From positions 1 through 44,053 of the forward strand of contig CAISIU010000112.1 in assembly GCA_903885505.1 (NCBI GenBank): a DNA stretch of 44,053 bases, read 5' to 3'. Positions 1 through 44,053 of this stretch are shown in pieces (position 1 is the stretch's first letter; every line of letters begins with the position of its first letter). The stretch is from an uncultured Actinomycetes bacterium. Lineage in GTDB: Bacteria > Actinomycetota > Acidimicrobiia > Acidimicrobiales > RAAP-2. Position numbers and translations under genes: made by a program. Under the pieces are notes generated by a model. That model was given only the letters and a program-made list of their open reading frames with translations, was not told the DNA's origin and did not search any database.

Positions 1-191
1 TAGCCAACGACCGACGCAAAGACAATGACCACACCACCCATGGTGGGCGTGCCGGCCTTGTGCTGATGTTGCGGACCATCTTCTCGAATGCTCTGCCCCA
101 TCGAGCGAGCCCGCAGATACCGAATGAGCATCGGGGTCAGAAAAATCGTCAGCAAGAACGCGACGCCGCCGGCTTCCATCAAACTCAACAT
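1..191 (-). CDS. mraY: Phospho-N-acetylmuramoyl-pentapeptide-transferase, N-terminal fragment
   Basis: Only the first 63 codons are inside the window; the gene runs off the left edge. The fragment starts with a hydrophobic segment (about residues 8-25) and then shows the MraY signature DGPQHQHKAGTPTMGG followed by a second hydrophobic stretch. MraY is the membrane enzyme that transfers phospho-MurNAc-pentapeptide from UDP to undecaprenyl phosphate, making lipid I. The ATG at 189-191 overlaps the murE stop by 7 nt, so it is translated as the next gene of the dcw operon. No murF lies between murE and this gene, where it often sits. Confidence 0.93.
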   Translation of the reverse strand, partial: MLSLMEAGGVAFLLTIFLTPMLIRYLRARSMGQSIREDGPQHQHKAGTPTMGGVVIVFASVVG

Positions 192-1561
192 GGTGACTCC
201 AGTAACTCTCGAACGGTGTCGACGTCAGAAAAAGTGCTAACCGTCGTACCGATAGTTTGCGTGCTTTCGTGACCCTTGCCGGCGATGATGACAACGTCAT
301 CCGAGGTGGCCATCGAGAGTGCGTAGGCAATCGCCTGACGACGATCTAGCTCCACGTGGAAGTGCTCGCTGTCGTGCGACCCGATGATGTCACGCGCAAT
401 GTCGGCGGGATCCTCACTGCGCGAATTATCCGTCGTGATGATACGGATATCCGCAGAGTGAAAGGCAATGTCGCCCATGACGGGGCGCTTCTCTCGGTCT
501 CGGTCGCCACCACATCCAAAGACCACGAGAATGCGGCCGGTCGTCATCGTGTGGGCGTCGCGCAAGATCTGTTGCAAGCCGTCGGGAGTGTGGGCGTAGT
601 CGACGACGATGTCGGGACGACGATGAATGACTTGATATCGACCGGGAACGGCGGCCAGTCTCGAGGCCGCCTCGGCGATGTCGCGATCGGGCGCATTGGT
701 CAACTCCGATACCGCCGCCATCGCCGCGGCGAGATTCAAGACATTCACCTCGCCACCCACGGGGGCGGTGAATTCGTAGCCACGCCACCAACCGCTGATC
801 TCACTCCACCCCACGTGCAACGAGGTGAAGTCGGCGGTGGAAACCGACATGGTGGGCACCCTTGACTGCGCCAGCAGACGTTGCCCCCACGTGGAGTCGA
901 CCACCACGCCACGACGGCTGTGCTCGGGCGTGAACAGAAGTGCCTTAGCGGCGAAATAGCTGTCCATCGACAGGTGGTAGTCGAGGTGGTCATGAGAGAG
1001 GTTGGTAAAGACTGCCACCTCCGCAATCACGCCATCAGTGCGCCCTTGGTCAAGTGCGTGGCTGGACACCTCCATCGCCACGATGGTTCCCGCTCCCTCG
1101 CGATCAAGAATCTCGCGGAGGCTACGGAATAATTCCGGCGGCGCGGGAGTCGTCCGCACGTGCGACAAGGTGCCCATAGCGGTGGCAGATTCGCCGAGCG
1201 CGAGGGCCAAATCGCGAACAAAATGGGTGACCGACGTCTTTCCATTCGTGCCGGTCACTGAGACAATCCGCAATTGATTCTCGGGATTGCCAACCATGCG
1301 AGCGGAGATCTGTGACAGCAGCTCACGAATCTCGCTCGCGCTCACCACCACCGTGGGGACGAGGTCACTCGGTGCCGTCGCCACCACCGCCACGGCACCA
1401 TGGGCGATGGCATCGGGGATGTACGCCGTACCATCAGACATGGTGCCCGGCACGGCAACGAAAAGAGAGCCCGGCTGACAATCCCCCGACAAGTTGTCGA
1501 TGCGTGAGATGTCGAGGTCGCCCAGGGCCGACAGCCGTGGATCGAGGTCGCGTGCCTTCAT
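185..1561 (-). CDS. murE: UDP-MurNAc-L-Ala-D-Glu ligase adding the third residue (MurE)
   Basis: Cytoplasmic Mur ligase of 458 aa that adds the third amino acid, usually meso-diaminopimelate in actinobacteria, to the peptidoglycan stem peptide. Visible are the ATP loop GTNGKT (104-109), the MEVSSHAL block (163-170), the HDHLDYH block (190-196), the lysine that is carbamylated in the family (K206 in YFAAKALLF), and C-terminal GKGHE (428-432). The residue-selecting motif, DNPR in DAP-adding enzymes, reads DNSR here (378-381), followed by the usual EDP. The ATG at 1559-1561 overlaps the ftsI stop as ATGA. The frame stays open upstream to 2128, but that part is the shadow of ftsI. At 458 aa it is a little shorter than many MurE proteins. 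Confidence 0.95.
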   Translation of the reverse strand: MKARDLDPRLSALGDLDISRIDNLSGDCQPGSLFVAVPGTMSDGTAYIPDAIAHGAVAVVATAPSDLVPTVVVSASEIRELLSQISARMVGNPENQLRIVSVTGTNGKTSVTHFVRDLALALGESATAMGTLSHVRTTPAPPELFRSLREILDREGAGTIVAMEVSSHALDQGRTDGVIAEVAVFTNLSHDHLDYHLSMDSYFAAKALLFTPEHSRRGVVVDSTWGQRLLAQSRVPTMSVSTADFTSLHVGWSEISGWWRGYEFTAPVGGEVNVLNLAAAMAAVSELTNAPDRDIAEAASRLAAVPGRYQVIHRRPDIVVDYAHTPDGLQQILRDAHTMTTGRILVVFGCGGDRDREKRPVMGDIAFHSADIRIITTDNSRSEDPADIARDIIGSHDSEHFHVELDRRQAIAYALSMATSDDVVIIAGKGHESTQTIGTTVSTFSDVDTVRELLESPC

Positions 1562-3438
1562 CGCGTCACGTCCGACGACACGCCCGCGGCCACCTTGACG
1601 CCACTGCGGAAAGTGCCCGACAAGGGAACGCCGTAGTGGCGAAGTGCATAACTCATTACCCGCTGAAAGACGGGAGCAGCCGCATCGCCACCGAAAATGC
1701 TGGTGGTGGGGCGCTGTAGCAACACAATCATTGACAAGGTGGGGTGGTCGGCGGGAGCAAATCCGACGAAGGACGCGTTGTACGCCCCATTGACGTAGGC
1801 CGCCACGCCCGGTCGCGGCATCGCGGCCGTTCCCGTCTTGCCGGCCACCGCGTAGCCCGGGATGATCGCCTTGAGACCGGTGCCGACTCGCACCACGTCT
1901 TGGAGCATGTTGTTCAAAGTCTGCGCCACGGTAGGCGAAAAAACTCGATACGACAGCGACTGAGGCGAGGGAGTCGGAACGCCCGTGGAGCTGATGGTGG
2001 CTCGTACCAAGGTGGGCTCGATGAAGACTCCCCCATTGGCGATGCAGTTGTACGCGTCGAGCACCTGAATAGGCGTGACCGCATCGACTTGGCCAATCGG
2101 AAGCGACGCCATGTCCGAGTTGTGCCAACTCGACTGACCCACCAGTAGGCCGGCACTTTCTCCCGGAAAGTTAACGCTCGTGGTCGCCCCAAACCCAAGT
2201 CGATTGACCTGGTTCAACAAATTGCTCTCCCCCACCTGCTTTGAAATCAGGTAGGTGCCAATGTTCGATGAGGCCGCGAGAATTTGAGTGGCGTTCAAGT
2301 GAAGGGTTCCGTGACGCTCCGCATCGTGAAAGACGCGGGTGCCGACGACCACTGAATACGGGACGGTGTACGGCGTCGTGGGCGTGGTGGTGCCGAGCGA
2401 AATGGCCGCGGAGAAGGGCACAATCTTGAAGACCGAGCCGGGCTCGTACGTCATCGTGAAGGGAAGGTTGTTAATGGACTGCTGGATGCCGGGAACTCCG
2501 ACGTCCACCCCCCACGTAGTGGGCGACGGCAAGCGTGAGTCCTTCACTCGTGTGTTGACGAGTGACGCGTCAGCCAGAATCTGGCCGGTACGCACGTCCA
2601 TCACGATGGCGACGCCATCAAGAGCACGCATCGTCCGCAGCTGATTTGCGAGGGCTTGCTCGGTGATGTACTGCAGTGGAGTGTCGATGGTTAGCTCCAC
2701 CGAGGAGCCCGGTACCGCGCGCTGAACGGTCTGCACCTTGGAGCCCGGCAAGTTGACGTTGTCGTGACGCATGGAAATACCGATGCCGGTCTGTCCACCG
2801 AGGAGAGACTGAAACTTGTACTCGAGCCCTGCGTACCCCTCTTGATTGGTCAAATTGCTGACCGAGGAGATTCCCGTCAGACCGACAGAGTGAACGCCAC
2901 CGAGCAAACTGTGCGCGAGCTCACCATTGGGATAAACGCGAGCAGAGCCTCGCTGCACCAAGATGCCAGGCAAATTGGCCTTCGTCAACTTGTCGCCGTC
3001 GTCGAGGGACAGGCCGTTGGTGATCAGGGTGTGACCCGATCCGTAGTGAATGGTGAGAAGGGGAACGAGCTTGTCCACCGGCACGTGCACAAGGGGCGAC
3101 AAGGCCTGCGCTTCGGCCAAGGGAGTTGTCTTTTGAGCGATTTGGATGTCGTCCGCCCACACCTCATCGGTCGGGGCCGACAGCGCGAGGGGCACGGCAT
3201 TGCGGTCGTACAGGGTCCCACGATCTGCCGGAATCGCGAACTTACTGTGGAACTGCTTGTAGCTCAACGTGGCGTACGTGGAGTGGCGGTAGATCTGAAT
3301 CCACGCCAGGTTCAGCACCACGACGACCCCAAAGATCAACGCCGCGTTGCGCATCAACGTCACGCGGTGCTCAAAGTGCGTGGCGTTATCGCGAACGAAA
3401 TCGCGATTCTTCGCGGAACGGCGGACGCTGCGGCTCAT
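1558..3438 (-). CDS. ftsI: Septal class B penicillin-binding protein (FtsI/PBP3)
   Basis: Monofunctional transpeptidase of 626 aa that cross-links septal peptidoglycan during division, working with FtsW and the FtsQLB complex. It has one N-terminal membrane segment (about 30-48) after a basic cytoplasmic tail, a PBP dimerisation region starting around RGTLYDRN (73-80), and a C-terminal transpeptidase domain. The three active-site motifs are present: SVFK (335-338, preceded by YEPG), SSN (390-392) and KTGT (534-537). It overlaps the ftsL-like gene upstream and murE downstream by ATGA, so translation is probably coupled across all three. The intact motifs support an active, beta-lactam-binding enzyme. 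Confidence 0.96.
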   Translation of the reverse strand: MSRSVRRSAKNRDFVRDNATHFEHRVTLMRNAALIFGVVVVLNLAWIQIYRHSTYATLSYKQFHSKFAIPADRGTLYDRNAVPLALSAPTDEVWADDIQIAQKTTPLAEAQALSPLVHVPVDKLVPLLTIHYGSGHTLITNGLSLDDGDKLTKANLPGILVQRGSARVYPNGELAHSLLGGVHSVGLTGISSVSNLTNQEGYAGLEYKFQSLLGGQTGIGISMRHDNVNLPGSKVQTVQRAVPGSSVELTIDTPLQYITEQALANQLRTMRALDGVAIVMDVRTGQILADASLVNTRVKDSRLPSPTTWGVDVGVPGIQQSINNLPFTMTYEPGSVFKIVPFSAAISLGTTTPTTPYTVPYSVVVGTRVFHDAERHGTLHLNATQILAASSNIGTYLISKQVGESNLLNQVNRLGFGATTSVNFPGESAGLLVGQSSWHNSDMASLPIGQVDAVTPIQVLDAYNCIANGGVFIEPTLVRATISSTGVPTPSPQSLSYRVFSPTVAQTLNNMLQDVVRVGTGLKAIIPGYAVAGKTGTAAMPRPGVAAYVNGAYNASFVGFAPADHPTLSMIVLLQRPTTSIFGGDAAAPVFQRVMSYALRHYGVPLSGTFRSGVKVAAGVSSDVTR

Positions 3439-3977
3439 TTCTGCGCGTGAGAAACCGTGGTCGCGACATCAGTCGCTGACGAGTGAGTAGTCGTCGTCAC
3501 GGGCGCCGACACGTAGCCGGGCACGTGGGAGTCCTGGAGGACTCGCGAGATGGCGTAGCCGCCGCGCACATGGGGCACCGCCACGGGAACATCGAGCGAA
3601 ACGCGGAGAATCTGAGACACCGATGTCGGCACCACCAAATTCGAGCCGCCAACCTTGGATGCCAAGTGCTCGGGGCTCGCGTTCTTGGTGATCTGGGATA
3701 CCGCCGCGGCGTACTGCGACTGTGCGGTGAGCAATTGGTCCTGCACGTGAGCCAAGGCAACCTGGCGCGTATCGATGGACTGGACGACGAACATCGCGGC
3801 CACCGCTCCGACGGCCGTGATGACGACCAGCTGTCCCGTCCAGCTCAGACGAGCCCAGAGACGAAAGCCGGCGGTCCCGCGGTGAGAGACCGTGGAACGA
3901 CGCGGTGCAGTCGCGACCCGCGGACGAAAGACGCCGTGGTCACCATGGTCGCGGAAGGGAAAGGAAATGACGCTCAC
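3435..3977 (-). CDS. FtsL-like cell-division membrane protein
   Basis: 180 aa protein with a basic, Arg-rich cytoplasmic N-terminus, one transmembrane segment (about 47-66), then a short heptad-like region (about 70-100, VALAHVQDQLLTAQSQYA) that could form a coiled coil, and a Thr/Ser-rich tail. This bitopic layout and the position between rsmH and ftsI match FtsL, the poorly conserved division protein that pairs with FtsB/DivIC and FtsQ/DivIB. The sequence itself does not prove the identity; position and topology carry the call. It overlaps rsmH and ftsI by ATGA at both ends. The extracytoplasmic part is longer than in most FtsL proteins. Confidence 0.75.
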   Translation of the reverse strand: MSVISFPFRDHGDHGVFRPRVATAPRRSTVSHRGTAGFRLWARLSWTGQLVVITAVGAVAAMFVVQSIDTRQVALAHVQDQLLTAQSQYAAAVSQITKNASPEHLASKVGGSNLVVPTSVSQILRVSLDVPVAVPHVRGGYAISRVLQDSHVPGYVSAPVTTTTHSSATDVATTVSHAQK

Positions 3978-5053
3978 GCGAGCTCCTTCAGTCGAGCGAT
4001 ACGCAAACGTGCCGAACGAGCGCGAGGGTTGCGTTCCACCTCATCCGACGACGCCAGAATGGCGCCGTGGCGCGTGACCTCTAGGGTCGAGATGGCCCCG
4101 CACACGCACGGCAGCTGCGGGGGGCAGGTGCACCCACCCGATTCGCCCTCGAGCATGAACTTCTTGACGACCTTGTCCTCGCCCGAGTGATAGCTCATCA
4201 CGACAAGAACGCCACCAGGGGCAAGAAGTGAGATGGCGGCGTCGAGACCTTCGCGCAGTTGTGCTTCCTCGTCATTCACGACGACGCGCAGCGCCTGAAA
4301 GACGCGAGTGGCCACGTGGCCACGGCGGCGAGCAGCCGCTGGCACCGCTCGCTCGACGGCCGATACCAACTCTGAGGTTGTGGTCGGCAGCGCCGCGATG
4401 ACGGAGCGAGCAATCGCGCCGGCGAAACGAGATTCGCCGTGTTCGCGAAAGAGGTCGGCGAGTTCGTACACGTCGGCCGACGCGATGTACTGAGCGGCAG
4501 TCTCGCCCTGGGTGGTGTCCATACGCATGTCGAGAGGGGCGTCGTAGCGAAAGGAGAAACCACGGCTCCCGTCATCGAGCTGCGGCGATGACACGCCCAG
4601 GTCCATCAACACGCCGCGAATCGGCACGTCGTGAGTGAGCGGACGAACCAAAGTGGCCATGGAGGCAAAGTCGCCCGCCACGACGGTCGAACGATCGCCA
4701 TAGGGGGCAAGGCGACGTCGTGCCGCCTCGCGAGCAATGGGATCGCGGTCAATGCCAATGATCCGCACCTGGGGGTAGCGCTCCAGCAGAAGGGCGCTGT
4801 GCCCTGCCCCACCCAACGTGGCGTCAACGATGATGCCGTCCTCGACGGCCATCGCGTTCACCACTTCAGCGGCGAGAACGGGTTCGTGTACGAAGTCCTG
4901 GGTCATCTGCAGCCCTTCGACCAACGTCACCGAGTGGGGGCTCGGAGCGACACCCAACGGCAGGGCGGAGGAGAAATCACCGTTGGGGTTGGTCGGAAGG
5001 CTGCGCATGGTCCAGGGCCAGCGCTTTACACGGGAGTGGGCATCACCTTTCAT
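3974..5053 (-). CDS. rsmH: 16S rRNA C1402 N4-methyltransferase RsmH
   Basis: SAM-dependent methyltransferase that N4-methylates C1402 of 16S rRNA. From residue 50 it reads MTQDFVHEPVLAAEVV, then the SAM site DATLGGAGHS, the IGIDRDP block, LMDLGVSSPQLD, GFSFRYDAPLDMRMD and VMSYHSGEDKVVK, all typical of RsmH. Two starts are possible. The ATG at 5053 gives 359 aa and overlaps the mraZ stop as ATGA, like the other junctions of this operon; the extra 49 codons have no stop and mostly G/C third positions. The ATG at 4906 gives the common 310 aa length and has GAAGG 7 nt upstream. Mycobacterial RsmH also carries an N-terminal extension, so I list the long form, but the start is open. Confidence 0.95.
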   Translation of the reverse strand: MKGDAHSRVKRWPWTMRSLPTNPNGDFSSALPLGVAPSPHSVTLVEGLQMTQDFVHEPVLAAEVVNAMAVEDGIIVDATLGGAGHSALLLERYPQVRIIGIDRDPIAREAARRRLAPYGDRSTVVAGDFASMATLVRPLTHDVPIRGVLMDLGVSSPQLDDGSRGFSFRYDAPLDMRMDTTQGETAAQYIASADVYELADLFREHGESRFAGAIARSVIAALPTTTSELVSAVERAVPAAARRRGHVATRVFQALRVVVNDEEAQLREGLDAAISLLAPGGVLVVMSYHSGEDKVVKKFMLEGESGGCTCPPQLPCVCGAISTLEVTRHGAILASSDEVERNPRARSARLRIARLKELA

Positions 5054-5481
5054 TGGTCAGACTCAGAGCTCTTGAGGTCGGCCGCCGGCTTTGCCGTGAC
5101 ACGGTCGAGGCGCTCGGGGTTCCAGATTTCGAGGTAGGCCCCGACGCCGATAATCACGACGGGTTGGTCAAGGTCGATGCCCGCGTGTTGACGCTGACGT
5201 TCATTCAGCAACATGCGACCCTGGGCGTCAACCGGCACTTCGGTGGAGTTCGAGAACAAGAGGCGGCGGCGGTTGTTTTCCGCCTCGGTCAACGGGCCCT
5301 TGGCGTTGATCTCGTCTTCCCACTGCTTTTCGAAGGCGCTATTGGGTCCGACCCACAAACAGCCCTGGTCGTAAATCGTGATGTTGGCGAGGCCACCGAA
5401 GACGTCGCGGTACTTCGAGGGAATGACGACGCGACCCTTCGCATCAATCTTCTGCTCGTGCCGACCGCGCATCAATGTCAT
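5050..5481 (-). CDS. mraZ: Transcriptional regulator MraZ
   Basis: DNA-binding protein of 143 aa, the usual MraZ length, with two AbrB-like half domains, each marked by a DxxGR loop (DAKGR 13-17 and DAQGR 85-89). In studied bacteria MraZ forms a ring and binds repeats upstream of its own gene to control the dcw operon. The start at 5481 is chosen because AAGGAGG (5487-5493) lies 5 nt before it; an in-frame ATG at 5505 has no such site and falls inside the repeat array. It is the first gene of the cluster and overlaps rsmH by ATGA. Autoregulation is inferred from the phased repeats just upstream. Confidence 0.96.
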   Translation of the reverse strand: MTLMRGRHEQKIDAKGRVVIPSKYRDVFGGLANITIYDQGCLWVGPNSAFEKQWEDEINAKGPLTEAENNRRRLLFSNSTEVPVDAQGRMLLNERQRQHAGIDLDQPVVIIGVGAYLEIWNPERLDRVTAKPAADLKSSESDQ

Positions 5482-5486
5482 GGACC

Positions 5487-5498
5487 CCTCCTTGGAGG
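5487..5498 (-). promoter_or_regulatory. mraZ ribosome binding site inside a CCTCC/GGAGG inverted repeat
   Basis: On the minus strand the Shine-Dalgarno AAGGAGG is immediately preceded by its own complement CCTCC, giving CCTCCAAGGAGG. The site fixes the mraZ start at 5481. A short stem (CCUC/GAGG with a CAAG loop) could mask the ribosome binding site, but so small a hairpin may not form. Confidence 0.6.
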
Positions 5499-5502
5499 AA
5501 AC

Positions 5503-5562
5503 CATACCACTTCGTGGGCTTTCGCACCACTTATCACCCTTTTACACCACTTATTTCCCCTT
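5503..5562 (-). promoter_or_regulatory. Probable MraZ operator: 10-bp-phased direct repeats
   Basis: Read on the minus strand, six consecutive 10-bp units precede mraZ: AAGGGGAAAT, AAGTGGTGTA, AAAGGGTGAT, AAGTGGTGCG, AAAGCCCACG and AAGTGGTATG. Three contain an identical AAGTGGT spaced exactly 20 bp apart (plus-strand 5506, 5526, 5546), with weaker copies between. MraZ proteins are known to bind GTGG/TGGG-type direct repeats with one-turn spacing in front of mraZ, so this is most simply the autoregulatory operator. The array ends about 10 bp before the Shine-Dalgarno site, so it probably overlaps or lies just downstream of the promoter. Confidence 0.8.
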
Positions 5563-5582
5563 GCCCCCACACCATGGAAATG

Positions 5583-5607
5583 AAAAAACCGGGGCCAAAG
5601 CCCCGGT
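5583..5607 (-). terminator. Intrinsic terminator
   Basis: Perfect 8-bp GC-rich stem ACCGGGGC/GCCCCGGT (5588-5595 with 5600-5607) and a 4-nt loop, followed on the minus strand by six T (5583-5588). It lies 20 bp after the stop of the lipoate-ligase-like gene and upstream of the mraZ operator, so it separates the two minus-strand operons. Confidence 0.85.
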
Positions 5608-5627
5608 CAATCCCAAAAACGTTGAAA

Positions 5628-6281
5628 TTACGGCACAAGATGCAATTCTCGACGGGTCATGCCTCCCGCCTGATCGATCACCTCGCGAGCAATGAAGTCG
5701 AGGACGGCAGGGTCAAATAGGGCGGCCGCCCCACCGGCACCCTCAAGATGCCCTTCGAGGCCCTCAGGATTTCCCACCACGTGGGCCACATTCCCCTGGG
5801 TGCCCCGAGGCAACAACGTGGCGATGAAAGCACCCTCGCGAACGCGCCATTGGGTTACGCCGACCAGCTTTCGCGAACCGTGAAAGACCTCGCCCGGCCC
5901 ACGGCCCGCGAAACAGGCTGCGGCGTAGTCGCCTCGCAGGACTTCCATAGTCGTCGCTACCTCTACCGGTTCGTCGAGGTAATAGTCCAGAGCGCCGGCC
6001 CACCACTGTCCCACCTGCACCGCCATATCCGTCACATCTTCGATATAGCGAGGATCGTCGCGGGGAATCCACAGATCAAGCCAGACATCGTCCGGTTCAA
6101 TTCGCACGATGCCTCCCCCACCGCGGCGTTGGCGAAGGTTCTCGACCGAGCCAGCGAGTACTGACTCTTGTTGAGTGCTGCCCAAGATATGGAAGGTGTC
6201 GCTGACGTGAACCACCAACGCCGTCGCCTCAGTCAATCCGCGAACGACGTTGTAGTCATACAGTTCCTCGACGTCGTTCAT
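5628..6281 (-). CDS. Lipoate-protein ligase A/biotinyl-lipoyl transferase family protein
   Basis: 217 aa protein of the BPL/LPL catalytic fold. It shows the substrate-loop block RQRRGGGGIV and then VWLDLWIP, matching the RRGSGGG-type motif of lipoate ligases, and later GSRKLVGVTQWR, which matches the conserved GxKLVGxxQ segment whose lysine contacts the lipoyl-adenylate. Such enzymes attach or transfer lipoyl or octanoyl groups to carrier lysines. It is only about the size of the catalytic domain and lacks the LplA accessory domain, so it may be a transferase or a paralogue of unknown substrate. The start ATG at 6281 overlaps the HNH gene stop as ATGA. A terminator follows at 5583-5607. Confidence 0.75.
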   Translation of the reverse strand: MNDVEELYDYNVVRGLTEATALVVHVSDTFHILGSTQQESVLAGSVENLRQRRGGGGIVRIEPDDVWLDLWIPRDDPRYIEDVTDMAVQVGQWWAGALDYYLDEPVEVATTMEVLRGDYAAACFAGRGPGEVFHGSRKLVGVTQWRVREGAFIATLLPRGTQGNVAHVVGNPEGLEGHLEGAGGAAALFDPAVLDFIAREVIDQAGGMTRRELHLVP

Positions 6282-6784
6282 GACGCCCTCGGCAGGTACG
6301 GCTCCCAGGTGGGATCGGGCGACTCCACGTGGCGCCATCGCCACCAATTGCCCTCCGGCGCCTTCGGCACGGTGCGCAAGCGCCAACCAATTTCGTGCAG
6401 GTAACGATCGCCCTTTTCCATGTTGTGGCGGCGGCACGCGGCCACCACGTTGGTCCACTCGTGGGCGCCCCCGCGACTGCGCGGAATGATGTGATCGATG
6501 GTGTCGGCGTGCTCCCCGCAATAGGCGCATCGAGATCCGTCACGTAGCAAGACGGCGCGTCGGGTAACGGGCGGGGTGCGTCGACGGTGCCCGAGTCTCG
6601 CGACGTGAAAGAGCCGGACAATCGATGGCACCTCTACATTCACCGATGGGGAGTGCAGTATTTCCGGATCGTCGCCGACCGCCACGGCTTCGGCGCGGCC
6701 GTCGAGCAAGAGCAGCACGGCTCGTCGTGACGAGACGAGCTGCAGGGGCTCGAAGGTGGCATTGAGGACGAGGACGCGCCTCAT
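6278..6784 (-). CDS. HNH endonuclease family protein
   Basis: 168 aa protein with an N-terminal domain common in actinobacterial HNH proteins (MRRVLVLNATFEPLQLV) and an HNH motif: CAYCG (about residue 91), TIDHIIPRSRGG, WTNVVAACRRHN and KGDR. The two cysteines in CxxC and the DH pair suggest a metal-bound beta-beta-alpha nuclease core. The cellular role of these stand-alone chromosomal HNH proteins is unknown; nothing here suggests an intein or phage. A TAGTTT box (6792-6797) lies 7 nt before the ATG, so it could have its own leaderless promoter as well as read-through from the gene upstream. It is coupled by ATGA to the lipoate-ligase-like gene. Confidence 0.85.
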   Translation of the reverse strand: MRRVLVLNATFEPLQLVSSRRAVLLLLDGRAEAVAVGDDPEILHSPSVNVEVPSIVRLFHVARLGHRRRTPPVTRRAVLLRDGSRCAYCGEHADTIDHIIPRSRGGAHEWTNVVAACRRHNMEKGDRYLHEIGWRLRTVPKAPEGNWWRWRHVESPDPTWEPYLPRAS

Positions 6785-6794
6785 ATCTCAAAAA

Positions 6795-7052
6795 CTATCG
6801 GTTGCGCAGTGCGCGAGATGACCATGTCGCCGCGGCGAGAAGGTCATCGGCCGAGAGTTCCCCGTCCGCCACCGCCGTGGCGCGACGAAACTCGAAATAC
6901 GCCTCACCGGGCAGTGGCAACAGTGGCCAGTGACGCCACCACTGTTGACGACGTAGTCGCCAGCCGGCGGCGATGAGGTGAAGCCCTCCTCGAGGGTGCC
7001 GCAGGATGGCTAACCAGAGGCGTGGGGGTACGAGTGACGTCTTAGAGGTCAT
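6795..7052 (-). CDS. Conserved-looking small Trp/Arg-rich protein, function unknown
   Basis: 85 aa. I do not recognise a named family. The middle is rich in Trp and Arg (GWRLRRQQWWRHWPLLPLP), followed by YFEFRRATAVADG and an acidic helix-like ending. The ATG at 7050-7052 lies just before the DUF3040 stop, giving an 11 nt overlap, so it is probably translated from the same message. The Trp/Arg pattern would suit a protein that touches membrane or nucleic acid, but that is only a guess. A longer reading from 7202 exists but would overlap the DUF3040 gene heavily. Confidence 0.6.
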   Translation of the reverse strand: MTSKTSLVPPRLWLAILRHPRGGLHLIAAGWRLRRQQWWRHWPLLPLPGEAYFEFRRATAVADGELSADDLLAAATWSSRALRNR

Positions 7053-7398
7053 CGTGGCGGCGGAAACGACTGCCGTCAAAGTCGCCCACACGATCGCGAA
7101 CCTGCTGAGCAACACCGCGAAGCGATGCTCGGCCCAACGTCCGCAGGTGTCGTTCGGCAACGACGGCCGACGCGAACATGATGGCCACGCCCACGAATCC
7201 ACCCACGGTGGACAGCGAGAAGGAGACCACGAGAACCGCGAGGCCTACGAGAAAACCGATGACCGCCCAGCGCAAGCGAACGCCGCTGTGGTGGTACACG
7301 TGGGTGGTCTTGACCGTTTTGGCGAAGTTCGGATCAGTGCTGGTGAGCGAACGCTCCATCTCGGCAATGATTCGCTGTTCATTTTCGGACAACGGCAT
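7042..7398 (-). CDS. DUF3040 family membrane protein
   Basis: 118 aa. The N-terminal MPLSENEQRIIAEMERSL is the hallmark of DUF3040 proteins, small actinobacterial membrane proteins of unknown role. Two transmembrane segments follow (about 45-82), then a basic C-terminus. The start has a strong Shine-Dalgarno GGGAGG about 6 nt upstream. First gene of the four-gene minus-strand run that ends at the terminator near 5.6 kb. Confidence 0.85.
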   Translation of the reverse strand: MPLSENEQRIIAEMERSLTSTDPNFAKTVKTTHVYHHSGVRLRWAVIGFLVGLAVLVVSFSLSTVGGFVGVAIMFASAVVAERHLRTLGRASLRGVAQQVRDRVGDFDGSRFRRHDDL

Positions 7399-7457
7399 AA
7401 GACCTCCCTGCGCAAATGGTACCCACTTTGCGCTTCGCGGTGACGTCGGCCATCGAC

Positions 7458-7463
7458 TAGACC
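7458..7463 (+). promoter_or_regulatory. -10 box, leaderless promoter of the low-Mr phosphatase
   Basis: TAGACC followed by exactly 6 nt and the GTG at 7470; no Shine-Dalgarno is visible. The last base departs from TAnnnT, so this is a weaker match than the others. Confidence 0.5.
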
Positions 7464-7469
7464 AAAGCG

Positions 7470-7955
7470 GTGAAAGTTTCCGCCATCTGCACCGGCAATA
7501 TCTGCCGCTCCCCTATTGCTGAAGTCATCATCCGCGCCCTGGTCGCCGATGACCCGCTCCTTCACGGCAACGTCGAGGTGACGAGCGCCGGAACCGCACG
7601 CTGGCACGTGGGCTCACCCATGGACCAGCGCTCGCAGCGCGCTCTTCAGCGAGCGGGATATCACGACGACGGAACGCTAGGAATATTTGCCGACTCGGAG
7701 TTCTTGGCATCGCACGACCTGGTCCTCGTTATGACTCGCGAGCACGCGCAGGACATTCGCGCTCGACACCCCGACGTCGACATCATCTTGTTGCGATCGC
7801 TACTCGGCGCCGAACTCGATGTCCCGGACCCCTATTACGGCGATGATGCCGAATTCGACGCCTGCCTCGCGCTTATAGAGAGTGGTTGTCGAGAGTTGAT
7901 TCCGATTCTGCGGGAGCGTGTCCGCGCAGAGCAACTTGGGGCAGGGTCAGACTGA
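7470..7955 (+). CDS. Low-molecular-weight protein-tyrosine-phosphatase
   Basis: 161 aa with the phosphate loop CTGNICRS (C7-x5-R13) at the extreme N-terminus and the catalytic aspartate in DPYYG (D120), the standard layout of the family. These cytosolic enzymes remove phosphate from protein tyrosines; some act on polysaccharide tyrosine kinases, but no such kinase is nearby. The GTG start puts the P-loop at the usual distance. The last 83 bp, about 27 codons, overlap the 3' end of the MFS gene on the other strand, so the C-terminus is encoded antisense to the transporter tail. Confidence 0.93.
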
Positions 7956-9414
7956 GCAGAAACGCCACTGCCCCGACCGGGATGGCCCACTTAAAGATGG
8001 TCTCAATCGATTGTGCGAGCGACATTTTGATCACGGTGACCGCGACGGGATTCGTCGTGGCGAGCGTCGCCAGTCCGCTCGGCGTCAAGGTGGATGTGGA
8101 GATGCCGCTCAAGTTGGCGTGCAGCGCGACGGCGTTGGCGGCGAGTCGGTGAGGCAGGATGTTCGTGTAGACCGCACCGAAGACCGCCGTCCCCACCGAT
8201 CCGCCCATCGACCGAAAAAAGTTGGCCGCGGCAGTCGCCGCGCCAAGATCCGAAAACGCCACCGCGTTTTGCACTGCCACGACAAGTACCTGCATCACCA
8301 AGCCGATGCCCACACCCAAAATGAACATGTAGAGCGCGAAGACGCCCCCGGAGGTGTTCTCGTGGGTGGTGCCCAATAGGGCCAGTCCGATGGTCATGAT
8401 GCCCGTGCCGGCAATCGGAAAGGGTCGGTAACGCCACCCCTTGGCCAGCAGCTGTCCGGCGGTGATGGACATCGCGAACAAACCAGCCATCATGGGGATG
8501 AGGCGCAAGCCGGACGCCGTGGGCGAAATACCCTTCACGCTTTGAAAGAAGACCGGCAGAAAAGTCATCGCCCCGAACATCGCAAAACCCGTGACGAAGC
8601 CAATGGCCGAGCCGGACGCCACCACTCGATTGCGCATCATGCGGGGAGCCAAGATCGGCTCGGTCGCCCGTCCTTCGACCCGAAGGAAAACAATGGCCAA
8701 CACGACGGAGGCGGTGATGAGGGCAATTGACTTCGTGCTCCCCCAAGCGAAACTGTTGCCGCCCAGCGACGTGAACAAAATGAAACACGATGCGGATGCC
8801 GTCAGCAACGCGGCACCGAGGTAATCAATCTTGTGAGCGACATGAGCGGCATCATCATGCAGAACAATGGTGGTGACCAGAAAGGCCACGATGCCGACCG
8901 GCACGTTGATACCAAACACCCAGCGCCATGACCAATGGTCGACGATAAACCCACCGATGAGTGGACCCAGCACGGTCGCCGCTCCGAAGGTGGCCCCAAA
9001 GAATCCGGAGTAGCGGCCTCGCTCGCGCGGCGGCACGATGTCACCAATGATGGCTTGTGCACCAATCATCAGACCACCGGCACCGAGACCTTGAATGGCA
9101 CGAAAGAGGATCAGCTGAAGCATGGTGTGGGCAATGCCGCAAAGGACCGACCCCACCAGGAACGTTCCAATGGCCGTTTGAAAGAAGCCCTTGCGACCGT
9201 ACATGTCGCCGAGCTTCCCCCACAGGGGTGTCGACACCGTCGACGCCAACAGGTACGACACCACGACCCACGACAAGTGGCTCGCCCCGTGCAGTTCACC
9301 CACGATCGTGGGCAGGGCGGTGGAGACCACTGTTTGGTCGAGGGCTGACAAGAACATCCCCAGCATGAGGGCGGACAAAATCGCGTAGAGCTGCTTCTTC
9401 GAAACGGTGGTCAT
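7873..9414 (-). CDS. DHA2-family MFS drug exporter (EmrB/QacA type)
   Basis: 513 aa, about 14 predicted membrane segments, the usual size of DHA2 H+-coupled multidrug antiporters. It carries the motif in helix 1 ([16 protein letters not shown]), motif A after helix 2 ([11 protein letters not shown]), the [10 protein letters not shown] block and the motif C region [11 protein letters not shown]. Substrate unknown. The ATG at 9414 has GGAGAG 6 nt upstream; a TTG at 9426 is a weaker choice. A TAGGCT box at 9440-9445 on the minus strand is a plausible -10. It runs convergently into the phosphatase gene with an 83 bp overlap. Confidence 0.92.
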
Positions 9415-9456
9415 CACACTCTCCAAGTACGAAGCGGTCAGCCTATGGGTCTTCAG

Positions 9457-9462
9457 TAGCGT
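9457..9462 (+). promoter_or_regulatory. -10 box, leaderless promoter of nhaA
   Basis: TAGCGT, then 6 nt, then the GTG start at 9469. No ribosome binding site is seen. Confidence 0.55.
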
Positions 9463-9468
9463 GACGGT

Positions 9469-10569
9469 GTGGCGACCACAAATTTTTTTTCACTCCCGCT
9501 TCGCTTCGCCGCCTCGGCCACGATGGCCGGCATCACTCTCAGTGTCGCGACGGTGGCCGCGCTGTGTTGGTCAGGTATCTCCCCACGTAGTTACGAGGAC
9601 TTCGTCACGTCGACATCCCCCTTTGTGCTCACCGTCTTAATGACGCTCTTCTTCTTCGTCATTGGACTGGACCTGGGGCACGAACTCAGCGATGGTTTTC
9701 TTCAAGATGCGCGTCAATCGCTCCCCGCCCTGTCCGCCGCGGCCGGCGGCATGCTCGCTACCGCGGGGTGTGCCCTGCTGATCGGCCATCTCGGCGCGCT
9801 CCCCGACTTGTCGCGGGGCTGGGGCGTGCCCATGGCGACCGATATCGCGTTTGCCCTTGCGGCGTTGTCGCTGTCGGGACCCCGTGGCCGTGAACTACGC
9901 CATTTCGTGTTGGTGTTGGCGGTGGCCGACGATATTGGCAGCGTGTTAGTGCTCGCTCTTACGGGCCAGCATCCCCTACGTGGGTGGTGGGTGCTGGCCG
10001 CCGTTGGCGGCTGCGTGGCGACCGTGCTGGTTCGCCGACACGTGCCGCTGATTGCCTGGCTGGTGGTGGCAGTGGCGCTGTGGGCGTGTTTCTATCGAGC
10101 TGGTATTGACGCGCCCTTAAGTGCCGTCGTGGTCGGCATGTGCGTTCCGGCATCGCAGAGGGTGAATTCCGCGGGCATCTTTCGAAGCCTCACGGCAAGC
10201 GTCAATATCGTGGTGCTCCCACTCTTCGCGCTCGTGGCGACGGGGGTTATCTGGACAAGCGTGTCGAGGGCACCGCAGGGAGTCGCCGTCGCGATTGGCC
10301 TCGCCATTTCGCGCATCGCGGGCAAGGTGGTGGGCATTGGCGCCGGTGCCATCATCGTGTCACGTTTGACCCATGTGCCGCGTCCGCCCCTCGCGCTGTT
10401 GCTGCCGATTGGTCTCATCTGCGCCATGGGGGTCACGGTGCCGCTTATCTTTGCGCACCAGGTCTACGGCGACTCCCCCACCTACGCCGTCACCACCGCC
10501 ACCTTGCTGGGCGTTACGGTACTGAGTGGCGCGGCGGGGGTTGCTCTTCTTCGTCGGAGTCATCGATAA
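9469..10569 (+). CDS. nhaA: Na+/H+ antiporter NhaA
   Basis: 366 aa integral membrane protein, about 11-12 segments. Family marks include [22 protein letters not shown] (D125, matching the unwound helix IV), VADDIGSVL with the double aspartate D154-D155 that binds Na+/H+ in NhaA, and the helix X lysine in RIAGKVVGI. It exchanges external protons for internal sodium and supports pH and salt homeostasis. The second to tenth codons contain a run of eight T (9483-9490), a possible slippage site. The next gene starts 9 nt after its stop, and the stop overlaps that gene's Shine-Dalgarno, so the two are probably cotranscribed. Confidence 0.92.
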
Positions 10570-10578
10570 GGAGATTTC

Positions 10579-11547
10579 ATGACGACGCGACTCACGACCA
10601 TCTTGAACATTGACGTCCCCATCATGCTGGCAGGCATGGGTGGCGTGTCCTACAGTGATTTGGCCGCAGCCGTGTCGAATGCGGGCGGCTATGGCTGCCT
10701 CGGTGCCTCCACCATGTCGAGCGACGAACTGGCCAGCGAAATCGCGAAAACTCGCGAACTCACGGATCGACCTTTTGGTGTCGACTTGCTCACGGCCTTT
10801 CCCGATTCTCTCGACCGAAACATCGACCTCATCATTGAGGGCGGTGCCACCGCGCTCATTGCCGGACTCGGCATTCCGACGCGCGTCATCGAGACCTGCC
10901 ACCGCCACGGCATCTTGGTGATGTCGATGTGCGGCAAGGTCGAACATGCCCGTCGGGCCGTCGATGCCGGTTGCGATGTGGTCATTGCCCAGGGCACGGA
11001 AGCCGGTGGCCACACGGGCACGGTGGCGACCTTTCCCCTCATCCCCCTCGTCGTCGACGCCGTGGGTGGCAGCGTCCCCGTAGTTGCGGCGGGAGGTATC
11101 GCCGATGGTCGAGGCCTGGCGGCCGCGCTCGCCCTGGGCGCCGATGGCGTATGGGTGGGAACACGCTTCATCGCCACCCCCGAGGCCCGCGCGCTCCCAG
11201 GCTTTCGCGAGACCATCCTTAACATTCGTGAAGACCAAACGGTGATTTCGAAGGCGTTTTCCGGAAAGCCCATGCGCGTGGCTCGAAATGACGTCACGGA
11301 CTACTTCGAGGCTCACCGAGACGAGCTGCAGCCGTTCCCCGCGCAACTCATCGACTCATTCAACGTGGGTCGTTTCCACTTGGGCGGCGGTCCCGACGCG
11401 CAGGGAGTTGACCCCACGCGTGAGGGCTACCCCATGGGCCAGATCGCTGGTGCCATCGACGAAATCATTCCCGCGGCGCACATTGTGACGTCGATGGTGA
11501 GTGAGGCGCGCGAGATTCTCGCTCGTCTCGCGACGGACGTTCTTTAG
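10579..11547 (+). CDS. Nitronate monooxygenase/FabK-like flavin oxidoreductase
   Basis: 322 aa FMN-dependent TIM barrel of the 2-nitropropane dioxygenase/enoyl-ACP reductase II family. Visible are [10 protein letters not shown] at the N-terminus, [13 protein letters not shown] with the conserved histidine, and the phosphate-binding strands [12 protein letters not shown] and [11 protein letters not shown]. Members oxidise alkyl nitronates or reduce enoyl thioesters; sequence alone does not decide. The ATG has AAGGAG 7 nt upstream, formed partly by the nhaA stop region, so expression with nhaA is likely, though the functions do not obviously connect. The stop TAG overlaps the msrA stop on the other strand (TTAG, 11544-11547). 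Confidence 0.85.
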
Positions 11548-12179
11548 AGCACGCCCACCGGGCAGCTCACACCGGTACCACCAATTCCGCAGTAGCCCTG
11601 AGGATTGGCGATGAGGTATTGCTGGTGATACTCCTCGGCGAGATAAAACGGCGCGGCGGGAGCAATCTCCGTGGTCACCGGCCCAAAGCCCGCCTCGCGA
11701 AGTCGCGCGGCATATTGCTCGCGAACCTCGTTCGCGATCCGCACTTGCTCTTCAGTCGTCGTGTAAATCTCGCTGCGGTATTGAGTGCCCACATCGGCAC
11801 CTTGTCGCATGCCCTGCGTCGGGTCATGAGACTCGAAGAAGGTCGCGATGAGTTGTGCGTAGGTCACCACCGTGGGATCGAAATCGATTTCGACAACCTC
11901 GGTGTGGCCAGTATCGCCCGAGCACACTTCGCGATAGGTCGGGTTCGCGGTGAATCCCCCTTGATAGCCAACGCGGGTGCGCCAGACGCCCGAGATTTTC
12001 CAGAAGGCCTTCTCGGCACCCCAGAAACATCCGAGGCCCACGAACGCCGTCTCGAGATTTCCCGGACGTGGCGCCATCAGTCCAACCGCCAAAACCAGGT
12101 GATCGCGATCAACGATGAGCGGTTCGGGCCGGCCGGGCAAGGCAGTCGCGGCAGTCGGGAGGATGGTCTTGGTCTGCAT
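11544..12179 (-). CDS. msrA: Peptide methionine-(S)-S-oxide reductase MsrA
   Basis: 211 aa enzyme that repairs oxidised methionine. The catalytic motif GCFWGAE has its cysteine at C51; further conserved blocks are [39 protein letters not shown] and [10 protein letters not shown] cysteine-bearing glycine-rich tail ([14 protein letters not shown]) could supply the resolving cysteines. The N-terminal 42 residues before the catalytic core are longer than in minimal MsrA. Transcribed away from the Fur-family gene, with the two -10 boxes only about 20 bp apart. Confidence 0.95.
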
Positions 12180-12185
12180 GTCCTC

Positions 12186-12191
12186 AGACTA
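12186..12191 (-). promoter_or_regulatory. -10 box, leaderless promoter of msrA
   Basis: TAGTCT on the minus strand, 6 nt before the msrA ATG. The spacer reads GAGGAC, which also resembles a Shine-Dalgarno but would touch the start codon. Confidence 0.55.
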
Positions 12192-12211
12192 GAAGCACAT
12201 GGAGTTTCTCG

Positions 12212-12217
12212 TAACCT
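12212..12217 (+). promoter_or_regulatory. -10 box, leaderless promoter of the Fur-family gene
   Basis: TAACCT, 6 nt before the ATG at 12224. The region between msrA and this gene is only 44 bp, so the two divergent promoters must overlap and could be controlled together. Confidence 0.55.
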
Positions 12218-12223
12218 ACGCAC

Positions 12224-12727
12224 ATGGAGACCCACGACCTCGACAGTTTGATTCGCGTCATTCGTCTGGAGGGCGGACGAGTCACCTCAGCCAAGCGTGC
12301 TGTTGTGACGGTGCTGTTGGAATCCTCCGATCACCGCACTGCCGAAGAAATCGGACAACGGGTTCGCCAGTTGGCGCCCGAGGTGAGTCAGTCAACGACC
12401 TATCGCATCTTGGACGAATTGGTTTCAATTGGCCTCGCCCAGCACACCCATTTGGGCCGCAGCGCGGCCGTCTTTCACCTTGTGGGACGCCCCCACGGCC
12501 ACCTCGTGTGCACCATCTGCGACCGATCGGTCGACATCGGACCCGACGCCTTTGAGCACCTCATTGCCGAAGCCCGACGATCGGCCGGCTTCATCGTGGA
12601 CGCCCATCACCTCGCGGTATCGGGCGTGTGTGCCGAGTGCCAATTGGTGGTGGGCCACCACGCGAGCAACCATGGAACCACCGCCACGGATACGACGGGC
12701 AGCAAGAGCCAGCGCGGCGTTTCGTGA
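12224..12727 (+). CDS. Fur-family metal-responsive transcription regulator
   Basis: 167 aa. It has an N-terminal winged helix (RVTSAKRAVVTVLLESSDHRTAEEI, then SQSTTYRILDELVSIGLA) and a C-terminal dimerisation and metal domain with HGHLVC, two CxxC pairs (C96/C99 and C136/C139) for structural zinc, and HHL (128-130). Fur, Zur and PerR cannot be separated by eye. It is divergent from msrA across 44 bp, so regulation of msrA, and thus a peroxide-sensing role, is a possible but unproven reading. The last 121 bp overlap the MFS gene on the other strand; the tail after about residue 145 is low-complexity and may not be functional. Confidence 0.9.
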   Translation: METHDLDSLIRVIRLEGGRVTSAKRAVVTVLLESSDHRTAEEIGQRVRQLAPEVSQSTTYRILDELVSIGLAQHTHLGRSAAVFHLVGRPHGHLVCTICDRSVDIGPDAFEHLIAEARRSAGFIVDAHHLAVSGVCAECQLVVGHHASNHGTTATDTTGSKSQRGVS

Positions 12728-14103
12728 CCCACGCGGTGCGATCCGGCCAGCAAGGTCGCGACGAGCGCCATTCCTGACGCCGAGCCCACGTTTCGAACGA
12801 GATTCACCGTCCCTGACGCCACTCCTCGGCGATCGGGGGTCACCGATTCCATGATGATCTGATTGCTCGTGGTGTTCATCATGCCGATGGCGGTGCCGAG
12901 AACGGCAAGCGATACGACCAGTTGCGGCGTTGTTCGTGCGAGAGCCACCCCCACAGTGGCGATCACGTGAACGGTGCCGGCGACCTGAATGATGCGACGC
13001 GATGACACCCGTCGGCGAATCGCTCCCGCGACGGTGGCAATCGCCATCAATCCCACCGGCACTGCCATGGTCACTAGGCCAGCGATGGTGGTGGATCGAT
13101 GGAACTCATCGCGCACAATGAACGGAATGGCCACCAGGGTCCCATAGAAGACCACGTAGGTGGCGGCCAAGGAAATCAGAGAGATTCGTAAGGCCACTGA
13201 GTGCATGATTTGCGAATCAAAGAGCGGCGATGCGGCGTGCCTTTCTACCGAGACGAGCGCGATGCTCGCCACGATGCCGATGGCCACGATGCCGAGCGTC
13301 GGGCCACCCCACCCCGCCCGAGCGGCGTACGAGAAGCCGCCGAGCACTCCGCCGGCACTGATGGCGAGCACGACGGCTCCCTTGAAGTCGAGGGAACTTG
13401 ACGGGAGCGACGTGCGACTTCGCGGCAAGAAGAGATGCGACGCGATAAAGGCGACGAGAGCCACGGGCGTCGACAAAATGAAGAGCCACCGCCATGGCAG
13501 GTGGCCCAATACCAATCCTCCGACCACGGGGCCGAGAGCTAGACCGGCCGCCTGCGCGGCCGCCTGGATGCCGAGTGCGGTAGAGCGATGATTCTCACGC
13601 ACCGAGGTGGTCACGAGGGCAACGGAATTGGCCTGCACCATCGCGACGCCCACCGCCTGCACAATTCGCGACACCAAAAGAACAGTGAAGTTGGTGGTCA
13701 CCACGCAGCCGACCGCTCCCAAGATGAAGAGGGCAAATCCATCGGTGTAGATCCGTTTGCGGCCGTAGGTGTCGGCTCTCTTCCCAAAGAGAAGCAGAGT
13801 CGTCACCACCGTGATGAAAGGCGCCAACCCGAGCCACATGACCTCCGATAGAGGCCTGCCCAAAGCCTTGACCAAGGTGGGGTACGCGACGGTAATGATG
13901 CCGCTGTCGAGTTGACTCGTTAACGCCCCCAGACATACCGCGGCCACGGCCAACCACTCGGCATGCGGCCAGTTGCGGATGAACGGGGGTCGTGCAGATT
14001 CACCTCGTCCCGGCAATTGCGCGGGCTCGCCGAGGTAATCAGGAAAAGACACCGTTCCATTCTGGCCCACCTCAGCGCACAACGAGAACTGCAATGTCAC
14101 CAT
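12607..14103 (-). CDS. MFS transporter, DHA2-like (14-TM type)
   Basis: About 498 aa from the ATG at 14103, or 481 aa from the GTG at 14052; neither has a clear ribosome binding site. Motif A is recognisable as GKRADTYGRKR, with LTSQLDSGIITVAYPTL in helix 1 and LGPVVGGLVLG later. Likely a proton-coupled exporter of unknown substrate. It differs clearly from the first MFS gene (7873-9414), so it is not a recent duplicate. It is convergent with the Fur-family gene and overlaps it by 121 bp. The frame stays open to 14244, but that would cover the ABC gene on the other strand and is rejected. Confidence 0.88.
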   Translation of the reverse strand: MVTLQFSLCAEVGQNGTVSFPDYLGEPAQLPGRGESARPPFIRNWPHAEWLAVAAVCLGALTSQLDSGIITVAYPTLVKALGRPLSEVMWLGLAPFITVVTTLLLFGKRADTYGRKRIYTDGFALFILGAVGCVVTTNFTVLLVSRIVQAVGVAMVQANSVALVTTSVRENHRSTALGIQAAAQAAGLALGPVVGGLVLGHLPWRWLFILSTPVALVAFIASHLFLPRSRTSLPSSSLDFKGAVVLAISAGGVLGGFSYAARAGWGGPTLGIVAIGIVASIALVSVERHAASPLFDSQIMHSVALRISLISLAATYVVFYGTLVAIPFIVRDEFHRSTTIAGLVTMAVPVGLMAIATVAGAIRRRVSSRRIIQVAGTVHVIATVGVALARTTPQLVVSLAVLGTAIGMMNTTSNQIIMESVTPDRRGVASGTVNLVRNVGSASGMALVATLLAGSHRVGHETPRWLLLPVVSVAVVPWLLAWWPTTNWHSAHTPDTAR

Positions 14104-14157
14104 TTCCGCGCAAGTAACTAGTGATTGAAGTCTTACGTCCGCCTTAGGTGCGTCGGC

Positions 14158-14163
14158 TAGCGT
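14158..14163 (+). promoter_or_regulatory. -10 box, leaderless promoter of the ABC-2 exporter operon
   Basis: TAGCGT, 6 nt before the GTG at 14170, the same hexamer and spacing as in front of nhaA. Confidence 0.55.
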
Positions 14164-14169
14164 CGCGAC

Positions 14170-15078
14170 GTGATCGAAATTTCTCATCTGACGAAGACGT
14201 TCGGGGATGTCACCGCGGTGCACGACCTCACTTTTTCGGTTCAACCCGGCGAAGTGACGGGATTCCTAGGACCAAACGGTTCAGGAAAGACCACCACCAT
14301 GCGGATGATCCTGGGGCTGCACCGCCCGACGTCCGGATCGGCCACCGTGAACGGCAAGAACTACCGCGACCTCGCCGCTCCGTTGACCGAAGTGGGTGCG
14401 CTCTTAGACGCGAAGGCCTTGCACCCCGGCCGCACCGCTCGCCATCACCTGCGAGCCTTGGCACTCTCGAATGGGATTTCGACATCTCGAGTTGCCGAAG
14501 TGCTCAACATCGTGGGGCTCAGCTCGGTCGCTGACAAGCGAGCCGGCGAGTTTTCCCTCGGGATGAGCCAGCGCCTCGGAATTGCCGCAGCAATTTTGGG
14601 TGACCCCGGCATTTTGATGTTCGATGAGCCCGTCAATGGGCTAGACCCCGAAGGTATTCGATGGGTTCGCGAATTCTTCCGCTTCCTCGCTTCGGAGGGA
14701 CGTACCGTGCTGGTCTCGTCCCACCTCATGAGCGAAATGCAGCTCACCGCCGATCGCTTCATCATCATTGGTCGTGGTCGACTCATCACACAGGGCACTC
14801 AGGACGAGCTGTCCGTGCACGTCCGATCGACCGTCCGCGTCGTCACGGGCGACAATGACGCCCTCGCCGCGCTCATGACGCAGCGTGGCTGGACCCTCGA
14901 ACGTGAAGGCGACGGCCTGCACGTCACGGGTGGCTCGGCTCGCGATATTGGCGCATTGGCTTTCGACAATCAGATTGCCGTCTACGAACTCAGCCCTCTC
15001 AATGCCTCCCTCGAAGAAGCTTTTATGGAGCTCACCGCGGGCGAAGCTCAATACACCGGAAAGGTTCAGGAGGCTTAG
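14170..15078 (+). CDS. ABC transporter ATP-binding protein (ABC-2 exporter)
   Basis: 302 aa. Walker A is GPNGSGKT (34-41), the signature is a degenerate SLGMSQ, Walker B ends in MFDEPVNGLDPEG, and the H-loop is SSHLMSE. A C-terminal extension of about 80 residues follows, as in drug- and lantibiotic-type exporters. It pairs with the permease starting 2 nt after its stop. Energises export of an unknown compound from the cytoplasmic face. Transcribed divergently from the second MFS gene. Confidence 0.93.
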   Translation: MIEISHLTKTFGDVTAVHDLTFSVQPGEVTGFLGPNGSGKTTTMRMILGLHRPTSGSATVNGKNYRDLAAPLTEVGALLDAKALHPGRTARHHLRALALSNGISTSRVAEVLNIVGLSSVADKRAGEFSLGMSQRLGIAAAILGDPGILMFDEPVNGLDPEGIRWVREFFRFLASEGRTVLVSSHLMSEMQLTADRFIIIGRGRLITQGTQDELSVHVRSTVRVVTGDNDALAALMTQRGWTLEREGDGLHVTGGSARDIGALAFDNQIAVYELSPLNASLEEAFMELTAGEAQYTGKVQEA

Positions 15079-15080
15079 TC

Positions 15081-15899
15081 ATGTCTCGAACAACTCTCGC
15101 CACCGTGACTCGTGCCGAATTTGCCAAGTTTCGAACTGCTCGTTCGTACGTGATCGGTCTCATCGTGCTCGTGGTGCTCTTCATCGGCATGGGTATTTTG
15201 ATTTCCGGCCTGCAGAACGTCCGCGTGAGCGACCATCACGGCGGCTTCACCGCCAGCGAATTTGATTCCACCGCCTTTGCGCTTATTGGATACTTCTTCG
15301 CTCAATTCGCCGGTGGCGTCATTGGCGCACTCTTCGTCACCAGCGAATTCGCCACGGGGTCCATTCGCACCACCTTGGCGGCCGTTCCTCGTCGTGGCCT
15401 CTTCGTCATCGCGAAGGCCATCGTCGTGACTGTCATTGTCGGAATTGCCAGCGAAATTGCGGCATTCGTGTCATTCTTTGCGGGAACGGCCATTCAGCCA
15501 CGGTCTGCGTTTGATGTCGTCTCCAACAAGGTGGTCGATTTGCCCATCGCATCATTGTCGGGACAGGGTGTTCTACGCGCGGTATTGATGTCCGGGCTCT
15601 ACGTCACCCTGCTCACCCTCCTCGGCGTGGGACTCGGCCTCATTGTGCGTCACACGGCCGGCACCATCAGCATCTTCGTGGGACTGATTTTCATCGTGCC
15701 GCTCATTTCACTCGCCCTCCCGACGGGATGGCAGCAGGGCCTCGACAAGATCTTGCCGAGCAATTTGGGCCAATCCATGATTGCCATTAGCCAGCCGGCG
15801 AACAGTTTCTCGGCGGGTCCCGCGGCACTCCTACTCGGGGCCTACGCCCTCGGGTTTTTGTTGCTGGGTTACGTCCTGACCAATCGCCGAGACGTCTAA
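15081..15899 (+). CDS. ABC-2 type permease
   Basis: 272 aa membrane protein with about six segments (first near 25-45, GLIVLVVLFIGMGILISGL), ending in LGYVLTNRRDV. This is the DrrB/NatB-like layout of ABC-2 permeases. AGGAGG lies 7 nt before the ATG, inside the end of the ATPase gene, so the two are cotranscribed. Substrate unknown. Confidence 0.88.
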   Translation: MSRTTLATVTRAEFAKFRTARSYVIGLIVLVVLFIGMGILISGLQNVRVSDHHGGFTASEFDSTAFALIGYFFAQFAGGVIGALFVTSEFATGSIRTTLAAVPRRGLFVIAKAIVVTVIVGIASEIAAFVSFFAGTAIQPRSAFDVVSNKVVDLPIASLSGQGVLRAVLMSGLYVTLLTLLGVGLGLIVRHTAGTISIFVGLIFIVPLISLALPTGWQQGLDKILPSNLGQSMIAISQPANSFSAGPAALLLGAYALGFLLLGYVLTNRRDV

Positions 15900-15912
15900 G
15901 TCGCCGCCGCAC

Positions 15913-15918
15913 TACCGT
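15913..15918 (+). promoter_or_regulatory. -10 box, leaderless promoter of the nitroreductase
   Basis: TACCGT, 6 nt before the ATG at 15925; only 25 bp separate this gene from the permease. Confidence 0.5.
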
Positions 15919-15924
15919 GCGGCT

Positions 15925-16626
15925 ATGGATTTACGACAGGCCTTACGCACCACTGGCGCCACTCGATCATTCACTGACCGCGAAATCGATCGGGACACTA
16001 TTGCGGCCATTCTTGATGACGCGCGATTCGCTCCCAGCGGCGGCAACCGCCAAGCGTGGCGCGTCATCGTGGTCGAAGATGCCGCGAAGCGACTCGCGTT
16101 GCGCGACATTTATCTCGACACGTGGCACGACTACATCGCCCATATTTTGGGTGGACTGATTCCGTTTTCGCCCCTAGCGACGGACGATGACCGCGCCGTG
16201 GCCGCGGCCAAGCGCGACGATGCCATCGCAATCTCAAAACCTGATGGCTTCGCGGAAACCCTGCACGAAGCTCCGGTGTTGCTATTAGTGCTCGCAGACC
16301 TGTCACTGCTCGCCGCTCTCGACCGAGACTTGGACCGCTACCAATTTGCGGGCGGGGGGTCGATTTACCCCTTCGTGTGGAACGTCATCCTGGCCGCTCG
16401 AGACCGCGGCCTCGGTGGTGTGATGACGACGATGGCAGTGCGCTACGAGGACCGAGTTTTTGACCTCTTTGACGTTCCCGACGGATTTGGTGTCGCCGCC
16501 GTCGTCGCACTGGGCGAACCCACCAAAGCGTTGTCCAAGCTCACTCGCCAGGACGTCGCGTCGTTCGCGACTTACGACTCGTTCTCGGGCCCGGTGGTTG
16601 AGAATCCAAACAGGGCCGAGTCCTGA
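15925..16626 (+). CDS. Nitroreductase-family FMN oxidoreductase
   Basis: 233 aa. The N-terminal TGATRSFTDREID and FAPSGGNRQAWRVIVV segments match the FMN-binding part of the nitroreductase fold, and GLGGVMTTMAVRYED plus AVVALGEP match the C-terminal part. Members use NAD(P)H to reduce nitro groups, quinones or other substrates, or act in unrelated flavin chemistry. An active dimer is expected. Its last 55 bp overlap the CoA-transferase gene on the opposite strand, so the final 18 residues are encoded antisense to that gene's end. Confidence 0.88.
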   Translation: MDLRQALRTTGATRSFTDREIDRDTIAAILDDARFAPSGGNRQAWRVIVVEDAAKRLALRDIYLDTWHDYIAHILGGLIPFSPLATDDDRAVAAAKRDDAIAISKPDGFAETLHEAPVLLLVLADLSLLAALDRDLDRYQFAGGGSIYPFVWNVILAARDRGLGGVMTTMAVRYEDRVFDLFDVPDGFGVAAVVALGEPTKALSKLTRQDVASFATYDSFSGPVVENPNRAES

Positions 16627-17750
16627 CCGAAGCGTCGTGGTCCACGCCGCACGCGAGGGCGCTTCCCGTCCAGCGTGAGTGGCGAGGACATCATGCGCAG
16701 TGCCCCGGCGGGCGAGTCCGTCGTGACGACAAAATCCCCGTGGGCAATTTGTGGCTGAGCGAAGGCGCTTGACACCGTCTCAATGGGCGACGCGGGCACG
16801 CGCGCGTCACTCAAGCGATCTGCCCACGTAGCCGTGCCATCACGGGCGAATGCCTCGTCCAAAATGGCTCGGAGATCTGCTCTCGCGGTGACGCGACCGG
16901 CATTTGATGACCAGCGCGGGTCTCGCAAAACCTCGATATCGAGGAGCTCCACCAGTTTCGCGAATTGGGCATCAGTTCCGACGGCCAGCAAGATGAAGCC
17001 ATCAGCAGTGCGCACCGGTCCGTAGGGGGCAATAGACGGATGATCGTTGCCCGTTCGCACGGGATCGATACCGGTGGCGAGATAGCCCTGAGCCTGGTTC
17101 ACGAGAGCGGTCATGGTGCTCTCGAGGAGGGGCGCTTCAATGTGACGCGTCACTCCCCCGCGAGAGCGAGAAAGCAGGCCCGTGAGCAGGCCCACGGTGG
17201 CGTAGAGGCCGGTGATGACGTCGGCTACCGGGGCGCCGACTTTTGTGGGTTCGCCCGTCACGTCACCCGTGACGCCCATGAGCCCCGATTGCGCCTGAGC
17301 GAGCAAATCAAAGGCCGGCGTGACCGACAAGGGACCACCGCTCGACGCGGGAGACACCGTCACCCACACCAGGTCGGGAAATTGTTCACGCCACGAGGTG
17401 ATTCCGAGCGCCATCGCCTGATGAGGCAGAAAATTTTCCACCACTGCGTCGGCCTCGGAGAGCAAGGTTTCAATGATGGCGCGGTCGTGACTGTCGGTCA
17501 GGTCCGCAATGACGTTTCGTCGGTGGCGGTTGACCGCGAGGTAATACGTTGCGTCCTCACCAAAACGTGGTGGTGCCAGACGGCGCACGGGATCGCCCTC
17601 CGGTGACTCCACTTTGATGACGTCGGCACCGAGGTCGCCGGCAATCATCGCGCACAAGGGCCCCGCCAAGACGCGAGAAAAATCGAGAACCCGGATTCCA
17701 TGCAGGGGTAGGGTCTCGTCAGCGACCTCGCTGTCGATGTCCCAGAGCAC
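16572..17750 (-). CDS. Class III (CaiB/BaiF family) acyl-CoA transferase
   Basis: 392 aa. Opens with [20 protein letters not shown] and [19 protein letters not shown], followed by [20 protein letters not shown] and [15 protein letters not shown], whose aspartate corresponds to the catalytic residue that forms the acyl anhydride in this family. It moves CoA between organic acids; the substrate is not evident. The GTG at 17750 shares one base with the stop of the ABC ATPase gene (TAGTG), so it is probably coupled to the amino-acid transporter operon. That may hint at a link to breakdown of the imported compound, but this is inference. Confidence 0.9.
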
Positions 17751-18514
17751 TACAGAACCTTGGACAAGAAACCGGCAAGGCGTTGCGTACGTGGCGAGAC
17801 GAGCATCTCGCGAGGGTTGCCCCACTCCTGCACCACGCCCTCGTCGAGGAAGTACGCCACATCGGCGACTTCTCGCGCAAAGCCCATCTCGTGCGTGACG
17901 ACGACCATCGTCATTCCCGACTTCGCGAGGTCGCGCATCACATCGAGCACTTCACCAACCAGTTCCGGGTCCAGTGCCGAGGTCGGTTCGTCGAAGAGCA
18001 TCAATTTAGGATCCATCGCCAACGCTCGCGCAATGGCGACGCGCTGCTGCTGGCCACCGGATAATTGGCTGGGGTAGCTCGCGGCCTTGTCCGACAGGCC
18101 GACGCGCTCAAGGAGTTCCTGGGCTCGGCGGATTGTCTCCGGGCCCTTCTTGCCGAGAACACGCTGCGGAGCAATGGTGATGTTCTCGAGCGCCGTCAGG
18201 TGGGGGAACAAATTAAACCGCTGAAAGACCATGCCGATCTGGGAACGCTCCGCACAAATCTGTCGTTCGTTCAATTCGTAGAGCTTGTTCCCGGATTGGC
18301 GGTATCCCACCAGCGAGCCATCGACTCGCAGCTCGCCCGCGTCGTGCTTTTCTAAGTGATTGATGCAGCGCAGAAAAGTGCTCTTGCCGCTACCCGAGGG
18401 GCCAATGAGGCAGGCCACTTGACCGCGCTCAACGGTGAGGTCCACTCCCGACAGCACTTGCACTGTTCCGAAGCTCTTCGAGATTCCGCGGGCTTCGACC
18501 ATGGGCGTCGTCAT
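17750..18514 (-). CDS. Polar amino-acid ABC transporter, ATP-binding protein
   Basis: 254 aa, the size of GlnQ/HisP-type ATPases. Walker [10 protein letters not shown], the Q-loop [18 protein letters not shown], signature LSGGQQQR, Walker [15 protein letters not shown] and H-loop [14 protein letters not shown] are all intact. The ATG at 18514 overlaps the permease stop as ATGA. Third gene after the binding protein and permease. Specificity cannot be read from the ATPase. Confidence 0.95.
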
Positions 18515-19509
18515 GACCGCACCTCTCGATTTCCAAATCCCATACGGCGAAGATCTTGCTTGATGCGCTGCAGCGGCGTCGGCGGCATCGAACGGCTCGA
18601 GCCCTTGGCGAAGTGACGCTCGACGTAGAACTGACCGATAGAGAGCACCGTGGTGACCGTCAAGTACCACAGCGAAGCAACAATCAGCAACTGCATGGTC
18701 TGGAACGTGCGACTGGCGATATTGCTAGTGCTCTTGAGAAGTTCCGTCACCGCAATGGCGCTCGCCAAGGACGACGTTTTCAGCATCGAGATTAATTCGT
18801 TACCCGTCGGCGGAATGATGACGCGCATGGCCTGAGGCAAGGTAATGCGCCACATGGTCTGAAGGCGAGTCATGCCCAGCGCTTGGGCGGCCTCAATTTG
18901 CCCTTCATCGACGGCCTTGAATCCCGCGCGAACGATTTCGCTCATGTAGGCGCCTTCATTCAAACCTAGAGCGGTGAGAGCGGCCACGAAACCAGTGAAC
19001 AAGGTGAGCACATTGACTGTGAGGAAATGCGGTCCGAAGGGAAGGCCGAACTGAATTGTCGGATACAAAAAGGCAATATTGAACCAGAAGAGAATCTGCA
19101 CGTACACCGGCGTGCCTCGGAAGAACCAGGTAAACAACCAGGCCGAGGAACTGACAATTCGGTTGGGCGACATGCGCATCACCGCAGTGATGACGCCGAG
19201 AGTGATCCCGATGGCCATGGCGAACACCGTGAGTTCGAGGGTTAGCCACAAGCCGCGGAAAATGCTGGCGTCAAAGATGTAATTGCCCACCACGTCCCAG
19301 AAGAAACGCCAGCGCATGGTGCTCGCGCATACCTGGTGCGAGTGACCGTTCACGAGTACTTGGTGGCACTCCTCGAGTCCCGTCGGAACCTTTGAGAGCA
19401 GGGTGTTGATGAGCATGGCGGCCGCCACGGCGACCAGGGCCATGGTGAGCCAACGCCCATAATGACGAACGGGGACGACCTGTAGTGGTGCGTCCCCGTT
19501 CGTCGTCAT
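18511..19509 (-). CDS. Polar amino-acid ABC transporter permease (HisM/GlnP type)
   Basis: 332 aa. A first membrane segment (about 20-40) is followed by an extracytoplasmic loop with two cysteines (about 48 and 61), then the core permease with [14 protein letters not shown] and the EAA loop [20 protein letters not shown] that docks on the ATPase. The N-terminal extra segment makes it longer than minimal GlnP permeases and marks a subfamily in which one permease may act as a homodimer, since no second permease is present. It begins 27 nt after the binding-protein gene, with no clear Shine-Dalgarno. Confidence 0.93.
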
Positions 19510-19536
19510 GGTTAGTGATGTTACGCCGAAAGCGTC

Positions 19537-20439
19537 TTAGCTCTTGGCTCCGTTGAGGGTGACCTTGGCAGCCGTGACCGAACCCGCAGCGACGCCCCAC
19601 TTGGTCAAGATCGCCTTGTAGACACCGTTGCCGATGAGGACCTTGACGGCAGCCTGAATCGCCTTCGCGAATCCGAGGCCGGCAGTGGTCTTCGCCGTGG
19701 TGATGCCGTACGGGGCGATAGCGAAGGGCTTACCCGACAACTTGAACTGCTTTTTCGACTGGGCGACGATGTAGCCCGCGACCTGTGAGTCAACGAAACC
19801 CACATTGTCTTGACCCGACAAGATCGCCGTGTTAGCGGCGTTCTGGTCACCATAGGAGTGAATGGTTAAGTGCTTGTTGCTCGGGCACTTGGCGGCCTGA
19901 GCCTGAGCGTCAGACTCTTCGGTCGTTCCCGATTCCACCGAAACCTTGTAACCGCAGAGCGATGCCAGGGTGGTGAAAGAGGTCGTGGTCGACGACTTGA
20001 CGTAGAAAGCCTCACCGGCGGTGAAGTAGTCCACGAAGTTCACGCTGGCTTCACGAGCCTTGGTGTCGGTGAACGACGAGTTGCCGATGTCGTACTGGCC
20101 GGACTGGATGCCGCCCAAGATGGTGTCGAAGCTGATGTTCTGGCTCTGCACCGGGACGCCCAAGGTGGTGCCAATGGCCTTAATTAGGTCAATGTCAAAA
20201 CCCACGATGGTGGAACCATCGGTCGAGATGAACTCGTCCGGCGGATACGACGCGTCAGTTGCCGCGATAAGAGTCTTGCCCTTGTACGAGGCGGGAACGA
20301 GTGCGGCAGCGGCGGTATTCTTCGTCGCGACCGGCGTGGCGTGCGCGTGCGTCGTTGCCCCAGCCGTTACGGCCACGGTCGTCGCCAGCATGATGGAGCT
20401 AAAGATCGCTCCGGAACGAATTAGACCCTTGCGGTTCAT
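19537..20439 (-). CDS. Family 3 solute-binding protein of the amino-acid ABC transporter
   Basis: 300 aa. A signal peptide (about 1-34, hydrophobic core SSIMLATTVAVTAGA) precedes a family 3 binding fold: GKTLIAATDASYPPDEFI, VGFDIDLIKAIG, FDTILGGIQSGQYDIGNSSFTDT and GTTEES. It captures the amino acid and delivers it to the permease. There is no cysteine near the cleavage site, so it is not a classical lipoprotein, unusual for a presumed monoderm, where binding proteins are normally lipid-anchored. The start has GGGGAG 6 nt upstream. Probably the most highly expressed gene of the operon. Confidence 0.93.
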   Translation of the reverse strand: MNRKGLIRSGAIFSSIMLATTVAVTAGATTHAHATPVATKNTAAAALVPASYKGKTLIAATDASYPPDEFISTDGSTIVGFDIDLIKAIGTTLGVPVQSQNISFDTILGGIQSGQYDIGNSSFTDTKAREASVNFVDYFTAGEAFYVKSSTTTSFTTLASLCGYKVSVESGTTEESDAQAQAAKCPSNKHLTIHSYGDQNAANTAILSGQDNVGFVDSQVAGYIVAQSKKQFKLSGKPFAIAPYGITTAKTTAGLGFAKAIQAAVKVLIGNGVYKAILTKWGVAAGSVTAAKVTLNGAKS

Positions 20440-20521
20440 TCGCGTCTCCCCTGTGATTGATGCCGCCCTTATCAGCGGTGTGTAAGTTTTAGCACGAAAC
20501 GACTGAGGATGCCACTCAAAT

Positions 20522-21976
20522 TTATGAGAAATTTCTCATTTCTGGAACGATGGCCAGTGTCCTGCTCGCTGTGGCGTCAGCAGCATGTCCGTGAACTCTC
20601 GGTTGAGGAATTTGACGCCATTGCAGTAAATCACCGGCCACTTCCAGAATGCGCACGGGATCGGTCAGCGGCGTGCGCCAGGTGGGGTCAGCCGCCACAT
20701 CGAAGGCGAGGGATGTTCCATCTCCAAATTGCACAAAGGCGGCGTTACGCCCGACCGACACGGCGAGGTTCGCTTCGGACAGCCGACGGTCGGTCGGCCA
20801 TTTCGGAGTGCGATCACCGATAAAGACGTATCGCCAATCCCATTCGTAGTGCGCGTAGCGCCGCCACGTGGTGTCGGGATTGTCAAAGAGGCGATACAGA
20901 GATTCACCGTCGCAGCTGCGAGGGATATCAACGCCCACCGCTTCCGCCAAAGTCGGAAGGATGTCGACATTTTCGGTAAAGGCATTGACGACACCGGACT
21001 CGCGACGGGGGTCTCGCCAAATTCCCACGATGTGATAACTCTGCGGGAAATAGGCCAACTTCTCTTTCAACCCGTGATCGCCTAGTTGCTCGCCGTGATC
21101 TGCCACGACCACAATCAACGTCTCGTCGTCCTCGCCACGTTCGACGAGAGCATCGGAAATTCGACCCAATTGAGCGTCCAGCTCGGCGATCATGCCGTAG
21201 TACTGGGCAATCATGTGGCGTACACCCTCTTCGCTGCTCGGGGCGGCGGTGGCGTCCATGTGTGAGACCACCTGGAAGAGCGGGTCTCGGTCCTCGAGAG
21301 GAATAGGCGTGATGGGAAGATCGACGCGGGCGGGGTCGACCAGTGTCGAGTACTCCCCCGCGGCCGCGTAGGGCGGATGTGGGCGTAGATAACTCACGTG
21401 CGCGGCCCAGCCCGACGGCTGACGGTCCAGCCATTGGAGAAAACGGTCGGTGACAAAGGCAGTAAGCGAGTCAGCGGCCGGACGCTGTGACTCGCTGTCG
21501 AGAACGTCATGCCAGGTCGCACCTGCCGGGATGTCGTGGCCACGTGCACGTAGTTCTCGCACCCACGGACCTTGATCCTCTGACATATAGAGGCCGACCG
21601 ACATGCCTTCAAGGACTCCGTCGTAATTATCGAGGCGTGGGTCATCGCCGCCCACCGCACGGTCGGGGTTCACCCCCTGATCGGTGTAACCAAAGAGGGT
21701 GGGGTCATAGCCCGCATCGCGCAGCACCGTCGCGATGTTGGCCAGACCACGTGGGGCGGGCGTGCCGTTCGCGACCACACGATTGTTCATCTGATAGGTC
21801 CCGGTGTACAGCGCAGCGCGTCCCGGCGAACACGGAGCCGCCTGAGAGTAGTGCTGCGTGAGTCGAATTCCTTGGCCCGCCCAACGGTCGAGAGTGGGCG
21901 TCTCAATGAAGCGGTTTCCCGCGGCGCGATAGGCGTCAGCGCGAAATTGATCGAGAGTAAAGAAAAGTACGTTCAT
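20522..21976 (-). CDS. Sulfatase-family hydrolase with formylglycine motif
   Basis: 484 aa. The activation motif is PCSPGRAALYTG, with C49 converted to formylglycine in CxPxR enzymes; metal-binding blocks are FFTLDQ (D9) and VVADHGEQLGDHG. Together these place it in the arylsulfatase/phosphonate monoester hydrolase group, which cleave sulfate or phosphonate esters. There is no signal peptide, so it should act in the cytoplasm. It needs a formylglycine-generating or anaerobic maturation enzyme, not seen here. The ATG overlaps the esterase stop by 4 nt (ATGA), making a two-gene operon. Confidence 0.87.
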   Translation of the reverse strand: MNVLFFTLDQFRADAYRAAGNRFIETPTLDRWAGQGIRLTQHYSQAAPCSPGRAALYTGTYQMNNRVVANGTPAPRGLANIATVLRDAGYDPTLFGYTDQGVNPDRAVGGDDPRLDNYDGVLEGMSVGLYMSEDQGPWVRELRARGHDIPAGATWHDVLDSESQRPAADSLTAFVTDRFLQWLDRQPSGWAAHVSYLRPHPPYAAAGEYSTLVDPARVDLPITPIPLEDRDPLFQVVSHMDATAAPSSEEGVRHMIAQYYGMIAELDAQLGRISDALVERGEDDETLIVVVADHGEQLGDHGLKEKLAYFPQSYHIVGIWRDPRRESGVVNAFTENVDILPTLAEAVGVDIPRSCDGESLYRLFDNPDTTWRRYAHYEWDWRYVFIGDRTPKWPTDRRLSEANLAVSVGRNAAFVQFGDGTSLAFDVAADPTWRTPLTDPVRILEVAGDLLQWRQIPQPRVHGHAADATASRTLAIVPEMRNFS

Positions 21977-22896
21977 CGGCTGACTACAGCTCGAACATGC
22001 TCACCGAGAACTCGGAATTCATCCGCAACGTCGGCACAGATTCCTCCCATTTTGAAAAACGAGTGGACCATGCCCTTGGCTTCGAGGAGGTCAACATGAG
22101 TGCCGTAATGCTCCAGTAGTCCGGCGTAGGTCACGGCCTCGTCGCGAAGTGGGTCGCACTCCGCCACCACGATGATGGTGGCCGGCATGTTCTCGAGGTG
22201 GTCGGCCAGAAGCGGCGTAATACGGGGATCAGTGTGATTGGCCCCCTCCCCCAGATACTCGCGATAGTGATAGTGCAGGTGGTCCATTTCCAAAATGTAT
22301 CCAGTGGCAAAACGGTGAGCTGAATCGGTGACCAGTTCGGGACCCATCGTTGGGTACAGAAGGACTTGGACATCCACGATGTCAGTTCCCCGCAATTCCT
22401 GGGCGGTCACGGCAGCCAATGTGCCACCCGCCGAATCGCCCGCCACCACGAGTCGTCGACCCGCCAATCCGAGCGCCTCGCGGTCGAGCGAAATGCTGCG
22501 GGTGGCCGCTATCACGTCGTCCACCGCGGCGGGGAACACGTGCTCGGGGGCGAGGCGATATTGCACGGAGATCACGGGGGCAGCGAACGCGTCGGCGAGA
22601 TGACGAGCAAGACCGTCGTAACTGTCCAACGTCCCAAGGACAAATCCCCCGCCATGGAAGTAGACCGTCACGGCGTGGCCCGCGTCGTTAAAAGGGACGT
22701 AGAGCCGTGCCTCGAGACCACACGAGAGGACAATGTTGCGTACCTCGGCCATCTCCACTGGCGACGTCTCGGTCAGTGCCGACGCAGCGAGGTGGGCAGC
22801 ACGGCGTTCGCCAATCGGCGTCTCGCGAGGGTGAGGGGCGGGGCTGCTTGCCAAAAACTCAACAATCGCCTGAAAGTCGGGGTGAAGCGGGCTCAT
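21973..22896 (-). CDS. Alpha/beta hydrolase, HSL-type esterase
   Basis: 307 aa. Oxyanion motif HGGG (81-84), nucleophile GDSAGG (S155), acid in AECDPLRDEA and histidine in GMVHSFFKMG form a full hormone-sensitive-lipase-type triad. Such enzymes hydrolyse short acyl esters in the cytoplasm. First gene of an operon with the sulfatase, suggesting that a substrate bearing both acyl and sulfate or phosphonate esters could be processed; that is inference. A leaderless-type promoter precedes it. Confidence 0.9.
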   Translation of the reverse strand: MSPLHPDFQAIVEFLASSPAPHPRETPIGERRAAHLAASALTETSPVEMAEVRNIVLSCGLEARLYVPFNDAGHAVTVYFHGGGFVLGTLDSYDGLARHLADAFAAPVISVQYRLAPEHVFPAAVDDVIAATRSISLDREALGLAGRRLVVAGDSAGGTLAAVTAQELRGTDIVDVQVLLYPTMGPELVTDSAHRFATGYILEMDHLHYHYREYLGEGANHTDPRITPLLADHLENMPATIIVVAECDPLRDEAVTYAGLLEHYGTHVDLLEAKGMVHSFFKMGGICADVADEFRVLGEHVRAVVSR

Positions 22897-22902
22897 AACA
22901 GG

Positions 22903-22908
22903 AGCCTA
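22903..22908 (-). promoter_or_regulatory. -10 box, leaderless promoter of the esterase-sulfatase operon
   Basis: TAGGCT on the minus strand, 6 nt before the ATG at 22896. Confidence 0.55.
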
Positions 22909-23011
22909 CGCAGATACCTCACCGAACAGTGAGACCCGACGTACTGCGCTCTCGAGCGAGTGCCTACTCTGGGTTCGTCGAGTAATTCGTCTGTTATCAA
23001 GAAAGATTCTC

Positions 23012-23443
23012 ATGGCCCGCTTTTCATTTACCGCCCCCAGCACCTTTTCAGCGGGCGACGCGCTCGCGTACCTCGCGGACATGCAAAACGCGAAGTCCTG
23101 GGACCCCTCCATCTCCTCGGTCGAACGCCTTGACGACGGCGACCTGCGCCTCGGCAGTTCGTTCCGCGTCATCCTGAGCTTCTCCGGACGCGACCTCGAC
23201 CTGACCTATCACGTCACCGAATTAACGCCGGGACAGTCGGTGACATTGCGAGCCGAGAGTCCCCTGTTTATTTCCCAAGACGTGGTTCGCATTTCTGAGG
23301 GAGACTCGGGCGTCAACGTCCACTACGAAGCAACCTTGACAGGACGCGGATTCGCGCGGGCTTTAGATCCCTTCTTCCACCTCTCTATTAATCACTTTGG
23401 TCGTCAAGCTGCGCCGCACTTGCGCGTCGCGCTTCAACCGTGA
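23012..23443 (+). CDS. SRPBCC-family (START-like) protein
   Basis: 143 aa with the pattern of a polyketide-cyclase/dehydrase-like SRPBCC domain: YLADMQNAKSWDPSISSVERL near the N-terminus, alternating strands, and a C-terminal helix (ALDPFFHLSINHFGR). These proteins bind hydrophobic ligands in a deep pocket; the ligand is unknown. AGAAAG lies 6 nt before the ATG. It overlaps the following SDR gene by 4 nt (GTGA), so the two are coupled. Confidence 0.8.
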   Translation: MARFSFTAPSTFSAGDALAYLADMQNAKSWDPSISSVERLDDGDLRLGSSFRVILSFSGRDLDLTYHVTELTPGQSVTLRAESPLFISQDVVRISEGDSGVNVHYEATLTGRGFARALDPFFHLSINHFGRQAAPHLRVALQP

Positions 23444-24426
23444 GTCGCAGCCGTTGGTCCTCGCTGGTTGACCGCGCCCTCGAGGCATCAGTCGTCGGAA
23501 GCTTCACCAGGGTGGGCAGTTCGTTGCGCGCGCAGGGCGAGGCATGGACTGACCCCGAGCACCTGAGCCGCCGGCGCGTCCTTGTGACTGGCGCCACGTC
23601 GGGAATCGGTCTCGCCGCCGCGCTGCGTATGGCCCGCCTCGGCGCCCACGTCCATCTCGTCGGACGCAATCCTCAAAAGCTCAGTGATGCCGAACGTCAA
23701 GTGGCCGCCGTTTCTGAAGGTGACGTGTACTCGCACCTCTGCGACCTGTCGAGCTGTCATGGCACCCGCACTCTCGCCGACCAACTCGGATCAAGCAACC
23801 TGCTCATCGACGTCCTCGTGCATAACGCCGGTGCCTTGCTCAGTAACTTCACCCTGACGACCGAGGGCGTCGAGACCACGGTGGCCACCCACTTACTCAA
23901 TCCCTACTTGTTGACCGAGGCGTTGCTGTCGTCCAACACTCTGGCCCCCGCCGGACGAGTCATCACCATGTCGTCGGGCGGGATGTACACCCAGCGAGCT
24001 GACATCGACAAACTTGAAATGACGGCGGCGGACTACTCCGGTTCCGTGGCCTACGCGCGGGCCAAGCGGGCACAAACGTTGCTCTCCCAATATTGGACGC
24101 GGCGTTACGGCGATTCTGGTCGTGGCTTTCACGTCGTTCACCCGGGCTGGGTCGACACTCCCGGCGTCGACGAGGGCCTGCCTCTGTTCTCCAAGGTCAT
24201 GGGCCCACTGCTGCGCAGCCCCGACCAAGGTGCCGACACCTTGGTGTGGCTGGCGGGCCAGGCCGATGGTGAGCCCGCATCCGGGCAGTTCTGGCACGAC
24301 CGTCACCCACGATCGCTCTATCGCGTCCCGAGCACTCGGCTTAGCCCCGAGCAGGAAGTTCACCTCGGTAACGACATCGCCACCTGGTGCGACGAGCGAA
24401 TCGCTGCCGTTCTCGGGCCGGAATAA
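23440..24426 (+). CDS. Short-chain dehydrogenase/reductase
   Basis: 328 aa Rossmann-fold oxidoreductase. Cofactor motif TGATSGIG, the NAG motif HNAGALL, a serine in TMSSGGMY and the catalytic YxxxK as YARAK are present; HPGWVDTPG follows. About 42 residues precede the cofactor fold. Similar to retinol-dehydrogenase-like SDRs that act on lipids or steroids, but the substrate is not known. The GTG start overlaps the SRPBCC stop. A bidirectional hairpin terminator follows its stop. Confidence 0.9.
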   Translation: MSRSRWSSLVDRALEASVVGSFTRVGSSLRAQGEAWTDPEHLSRRRVLVTGATSGIGLAAALRMARLGAHVHLVGRNPQKLSDAERQVAAVSEGDVYSHLCDLSSCHGTRTLADQLGSSNLLIDVLVHNAGALLSNFTLTTEGVETTVATHLLNPYLLTEALLSSNTLAPAGRVITMSSGGMYTQRADIDKLEMTAADYSGSVAYARAKRAQTLLSQYWTRRYGDSGRGFHVVHPGWVDTPGVDEGLPLFSKVMGPLLRSPDQGADTLVWLAGQADGEPASGQFWHDRHPRSLYRVPSTRLSPEQEVHLGNDIATWCDERIAAVLGPE

Positions 24427-24432
24427 AAACAT

Positions 24433-24460
24433 AAATGCGGGACCCGAAGGTCCCGCATTT
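24433..24460. terminator. Bidirectional hairpin terminator
   Basis: Perfect 12-bp stem AAATGCGGGACC/GGTCCCGCATTT with a CGAA tetraloop. On the minus strand it is followed by TTTATGTTTTTATTC, a fair T-rich tract, so it can end transcripts that carry the tRNA-Gly. On the plus strand it lies 6 nt after the SDR stop, with only the stem's own TTT as T-tract. Confidence 0.8.
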
Positions 24461-24502
24461 ACGGCTGCATCGGAAACCGAGTCATTTCTGACCCGACACC
24501 GG

Positions 24503-24578
24503 TGGAGCGGTAGACCGGTCTCGAACCGGCGACCTCAACCTTGGCAAGGTTGCGCTCTACCAACTGAGCTACTACCGC
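24503..24578 (-). tRNA. tRNA-Gly (anticodon GCC)
   Basis: 76-nt cloverleaf on the minus strand: acceptor GCGGTAG/CTACCGC, D arm with AGCTCAGTTGGTAGAGC, anticodon stem CAACC/GGTTG around loop TTGCCAA, and T arm GGTTCGAGACC. The 3' CCA is encoded (24503-24505 on the plus strand read TGG). It starts 6 nt after the stop of the WS/DGAT gene and may be processed from the same transcript. Confidence 0.97.
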
Positions 24579-24584
24579 AGTGGG

Positions 24585-26024
24585 TTACATATTAGCCGAC
24601 GCGCCAAGCGTGTCTGACGGGTCGGCCAAGAGGAGGGCTGCTTCATCACGCAAAAGGCCCATGAAGTGTTCTAAATCGGCAAAGCGCTCCCCGCACCCGA
24701 GCACGCCAAATTCCAAGTTGTCGCAGTAGCTAATCACCGTGACGTTGAGTGCGAGGCTGGCCAGTAGCGGCCCGACGGGGGTCACTCGCTTCACCTCGTG
24801 GCCGCCCAGCCACAGCGGAATCGGCGGTCCGGGGACCGACGATACGGTCACATTGGCCAAAGTCGGAAGATGGTCGAACAGGGAGACCTCGTGGGCCACC
24901 TTGCCCGCCAACGAGGTCAGGGTCGGGCCCACCGCGGAGGCCAAATTCATGAGGAGACGACCGCTCTTTTCACGGGAGGTCTGCGCCTGATGGGCGACGG
25001 CCTCAGTAATCATCGAAAAACGAGCGTTGGGATCAGGCTGCGTGGCGCCGAGATACAGCAACATGGCGGAAATCTGGTTTCCCAGGTGCGCTTCGGCCCC
25101 ATCGGCGCGGACATTGATCGGCACGTAGGCCACCAAGTCGCGCTCGAGGTCATCGCCCCGCTCGAGGCAATAGCGACGAAGGGCGCCGCCGGTCACTGCC
25201 ATCACCCAGGCGGTGACGGAGCCGCCGCGTTGTTTTGATGCTTGCTTGACCTGCGCCAAGGACACGACCTCGCGACGCAGAATTCGCGAACTCGACGGCG
25301 TTCCATTCAGCGATGTCCGTGGGGCACTGAGAAGCGACGGCACTTCCTTCGGCTGATGGGGCGCCGACACCATGGATTCCAGGGCGTCGGCCAAGCGGCT
25401 CAATCCCGCGGTGAGGGTGTCCACAATGGCCACCGGACGATGCACGAGGTCTGACATGACCTGCGGGATAAGAGACTCCGGCGTGGGCAAAGGACCGGGC
25501 GCGACGCGACCACCCGGACTGGGGGCTCGAACTTCGGGAGTGATGTCGAAGAGGCCCGCGAAAGTTGCCGCCCCCGAGACGCCGTCGGCGAGCGCGTGGT
25601 GCACGCGCATCACGACCGTGGCCGTCGATGAACCGGTGTGGTCGATGTACCAGAGGTCCCACAGTGGTTGGTCGGCCGGCAAGGGGGTCGCCATCAGATT
25701 GGCGATGAAGTCGAGGAGGTCCGATTCCGTGGCGTGATCGGGCAGACCGTGGAACTTCACGTGGTGGTCGACATGAAAGTCTGGGTCACCCACGCGAATG
25801 GGCCAGCCGAGATCAAAAGGGGGCCGAAGGACGCGCTCGGTGAGCACGGGAATTTCGTGAATTCGTTCGGCGATGACTTGACGTACGCGGTCAAAACGCT
25901 CGTGAGCCGAACTACTGCCGTCGGGTAAGGCCAATTCGACCACGGCACCAATCTGCAGTGGCGTGGACGGAACTTCCAGCGTCAAAAACGCGCTGTCCAG
26001 CGGGGAGATGGGGTGCGAACTCAT
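24585..26024 (-). CDS. Wax ester synthase/diacylglycerol acyltransferase (WS/DGAT)
   Basis: 479 aa. The acyl-transfer motif HHALADG (H142, H143, D147, G148) is intact. The N-terminal ISPLDSAFLTLE, PLWDLWYID and the C-terminal VSSVPGPPIPLWLGGHEV and SYCDNLEFGV blocks are typical of the family. It joins acyl-CoA to a fatty alcohol or diacylglycerol at the membrane face and so makes storage lipid. The ATG overlaps the dut stop by ATGA, an odd partner. tRNA-Gly follows directly. Confidence 0.92.
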   Translation of the reverse strand: MSSHPISPLDSAFLTLEVPSTPLQIGAVVELALPDGSSSAHERFDRVRQVIAERIHEIPVLTERVLRPPFDLGWPIRVGDPDFHVDHHVKFHGLPDHATESDLLDFIANLMATPLPADQPLWDLWYIDHTGSSTATVVMRVHHALADGVSGAATFAGLFDITPEVRAPSPGGRVAPGPLPTPESLIPQVMSDLVHRPVAIVDTLTAGLSRLADALESMVSAPHQPKEVPSLLSAPRTSLNGTPSSSRILRREVVSLAQVKQASKQRGGSVTAWVMAVTGGALRRYCLERGDDLERDLVAYVPINVRADGAEAHLGNQISAMLLYLGATQPDPNARFSMITEAVAHQAQTSREKSGRLLMNLASAVGPTLTSLAGKVAHEVSLFDHLPTLANVTVSSVPGPPIPLWLGGHEVKRVTPVGPLLASLALNVTVISYCDNLEFGVLGCGERFADLEHFMGLLRDEAALLLADPSDTLGASANM

Positions 26025-26455
26025 CGGCCCGTACTCCCAAAGCCCTGTTCACCGCGCGTGGAGCTCGCTAATTCCTCGTGTTCGTGGAAAGCCCATTGCG
26101 GCGTCGGCGTGATAACTAACTGGGCAATGCGATCGCCCACGGAGACCTGAAAGTCCTCGCTCGGATCCGTATTGATCAACGCAACCATGATTTCGCCGCG
26201 ATAGCCCGCATCAATGAGCCCGGGCGCGTTGATGACGGTCACCCCATGGCGTAGAGCGTTGCCGCTTCGCGGCAACACCAATCCGGCGAATCCGTCGGGA
26301 ATAGCGAAAGCCCACCCGGTGTGGATGAGCGCGCGACCGCCGCCGTGACCGATGGTCACGTCGTCGACAGACACCAGGTCGGCCCCCGCATCATTGGCGT
26401 GCGCGTAGGCGGGCATCACGGCCAATGGGTGCAAGCGGGTGACCTCAAGCTTCAT
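26021..26455 (-). CDS. dut: Deoxyuridine 5'-triphosphate nucleotidohydrolase
   Basis: 144 aa trimeric dUTPase, usual length. The five motifs are visible: AGADLVS (23-29), PRSGNALRHG, NAPGLIDAGYRGEI with the catalytic aspartate, GDRIAQLVI, and the C-terminal arm RGEQGFGSTGR that closes over the substrate. It converts dUTP to dUMP, keeping uracil out of DNA and feeding thymidylate synthesis. The common PRSGLA stretch reads PRSGNA here. Its promoter is back-to-back with that of orn in a 57 bp gap. Confidence 0.97.
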   Translation of the reverse strand: MKLEVTRLHPLAVMPAYAHANDAGADLVSVDDVTIGHGGGRALIHTGWAFAIPDGFAGLVLPRSGNALRHGVTVINAPGLIDAGYRGEIMVALINTDPSEDFQVSVGDRIAQLVITPTPQWAFHEHEELASSTRGEQGFGSTGR

Positions 26456-26462
26456 CGTCTGA

Positions 26463-26468
26463 AGGCTA
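26463..26468 (-). promoter_or_regulatory. -10 box, leaderless promoter of dut
   Basis: TAGCCT on the minus strand, 7 nt before the dut ATG at 26455. Confidence 0.5.
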
Positions 26469-26500
26469 GTGCCATGAACCTCCGGTCGCCATGGCCTCAG

Positions 26501-26506
26501 TAGTCT
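26501..26506 (+). promoter_or_regulatory. -10 box, leaderless promoter of orn
   Basis: TAGTCT, 6 nt before the GTG at 26513. Its -35 region must overlap the divergent dut promoter. Confidence 0.55.
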
Positions 26507-26512
26507 CGCGTC

Positions 26513-27058
26513 GTGCTGGTGTGGATGGATTTAGAGATGACGGGCCTCGAGCCGGAGCGTCACGTGATCGTGGAGATTGCGACCCTGGTGACCACTGACG
26601 ATCTCGAGATCGTTTCCGCCGGACCTGATCTGGTCATTCATGCCAGCCCTGACGAGCTCTCCCAGATGGGCGACTTCGTCACTCAAATGCACACCTCGTC
26701 AGGCCTCCTTCCGCAGATCACCGCCTCCACTATTTCCGTGCGTGACGCCGAACTCGCCACTCTCGCATTTTTGAAAGAGCACGTTCCCGCGGGGAAAATT
26801 CCGCTGGCCGGAAATTCCATCGGCACTGATCGCCGCTTCTTGCAGCAATACATGCCCGAGCTGGAAGCCTTTTTCCACTATCGAAACGTGGACGTCTCGA
26901 CCATTAAGGAATTGGGTCAGCGCTGGTTCCCCGTGGCCATGACGCAGCGTCCCGACAAGGCCACCACCCACCGCGCCCTCGATGACATTCGCGAATCCAT
27001 CGCGGAACTGGCCTTTTACCGATCTCAACTATTCCGCGACAACGACGTCACCCCTTAG
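26513..27058 (+). CDS. orn: Oligoribonuclease
   Basis: 181 aa DEDDh exonuclease. MDLEMTGL carries the first acidic pair (D6, E8), GNSIGTDRRFL the third acidic residue, and HRALDDIRESI the catalytic His-Asp. It degrades 2-5 nt RNAs, including pGpG, to mononucleotides, the last step of mRNA decay. The usual length and the MxWxDLE start support the GTG. The acyl-CoA synthetase gene starts 7 nt downstream and is probably read from the same promoter. Confidence 0.96.
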   Translation: MLVWMDLEMTGLEPERHVIVEIATLVTTDDLEIVSAGPDLVIHASPDELSQMGDFVTQMHTSSGLLPQITASTISVRDAELATLAFLKEHVPAGKIPLAGNSIGTDRRFLQQYMPELEAFFHYRNVDVSTIKELGQRWFPVAMTQRPDKATTHRALDDIRESIAELAFYRSQLFRDNDVTP

Positions 27059-27065
27059 GAGAGCC

Positions 27066-28820
27066 ATGAGCACTGCCCTCAGCATCAACGAGGCCACCGC
27101 GGCCATGACCGCGGCCGGTCAAATTTTCGAAATGGACACCGTGGACATTCGCGGCGTCGCGACGCGCGTCTGGAAGCATGCGCCCGCCACCTTGCGCAGC
27201 GTGCTCGACCTCTCGCTCAACCACGCCACGAAAGACTTCCTCGTGTACGACGACGAGCGCTACACCTTCGATCGCCATTACCGATACGCCGCCACTTTTG
27301 CGCACCGCTTGCGCGAGATGGGCATCGAGACGGGTGACCGTGTTGCCATTGTGTCGAGAAACCTCCCCGAGTGGCCGATGGCCTTCTTCGCCACGGTGGG
27401 CCTCGGCGCCATCTCGGTCCCGCTGAACGCCTGGTGGACGGGCGACGAACTCGAATACGGCCTCAGCGACTCGGGTGCGCGGATGGTGATTGTCGACAGC
27501 GCACGCCTCGAGCGACTTCGCCCCCACCTCGACCGGTTGGAATTCTTGACTGACGTCATCGTCGTGAGTGAAGACCGCTCGGTTGCCCCCGACCTCGGCG
27601 ATCCCCACCCCCGCGTACGTATTCGCAGTTTCCAGGACGTTCTGGGCGACGTGGCCGATGACGTCACTTTTCCCGACGCCACTATCGCGTCAGATGACGA
27701 CGCCACCATCTTTTACACCTCGGGTACGACCGGACGCCCCAAGGGTGCGGTCGGGTCACACCGAAACGCCATCAGCAACTTGATGAACCTCTTCTTCGTC
27801 GGCCAGCGCGCCACCATGCGCTTTGGCGGTGGCAACGTCGACGCTGATGGCCAATCGATTCAGAACTCCTATCTCCTCAATGTGCCCCTCTTTCACGCCA
27901 CGGGCTGCTTAGCCATTTTGATCGTGAACGCGGCGTCGGGCGGCAAGTTGGTCATGATGCACCACTTCGACGCTCGCGCCGCATTGGGACTCATCGAAGC
28001 CGAGAAGATCACGACCTTCGGTGGTGTTCCCACTATCGCGATGCAAGTGATTGATCACCCGGATTTTGCGAGCTTTGACACCAGTTCCGTCCGCTCGGTC
28101 TCCTACGGTGGTGCGCCATCGCCGCCTGACCTGGTGCGACGGATTCGCGACGCCTTCCCGCTGGCCCAACCCGGTAACGGATACGGCATGACGGAAACGT
28201 CAGCCGCCGTGGCCCTTAACAGCGGCCCGGACTACATCGCGAAGCCGACCAGCTGCGGTCAACCCATGCCGGTGTCGGATATGGCCATCGTTCCCGAGGA
28301 CTTTGCTGGCGATGAGCCCACTAGTGACCTGCCGTCGGGCCCCGACGTCGTGGGCGAGCTGTGGGTGAAGGGACCCACGGTGGTGCGGGGTTACTGGAAT
28401 AAGCCCGAAGCCACCGCGGCCACCTTTACCAAGGGCTGGATTCGCACGGGTGACGTCGCGCGCATTGACGACGATGGCTTCGTTCACATTGTCGACCGTG
28501 CCAAGGACATGATCATTCGTGGCGGCGAGAACGTGTACTGCGTGGAAGTGGAAGCTGCCATTTTCGAGCATCCCAACGTGTCTGACTGCGCGGTCATCGG
28601 CGTCCCACACCCGGTTCTCGGCGAGGAAGTCGGCGTCGTGGTGGTCTTACGCCACCCCAGTGCGACCACCGTGACCGACATCATCGAGCACGCACGCGCC
28701 CGGCTAGCGCACTACGCGGTCCCGACGCACGTGTACGTTCGCAGCGAACCACTCCCCCGTAATCCTCAGGGCAAAGTCCTCAAGCGTCAGTTACGCGATG
28801 AGGTCGTCGCGACGGCCTAG
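27066..28820 (+). CDS. Acyl-CoA synthetase (AMP-binding, FadD-like)
   Basis: 584 aa adenylating enzyme. Core motifs are YTSGTTGRPKG (217-227), GYGMTETSAAV, GWIRTGDVARIDDDGF with the AMP-ribose aspartate, the hinge DRAKDMIIRGGENVY, and the C-terminal catalytic lysine in PRNPQGKVLKRQLR. It activates a carboxylic acid, most likely a fatty acid, to its CoA thioester. The ATG at 27066 follows AGGAGAGCC, a good ribosome binding site; an in-frame ATG at 26982 lies inside orn and is rejected. The stop overlaps that of the glycosyltransferase gene (CTAG, 28817-28820). Confidence 0.94.
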   Translation: MSTALSINEATAAMTAAGQIFEMDTVDIRGVATRVWKHAPATLRSVLDLSLNHATKDFLVYDDERYTFDRHYRYAATFAHRLREMGIETGDRVAIVSRNLPEWPMAFFATVGLGAISVPLNAWWTGDELEYGLSDSGARMVIVDSARLERLRPHLDRLEFLTDVIVVSEDRSVAPDLGDPHPRVRIRSFQDVLGDVADDVTFPDATIASDDDATIFYTSGTTGRPKGAVGSHRNAISNLMNLFFVGQRATMRFGGGNVDADGQSIQNSYLLNVPLFHATGCLAILIVNAASGGKLVMMHHFDARAALGLIEAEKITTFGGVPTIAMQVIDHPDFASFDTSSVRSVSYGGAPSPPDLVRRIRDAFPLAQPGNGYGMTETSAAVALNSGPDYIAKPTSCGQPMPVSDMAIVPEDFAGDEPTSDLPSGPDVVGELWVKGPTVVRGYWNKPEATAATFTKGWIRTGDVARIDDDGFVHIVDRAKDMIIRGGENVYCVEVEAAIFEHPNVSDCAVIGVPHPVLGEEVGVVVVLRHPSATTVTDIIEHARARLAHYAVPTHVYVRSEPLPRNPQGKVLKRQLRDEVVATA

Positions 28821-29821
28821 CGCCACTGTCGTGCGGCGAGCCGCATGATGGCCCACTTCGCTTTTTGGGCACGCGACAAGGTGAGCATCTGACCATCTCG
28901 ACGTCGCCATAGGTCGTCGGCGAGAACCTGGTCACGAGCGGCGATCGTCGCCAGGACTTCTGCTTCCGCTTCCCAGTAGCGCGGGTACATCGAATACGCG
29001 CTGCCGCCATCGGTAATGCGATGAGCGGGCCGATCCAAGTTGATGGTCTCCACCGCCATGTAGAAGCCCCGCATGTCACCCTCGATGCGCCACGGCTTGG
29101 GGGCACCGGCGTAATGCCATACCTTCTCGTTGCCCATCATTGGGTCCGAGATAATGCGATTGAACTCGCCGGGGAAAAACGCCATCTGACCCGCGAGAAG
29201 ATAATTCAACACGTCCTGATCAACGATGGTGAAGCCGTAGCTGGCTTCGTCGCGTACCAGTTGCGGCCACTGCGTCGGATAGTCCGTAGCTTGCCAGCGA
29301 GACGGGCGCACGTACAAAATCCCCGAGTTGAAGTACTGGTCGCCCGCGGCCGTAAAGGCGGCGTTATTGCCACGCGCACGCAAGATGTCAATCATCTGCT
29401 GACGGTCACGCACCGCGACCGCGATCGTGGAATCATCCGCCAATGCGGCGGCGCCGAGATCAAAGAGCTCGCACCAGCCCGGCCGAATGATGAGGTCAGA
29501 GTCCAGCCACAGGAAGTCATCGGTCAGCTCGTCCATCATTCGCAAGCGCGCGTACACCGTGGCATTCCACTGATTACGCGAATATTCGCCCACGGGAACT
29601 TCGAAGTCTTGGATTTCCAGATTGACATCCAAGGCGGTGGCGATACGCCGAGCCTCGGATTTACCCTCTTCCGTTAAGAGCCCGTTGGCATTCGCGACGA
29701 AACAGCGAAAGTCACGGTCGGCATGCTTCTTCGCGGTGGCGATAGTCATGGCCCACGGCCACAAGTACCGATCGTCAAAGCACATCGTGACGGTGGGCAG
29801 AGAGGAGGGCGTTTGACTCAC
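28817..29821 (-). CDS. Glycosyltransferase family 8-like protein
   Basis: 334 aa soluble protein. An N-terminal nucleotide-sugar-type half is followed by DDFLWLDSDLIIRPGW with a DxD-like metal site, then YFNSGILYV, DQDVLNYLLAG and WHYAGAPKPW, all in the order seen in GT8 retaining transferases such as LgtC. It would transfer hexose from a nucleotide sugar to a glycan or lipid. It lies next to a polysaccharide ABC exporter on the same strand, so a role in surface glycan assembly is reasonable but not proven. GTG start with a leaderless-type promoter. Confidence 0.7.
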   Translation of the reverse strand: MSQTPSSLPTVTMCFDDRYLWPWAMTIATAKKHADRDFRCFVANANGLLTEEGKSEARRIATALDVNLEIQDFEVPVGEYSRNQWNATVYARLRMMDELTDDFLWLDSDLIIRPGWCELFDLGAAALADDSTIAVAVRDRQQMIDILRARGNNAAFTAAGDQYFNSGILYVRPSRWQATDYPTQWPQLVRDEASYGFTIVDQDVLNYLLAGQMAFFPGEFNRIISDPMMGNEKVWHYAGAPKPWRIEGDMRGFYMAVETINLDRPAHRITDGGSAYSMYPRYWEAEAEVLATIAARDQVLADDLWRRRDGQMLTLSRAQKAKWAIMRLAARQWR

Positions 29822-29827
29822 CCGTTA

Positions 29828-29833
29828 AGAGTA
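29828..29833 (-). promoter_or_regulatory. -10 box, leaderless promoter of the GT8-like gene
   Basis: TACTCT on the minus strand, 6 nt before the GTG at 29821. The divergent HAD gene starts 48 bp away with a weaker CAAACT box at 29857-29862, 7 nt before its ATG. Confidence 0.5.
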
Positions 29834-29869
29834 CCGAGCCACGAGCTTCGTTCTGGCAAACTCACAGGC

Positions 29870-30529
29870 ATGTCTGCACCGCGTCCCGTTGTTGCCGCCT
29901 TCGACCTCGATGGAACTCTCACCGAGGGAGGATCGGTCGTCAAGTGGCTGCGACACGTGGGTCGTCGCGGTTCGGTGACGCCCGCCATGATGCATCACGC
30001 TCCTCAACTTCTGTGGGGAGCTCTTCGCAGCGGTACCAGCGCCGATGACGCCAAAGAACAATTATTCAGGGACGTCCTCAAGGGTCAATCCATCGAGCAG
30101 GTCACGGCGGCCTCGGCCGACTTTGCACGTCATCACCTCGCGACCGACGCCCGACCCCACGTCGTGAGTCGTTTGGCCTGGCACCTCGACCAGGGTCACC
30201 ACGTGGTCATCGTCTCCGCCTCCCCGGAGATCTACGTGGCGATGATCGCCGAGTCCTTGGGTGCGCACCACGCGATTGGCACTCGCCTCGCCGTTGACCC
30301 TCGCGGACAGCTCACGGGTGGCTACCTCGGACGAAATTGCCGCGGTGCCGAAAAGATGCGTCGTTTACAAGAGTGGATTGACGCACAAAACTTCGCCGCA
30401 GCACCGGAGATTTTTGCCTACGGGAATTCCCGGGGCGACCGGCGCTTGCTCGCCGGAGCGCACCACCCGTACGACGTGGGCAAGTTGGGCCGATTCGGCG
30501 CCTTGCGGGCCTACCCGCGATTTAGCTGA
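29870..30529 (+). CDS. HAD-IB family hydrolase (SerB-like phosphatase)
   Basis: 219 aa. The nucleophile motif is FDLDGTLT (D12, D14), motif II is VIVSASPE, and motif IV is the variant YGNSRGDRRLL in place of GDSxxD. These features fit the HAD-IB group of phosphoserine-phosphatase-like enzymes, including those acting on phospholipid head groups. The substrate is uncertain. The ATG at 29870 lies just before the DxD motif, where it should be. The last 8 bp overlap the wzt gene on the other strand. Confidence 0.85.
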   Translation: MSAPRPVVAAFDLDGTLTEGGSVVKWLRHVGRRGSVTPAMMHHAPQLLWGALRSGTSADDAKEQLFRDVLKGQSIEQVTAASADFARHHLATDARPHVVSRLAWHLDQGHHVVIVSASPEIYVAMIAESLGAHHAIGTRLAVDPRGQLTGGYLGRNCRGAEKMRRLQEWIDAQNFAAAPEIFAYGNSRGDRRLLAGAHHPYDVGKLGRFGALRAYPRFS

Positions 30530-31673
30530 CGCGAACGCGCGGAGCAAGCTGGATAATGCCCGCGCCGCGCCCGCGATAGGTCACTTCCAGCACGGCGGCT
30601 TGCTCACGCCACACGAGAGCCTGACTTCCGAAGTCGCTCACAATGCCGACGCTTACCTGGTACGCCCCATCAAGTAGCGACATTGAGGGCGAGTCCACGT
30701 GAATGACGTGCGAGCCTGGAGAGAGCGACACGGGGGCGACTTCCCAGTCGGAGCGGACCATGAGCTCGCCTCGCTCATTGTGCAGCTCCATCACGAAATG
30801 GCCCTCGATGGGCTCGTTCGCCGTTACCGCCACTGACATTTCCCACTTTTCTCCGGTGGTCGCGACGAAGCGGCCGGAGGGCATTGAGACGGCATCGATC
30901 GTCCCCGCTGACCTCGTCGCCGCGGCGCCCGCTACCGGCGAGGCGCCCATGAGCCTTTCGCGAAAGACGCGAACGCCATCGGCTGCCGGGCCATCAAAGG
31001 CCAACTGTGATCGATCCAGCACCAAGGTGCGGTCGCAGAGTGTGCGGACCTGATCGGCGTTGTGTGACACCAGCAAAATGGTCCGACCATCGCGCTGGAA
31101 TTGCCGAATCCGATCCATGCACTTGGCCTGGAAACGTTCGTCACCCACTGCCAAAACTTCGTCGACCACCAAAATTTCCGGTTCGACACTTACGGCCACC
31201 GAAAAGCCCAGACGGACGTACATGCCGGAGGAGTAGAACTTGACCGGCGTGTCAATAAATTGCTCGAGCTCGGCGAATCCGACGATGTCATCGAAAATGG
31301 CATCCACGGACTTGGTGGACATTCCGAGCATCGACGCGGACAAGTACACGTTGTCGCGACCTGACAATTCCGGCTGGAAACCCGCGCCTAGTTCGAGAAG
31401 TCCCGCGAGCGAACCGCGCACAAGGACTTGACCGGAGGTGGGTCGCAGAACGCCACAGATGCACTTCAGCAACGTGGACTTACCCGACCCATTTCGGCCC
31501 AAGATGCCCACCGTTTCGCCGCTGGAAATCTCAAACGAGACATCAGCAAGAGCCGTGAAATCGGTGGTGACGCCTTGCCCCGGTCGCAGCAACTTGTCCT
31601 TAAACGAACGATGGCGCTCGCTGTGAAGACGGAAGTTCTTCGAGACGCTGTCGGCCCGCACAACGAAGGTCAT
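30522..31673 (-). CDS. Polysaccharide ABC exporter, ATP-binding protein (Wzt/TagH-like)
   Basis: 383 aa. The nucleotide-binding domain has Walker A GRNGSGKST (59-67), the LLELGAGFQPELSGRDNVYL block typical of O-antigen and teichoic-acid exporters, signature YSSGMYVRLGF, and Walker B ILVVDEVLAVGD. From about residue 250 a separate beta-rich domain follows (WEMSVAVTANEPIEGHFVME), like the carbohydrate-binding C-terminal domain of Wzt. It energises export of a lipid-linked glycan together with the permease, whose stop it overlaps as ATGA. The C-terminal domain suggests that it reads the glycan end before export. Confidence 0.93.
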   Translation of the reverse strand: MTFVVRADSVSKNFRLHSERHRSFKDKLLRPGQGVTTDFTALADVSFEISSGETVGILGRNGSGKSTLLKCICGVLRPTSGQVLVRGSLAGLLELGAGFQPELSGRDNVYLSASMLGMSTKSVDAIFDDIVGFAELEQFIDTPVKFYSSGMYVRLGFSVAVSVEPEILVVDEVLAVGDERFQAKCMDRIRQFQRDGRTILLVSHNADQVRTLCDRTLVLDRSQLAFDGPAADGVRVFRERLMGASPVAGAAATRSAGTIDAVSMPSGRFVATTGEKWEMSVAVTANEPIEGHFVMELHNERGELMVRSDWEVAPVSLSPGSHVIHVDSPSMSLLDGAYQVSVGIVSDFGSQALVWREQAAVLEVTYRGRGAGIIQLAPRVRVS

Positions 31674-32596
31674 AGTTCCTCCGCAAAGTTGCCCTCGAGG
31701 CGACCGAACACGCTGATGGCACCGAGGAGCCCGGCAATGGACAGGGCGATAACTCCCCCGAGAAGGCCGAGGTAGGTGAGCGATGACCAGGTCGGCAGTT
31801 CCGCAAAAGTGCCATGAGGGGCGACGGTCGACGTGACGACAGGCTGGGCGTACAGGACGCGCTGAAAGGCCATCACGATGGGCGTCACGGGGTTCAGGAA
31901 GAAGATCCAGGTGATGCCGTGACGGTGCAGCATGGGCGACAGCTTTTGCTGAAAGCTATAGACAATGGGCGTGAGCCAGAACCACAGCTGAATGCCGATT
32001 TCGACAAAGTGCTTCGTGTCGCGCATGTACACATTGACGGCCGACAGCAAAATGCCGATGGCCGACGTCAACACGACGAGGGCAACGACCGCTAGTGGCA
32101 GCAACCACAGCATCCCCCAGGCCGGTGCGTGACCCAAGATTGCCATCAAGGCAATCAAGACACCAAATTGGATGAAGAGGTAGACCAGTGAGGTGCCCAA
32201 TGTGGCCAGCACCAAGATTTCGCGAGGAAAGGCGACCTTCTTGACGATGCCGGCTTGGTTCACGATCACACTGGTCGCGGTGTTCACCGTCAGCGAGAAG
32301 AAGTTCCACACCACGAGGCCGGCACCCAGCATGAAGACGTAGTTAGGCACGCCGTTCTTCATGAATACCTGAAAAACGAGGAAGTAAATCGCGAGAACCA
32401 TGGCGGGATTGACCATCGACCATGCGATTCCGAGCACCGAGGACTTGTACTTAACCTTGATTTCCGAACGAATCAGATATGACAGCAGTTCGCGGTGATC
32501 CCAGATCTGCTGAAGTCGCTGCCCCAAGGTGGGCGACGCCGAGACGACCCGAATGGGCCGCTCTGATGGCGGCACAGCGGGAGTGTGATCGGGCAC
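31670..32596 (-). CDS. Polysaccharide ABC exporter, permease (Wzm/TagG-like)
   Basis: 308 aa ABC-2 permease. The cytoplasmic N-terminal part contains HRELLSYLIRSEIKVKYKSSVLGIAWSMVNP, a hallmark of the polysaccharide exporter family, followed by about six membrane segments. With the ATPase it flips or exports an undecaprenyl-linked glycan. The GTG start directly abuts the clpP stop (TAAGTG) with no spacer, so its translation should depend on clpP being read through. No Shine-Dalgarno of its own was seen. Confidence 0.93.
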   Translation of the reverse strand: MPDHTPAVPPSERPIRVVSASPTLGQRLQQIWDHRELLSYLIRSEIKVKYKSSVLGIAWSMVNPAMVLAIYFLVFQVFMKNGVPNYVFMLGAGLVVWNFFSLTVNTATSVIVNQAGIVKKVAFPREILVLATLGTSLVYLFIQFGVLIALMAILGHAPAWGMLWLLPLAVVALVVLTSAIGILLSAVNVYMRDTKHFVEIGIQLWFWLTPIVYSFQQKLSPMLHRHGITWIFFLNPVTPIVMAFQRVLYAQPVVTSTVAPHGTFAELPTWSSLTYLGLLGGVIALSIAGLLGAISVFGRLEGNFAEEL

Positions 32597-33193
32597 TTAG
32601 TTAGCGATGCTCGCCGCGTGAATCGAACGGGAAATCACCTTGTCGATAAAGCCGTACTCGACGGCCTCGTTCGAGGTAAACCAGTGGTCGCGGTCCGAGT
32701 CCGCCAAGATCTTCTCCAGGGGCTGGCCGGTGTGCGTGGCGGTGATTTCCGCCAAGTTGCGGCGCATGAAAATGATCTGCTCCGCCTGGATGGCAATGTC
32801 CGAGGCCTGACCCTGGATAGTGCCGTTAATGAGGGGCTGGTGCATCAAGATGCGGCTGTTCGGCAGGGCAAAACGCTTGCCCTTGGCGCCGGCCGTCAGC
32901 AAGAACTGGCCCATCGAGGCCGCCATACCGAGGCAAATGGTGCTGACGTCGCAGGCGACGTACTGCATGGTGTCGTAAATAGCCATGCCGTCGGTGACCG
33001 ATCCACCGGGCGAGTTGATGTAGAAGGCAATGTCGGCCGTCGGGTCTTGGGCTTCGAGGAGCAAGAGCTCGGCGCAAATGCGGTTCGAGGAGTCCTGATC
33101 GACCTGCGAACCGAGGAACACGATGCGCTCCCGCAGCAGTCGCTGATTGAGGTTCATGCCGGAAAAGTCGAACTGGGGGTCACTGTTCATCAC
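32597..33193 (-). CDS. clpP: ATP-dependent Clp protease proteolytic subunit
   Basis: 198 aa serine protease that forms the ClpP barrel. The triad is complete: S93 in GMAASMGQ, H118 in LMHQP and D169 in DSDRDHW, counting from the [20 protein letters not shown] and GAKGKRF are canonical. The chosen start is the GTG at 33193, because a TAGATT -10 box lies exactly 6 nt before it; in-frame ATGs at 33196 and 33190 are alternatives. Many actinobacteria have a tandem clpP1-clpP2, but only one copy is here, and the next gene is a glycan exporter permease instead of clpX. Confidence 0.95.
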
Positions 33194-33199
33194 CATCTC

Positions 33200-33205
33200 A
33201 ATCTA
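33200..33205 (-). promoter_or_regulatory. -10 box, leaderless promoter of clpP-wzm-wzt
   Basis: TAGATT on the minus strand, 6 nt before the GTG at 33193 and only 3 nt before the ATG at 33196. Confidence 0.5.
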
Positions 33206-33265
33206 CCGGTCGATGGTGTCGCGTCGGCGAAACGGTGACTCGCCTGCGATAGCCTTGGGCTTTAC

Positions 33266-33348
33266 GCGGGCGTGGCGAAATGGCAGACGCGCTGGGTTTA
33301 GGTCCCAGTTTTCGAAAGGAAGTGGAGGTTCAAGTCCTCTCGCCCGCA
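33266..33348 (+). tRNA. tRNA-Leu (anticodon UAG)
   Basis: Class II tRNA with a long variable arm: acceptor GCGGGCG/CGCCCGC, D arm, anticodon stem CTGGG/CCCAG around TTTAGGT, variable stem TTTCGAAAGGAAG region and T arm GGAGGTTCAAGTCCTC. Discriminator A at 33348; the 3' CCA is not encoded (CTC follows). It reads CUA and probably other CUN codons. Confidence 0.97.
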
Positions 33349-33388
33349 CTCTCATCGCCATCCATGGCGCTCTTTCAGTGAGCAAAAT

Positions 33389-33449
33389 CTCTCACCTTCA
33401 AGTACAAAAGTCCCGCAATATTGCGCGGCAAACACTCATGACGTGAGAG
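33389..33449 (+). other. Inverted repeats between tRNA-Leu and the helicase gene
   Basis: CTCTCAC (33389-33395) pairs with GTGAGAG (33443-33449) across a 47-nt interval whose centre holds the perfect palindrome CGCAATATTGCG (33414-33425). No T-run follows closely, so it is not a standard terminator. It may end the tRNA transcript or be part of helicase control. Confidence 0.4.
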
Positions 33450-33468
33450 TTTTCAATTCACCCCTTGT

Positions 33469-33526
33469 TTTTTGCACAGGCCCTGGTGTAAAGTTGAACC
33501 TTGCTGTACATCGGTGCAAATTGCAC
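33469..33526 (+). promoter_or_regulatory. Candidate helicase promoter and 5' leader hairpin
   Basis: TTGTTT and TAAAGT (from 33492) with 18 bp between them form a plausible promoter, giving a leader of roughly 80 nt. This leader contains the perfect 13-nt inverted repeat GTGCAA-A-TTGCAC (33514-33526). Most nearby genes appear leaderless, so this structured leader is unusual here and may serve temperature or autogenous control. Confidence 0.45.
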
Positions 33527-33585
33527 TGGAGTTTAGATTCGTCCTCAGGTTGGTCGAGTTTGAACTCATGACCACCAGGAGAATC

Positions 33586-35544
33586 ATGACCACGTCATTT
33601 CGTGACTTGGGCGTCCCCACGCCTCTCGTCGAACGCCTTGAAGCCAGCGGCATCAAGTCCCCCTTTCCGATTCAGGAAGCCACGCTGCCTGACGCTCTCG
33701 CCGGACGCGACGTCGTCGGCCGCGCCCCGACCGGATCGGGCAAGACGCTCGCCTTCGGTCTGGCGCTGCTCGCTCGCACCGGACGCTCCGAGCCGTACCA
33801 GCCCCAGGGCCTGGTGTTGGTGCCGACCCGCGAGCTGGCTGCTCAGGTTCAGCAAGAGCTCGCGACCTTGACTGCCGACCGCGGTCGTCGCATCATCACC
33901 ATTTACGGTGGCACCTCGTACACCAAGGCGCGCAAGTCCCTGGCCGAAGGCGTCGACATCGTCGTGGCCTGCCCGGGCCGTCTTGAGGACATCTTGCGCC
34001 AGGACGAGATCGACTTGTCCAACGTCAAGACCGTCGTCGTCGACGAAGCGGACCGTATGGCCGACATGGGCTTCTTGCCCGCCGTCCAGCGCATCATCGC
34101 ACTGACCGAGGAAAACCGTCAGGTGATGCTGTTCTCGGCCACCTTCGAAAACGAAGTTCGTTCCTTGGTGGGCCAGTTCACCGCCAACCCCATCCGCCAC
34201 GACGTGGCGTCGGACTCCGAGCCGACCGACGTGGACCACTTCTTCTGGAAGGTGGGCAAGGAGGAGCGCATTTCCAGCGTCGTGGACGTGGTCAAGGAGC
34301 ACGGCCGCGCCGTGATTTTCTGTCGCACCAAGTTTGGTGTCGACCGTTTGGCGTTCCAGCTGTCCGGCAAGGGTGTCCGTGCTGTTCCACTGCACGGCGA
34401 CCGCTCGCAGGCGCAGCGCGAAGCAGCGCTTCGCCAAGTCATCAAGGGTGAGGCGGACGTTCTCGTCGCCACTGACGTGGCTGCTCGCGGCATTCACATC
34501 GAAGAACTCCCCTGCGTGATTCACTACGACCCGCCGCAGGTCGCCTCGGACTACGTGCACCGCTCGGGTCGAACCGGCCGTGCCGGTGAGACCGGTGTGG
34601 TTATCTCCCTCGTCGCCGCCGACACCGTCGGCAAGATGAAGAAGATCATGCGCGAAGTGGGACTTCCGCCCATCATTGGTACCCGCGAGGAAGCTGAAGG
34701 CCTTCGTCTGCAGCCGAAGCAAGAAGACTCGCGTCCCCTCGTTGGCAAGGCCAACAAGCCCGAGCCGGCCGCGCTGAGCGACCTCGAAGGCCCGTTCTGT
34801 TACGACACTCCCCCGGCGGGAGCTCGTCGTGACGGCGACCGACGCGAGCGCTCACCGCGACGTGACGACTGGACCCCACGCGATTCGCGTCGTGGACCTC
34901 GTGACGATCGTCGTGGACCTCGTGATGACCGCCCCTCGCACCGCGATGACCGTCGTCCGGCACGCGACGGAGATCGTCCGGCATTCCGCGATGACCGTCG
35001 TCCCGCCCGCGAGGGAGAGCGTCCGGCATTCCGCGACGAGCGCCCGTCGTTCCGTGAGGACCGTCGTCCCGCCCGTGACGGAGACCGTCCCGCATTCCGT
35101 GAGGACCGTCCCGCATTCCGTGAGGACCGTCCCTCGTTCCGCGAGGAGCGTCCGTCGTTCCGCGATGACCGTCGTCCCGCCCGTGATGGCGAGCGTCCGC
35201 AATTCCGCGACGAGCGCAGCGACTCACGTCCGACCGCCACGGTGACTTTCTTTAACGAACTCAAGGGATATGGCTTTGCCACCCGCGAAAGCGGCGAAGA
35301 AGTCTTCATCCACTTTTCTCAGGTGATGGGCAACGACGGCCGCGTGCTGTCGAAGGGCCAGACCGTGGCGCTTGACGTCGTGTCGGGCCCCAAGGGTCTC
35401 GAAGGGCACAACGTGCGCGTTCAGGGTGGCTTTCGCCCTCAGGGTGGCGGTAGTGGATCTGGTCGTCGCCCCGAGGGTGCCGGTCGTCGCCCCGACAGCC
35501 GTCGTCCGGGTGCCAGTGACCGCAAGCCCCGCCGCAAGTACTAA
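33586..35544 (+). CDS. DEAD-box RNA helicase with C-terminal cold-shock domain
   Basis: 652 aa. Helicase core: Q motif with Q30, motif I APTGSGKT (47-54), PTRELA (80-85), DEAD (153-156), SAT (184-186), VLVATDVAARGI, and HRSGRTGRAGE. A linker at about 415-546 is almost entirely Arg, Asp, Glu, Pro and Phe, with repeated DRRPARDGDRPAFRD-like units. Residues about 550-616 form a cold-shock (CspA-like) OB fold: TVTFFNELKGYGFAT (RNP1) and EEVFIHF (RNP2), ending GPKGLEGHNVRV. A Gly/Arg/Pro tail follows. It probably unwinds structured RNA, with the cold-shock domain holding single strands, as in cold adaptation or ribosome assembly. The ATG at 33586 follows AGGAGAATC; an in-frame extension to 33472 lacks support. 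Confidence 0.93.
   Translation: MTTSFRDLGVPTPLVERLEASGIKSPFPIQEATLPDALAGRDVVGRAPTGSGKTLAFGLALLARTGRSEPYQPQGLVLVPTRELAAQVQQELATLTADRGRRIITIYGGTSYTKARKSLAEGVDIVVACPGRLEDILRQDEIDLSNVKTVVVDEADRMADMGFLPAVQRIIALTEENRQVMLFSATFENEVRSLVGQFTANPIRHDVASDSEPTDVDHFFWKVGKEERISSVVDVVKEHGRAVIFCRTKFGVDRLAFQLSGKGVRAVPLHGDRSQAQREAALRQVIKGEADVLVATDVAARGIHIEELPCVIHYDPPQVASDYVHRSGRTGRAGETGVVISLVAADTVGKMKKIMREVGLPPIIGTREEAEGLRLQPKQEDSRPLVGKANKPEPAALSDLEGPFCYDTPPAGARRDGDRRERSPRRDDWTPRDSRRGPRDDRRGPRDDRPSHRDDRRPARDGDRPAFRDDRRPAREGERPAFRDERPSFREDRRPARDGDRPAFREDRPAFREDRPSFREERPSFRDDRRPARDGERPQFRDERSDSRPTATVTFFNELKGYGFATRESGEEVFIHFSQVMGNDGRVLSKGQTVALDVVSGPKGLEGHNVRVQGGFRPQGGGSGSGRRPEGAGRRPDSRRPGASDRKPRRKY
34870..35220 (+). 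repeat. Degenerate in-gene tandem repeats coding the Arg/Asp-rich linker
   Basis: The helicase linker DNA repeats units of 45 nt or shorter; the block coding DRRPAR[D/E]G[D/E]RP occurs four times and [R/E]DRPAFRE-like units several more. CGTCGTCCCGCCCG recurs almost unchanged. Both strands stay open over this stretch, an effect of the repeats. Copy number is likely to vary between strains. Confidence 0.85.
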
Positions 35545-35563
35545 GCCACTTTCGGCCGCACAC

Positions 35564-35569
35564 TACGAT
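35564..35569 (+). promoter_or_regulatory. -10 box, leaderless promoter of the FKBP gene
   Basis: TACGAT, 7 nt before the ATG at 35577; 32 bp separate this gene from the helicase. Confidence 0.5.
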
Positions 35570-35576
35570 CATCGCC

Positions 35577-35951
35577 ATGAGTTCTGAAAAGCCTTTAGTT
35601 GAGCCCCATATGGGAGCGGCCCCGGCCGACCTCATCATCGAGGACATCATCGTGGGTGACGGCACCGAAGCGGTCGCCGGCACCATGATCGACGTGCACT
35701 ACGTCGGCGTGTCCGCCTCAAGCGGTGAGCAGTTCGATGCCTCTTGGGACCGCGGTGAACCGCTGTCGTTCCCCTTGGGCGCGGGCTACGTCATTGCGGG
35801 CTGGGACCAAGGCGTGCAGGGAATGAAGGTGGGCGGACGACGTCGCCTCGTCATTCCTGCGCACCTCGGATACGGCGATCGTGGCGCCGGTGGCGTTATC
35901 GCGCCGGGCGAAACGCTGATTTTCGTTGTTGACCTTCTGAACGTTCGCTAG
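35577..35951 (+). CDS. FKBP-type peptidyl-prolyl cis-trans isomerase
   Basis: 124 aa single-domain FKBP. Family marks are MIDVHYVGVSASSGEQFDASW, PLSFPLGAGYVIAGWDQGVQGMKVGGRRRLVIP, YGDRGAGGVIAPGETLIFVVDLL. It speeds proline isomerisation during folding. There is no signal peptide, so it is cytoplasmic. Its stop TAG overlaps the stop of the LON-domain gene on the other strand (CTAG, 35948-35951). Confidence 0.95.
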   Translation: MSSEKPLVEPHMGAAPADLIIEDIIVGDGTEAVAGTMIDVHYVGVSASSGEQFDASWDRGEPLSFPLGAGYVIAGWDQGVQGMKVGGRRRLVIPAHLGYGDRGAGGVIAPGETLIFVVDLLNVR

Positions 35952-36583
35952 TTGGCCGGGGGGAGCAAATCCCCCTGGTCCACCAGCGCGCGCTGCAATT
36001 CGCCATAACGATCGCAGCACCACTCCGCCACTTCGCGCATTCGCTCATCCGGCTGCGACAAGCCGAGCAAGAACAGCTGCTCGGCGCTGGATGCCGACGT
36101 CATCGCGCAAATCTGCCAGGTCCGCACTCCCGGATCGCTGTCCAGAACTCCGATGCCCGTGGCGTGGGGCGCCAAGTCCATTTCAATTTCGAGATTTCGC
36201 ACGGCCCGCAGCGCATTTTCCGCAGCGTCGAGCACCCGGGAGTCGACGACACAATCTCGCGTGGGCAGCAACTGAACGCGCGCTCGGGGGTAGTCATCGC
36301 TGGCCAGCCATCCGTCAATTTCGAGTCGCTGTTCGCCACGCACCACGACGAAGGAATGTCCCCCGCTGAGCGAGATTTCCTTTTCAATCGTCACCATGGT
36401 GCCGAGAAGTCGCCCCTCCCCCGGCGACTGGTGAAGATTCCACACTCCGAAGCGCTTCGTCGTGGCCGACACTTCCGCCAGCAGCGCCATCATGCGCGGA
36501 TCGCTCACGTGAAGAGCCGTGACTTGATAGGGAAAGACCACCTGTGGCGATGGCATCATCGGCAGCACGGGTAGGGAGTTCAC
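35948..36583 (-). CDS. LON substrate-binding domain protein
   Basis: About 211 aa from the GTG at 36583. NSLPVLPMMPSPQVVFPYQVTALHV matches the opening of the LON N-terminal (PUA-like) domain (LPLLPLRDxVVFPG), followed by GTMVTIEKEISLSGGHSFVVVRGEQRLEI. No AAA+ or protease part is present, so it is a stand-alone domain, a type found in many bacteria with unknown function. It follows rdgB by 38 nt and is likely part of the doxX-rph-rdgB run. Starts further upstream (TTG at 36616) are possible. Confidence 0.8.
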   Translation of the reverse strand: MNSLPVLPMMPSPQVVFPYQVTALHVSDPRMMALLAEVSATTKRFGVWNLHQSPGEGRLLGTMVTIEKEISLSGGHSFVVVRGEQRLEIDGWLASDDYPRARVQLLPTRDCVVDSRVLDAAENALRAVRNLEIEMDLAPHATGIGVLDSDPGVRTWQICAMTSASSAEQLFLLGLSQPDERMREVAEWCCDRYGELQRALVDQGDLLPPAN

Positions 36584-36621
36584 ACAGTCAGAATAGGAAC
36601 GCCCGTGGCGCGACAAATCGC

Positions 36622-37209
36622 TCAGCGCGTGGCGAGGGCCACCGCGAGAGCTCGAAATGCATGCCCACGGTGTGAGAGTTCATTCTTTTCCTCGGGCGAA
36701 ATTTCTGCCAACGTTCGAGGTGCGACTTCGCTCGGAATAAAGACGGGGTCGTAGCCGAATCCGTTTAATCCCTTGGGTCCATGACCGATATGGCCCGGCA
36801 TCTCACCTTCCACCACGAACCACGATCCGTCGGGGTAGGCAACGGCGGCCACCGTGACGAAGCGTGCGCTGCGCTGTTCGTCCGGCACTGACTCCAGCGC
36901 GCCCAGCAACTTGTCAACATTTTCGAGGTCGGTGGCGTGTTCACCGGCATAGCGAGCCGACTTCACCCCCGGCAAGCCATCGAGAGCGTCCACGAATAGT
37001 CCGGTGTCATCCGCAATGGCCGCTTTGCCCGTGTGGGCCACCAGCGCGCGAGCCTTAATGAGCGCGTTCTCTTCCAGCGTGTCGCCGACTTCCACGACGT
37101 CACCCAGGTCCTGCGGCCGGGGAATCAACGTGACGCCCAAGGGTTCCAAGATGGCCGAAATTTCTTCGACCTTGTGGGCGTTAGCCGTCGCGAGAACGAA
37201 GGCGGTCAT
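36622..37209 (-). CDS. rdgB: Non-canonical purine NTP pyrophosphatase (RdgB/HAM1)
   Basis: 195 aa enzyme that hydrolyses dITP, XTP and related NTPs to monophosphates, protecting DNA and RNA from wrong bases. [56 protein letters not shown] and [14 protein letters not shown] are the expected family blocks. The ATG overlaps the rph stop as ATGA; the rph-rdgB pairing is widespread in bacteria. Confidence 0.97.
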
Positions 37210-37952
37210 CGAACGCGTGGGGCGGGAGGCGTCGCGAGCGTCGCTCGCTGCAGCGCCACAATCTGCGACACCGCACCATCGGCGAGGTCGAGCAAAGTGG
37301 ACAGCTGGTCACGACTGAAGGTGCGGTGCTCGGCGGTGCCTTGAACTTCGACCAATTCGCCCGTGCCGGTCATCACCACATTCATGTCCACATCGGCTGC
37401 GGAGTCCTCCACGTAGGGCAGGTCGGCAACGCACACGCCGTTGACGATGCCGACCGAGATGGCGGCGACCTCGGTGGTGAGGGGGTGCTGGGCGACGAGC
37501 CCGTCGCCAATAAGACGGCTGAGGGCGTCATGCAAGGCCACGTAACCACCACAAATGGCCGCCGTGCGGGTTCCGCCATCGGCCTGGATCACGTCGCAGT
37601 CCACGGTGATGGAGATGTCCGGCATCAACTCGAGATTCGTGACCGCACGAAGGCTGCGGCCAATGAGGCGCTGGATTTCCTGCGTGCGGCCCGACTGCTT
37701 GCCCTTGGCGGCTTCACGAGAGGCGCGCTCGGGCGTCGAGCCGGGGAGCAGGGAATACTCGGCGGTCACCCAACCACGACCACTGCCCTTCAGCCATCGG
37801 GGGACGTCGGTCTCTACGGACGCGGTGCACAGCACCCGCGTGCGACCGAAGGAAACGAGCACCGAGCCCGCCGCAAACTCCGTGAAATCACGGTGAAAGC
37901 TGATGGGTCGAGTTTCGTTGACGGCGCGGCCGTCAGCGCGAGCGGTTGCCAC
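37206..37952 (-). CDS. rph: Ribonuclease PH
   Basis: 248 aa phosphorolytic 3'-5' exoribonuclease that trims tRNA 3' ends. [15 protein letters not shown] at the N-terminus, [41 protein letters not shown] and [14 protein letters not shown] are standard. The GTG at 37952 is preferred: it shares one base with the doxX stop (TAGTG) and gives a standard N-terminus. A GTG at 37982 would add ten residues and overlap doxX by 31 nt. Confidence 0.96.
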
Positions 37953-38509
37953 TACTTCGCGGCGCGGTTCGGACGGAAACACGCGATGAGCTGCAGCAAG
38001 GCGCCACCCAGACCAACCACCAATGTGGCCGCCACGGCGTGGCTGGGACGGTTGAACCAGTGCAGCTTGGAAATGTGGAAGTCCACCGAGTACTTGTCAA
38101 GTCGCGTAAAGGCACTCGGGATCAGGGCGAAGACCGCCAAGGTGAGGCAGTACTCAATGCCCTGGCCCTGGTTGAAGATGAAGAAACCGTTGCGGCCGTG
38201 AACAGTGACAATGGCGACGACCATCAGCGAAATCACCGCGGCGCAGGCCAGCGGGGTCAGCAAGCCGAGAACCAGCAGCGCTCCCGCGCCAATCTCCGTG
38301 GTGGCGGCCATAAAGGCGTTGATCTTGCCGGGGCGCATGCCAATGGACTCCATCCAGCCCGCGGTGCCGGCGATCTTGCCACCCTTGAAAAACTTTCCGT
38401 AGCCGTGAGCCGCAATGGTCAGGCCCAAGTAGACGCGAATCGCGAGAAGAACGTACTGCCAAATGGTCGAAGTGTAGGTAATCGTATGGACAGTGTGCGT
38501 TGTCGCCAT
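37952..38509 (-). CDS. DoxX-family membrane protein
   Basis: 185 aa with four membrane segments. [24 protein letters not shown] and the Met-rich [11 protein letters not shown] resemble the first part of DoxX/DoxD proteins, with [13 protein letters not shown] later. These proteins are linked to thiosulfate-quinone reduction or to oxidative-stress complexes, but the role is mostly unknown. The start has GAGGAGG 5-6 nt upstream and a TAGCAT box at 38540-38545 on the minus strand, so it is a leadered gene and heads the rph-rdgB-LON operon. Confidence 0.88.
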
Positions 38510-38567
38510 GGCGACCTCCTCTAGTCAAGAAACGGTTCAATGCTACGAGTGTCGTCTTCGCCCGCGG

Positions 38568-38580
38568 GTGATGCCATCAC
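38568..38580. promoter_or_regulatory. Inverted repeat in the doxX/smpB intergenic region
   Basis: Perfect GTGATG-C-CATCAC, lying 10 bp upstream of the smpB -10 box and therefore over its spacer/-35 region. It could be an operator for a dimeric regulator. No regulator gene is adjacent. Confidence 0.35.
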
Positions 38581-38590
38581 TCCCCCTCGG

Positions 38591-38596
38591 TACGCT
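38591..38596 (+). promoter_or_regulatory. -10 box, leaderless promoter of smpB
   Basis: TACGCT, 6 nt before the GTG at 38603. Confidence 0.55.
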
Positions 38597-38602
38597 AGAG
38601 AC

Positions 38603-39121
38603 GTGGCTCGAGCAAAGCGTGAACAGGCAAAGAGGGCGGCGGCTCGAGCGGGCGGCAACGGCGACCGTATCGTCGCGACCAATCGCCGAGCTCGCCACGA
38701 CTACGAGATCCTGCGATCTCTCGAATGTGGCCTCGTTCTCGGTGGCTCCGAAGTCAAGAGCTTGCGAGAAGGCAAGGCTCAAATCGGCGACGGTTACTGT
38801 CGCGTGGAAGACGGTGAATTGTGGCTCTTTCAGACCCATATCCCGCCATGGCGATTTGCCGTGGGCTTCGGCAGCCACGATCCCGATCGCAAACGCAAGC
38901 TCCTCGCTCATCGCGAGGAAGTCGACGAAATCGCTGGACTCCTCGCGACGCAGCCACTGACCATTGTGCCGCTGAAGATGTATTTCAAGGATGGCCGAGC
39001 CAAGATCGAAGTAGCGGTCGCTCGAGGTCGCAAGGCCCATGACCGCCGACAGGACATCAAAAAACGAGATGCCGAACGCGAAATGGCTCGCGCACGTCGC
39101 GACGGCGAAAAGTTCGCTTAA
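38603..39121 (+). CDS. smpB: SsrA-binding protein SmpB
   Basis: 172 aa. After a basic N-terminal stretch it shows IVATNRRARHDYEI, GLVLGGSEVKSLREG, IGDGYCRVEDGELWLFQTHIPPW and HDRRQDIKKRDAEREMAR, all typical of SmpB. The protein binds the tRNA-like part of tmRNA and delivers it to stalled ribosomes. The GTG at 38603 is chosen from the -10 spacing and the family length; the frame is open back to 38540. ssrA lies 1.1 kb downstream on the same strand, with one opposite-strand gene between. The stop overlaps the SGNH gene stop (TTAA, 39118-39121). Confidence 0.97.
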   Translation: MARAKREQAKRAAARAGGNGDRIVATNRRARHDYEILRSLECGLVLGGSEVKSLREGKAQIGDGYCRVEDGELWLFQTHIPPWRFAVGFGSHDPDRKRKLLAHREEVDEIAGLLATQPLTIVPLKMYFKDGRAKIEVAVARGRKAHDRRQDIKKRDAEREMARARRDGEKFA

Positions 39122-40152
39122 CGGATATTGCTGGGCACGGTCACGAGACCGCTCGCGCGACACGTCGTGGCCGATTCCGTCACACCAATCTGTGATGCCA
39201 CTTGACGAAGAGCGGAGGCTCCACCCGTCGCCGTCGGGGCCAGCAAGCCCACACAGCCCAGTGCGTCACCGATAGCCGGACCCATGGCGGCCGACATGGT
39301 GGATGACAAGTGCTGTGCTTCGGCGTGAACCAACATTCCGTTAATGACGGCCGGACAGGTGGTGGCAGAACACAGCAGTGATTGCAGGTTGATCACGGCA
39401 GCCCCGGCCGTGGTCGCGGCGCTGATGCTTTGCGCCATAAACGGGGTGTAGGCCGCCGAGACGGCGGTGTTGCAGAGCGAGACTTTGTTGGCGTGCAGGG
39501 GCACGCACGTAGATGGGTCCAGCGTGGCACCCGGACTTCCCGTCAGCAAGATCGGGAGGATGGACGTCGGGAAGGCGCTCATCGTCGCAGCCACGTAATT
39601 TCGCCACGCGGGCCAGGTATACCCGGTGCCATTGGGCATCAGCGGCCAGCGAATGATGCTGTCCACGATCACGGCGGACGGTGCAGAGGACTTGATGTAC
39701 GCCACGGCATTCGCTCGCCACGCATTACAGCCCGCGTCGTTCTGGTTCGCCACCGGTGCCGCGAAGGCGCTGCAGCCAGTGCGCGACAGAACCACGAACT
39801 TCACGTGGTACGTCGTGCCAATTTGGTTAAGGGCCGGGACCAGCATTTGGGCAAAGGAGTCACCAAAGACATCGATGGTGATGCTGGCCGATGTTTGGCC
39901 GTAGATGCACGGGGAGACTGTCGTCGACGAACCGGGATTTGCTGGGTGGCATGTGGTTCCCCAAAACATCAACGAAATACCTTGAGCTGCTTGCGATGCC
40001 AGCGAGGAGGAAATACTGGTGTTGGTGTTGGCGGCCGACGACGCCACCAGGTTGCGCTGGGTAGCAATATGCGTCGGAATGACGACCGCGGCCGACGCGG
40101 CTCCCATCATGAACCCGCTCAAGATGGCGATAACCGCCGCAACCCGTTTCAC
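39118..40152 (-). CDS. Secreted SGNH-hydrolase-like protein
   Basis: 344 aa with a signal peptide or N-terminal anchor (about 1-24, VAAVIAILSGFMMGAASAA). The central part has VFGDSFAQMLVPAL, the GDS block of SGNH esterases, then SRTGCSAF, CNAWR, and VIVDSIIRW, as in the SGNH domains fused to OafA-type acyltransferases. The C-terminal catalytic DxxH reads EAQH in HAEAQHLSS, so the acid residue is Glu or displaced. Six or more cysteines suggest disulfides outside the cell. It may act on an acylated wall or surface glycan; no membrane acyltransferase domain is attached. GTG start. Confidence 0.7.
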   Translation of the reverse strand: MKRVAAVIAILSGFMMGAASAAVVIPTHIATQRNLVASSAANTNTSISSSLASQAAQGISLMFWGTTCHPANPGSSTTVSPCIYGQTSASITIDVFGDSFAQMLVPALNQIGTTYHVKFVVLSRTGCSAFAAPVANQNDAGCNAWRANAVAYIKSSAPSAVIVDSIIRWPLMPNGTGYTWPAWRNYVAATMSAFPTSILPILLTGSPGATLDPSTCVPLHANKVSLCNTAVSAAYTPFMAQSISAATTAGAAVINLQSLLCSATTCPAVINGMLVHAEAQHLSSTMSAAMGPAIGDALGCVGLLAPTATGGASALRQVASQIGVTESATTCRASGLVTVPSNIR

Positions 40153-40159
40153 GGTCCAA

Positions 40160-40165
40160 ATTCTA
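40160..40165 (-). promoter_or_regulatory. -10 box, leaderless promoter of the SGNH-like gene
   Basis: TAGAAT on the minus strand, 7 nt before the GTG at 40152. Confidence 0.5.
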
Positions 40166-40244
40166 CAAGTGCGGTCATCGCGTCAGGGGGTCGACCCGCA
40201 CCGTGTCGCGCGGGGTGGGTACACTGATAATCCAGTAACAACAC

Positions 40245-40590
40245 GGGGGTGATCGGTTTCGACGTTGGTCGTCAAAGTAAGAGAAGCGAGCCGTGGTCGC
40301 CGGATCCACGTTAAAGAGTCGGTACAAAAAATAAACGCCAAGCCTCAGCTTGCGCTCGCTGCCTAGGCAGCGACGTTCACCTAGTTCCAGCCCTACGAAC
40401 TAATACTGAACGCCATATAAGTAGGACTTACCGAATGACTGCTCCCGCCGGTCAATCGGGACACTCAAGTGGGATACGGGTTGATCAGAGAGTCCACGAT
40501 CAGATCACCCCCGACAATTTCTCGTGGACTGCGCTCGGAGAAGACTTATAGAGAAGCTGACGGACGCGGGTTCGATTCCCGCCACCTCCA
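40245..40590 (+). ncRNA. ssrA: Transfer-messenger RNA (tmRNA)
   Basis: 346 nt. The 5' end GGGGGUGAUCGGUUUCGAC pairs with the 3' CACCUCC (one G-U), followed by discriminator A; the terminal CCA is not encoded. The T arm GCGGGTTCGATTCCCGC is intact. The tag frame runs 40322-40363 and ends in the protease signal LALAA before UAG (40364-40366): VQKINAKPQLALAA, with the first codon uncertain. Pairs of complementary segments after the tag are consistent with the usual pseudoknots. It rescues stalled ribosomes with SmpB. Candidate -10 boxes TACACT and GATAAT lie at 40220-40231. Confidence 0.97.
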
Positions 40591-40600
40591 CCTTTCGGCT

Positions 40601-40635
40601 CCCCCGATTTCGATGCACGACATCGGAGTCGGGGG
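40601..40635 (+). terminator. Hairpin terminator after ssrA
   Basis: CCCCCGA (40601-40607) pairs with TCGGGGG (40629-40635), with an inner CGATG/CATCG pairing, followed by TTGTCATATTTT. It starts 10 nt after the tmRNA 3' end. Confidence 0.7.
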
Positions 40636-40693
40636 TTGTCATATTTTCCTGCCCACCATTCAACCGACTCCCCGTCGGCAATATGGAATCAAA

Positions 40694-41590
40694 TTAAGCC
40701 GAGAAATGACGTTGGTACCAGCTCGCCATCTGCTCGAGAGCAATGGCGGCCTCGGGCAGTCCATCAACGAAGGGCCAGACGTGCATCAAGCCGTCTTCGA
40801 CGTGGGCTTCGATGTCAACGCTGGCGCCCTGCGCGGCCGCGACGAAGGTGCGAGTGTCATCAACCAAGATGTCCAGGGTTCCGGCAAAAACGAGAATTGG
40901 TGGCAATCCCTGAGCATCCCCGAAGATAGGAGACGCCAGAGGCGAGGTGATCTGATCACCGGCATATGCATCGGCCGCCAAGCGAAGCCCGTCGGGATTG
41001 AGCATGGGATCGTTTTCCCCCACGGTATCCATGGCGTCGGAGGTGCCGGTGAGGTCGAGCCACGGCGACAGCAAGATCGCACCCGCCGGTCGGTGACCAT
41101 CATCGTCGCGCTGTTTCATCAATAGGGCCGTCGCGAGACCACCTCCGGCTGAGTCGCCACCCACGATGAGGTTGTGGGGCGACGTTCCTTGCGCGACCAA
41201 TGCGTCAATCACGGCCACCGCGTCATCTAAGCCCGCGGGGAACGGATGCTCCGGAGCGAGGCGATAGTCCACGGAGACGGCACGAAGATTGAGAGCTTTC
41301 GACATTCTCGCCACTAGCGAGCGGTGGCTGTCAATGGAGCCCGCGAAGTATCCGCCGCCGTGGAAATAGACGAGAACTCGCCCCGACAACGGCGCCGTCG
41401 GGGAATACCACTCGACACGACGGCCCGCAATCTCGCCGGCCTCAACACTGACATCCTCGGGCACGGGAAACATAGCTCCCGTGAAGTCGAGTTGGGCGCG
41501 CGCTTCTTCCACGCTCGGCGCGGTAGTAAAGCTCTGGCTCGACGCAGAGCGGAGCATCGTCACGACATCATCATGTTCACGGCTGGGCAT
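40694..41590 (-). CDS. Alpha/beta hydrolase, HSL-type esterase (second copy)
   Basis: 298 aa. Oxyanion HGGG (77-80), nucleophile GDSAGG (S147), acid in AGTLDILVDDT and histidine in DGLMHVWPF complete the triad. It shares the VDYRLAPEHPFPAG block with the esterase at 21973-22896, but the two differ widely elsewhere, so they are paralogues and not a recent duplication. Probably a short-chain ester hydrolase of unknown substrate, transcribed alone. Confidence 0.9.
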   Translation of the reverse strand: MPSREHDDVVTMLRSASSQSFTTAPSVEEARAQLDFTGAMFPVPEDVSVEAGEIAGRRVEWYSPTAPLSGRVLVYFHGGGYFAGSIDSHRSLVARMSKALNLRAVSVDYRLAPEHPFPAGLDDAVAVIDALVAQGTSPHNLIVGGDSAGGGLATALLMKQRDDDGHRPAGAILLSPWLDLTGTSDAMDTVGENDPMLNPDGLRLAADAYAGDQITSPLASPIFGDAQGLPPILVFAGTLDILVDDTRTFVAAAQGASVDIEAHVEDGLMHVWPFVDGLPEAAIALEQMASWYQRHFSA

Positions 41591-41596
41591 GAAACT

Positions 41597-41602
41597 GTCT
41601 TA
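41597..41602 (-). promoter_or_regulatory. -10 box, leaderless promoter of the second esterase
   Basis: TAAGAC on the minus strand, 6 nt before the ATG at 41590; its last base departs from TAnnnT. Confidence 0.4.
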
Positions 41603-41707
41603 TCACTTTCACGTCACGCCGGCGGTAACCCCCTGCCCCATTTGGCCTTAATCCTCTATGCGGCGACCACGTTGGCCCCTATCCTGAGGGCGACAAAAGG
41701 AGAAGCA

Positions 41708-42559
41708 ATGCGCAAAGTTGGCGTAGTGGGTTGCGGTCTTATGGGATCGGGAATTGCGGAAGTCTGTGCCCGACAAGGTCTCGACGTTATCGTCGTAGAG
41801 CGTTCGGTGGAGGCTCTCGAGGGGGGCCGAAAGCGCATTCAGAACTCAATCGAACGAGCCGTGACGAATGGCAAACTCGAGCGTGAGGCAGCCGATGCTG
41901 CTCTGTCGGCACTGCGTTTCGAGGAGTCACTCGACACCTTGGCGGACCGCGACCTCGTCATCGAGGCCGTGGCTGAAGATGAAGGCATCAAGATCGCGGT
42001 CTTTGCCGAACTTGATCGGATTGTCACTAATCCCGACGCCATCTTCACCACGAATACCTCGTCGATTCCCATTATCAAATTGGCCATGGCGACGAAGCGT
42101 CCCCAGCAAGTTATTGGCATGCACTTCTTCAACCCAGTCCCGGTCTTGAAGTTGGTAGAAATGATTCCGAGCCTCCTCTCCTCGAGCGAGACGGCGGCCC
42201 GCGTTCGTTCCTTTGCCAAGGATCAACTTGGCAAGCACGTGATTGTCTCGCCGGACCGCGCCGGATTCGTGGTCAATGCGCTCCTCATTCCCTACCTGTT
42301 ATCGGCCGTTCGCATGCTGGAGTCGGGCTTCGCCTCGGCGGAAGACATTGACACCGGAATGGTGCTGGGCTGCGCCCACCCCATGGGGCCGCTGCGTTTG
42401 ATTGACCTCATCGGCGTCGACACCACGGTGGCGATTGCCGATTCCCTCTACAGCGAGTTCAAGGAGCAGAACTTCACCGCTCCCCCGCTTCTGTCACGCA
42501 TGAGCCAAGCCGGCCTCCTCGGCCGAAAGACGGGGCAGGGCTTCTACAGCTACCGATAG
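41708..42559 (+). CDS. 3-hydroxybutyryl-CoA/3-hydroxyacyl-CoA dehydrogenase
   Basis: 283 aa, the length of stand-alone PaaH/Hbd enzymes. NAD site GCGLMGSGIAEVCA, the catalytic region TTNTSSIPI and MHFFNPVPVLKLVE with its histidine, and the C-terminal domain DRAGFVVNALLIPYL and LGCAHPMGPLRLIDLIG. It oxidises 3-hydroxyacyl-CoA to 3-oxoacyl-CoA, or the reverse, in fatty-acid or butyrate-type metabolism. The ATG has AAAGGAG 5 nt upstream, with a TATCCT box at 41680-41685. The frame is open to 41324, but that part is antisense to the esterase. Confidence 0.95.
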   Translation: MRKVGVVGCGLMGSGIAEVCARQGLDVIVVERSVEALEGGRKRIQNSIERAVTNGKLEREAADAALSALRFEESLDTLADRDLVIEAVAEDEGIKIAVFAELDRIVTNPDAIFTTNTSSIPIIKLAMATKRPQQVIGMHFFNPVPVLKLVEMIPSLLSSSETAARVRSFAKDQLGKHVIVSPDRAGFVVNALLIPYLLSAVRMLESGFASAEDIDTGMVLGCAHPMGPLRLIDLIGVDTTVAIADSLYSEFKEQNFTAPPLLSRMSQAGLLGRKTGQGFYSYR

Positions 42560-42566
42560 ATCGTCG

Positions 42567-43025
42567 CTAGTGACCGCGAGCCCACGTATCGATGGCCTCC
42601 AAGGTGTGCCGGATGGACGTCTTAGTGAAACCTGTTCGGTCGGCTCGAATGGGCGACGAGATAAAGGCAAACCACGCAGGTCGCTGGTCGGTCCAACTCT
42701 CCGTCAATATCACCGCGTCACCATCCGACTCCATCTCATACGACCACGTGGAGATGGGTATGGCGAAGTATGTGACCGTGAACTCAAAGCGCTTGTTCTC
42801 CTCGCAGTGAGTCACCGTCGCCGTGGTCGTCCACGACGATTTTCCGTGGCGATTCGTCCCCTTAAAGCGGGCTCCGACCTTCGGGCGGTCGTGAGGCGCC
42901 ATCCACTGACCACCGGTGTTTTCGAGGGAAAAACGTCCCATGCCCGGAAGGTCACAGACGGCATCCCATATCACTGATACCGGTGCGCTGATTCGAATGC
43001 TGTCGCGGACTGAAGACTTGGCCAT
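42567..43025 (-). CDS. SRPBCC-family protein
   Basis: 152 aa START-like domain. SSVRDSIRISAPVSVIWDAVCDLPGMGRFS is the typical N-terminal strand and two helices, followed by WTTTATVTHCEENKRFEFTV, WSYEMESDGDAVILTESW and a C-terminal helix. Likely binds a lipid-like or aromatic ligand. It does not closely resemble the other SRPBCC protein at 23012. It ends 7 nt after the dehydrogenase stop on the opposite strand, the only convergent protein-coding pair here without overlap. Confidence 0.8.
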   Translation of the reverse strand: MAKSSVRDSIRISAPVSVIWDAVCDLPGMGRFSLENTGGQWMAPHDRPKVGARFKGTNRHGKSSWTTTATVTHCEENKRFEFTVTYFAIPISTWSYEMESDGDAVILTESWTDQRPAWFAFISSPIRADRTGFTKTSIRHTLEAIDTWARGH

Positions 43026-43074
43026 GATGACATCTTCCTACGAGGTGGTTCGTCCTCCAGGTATTTGCTGCCAC

Positions 43075-43080
43075 TACCGT
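43075..43080 (+). promoter_or_regulatory. -10 box in front of the exporter's short leader ORF
   Basis: TACCGT, 6 nt before the ATG at 43087 (the short ORF) and 23 nt before the exporter's own ATG. Confidence 0.5.
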
Positions 43081-43086
43081 TGGTCC

Positions 43087-43107
43087 ATGCGAAAAGTGAC
43101 CCCATGA
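43087..43107 (+). CDS. Six-codon leader peptide MRKVTP (candidate)
   Basis: ATG-CGA-AAA-GTG-ACC-CCA-TGA. Its ATG stands 6 nt after a TACCGT box, the spacing used by the leaderless genes here, and its stop overlaps the exporter's ATG as ATGA. It contains adjacent Arg and Lys codons, the two amino acids exported by LysE/ArgO proteins. Too short to be judged by homology. Confidence 0.4.
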   Translation: MRKVTP

Positions 43108-43700
43108 CGCGTGCGCTCGTGGCCGGCTTCGTGATGGGCCTGTCGCTCATTGTGGCCATTGGACCTCAGAACGCATTCGTCCTCACCAGCGGATTACGTC
43201 GTGAGCGGTGGCTCATGGTTGCCGGTATTTGCATTGCCGGCGATCTTCTCCTCATCACCGCGGGTGTTATCGGCCTCGGTGCGGTCATTTCACACTTTCC
43301 CGTCTTGCTCACCGTGGCGCGCTTTTCCGGAGCGGGGTATCTCCTCTACATGGCTCGTGGACGCTGGCGCGCCGCTCGTCATCCCGGATCTCTGGCTGCC
43401 GATCAGCCGGCCACCATCAGTACGCTCGCGCGCCGCGCACTGGCACTTACTTTTCTCAACCCACACGTCTATCTCGACACCGTGGTATTACTGGGATCGA
43501 TCAGTGCGCATTGGGGAAGTCATCGCTGGCTCTTTGCGGTGGGTGCTGGCAGCGCATCGATTCTGTGGTTTCTCTCCCTGGGCGGCGGAGCTAGCCGGCT
43601 CTCACCCTTCGTGCGTTCCCCGCGAGCGTGGGCGATCATTGATATGACGACGGCTGCCATCATGGCCATCGTCGCCGTGACGCTGGTGGCGGGGGCTTAG
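43104..43700 (+). CDS. LysE/ArgO-family amino-acid exporter
   Basis: 198 aa with about six membrane segments. MGLSLIVAIGPQNAFVLTSGLRR near the start and FLNPHVYLDTVVLLGSI in the middle are the strongest signatures of the LysE/ArgO group, which export L-lysine or L-arginine, driven by the proton gradient. In many bacteria a LysR-type regulator (LysG/ArgP) is adjacent; none is seen here. No Shine-Dalgarno precedes the ATG, which fits coupling to the short upstream ORF. The stop overlaps that of the next gene (TTAG, 43697-43700). Confidence 0.9.
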   Translation: MTRALVAGFVMGLSLIVAIGPQNAFVLTSGLRRERWLMVAGICIAGDLLLITAGVIGLGAVISHFPVLLTVARFSGAGYLLYMARGRWRAARHPGSLAADQPATISTLARRALALTFLNPHVYLDTVVLLGSISAHWGSHRWLFAVGAGSASILWFLSLGGGASRLSPFVRSPRAWAIIDMTTAAIMAIVAVTLVAGA

Positions 43701-44053
43701 GCGCCTCGGCGACGATGTTCCCGCCGGTGAAAACCACGCGGGTCCAAAATCCGATGCCACCATGTCTCTTTGTGATGACGTCCACCCAGGAGCCATGTCA
43801 TCAACGTGCGCGGGAGGTACCCCGTGACCCCGAGTACAGCCACCAGACTTCCCAGCACCATCACCTGGCCGATGGCGAAATGGATAGTGGTGGCCGTCCA
43901 CGTCCACGATAGATAGACGAGAAGCAGCGACGTGCCCAGTGCGGCCACCAGGCCCAGTGGGCGGTGTAGCCGCGACGTCGCGGTTCCGCTGCGACGCGCG
44001 AAATGGATGGCGACGAGAATGACGCCGACGTATTCGCACGCCGTCGTGGCCCA
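43697..44053 (-). CDS. Membrane protein of unknown function, C-terminal fragment
   Basis: The frame is open from the right edge of the window, so the N-terminus is missing; 118 codons are visible. Three hydrophobic segments can be seen (about 7-20, 50-62 and 69-90), then a basic His/Arg-rich cytoplasmic tail (HRILDPRGFHRREHRRRGA). I do not recognise the family. Convergent with the ArgO/LysE gene, with overlapping stops. Confidence 0.65.
   Translation of the reverse strand, partial: WATTACEYVGVILVAIHFARRSGTATSRLHRPLGLVAALGTSLLLVYLSWTWTATTIHFAIGQVMVLGSLVAVLGVTGYLPRTLMTWLLGGRHHKETWWHRILDPRGFHRREHRRRGA

Follow-up and report, generated by a model that had tools for sequence, protein, structure and literature searches.

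The DEAD-box helicases DbpA, Hera, CshA and CsdA carry C-terminal tails that bind RNA or mediate dimerisation, and tails of the DbpA type work by specificity. Co-operation between such helicases and cold-shock proteins (Csp) in RNA remodelling has been reported with separate proteins. Bacillus subtilis CshA and CshB are reported to interact with Csp proteins (PMC4846089, citing Hunger et al. 2006), and Arabidopsis AtRH7 interacts with AtCSP3, again as separate proteins (PMC4846089). Cold-shock domains (CSDs) fused to other prokaryotic proteins are already in print (PMC11090510, PMC12458937). CoCoNuT McrB/McrC homologues and TPR-CSD proteins have a CSD joined to a larger protein, as in the gene described here, but their partners are a restriction-system GTPase, McrC-type or TPR proteins, whereas the partner here is a DEAD-box RNA helicase. 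We found no description of a bacterial DEAD-CSD fusion in the open-licence literature as far as its text is accessible; the architecture may still be recorded in protein databases with no accompanying publication.

The window, by which we mean the whole 44,053-nucleotide stretch that was analysed, comes from an uncultured member of the Acidimicrobiia and encodes a fusion of a DEAD-box RNA helicase, a linker and a CSD on its forward strand (33586..35544). An uninterrupted frame of 652 codons runs from an ATG at 33586 to a TAA ending at 35544, behind a Shine-Dalgarno sequence, AGGAG (33577..33581, +), that is kept in relatives. Together with orthologous fusions in other genomes, this single open frame confirms a genuine, inherited DEAD-Helicase_C-CSD fusion. 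The first-pass annotation had described a complete DEAD-box core, a linker and a CSD in one frame, and Pfam bears this out: DEAD occupies residues 28-192 (159 bits), Helicase_C residues 231-334 (98 bits) and CSD residues 550-611 (52 bits against a cut-off of 27), all three above their cut-offs, with no other RNA-binding domain listed by Pfam in the fusion protein.

The helicase core (residues 1-358; 33586..34659, +), delimited by the Pfam DEAD and Helicase_C matches, invariant columns and the predicted fold, contains motif I (TGSGKT, 49-54), DEAD (153-156), SAT (184-186) and HRSGRTGR (325-332). Across alignment A1, which holds 24 fusions chosen from 33 intact ones, the Q motif, motif I, DEAD, SAT and HRxGRxGR are invariant, and Pfam finds all three domains in every sequence (24/24). 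These motifs point to a DEAD-box RNA helicase, for which ATP-dependent unwinding is predicted. AlphaFold2, given 17 related sequences, modelled the core and the CSD mostly at pLDDT >90, and the best Foldseek matches to the predicted core include CshA (5ivl), Hera (4kbf) and DbpA (7pli). DbpA, Hera, CshA and CsdA thus resemble the fusion in their helicase core and in the idea of an accessory RNA-binding tail; they differ in that the tail in the window is a CSD and that the Pfam list includes no DbpA-type RNA-binding domain. The best 25 of 51 matching NCBIfam models all scored below their own cut-offs, and the models for DbpA (335 bits against 524; its C-terminal RRM-like domain is absent from the Pfam list), the CshA equivalog (325 against 646) and CsdA (287 against 890) fell short of theirs. 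The same genome, a 1.66 Mb draft in 165 contigs that is 94.6% complete, encodes a second DEAD-box RNA helicase-like protein, which is unfused (L060).

We assign residues 550-611 (35233..35418, +) to the CSD family on the Pfam score above cut-off, the presence of both RNP1 and RNP2 (KGYGF and VFIHF, read from the sequence) and an AlphaFold2 model with five strands between residues 550 and 612, mostly at pLDDT >90; the earlier claim of a complete domain with both RNP motifs therefore stands. The RNP core residues G561, G563, F564, F574 and H576 are invariant in the 24 aligned fusions. Bacterial Csp proteins (CspLA, CspB, CspA) match the window CSD in profile, in both RNP motifs and in the modelled barrel strands; they are free-standing, however, and solved Csp proteins have W in the first strand where the tethered window CSD has F. 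A loop Phe present in the relatives' CSDs is also missing from the window CSD in the 24-sequence alignment. Of the two CSDs in the genome, one belongs to a free-standing Csp that scores 91 bits; the other, inside the fusion, is divergent and scores 57. A basic Gly/Arg tail, recognised by alignment and AlphaFold2, follows the CSD (residues 617-652; 35434..35541, +); residues 617-649 are predicted to be disordered (pLDDT <50). Most of the 24 relatives in the alignment have a far shorter tail.

The more surprising extra beside the fusion may be the unlisted RNA that precedes it. A covariance model identified a conserved structured leader of 84 positions at 33502..33585 (+; model match 33502-33587), a candidate RNA family associated with a single gene. 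Identity with a known Rfam family was rejected: Rfam 15 gave no match in the leader at the gathering cut-off and none up to E 5 in 33340-33660. Stem I (33512..33528, +; 33512-33517 with 33523-33528) covaries across relatives, and helix II (33529..33567, +) comprises 13 consecutive window pairs counted by eye (33529-33541 with 33555-33567). Helix II excludes the hairpin that, in the window's minimum-energy fold, covers the Shine-Dalgarno sequence. Alignment A4 (28 leaders, plain MAFFT) has 98.8% of cells paired in stem I with three pairs changed on both sides, 99.3% paired in helix II with no pair so changed, and 89.8% paired, with one pair changed on both sides, in the alternative Shine-Dalgarno-proximal hairpin, which also uses CGAGUUG. 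Helix II shows little variation in A4, and further pair types were no more numerous there than in shuffles (453 of 500 as high for stem I/helix II, 487 of 500 for the alternative hairpin), though the other four measures exceeded nearly all shuffles. When 45 leaders were fitted to model R1 (A6), 7 of 17 pairs, including three of helix II, had both partners changed, and 98.7% of cells paired against 35-46% in slid controls; since A6 was fitted to R1, its covariation leans to the R1 structure. A promoter scan found no promoter before the gene and read the window's stem I as terminator-like; by eye, a candidate -10 element lies near 33489-33494.

R1, which finds the window leader at 26.7 bits, matched at E <1e-4 in 32 of 37 same-genus genomes, 20 of which had given a leader to the model and 12 of which had not; one genome was missed by the strict filters (G000), and four others showed no R1 match (G015, G018, G022, G035). 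None of these 32 matches is more than 10 nt away from the helicase match. A second copy occurs in G016 only, at a contig end, and looks like an assembly overlap; weaker R1 matches elsewhere in the genus genomes reach E 3.5e-4 at best. With R2 the leader is the only match in its own genome and is found in 9 of 10 further same-genus genomes, the exception being G126, which is fused. Taking the two models together, 42 of 47 same-genus genomes have the leader immediately adjoining the gene. Over 73 sources, R2 gave five matches at E <1e-4 (window, L071, L048, L069, L205), of which only L205 had been held out. Two of these precede unfused orthologues: L048, which had contributed to the model, and L205, where the match (E 6e-6) sits at the start of the helicase. 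The leader thus accompanies the helicase and not the CSD. R2 detected no leader before the distant fusions L053, L121, L180, L182, L183, L186, L189 and L199, nor before the same-genus fusion L193.

We put at roughly 60% the probability that the single-gene fusion works by strand trapping, its tethered CSD acting as the tails of DbpA and Hera do, and that the folded leader through which it is expressed most simply provides feedback by RNA-remodelling activity. The helicase core would melt short RNA duplexes using ATP, the CSD would bind the exposed single strand by way of its flexible linker, and once bound it would hold the helicase on the substrate and delay re-annealing. The CSD would replace both the RNA-binding tails of DbpA, Hera and CsdA and the helicase-Csp partnership of B. 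subtilis, in which CshA/CshB and Csp bring the same two activities from separate genes rather than in one polypeptide. Against the tether stand the divergent window CSD and the free Csp that the same genome retains. Strand trapping, feedback and any cold role are what we infer for the fusion, and a cold role of the protein is unproven. As a natural covalent fusion it is a Rosetta-stone case, making helicase-Csp co-operation testable at a fixed 1:1 stoichiometry.

Feedback through a leader has a precedent in RNase E, which is reported to autoregulate via its own 5′ leader (PMC3997798); there too the gene of an RNA-processing enzyme lies behind a structured leader, the feedback at the present locus being hypothetical. 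The 22 leaders compared with shuffles fold more stably (mean z -2.2), and Shine-Dalgarno occlusion was lower than in shuffles in 12 of them, with a mean access of 0.33 against 0.29. Across temperature, in calculations on 30 of 31 leaders with no pseudoknots and no protein, mean predicted access went from 0.35 at 4 °C to 0.38 at 37 °C, and the largest change in one leader was 0.18. A simple thermometer or constant occlusion of the Shine-Dalgarno sequence is thus not supported by folding. Because the Shine-Dalgarno sequence is not extra hidden and its access hardly depends on temperature, we claim a conserved structured leader and not a proven switch. More speculatively, and with the odds well against it, the leader could be a riboregulator that has two states and is sensed by the helicase-Csp protein itself, whose remodelling activity would set the prevailing state. 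The strand CGAGUUGG would pair either with upstream CCGAUUCG or with downstream CAACUCG beside the Shine-Dalgarno sequence. If this were true, it would constitute a new autoregulatory RNA family with RNA-chaperoning activity as its ligand, kept with the fusion and also found ahead of unfused orthologues.

The leader also bears on the alternative that survives best, in which the CSD is a specificity domain for one RNA, such as ribosomal RNA or the gene's own leader, and does not trap strands in general. The leader, being conserved and tied to the gene, is a candidate for such an RNA, the precedent of DbpA-type tails fits, and a C-terminal signature with the consensus GPKGREARNVRV is common to the fused CSDs in the main branch. 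However, the leader also stands ahead of unfused L048 and L205, and none could be detected in G126, which is fused, so the coupling between leader and CSD is not strict. CSDs are moreover described as having limited sequence specificity (PMC12787238). On balance we regard a specificity role as unlikely.

The linker (residues 378-545; 34717..35220, +), defined by composition, repeats and the AlphaFold2 model, is rich in Arg, Asp, Glu and Pro with spaced Phe and is encoded by imperfect tandem repeats of 21, 42, 45 and 66 nt. The first-pass annotation's view that it is disordered was upheld as a prediction, with pLDDT <50 throughout residues 378-545 (AlphaFold2). Its description as some 130 residues of almost only R, D, E, P and F holds, by eye, for the last 110-130 residues but not for the whole 174-residue stretch between core and CSD, which, cut from 15 residues past the end of the core profile, is 27% Arg, 25% Asp/Glu, 14% Pro and 5% Phe. 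The same annotation saw in the mixed charge and regular Phe the composition of a disordered segment that can condense with RNA; on such a reading the linker would form RNA condensates and the CSD would add a further RNA sticker. Besides the predicted disorder, two comparisons agree with that. The linkers of 51 main-clade fusions (means of 24% Arg, 18% Asp/Glu and 2.8% Phe) exceed the tails of 68 unfused orthologues (19%, 7% and 0.7%) in Asp/Glu, total charge and Phe, with p-values that are uncorrected for relatedness and overstate the difference because the sequences are related. In the window and L014, none of 200 shuffles mixes the linker charges as well. Yet mixing is unexceptional in L029, L042 and L193, where 24, 47 and 167 of 200 shuffles were as low, and the same-genus L042 and L193 keep the CSD behind short linkers of 47 and 56 residues that have neither the Arg/Asp-type make-up nor the spaced Phe. 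Since such a linker is not constant in the genus, condensation cannot explain the fusion in general and was rejected in that role; in the main branch it may contribute, and overall we hold it to be distinctly improbable. The CSD appears from these alignments to be the constant part, the linker varying in length and make-up, and its retention while the linker changes points to tethering as the selected feature.

The architecture recurs, which counts in favour of strand trapping by a tethered CSD. Most other orthologues fetched are unfused, and every number given for fusions beyond the genus is a minimum, drawn from searches of Actinomycetota. The best 80 named relatives, of which L080 is the closest by E-value, comprise 13 fused, 4 truncated, 5 with a csp gene in their flanks and 58 with neither; these loci overlap in species with the genome set, and the L062 core is that of another locus. 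Other families of the class contribute further fusions (L053, L172, L180, L182, L183, L186, L189 and L199), besides L121 among the named relatives. Among CSD matches in long frames, 6 of 20 regions in the class were DEAD fusions (L180, L182, L183, L186, L189 and the same-genus L193), as was 1 of 6 in the phylum search (L199, same order). All 10 other fusions scanned, L071 included, passed the Pfam cut-offs for the three domains.

A helicase-core tree was built by a quick method with SH-aLRT support only. Its 157 candidate rows fell to 104 when near-copies were dropped and to 99 after removal of six viral loci and L040 and addition of the family-level rows L207 and L208; duplicate loci of one place (L002, L154, L163, L171, L206, L004) were left out of the tree and the linker counts. 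With 21 fused and 72 unfused rows (6 truncated ones uncounted), the tree requires seven changes of the fused state, of which starred branches force at least four, and a single clade for all fusions, a test named after the tree was seen, is rejected (p-AU 0.0001). Within the class the fusion has been acquired or lost on several occasions, the change counts being neutral between gain and loss; on an earlier tree unfused L205 adjoined fused L071, which may reflect a loss. The first-pass annotation did not regard the fusion as a standard architecture; no paper found describes it, but it is no one-off, as it recurs in distant branches of the tree. A viral origin was rejected: the eight IMG/VR relatives are only 29-43% identical, and none was seen fused (L144 and L148 are incomplete). 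None of 550 plasmid records covered 80% of the query.

Neighbouring csp genes and fusions that keep a csp-like start codon are possible intermediates beside the recurrent fusion. A csp gene lies within about 4 kb, in the fetched flanks, of 5 of 67 non-fused named loci (4 of the 67 being truncated), against 0.24-0.41 expected by chance at an assumed 0.6-1.0 csp per Mb, a density chosen after looking at the data. Because three of the five fall in one small clade, the signal is nearer three independent cases (chance 0.002-0.008). In L119, csp (3979-4219) immediately precedes an unfused orthologue and shares its strand, having been part of the match that fetched the locus, and in L172 a free-standing csp (1479-1692) follows a helicase gene already carrying a fused CSD. 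A viral contig collection holds a locus (L145) with csp (768-969) and a DEAD-box gene (2172-3510) about 1.2 kb apart. In the distant fusions L182, L186, L189 (ATG) and L183 (GTG), the CSD opens with a start codon that follows a stretch of the AGGAG or AAGGAG type, as would be expected if a downstream csp had been joined by loss of a stop codon. A free Csp might also be made from this internal start in the four loci. Production of both helicase and free Csp, the latter started inside the gene, is very improbable as an account of the present locus: the four distant starts favour it, but the window has no start codon with a Shine-Dalgarno sequence at the beginning of its CSD.

Within its genus the fusion is the rule. 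An intact fused orthologue occurs in 33 of 37 same-genus genomes, with no intact unfused orthologue in the 37 among the matches listed. The four others are G015 (a fragment cut by the contig, whose single frame runs from the helicase end through the linker to the CSD), G022 (a piece at a contig end that has just the linker and CSD), G004 (cut ahead of the expected CSD position) and G018 (75% complete; no orthologue among the matches listed). All 10 further same-genus genomes are fused, among the matches listed. One of the 33, L040 (G023:C78), has an N-terminus like that of the genus' second DEAD-box protein (cf. L059) and may have arisen by recombination or be a chimera of the assembly. Of five genomes from other genera of the family, four (G162, G173, G280, G326) carry a candidate orthologue that is unfused, and no clear orthologue was seen in the fifth (G106). 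An assembly or frameshift artefact, a refutation that the first-pass annotation had named and for which the draft state of the genome (165 contigs) could speak, can be dismissed with near certainty, because the DEAD-linker-CSD order recurs in one frame in many other assemblies, with matching neighbours as well in 6 of 11 loci compared.

The full neighbour set in those 6 fused loci consists of a transport permease (by eye) and genes with the Pfam names ClpP, FKBP, Lon-N, Ham1 and RNase PH. L080 has the upstream part of the set before its contig ends, and none of the set was found in L069, L070, L071 and L072, of which L069 and L072 are short; the fusion has thus been retained even where these neighbours have not. 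A tRNA-Leu(TAG) gene (33266..33349, +) is the upstream neighbour in the window; it is common to the main branch and was present in 8 of 18 loci scanned. Farther downstream the window also carries a tmRNA gene (40245-40592) with the tag AKPQLALAA.
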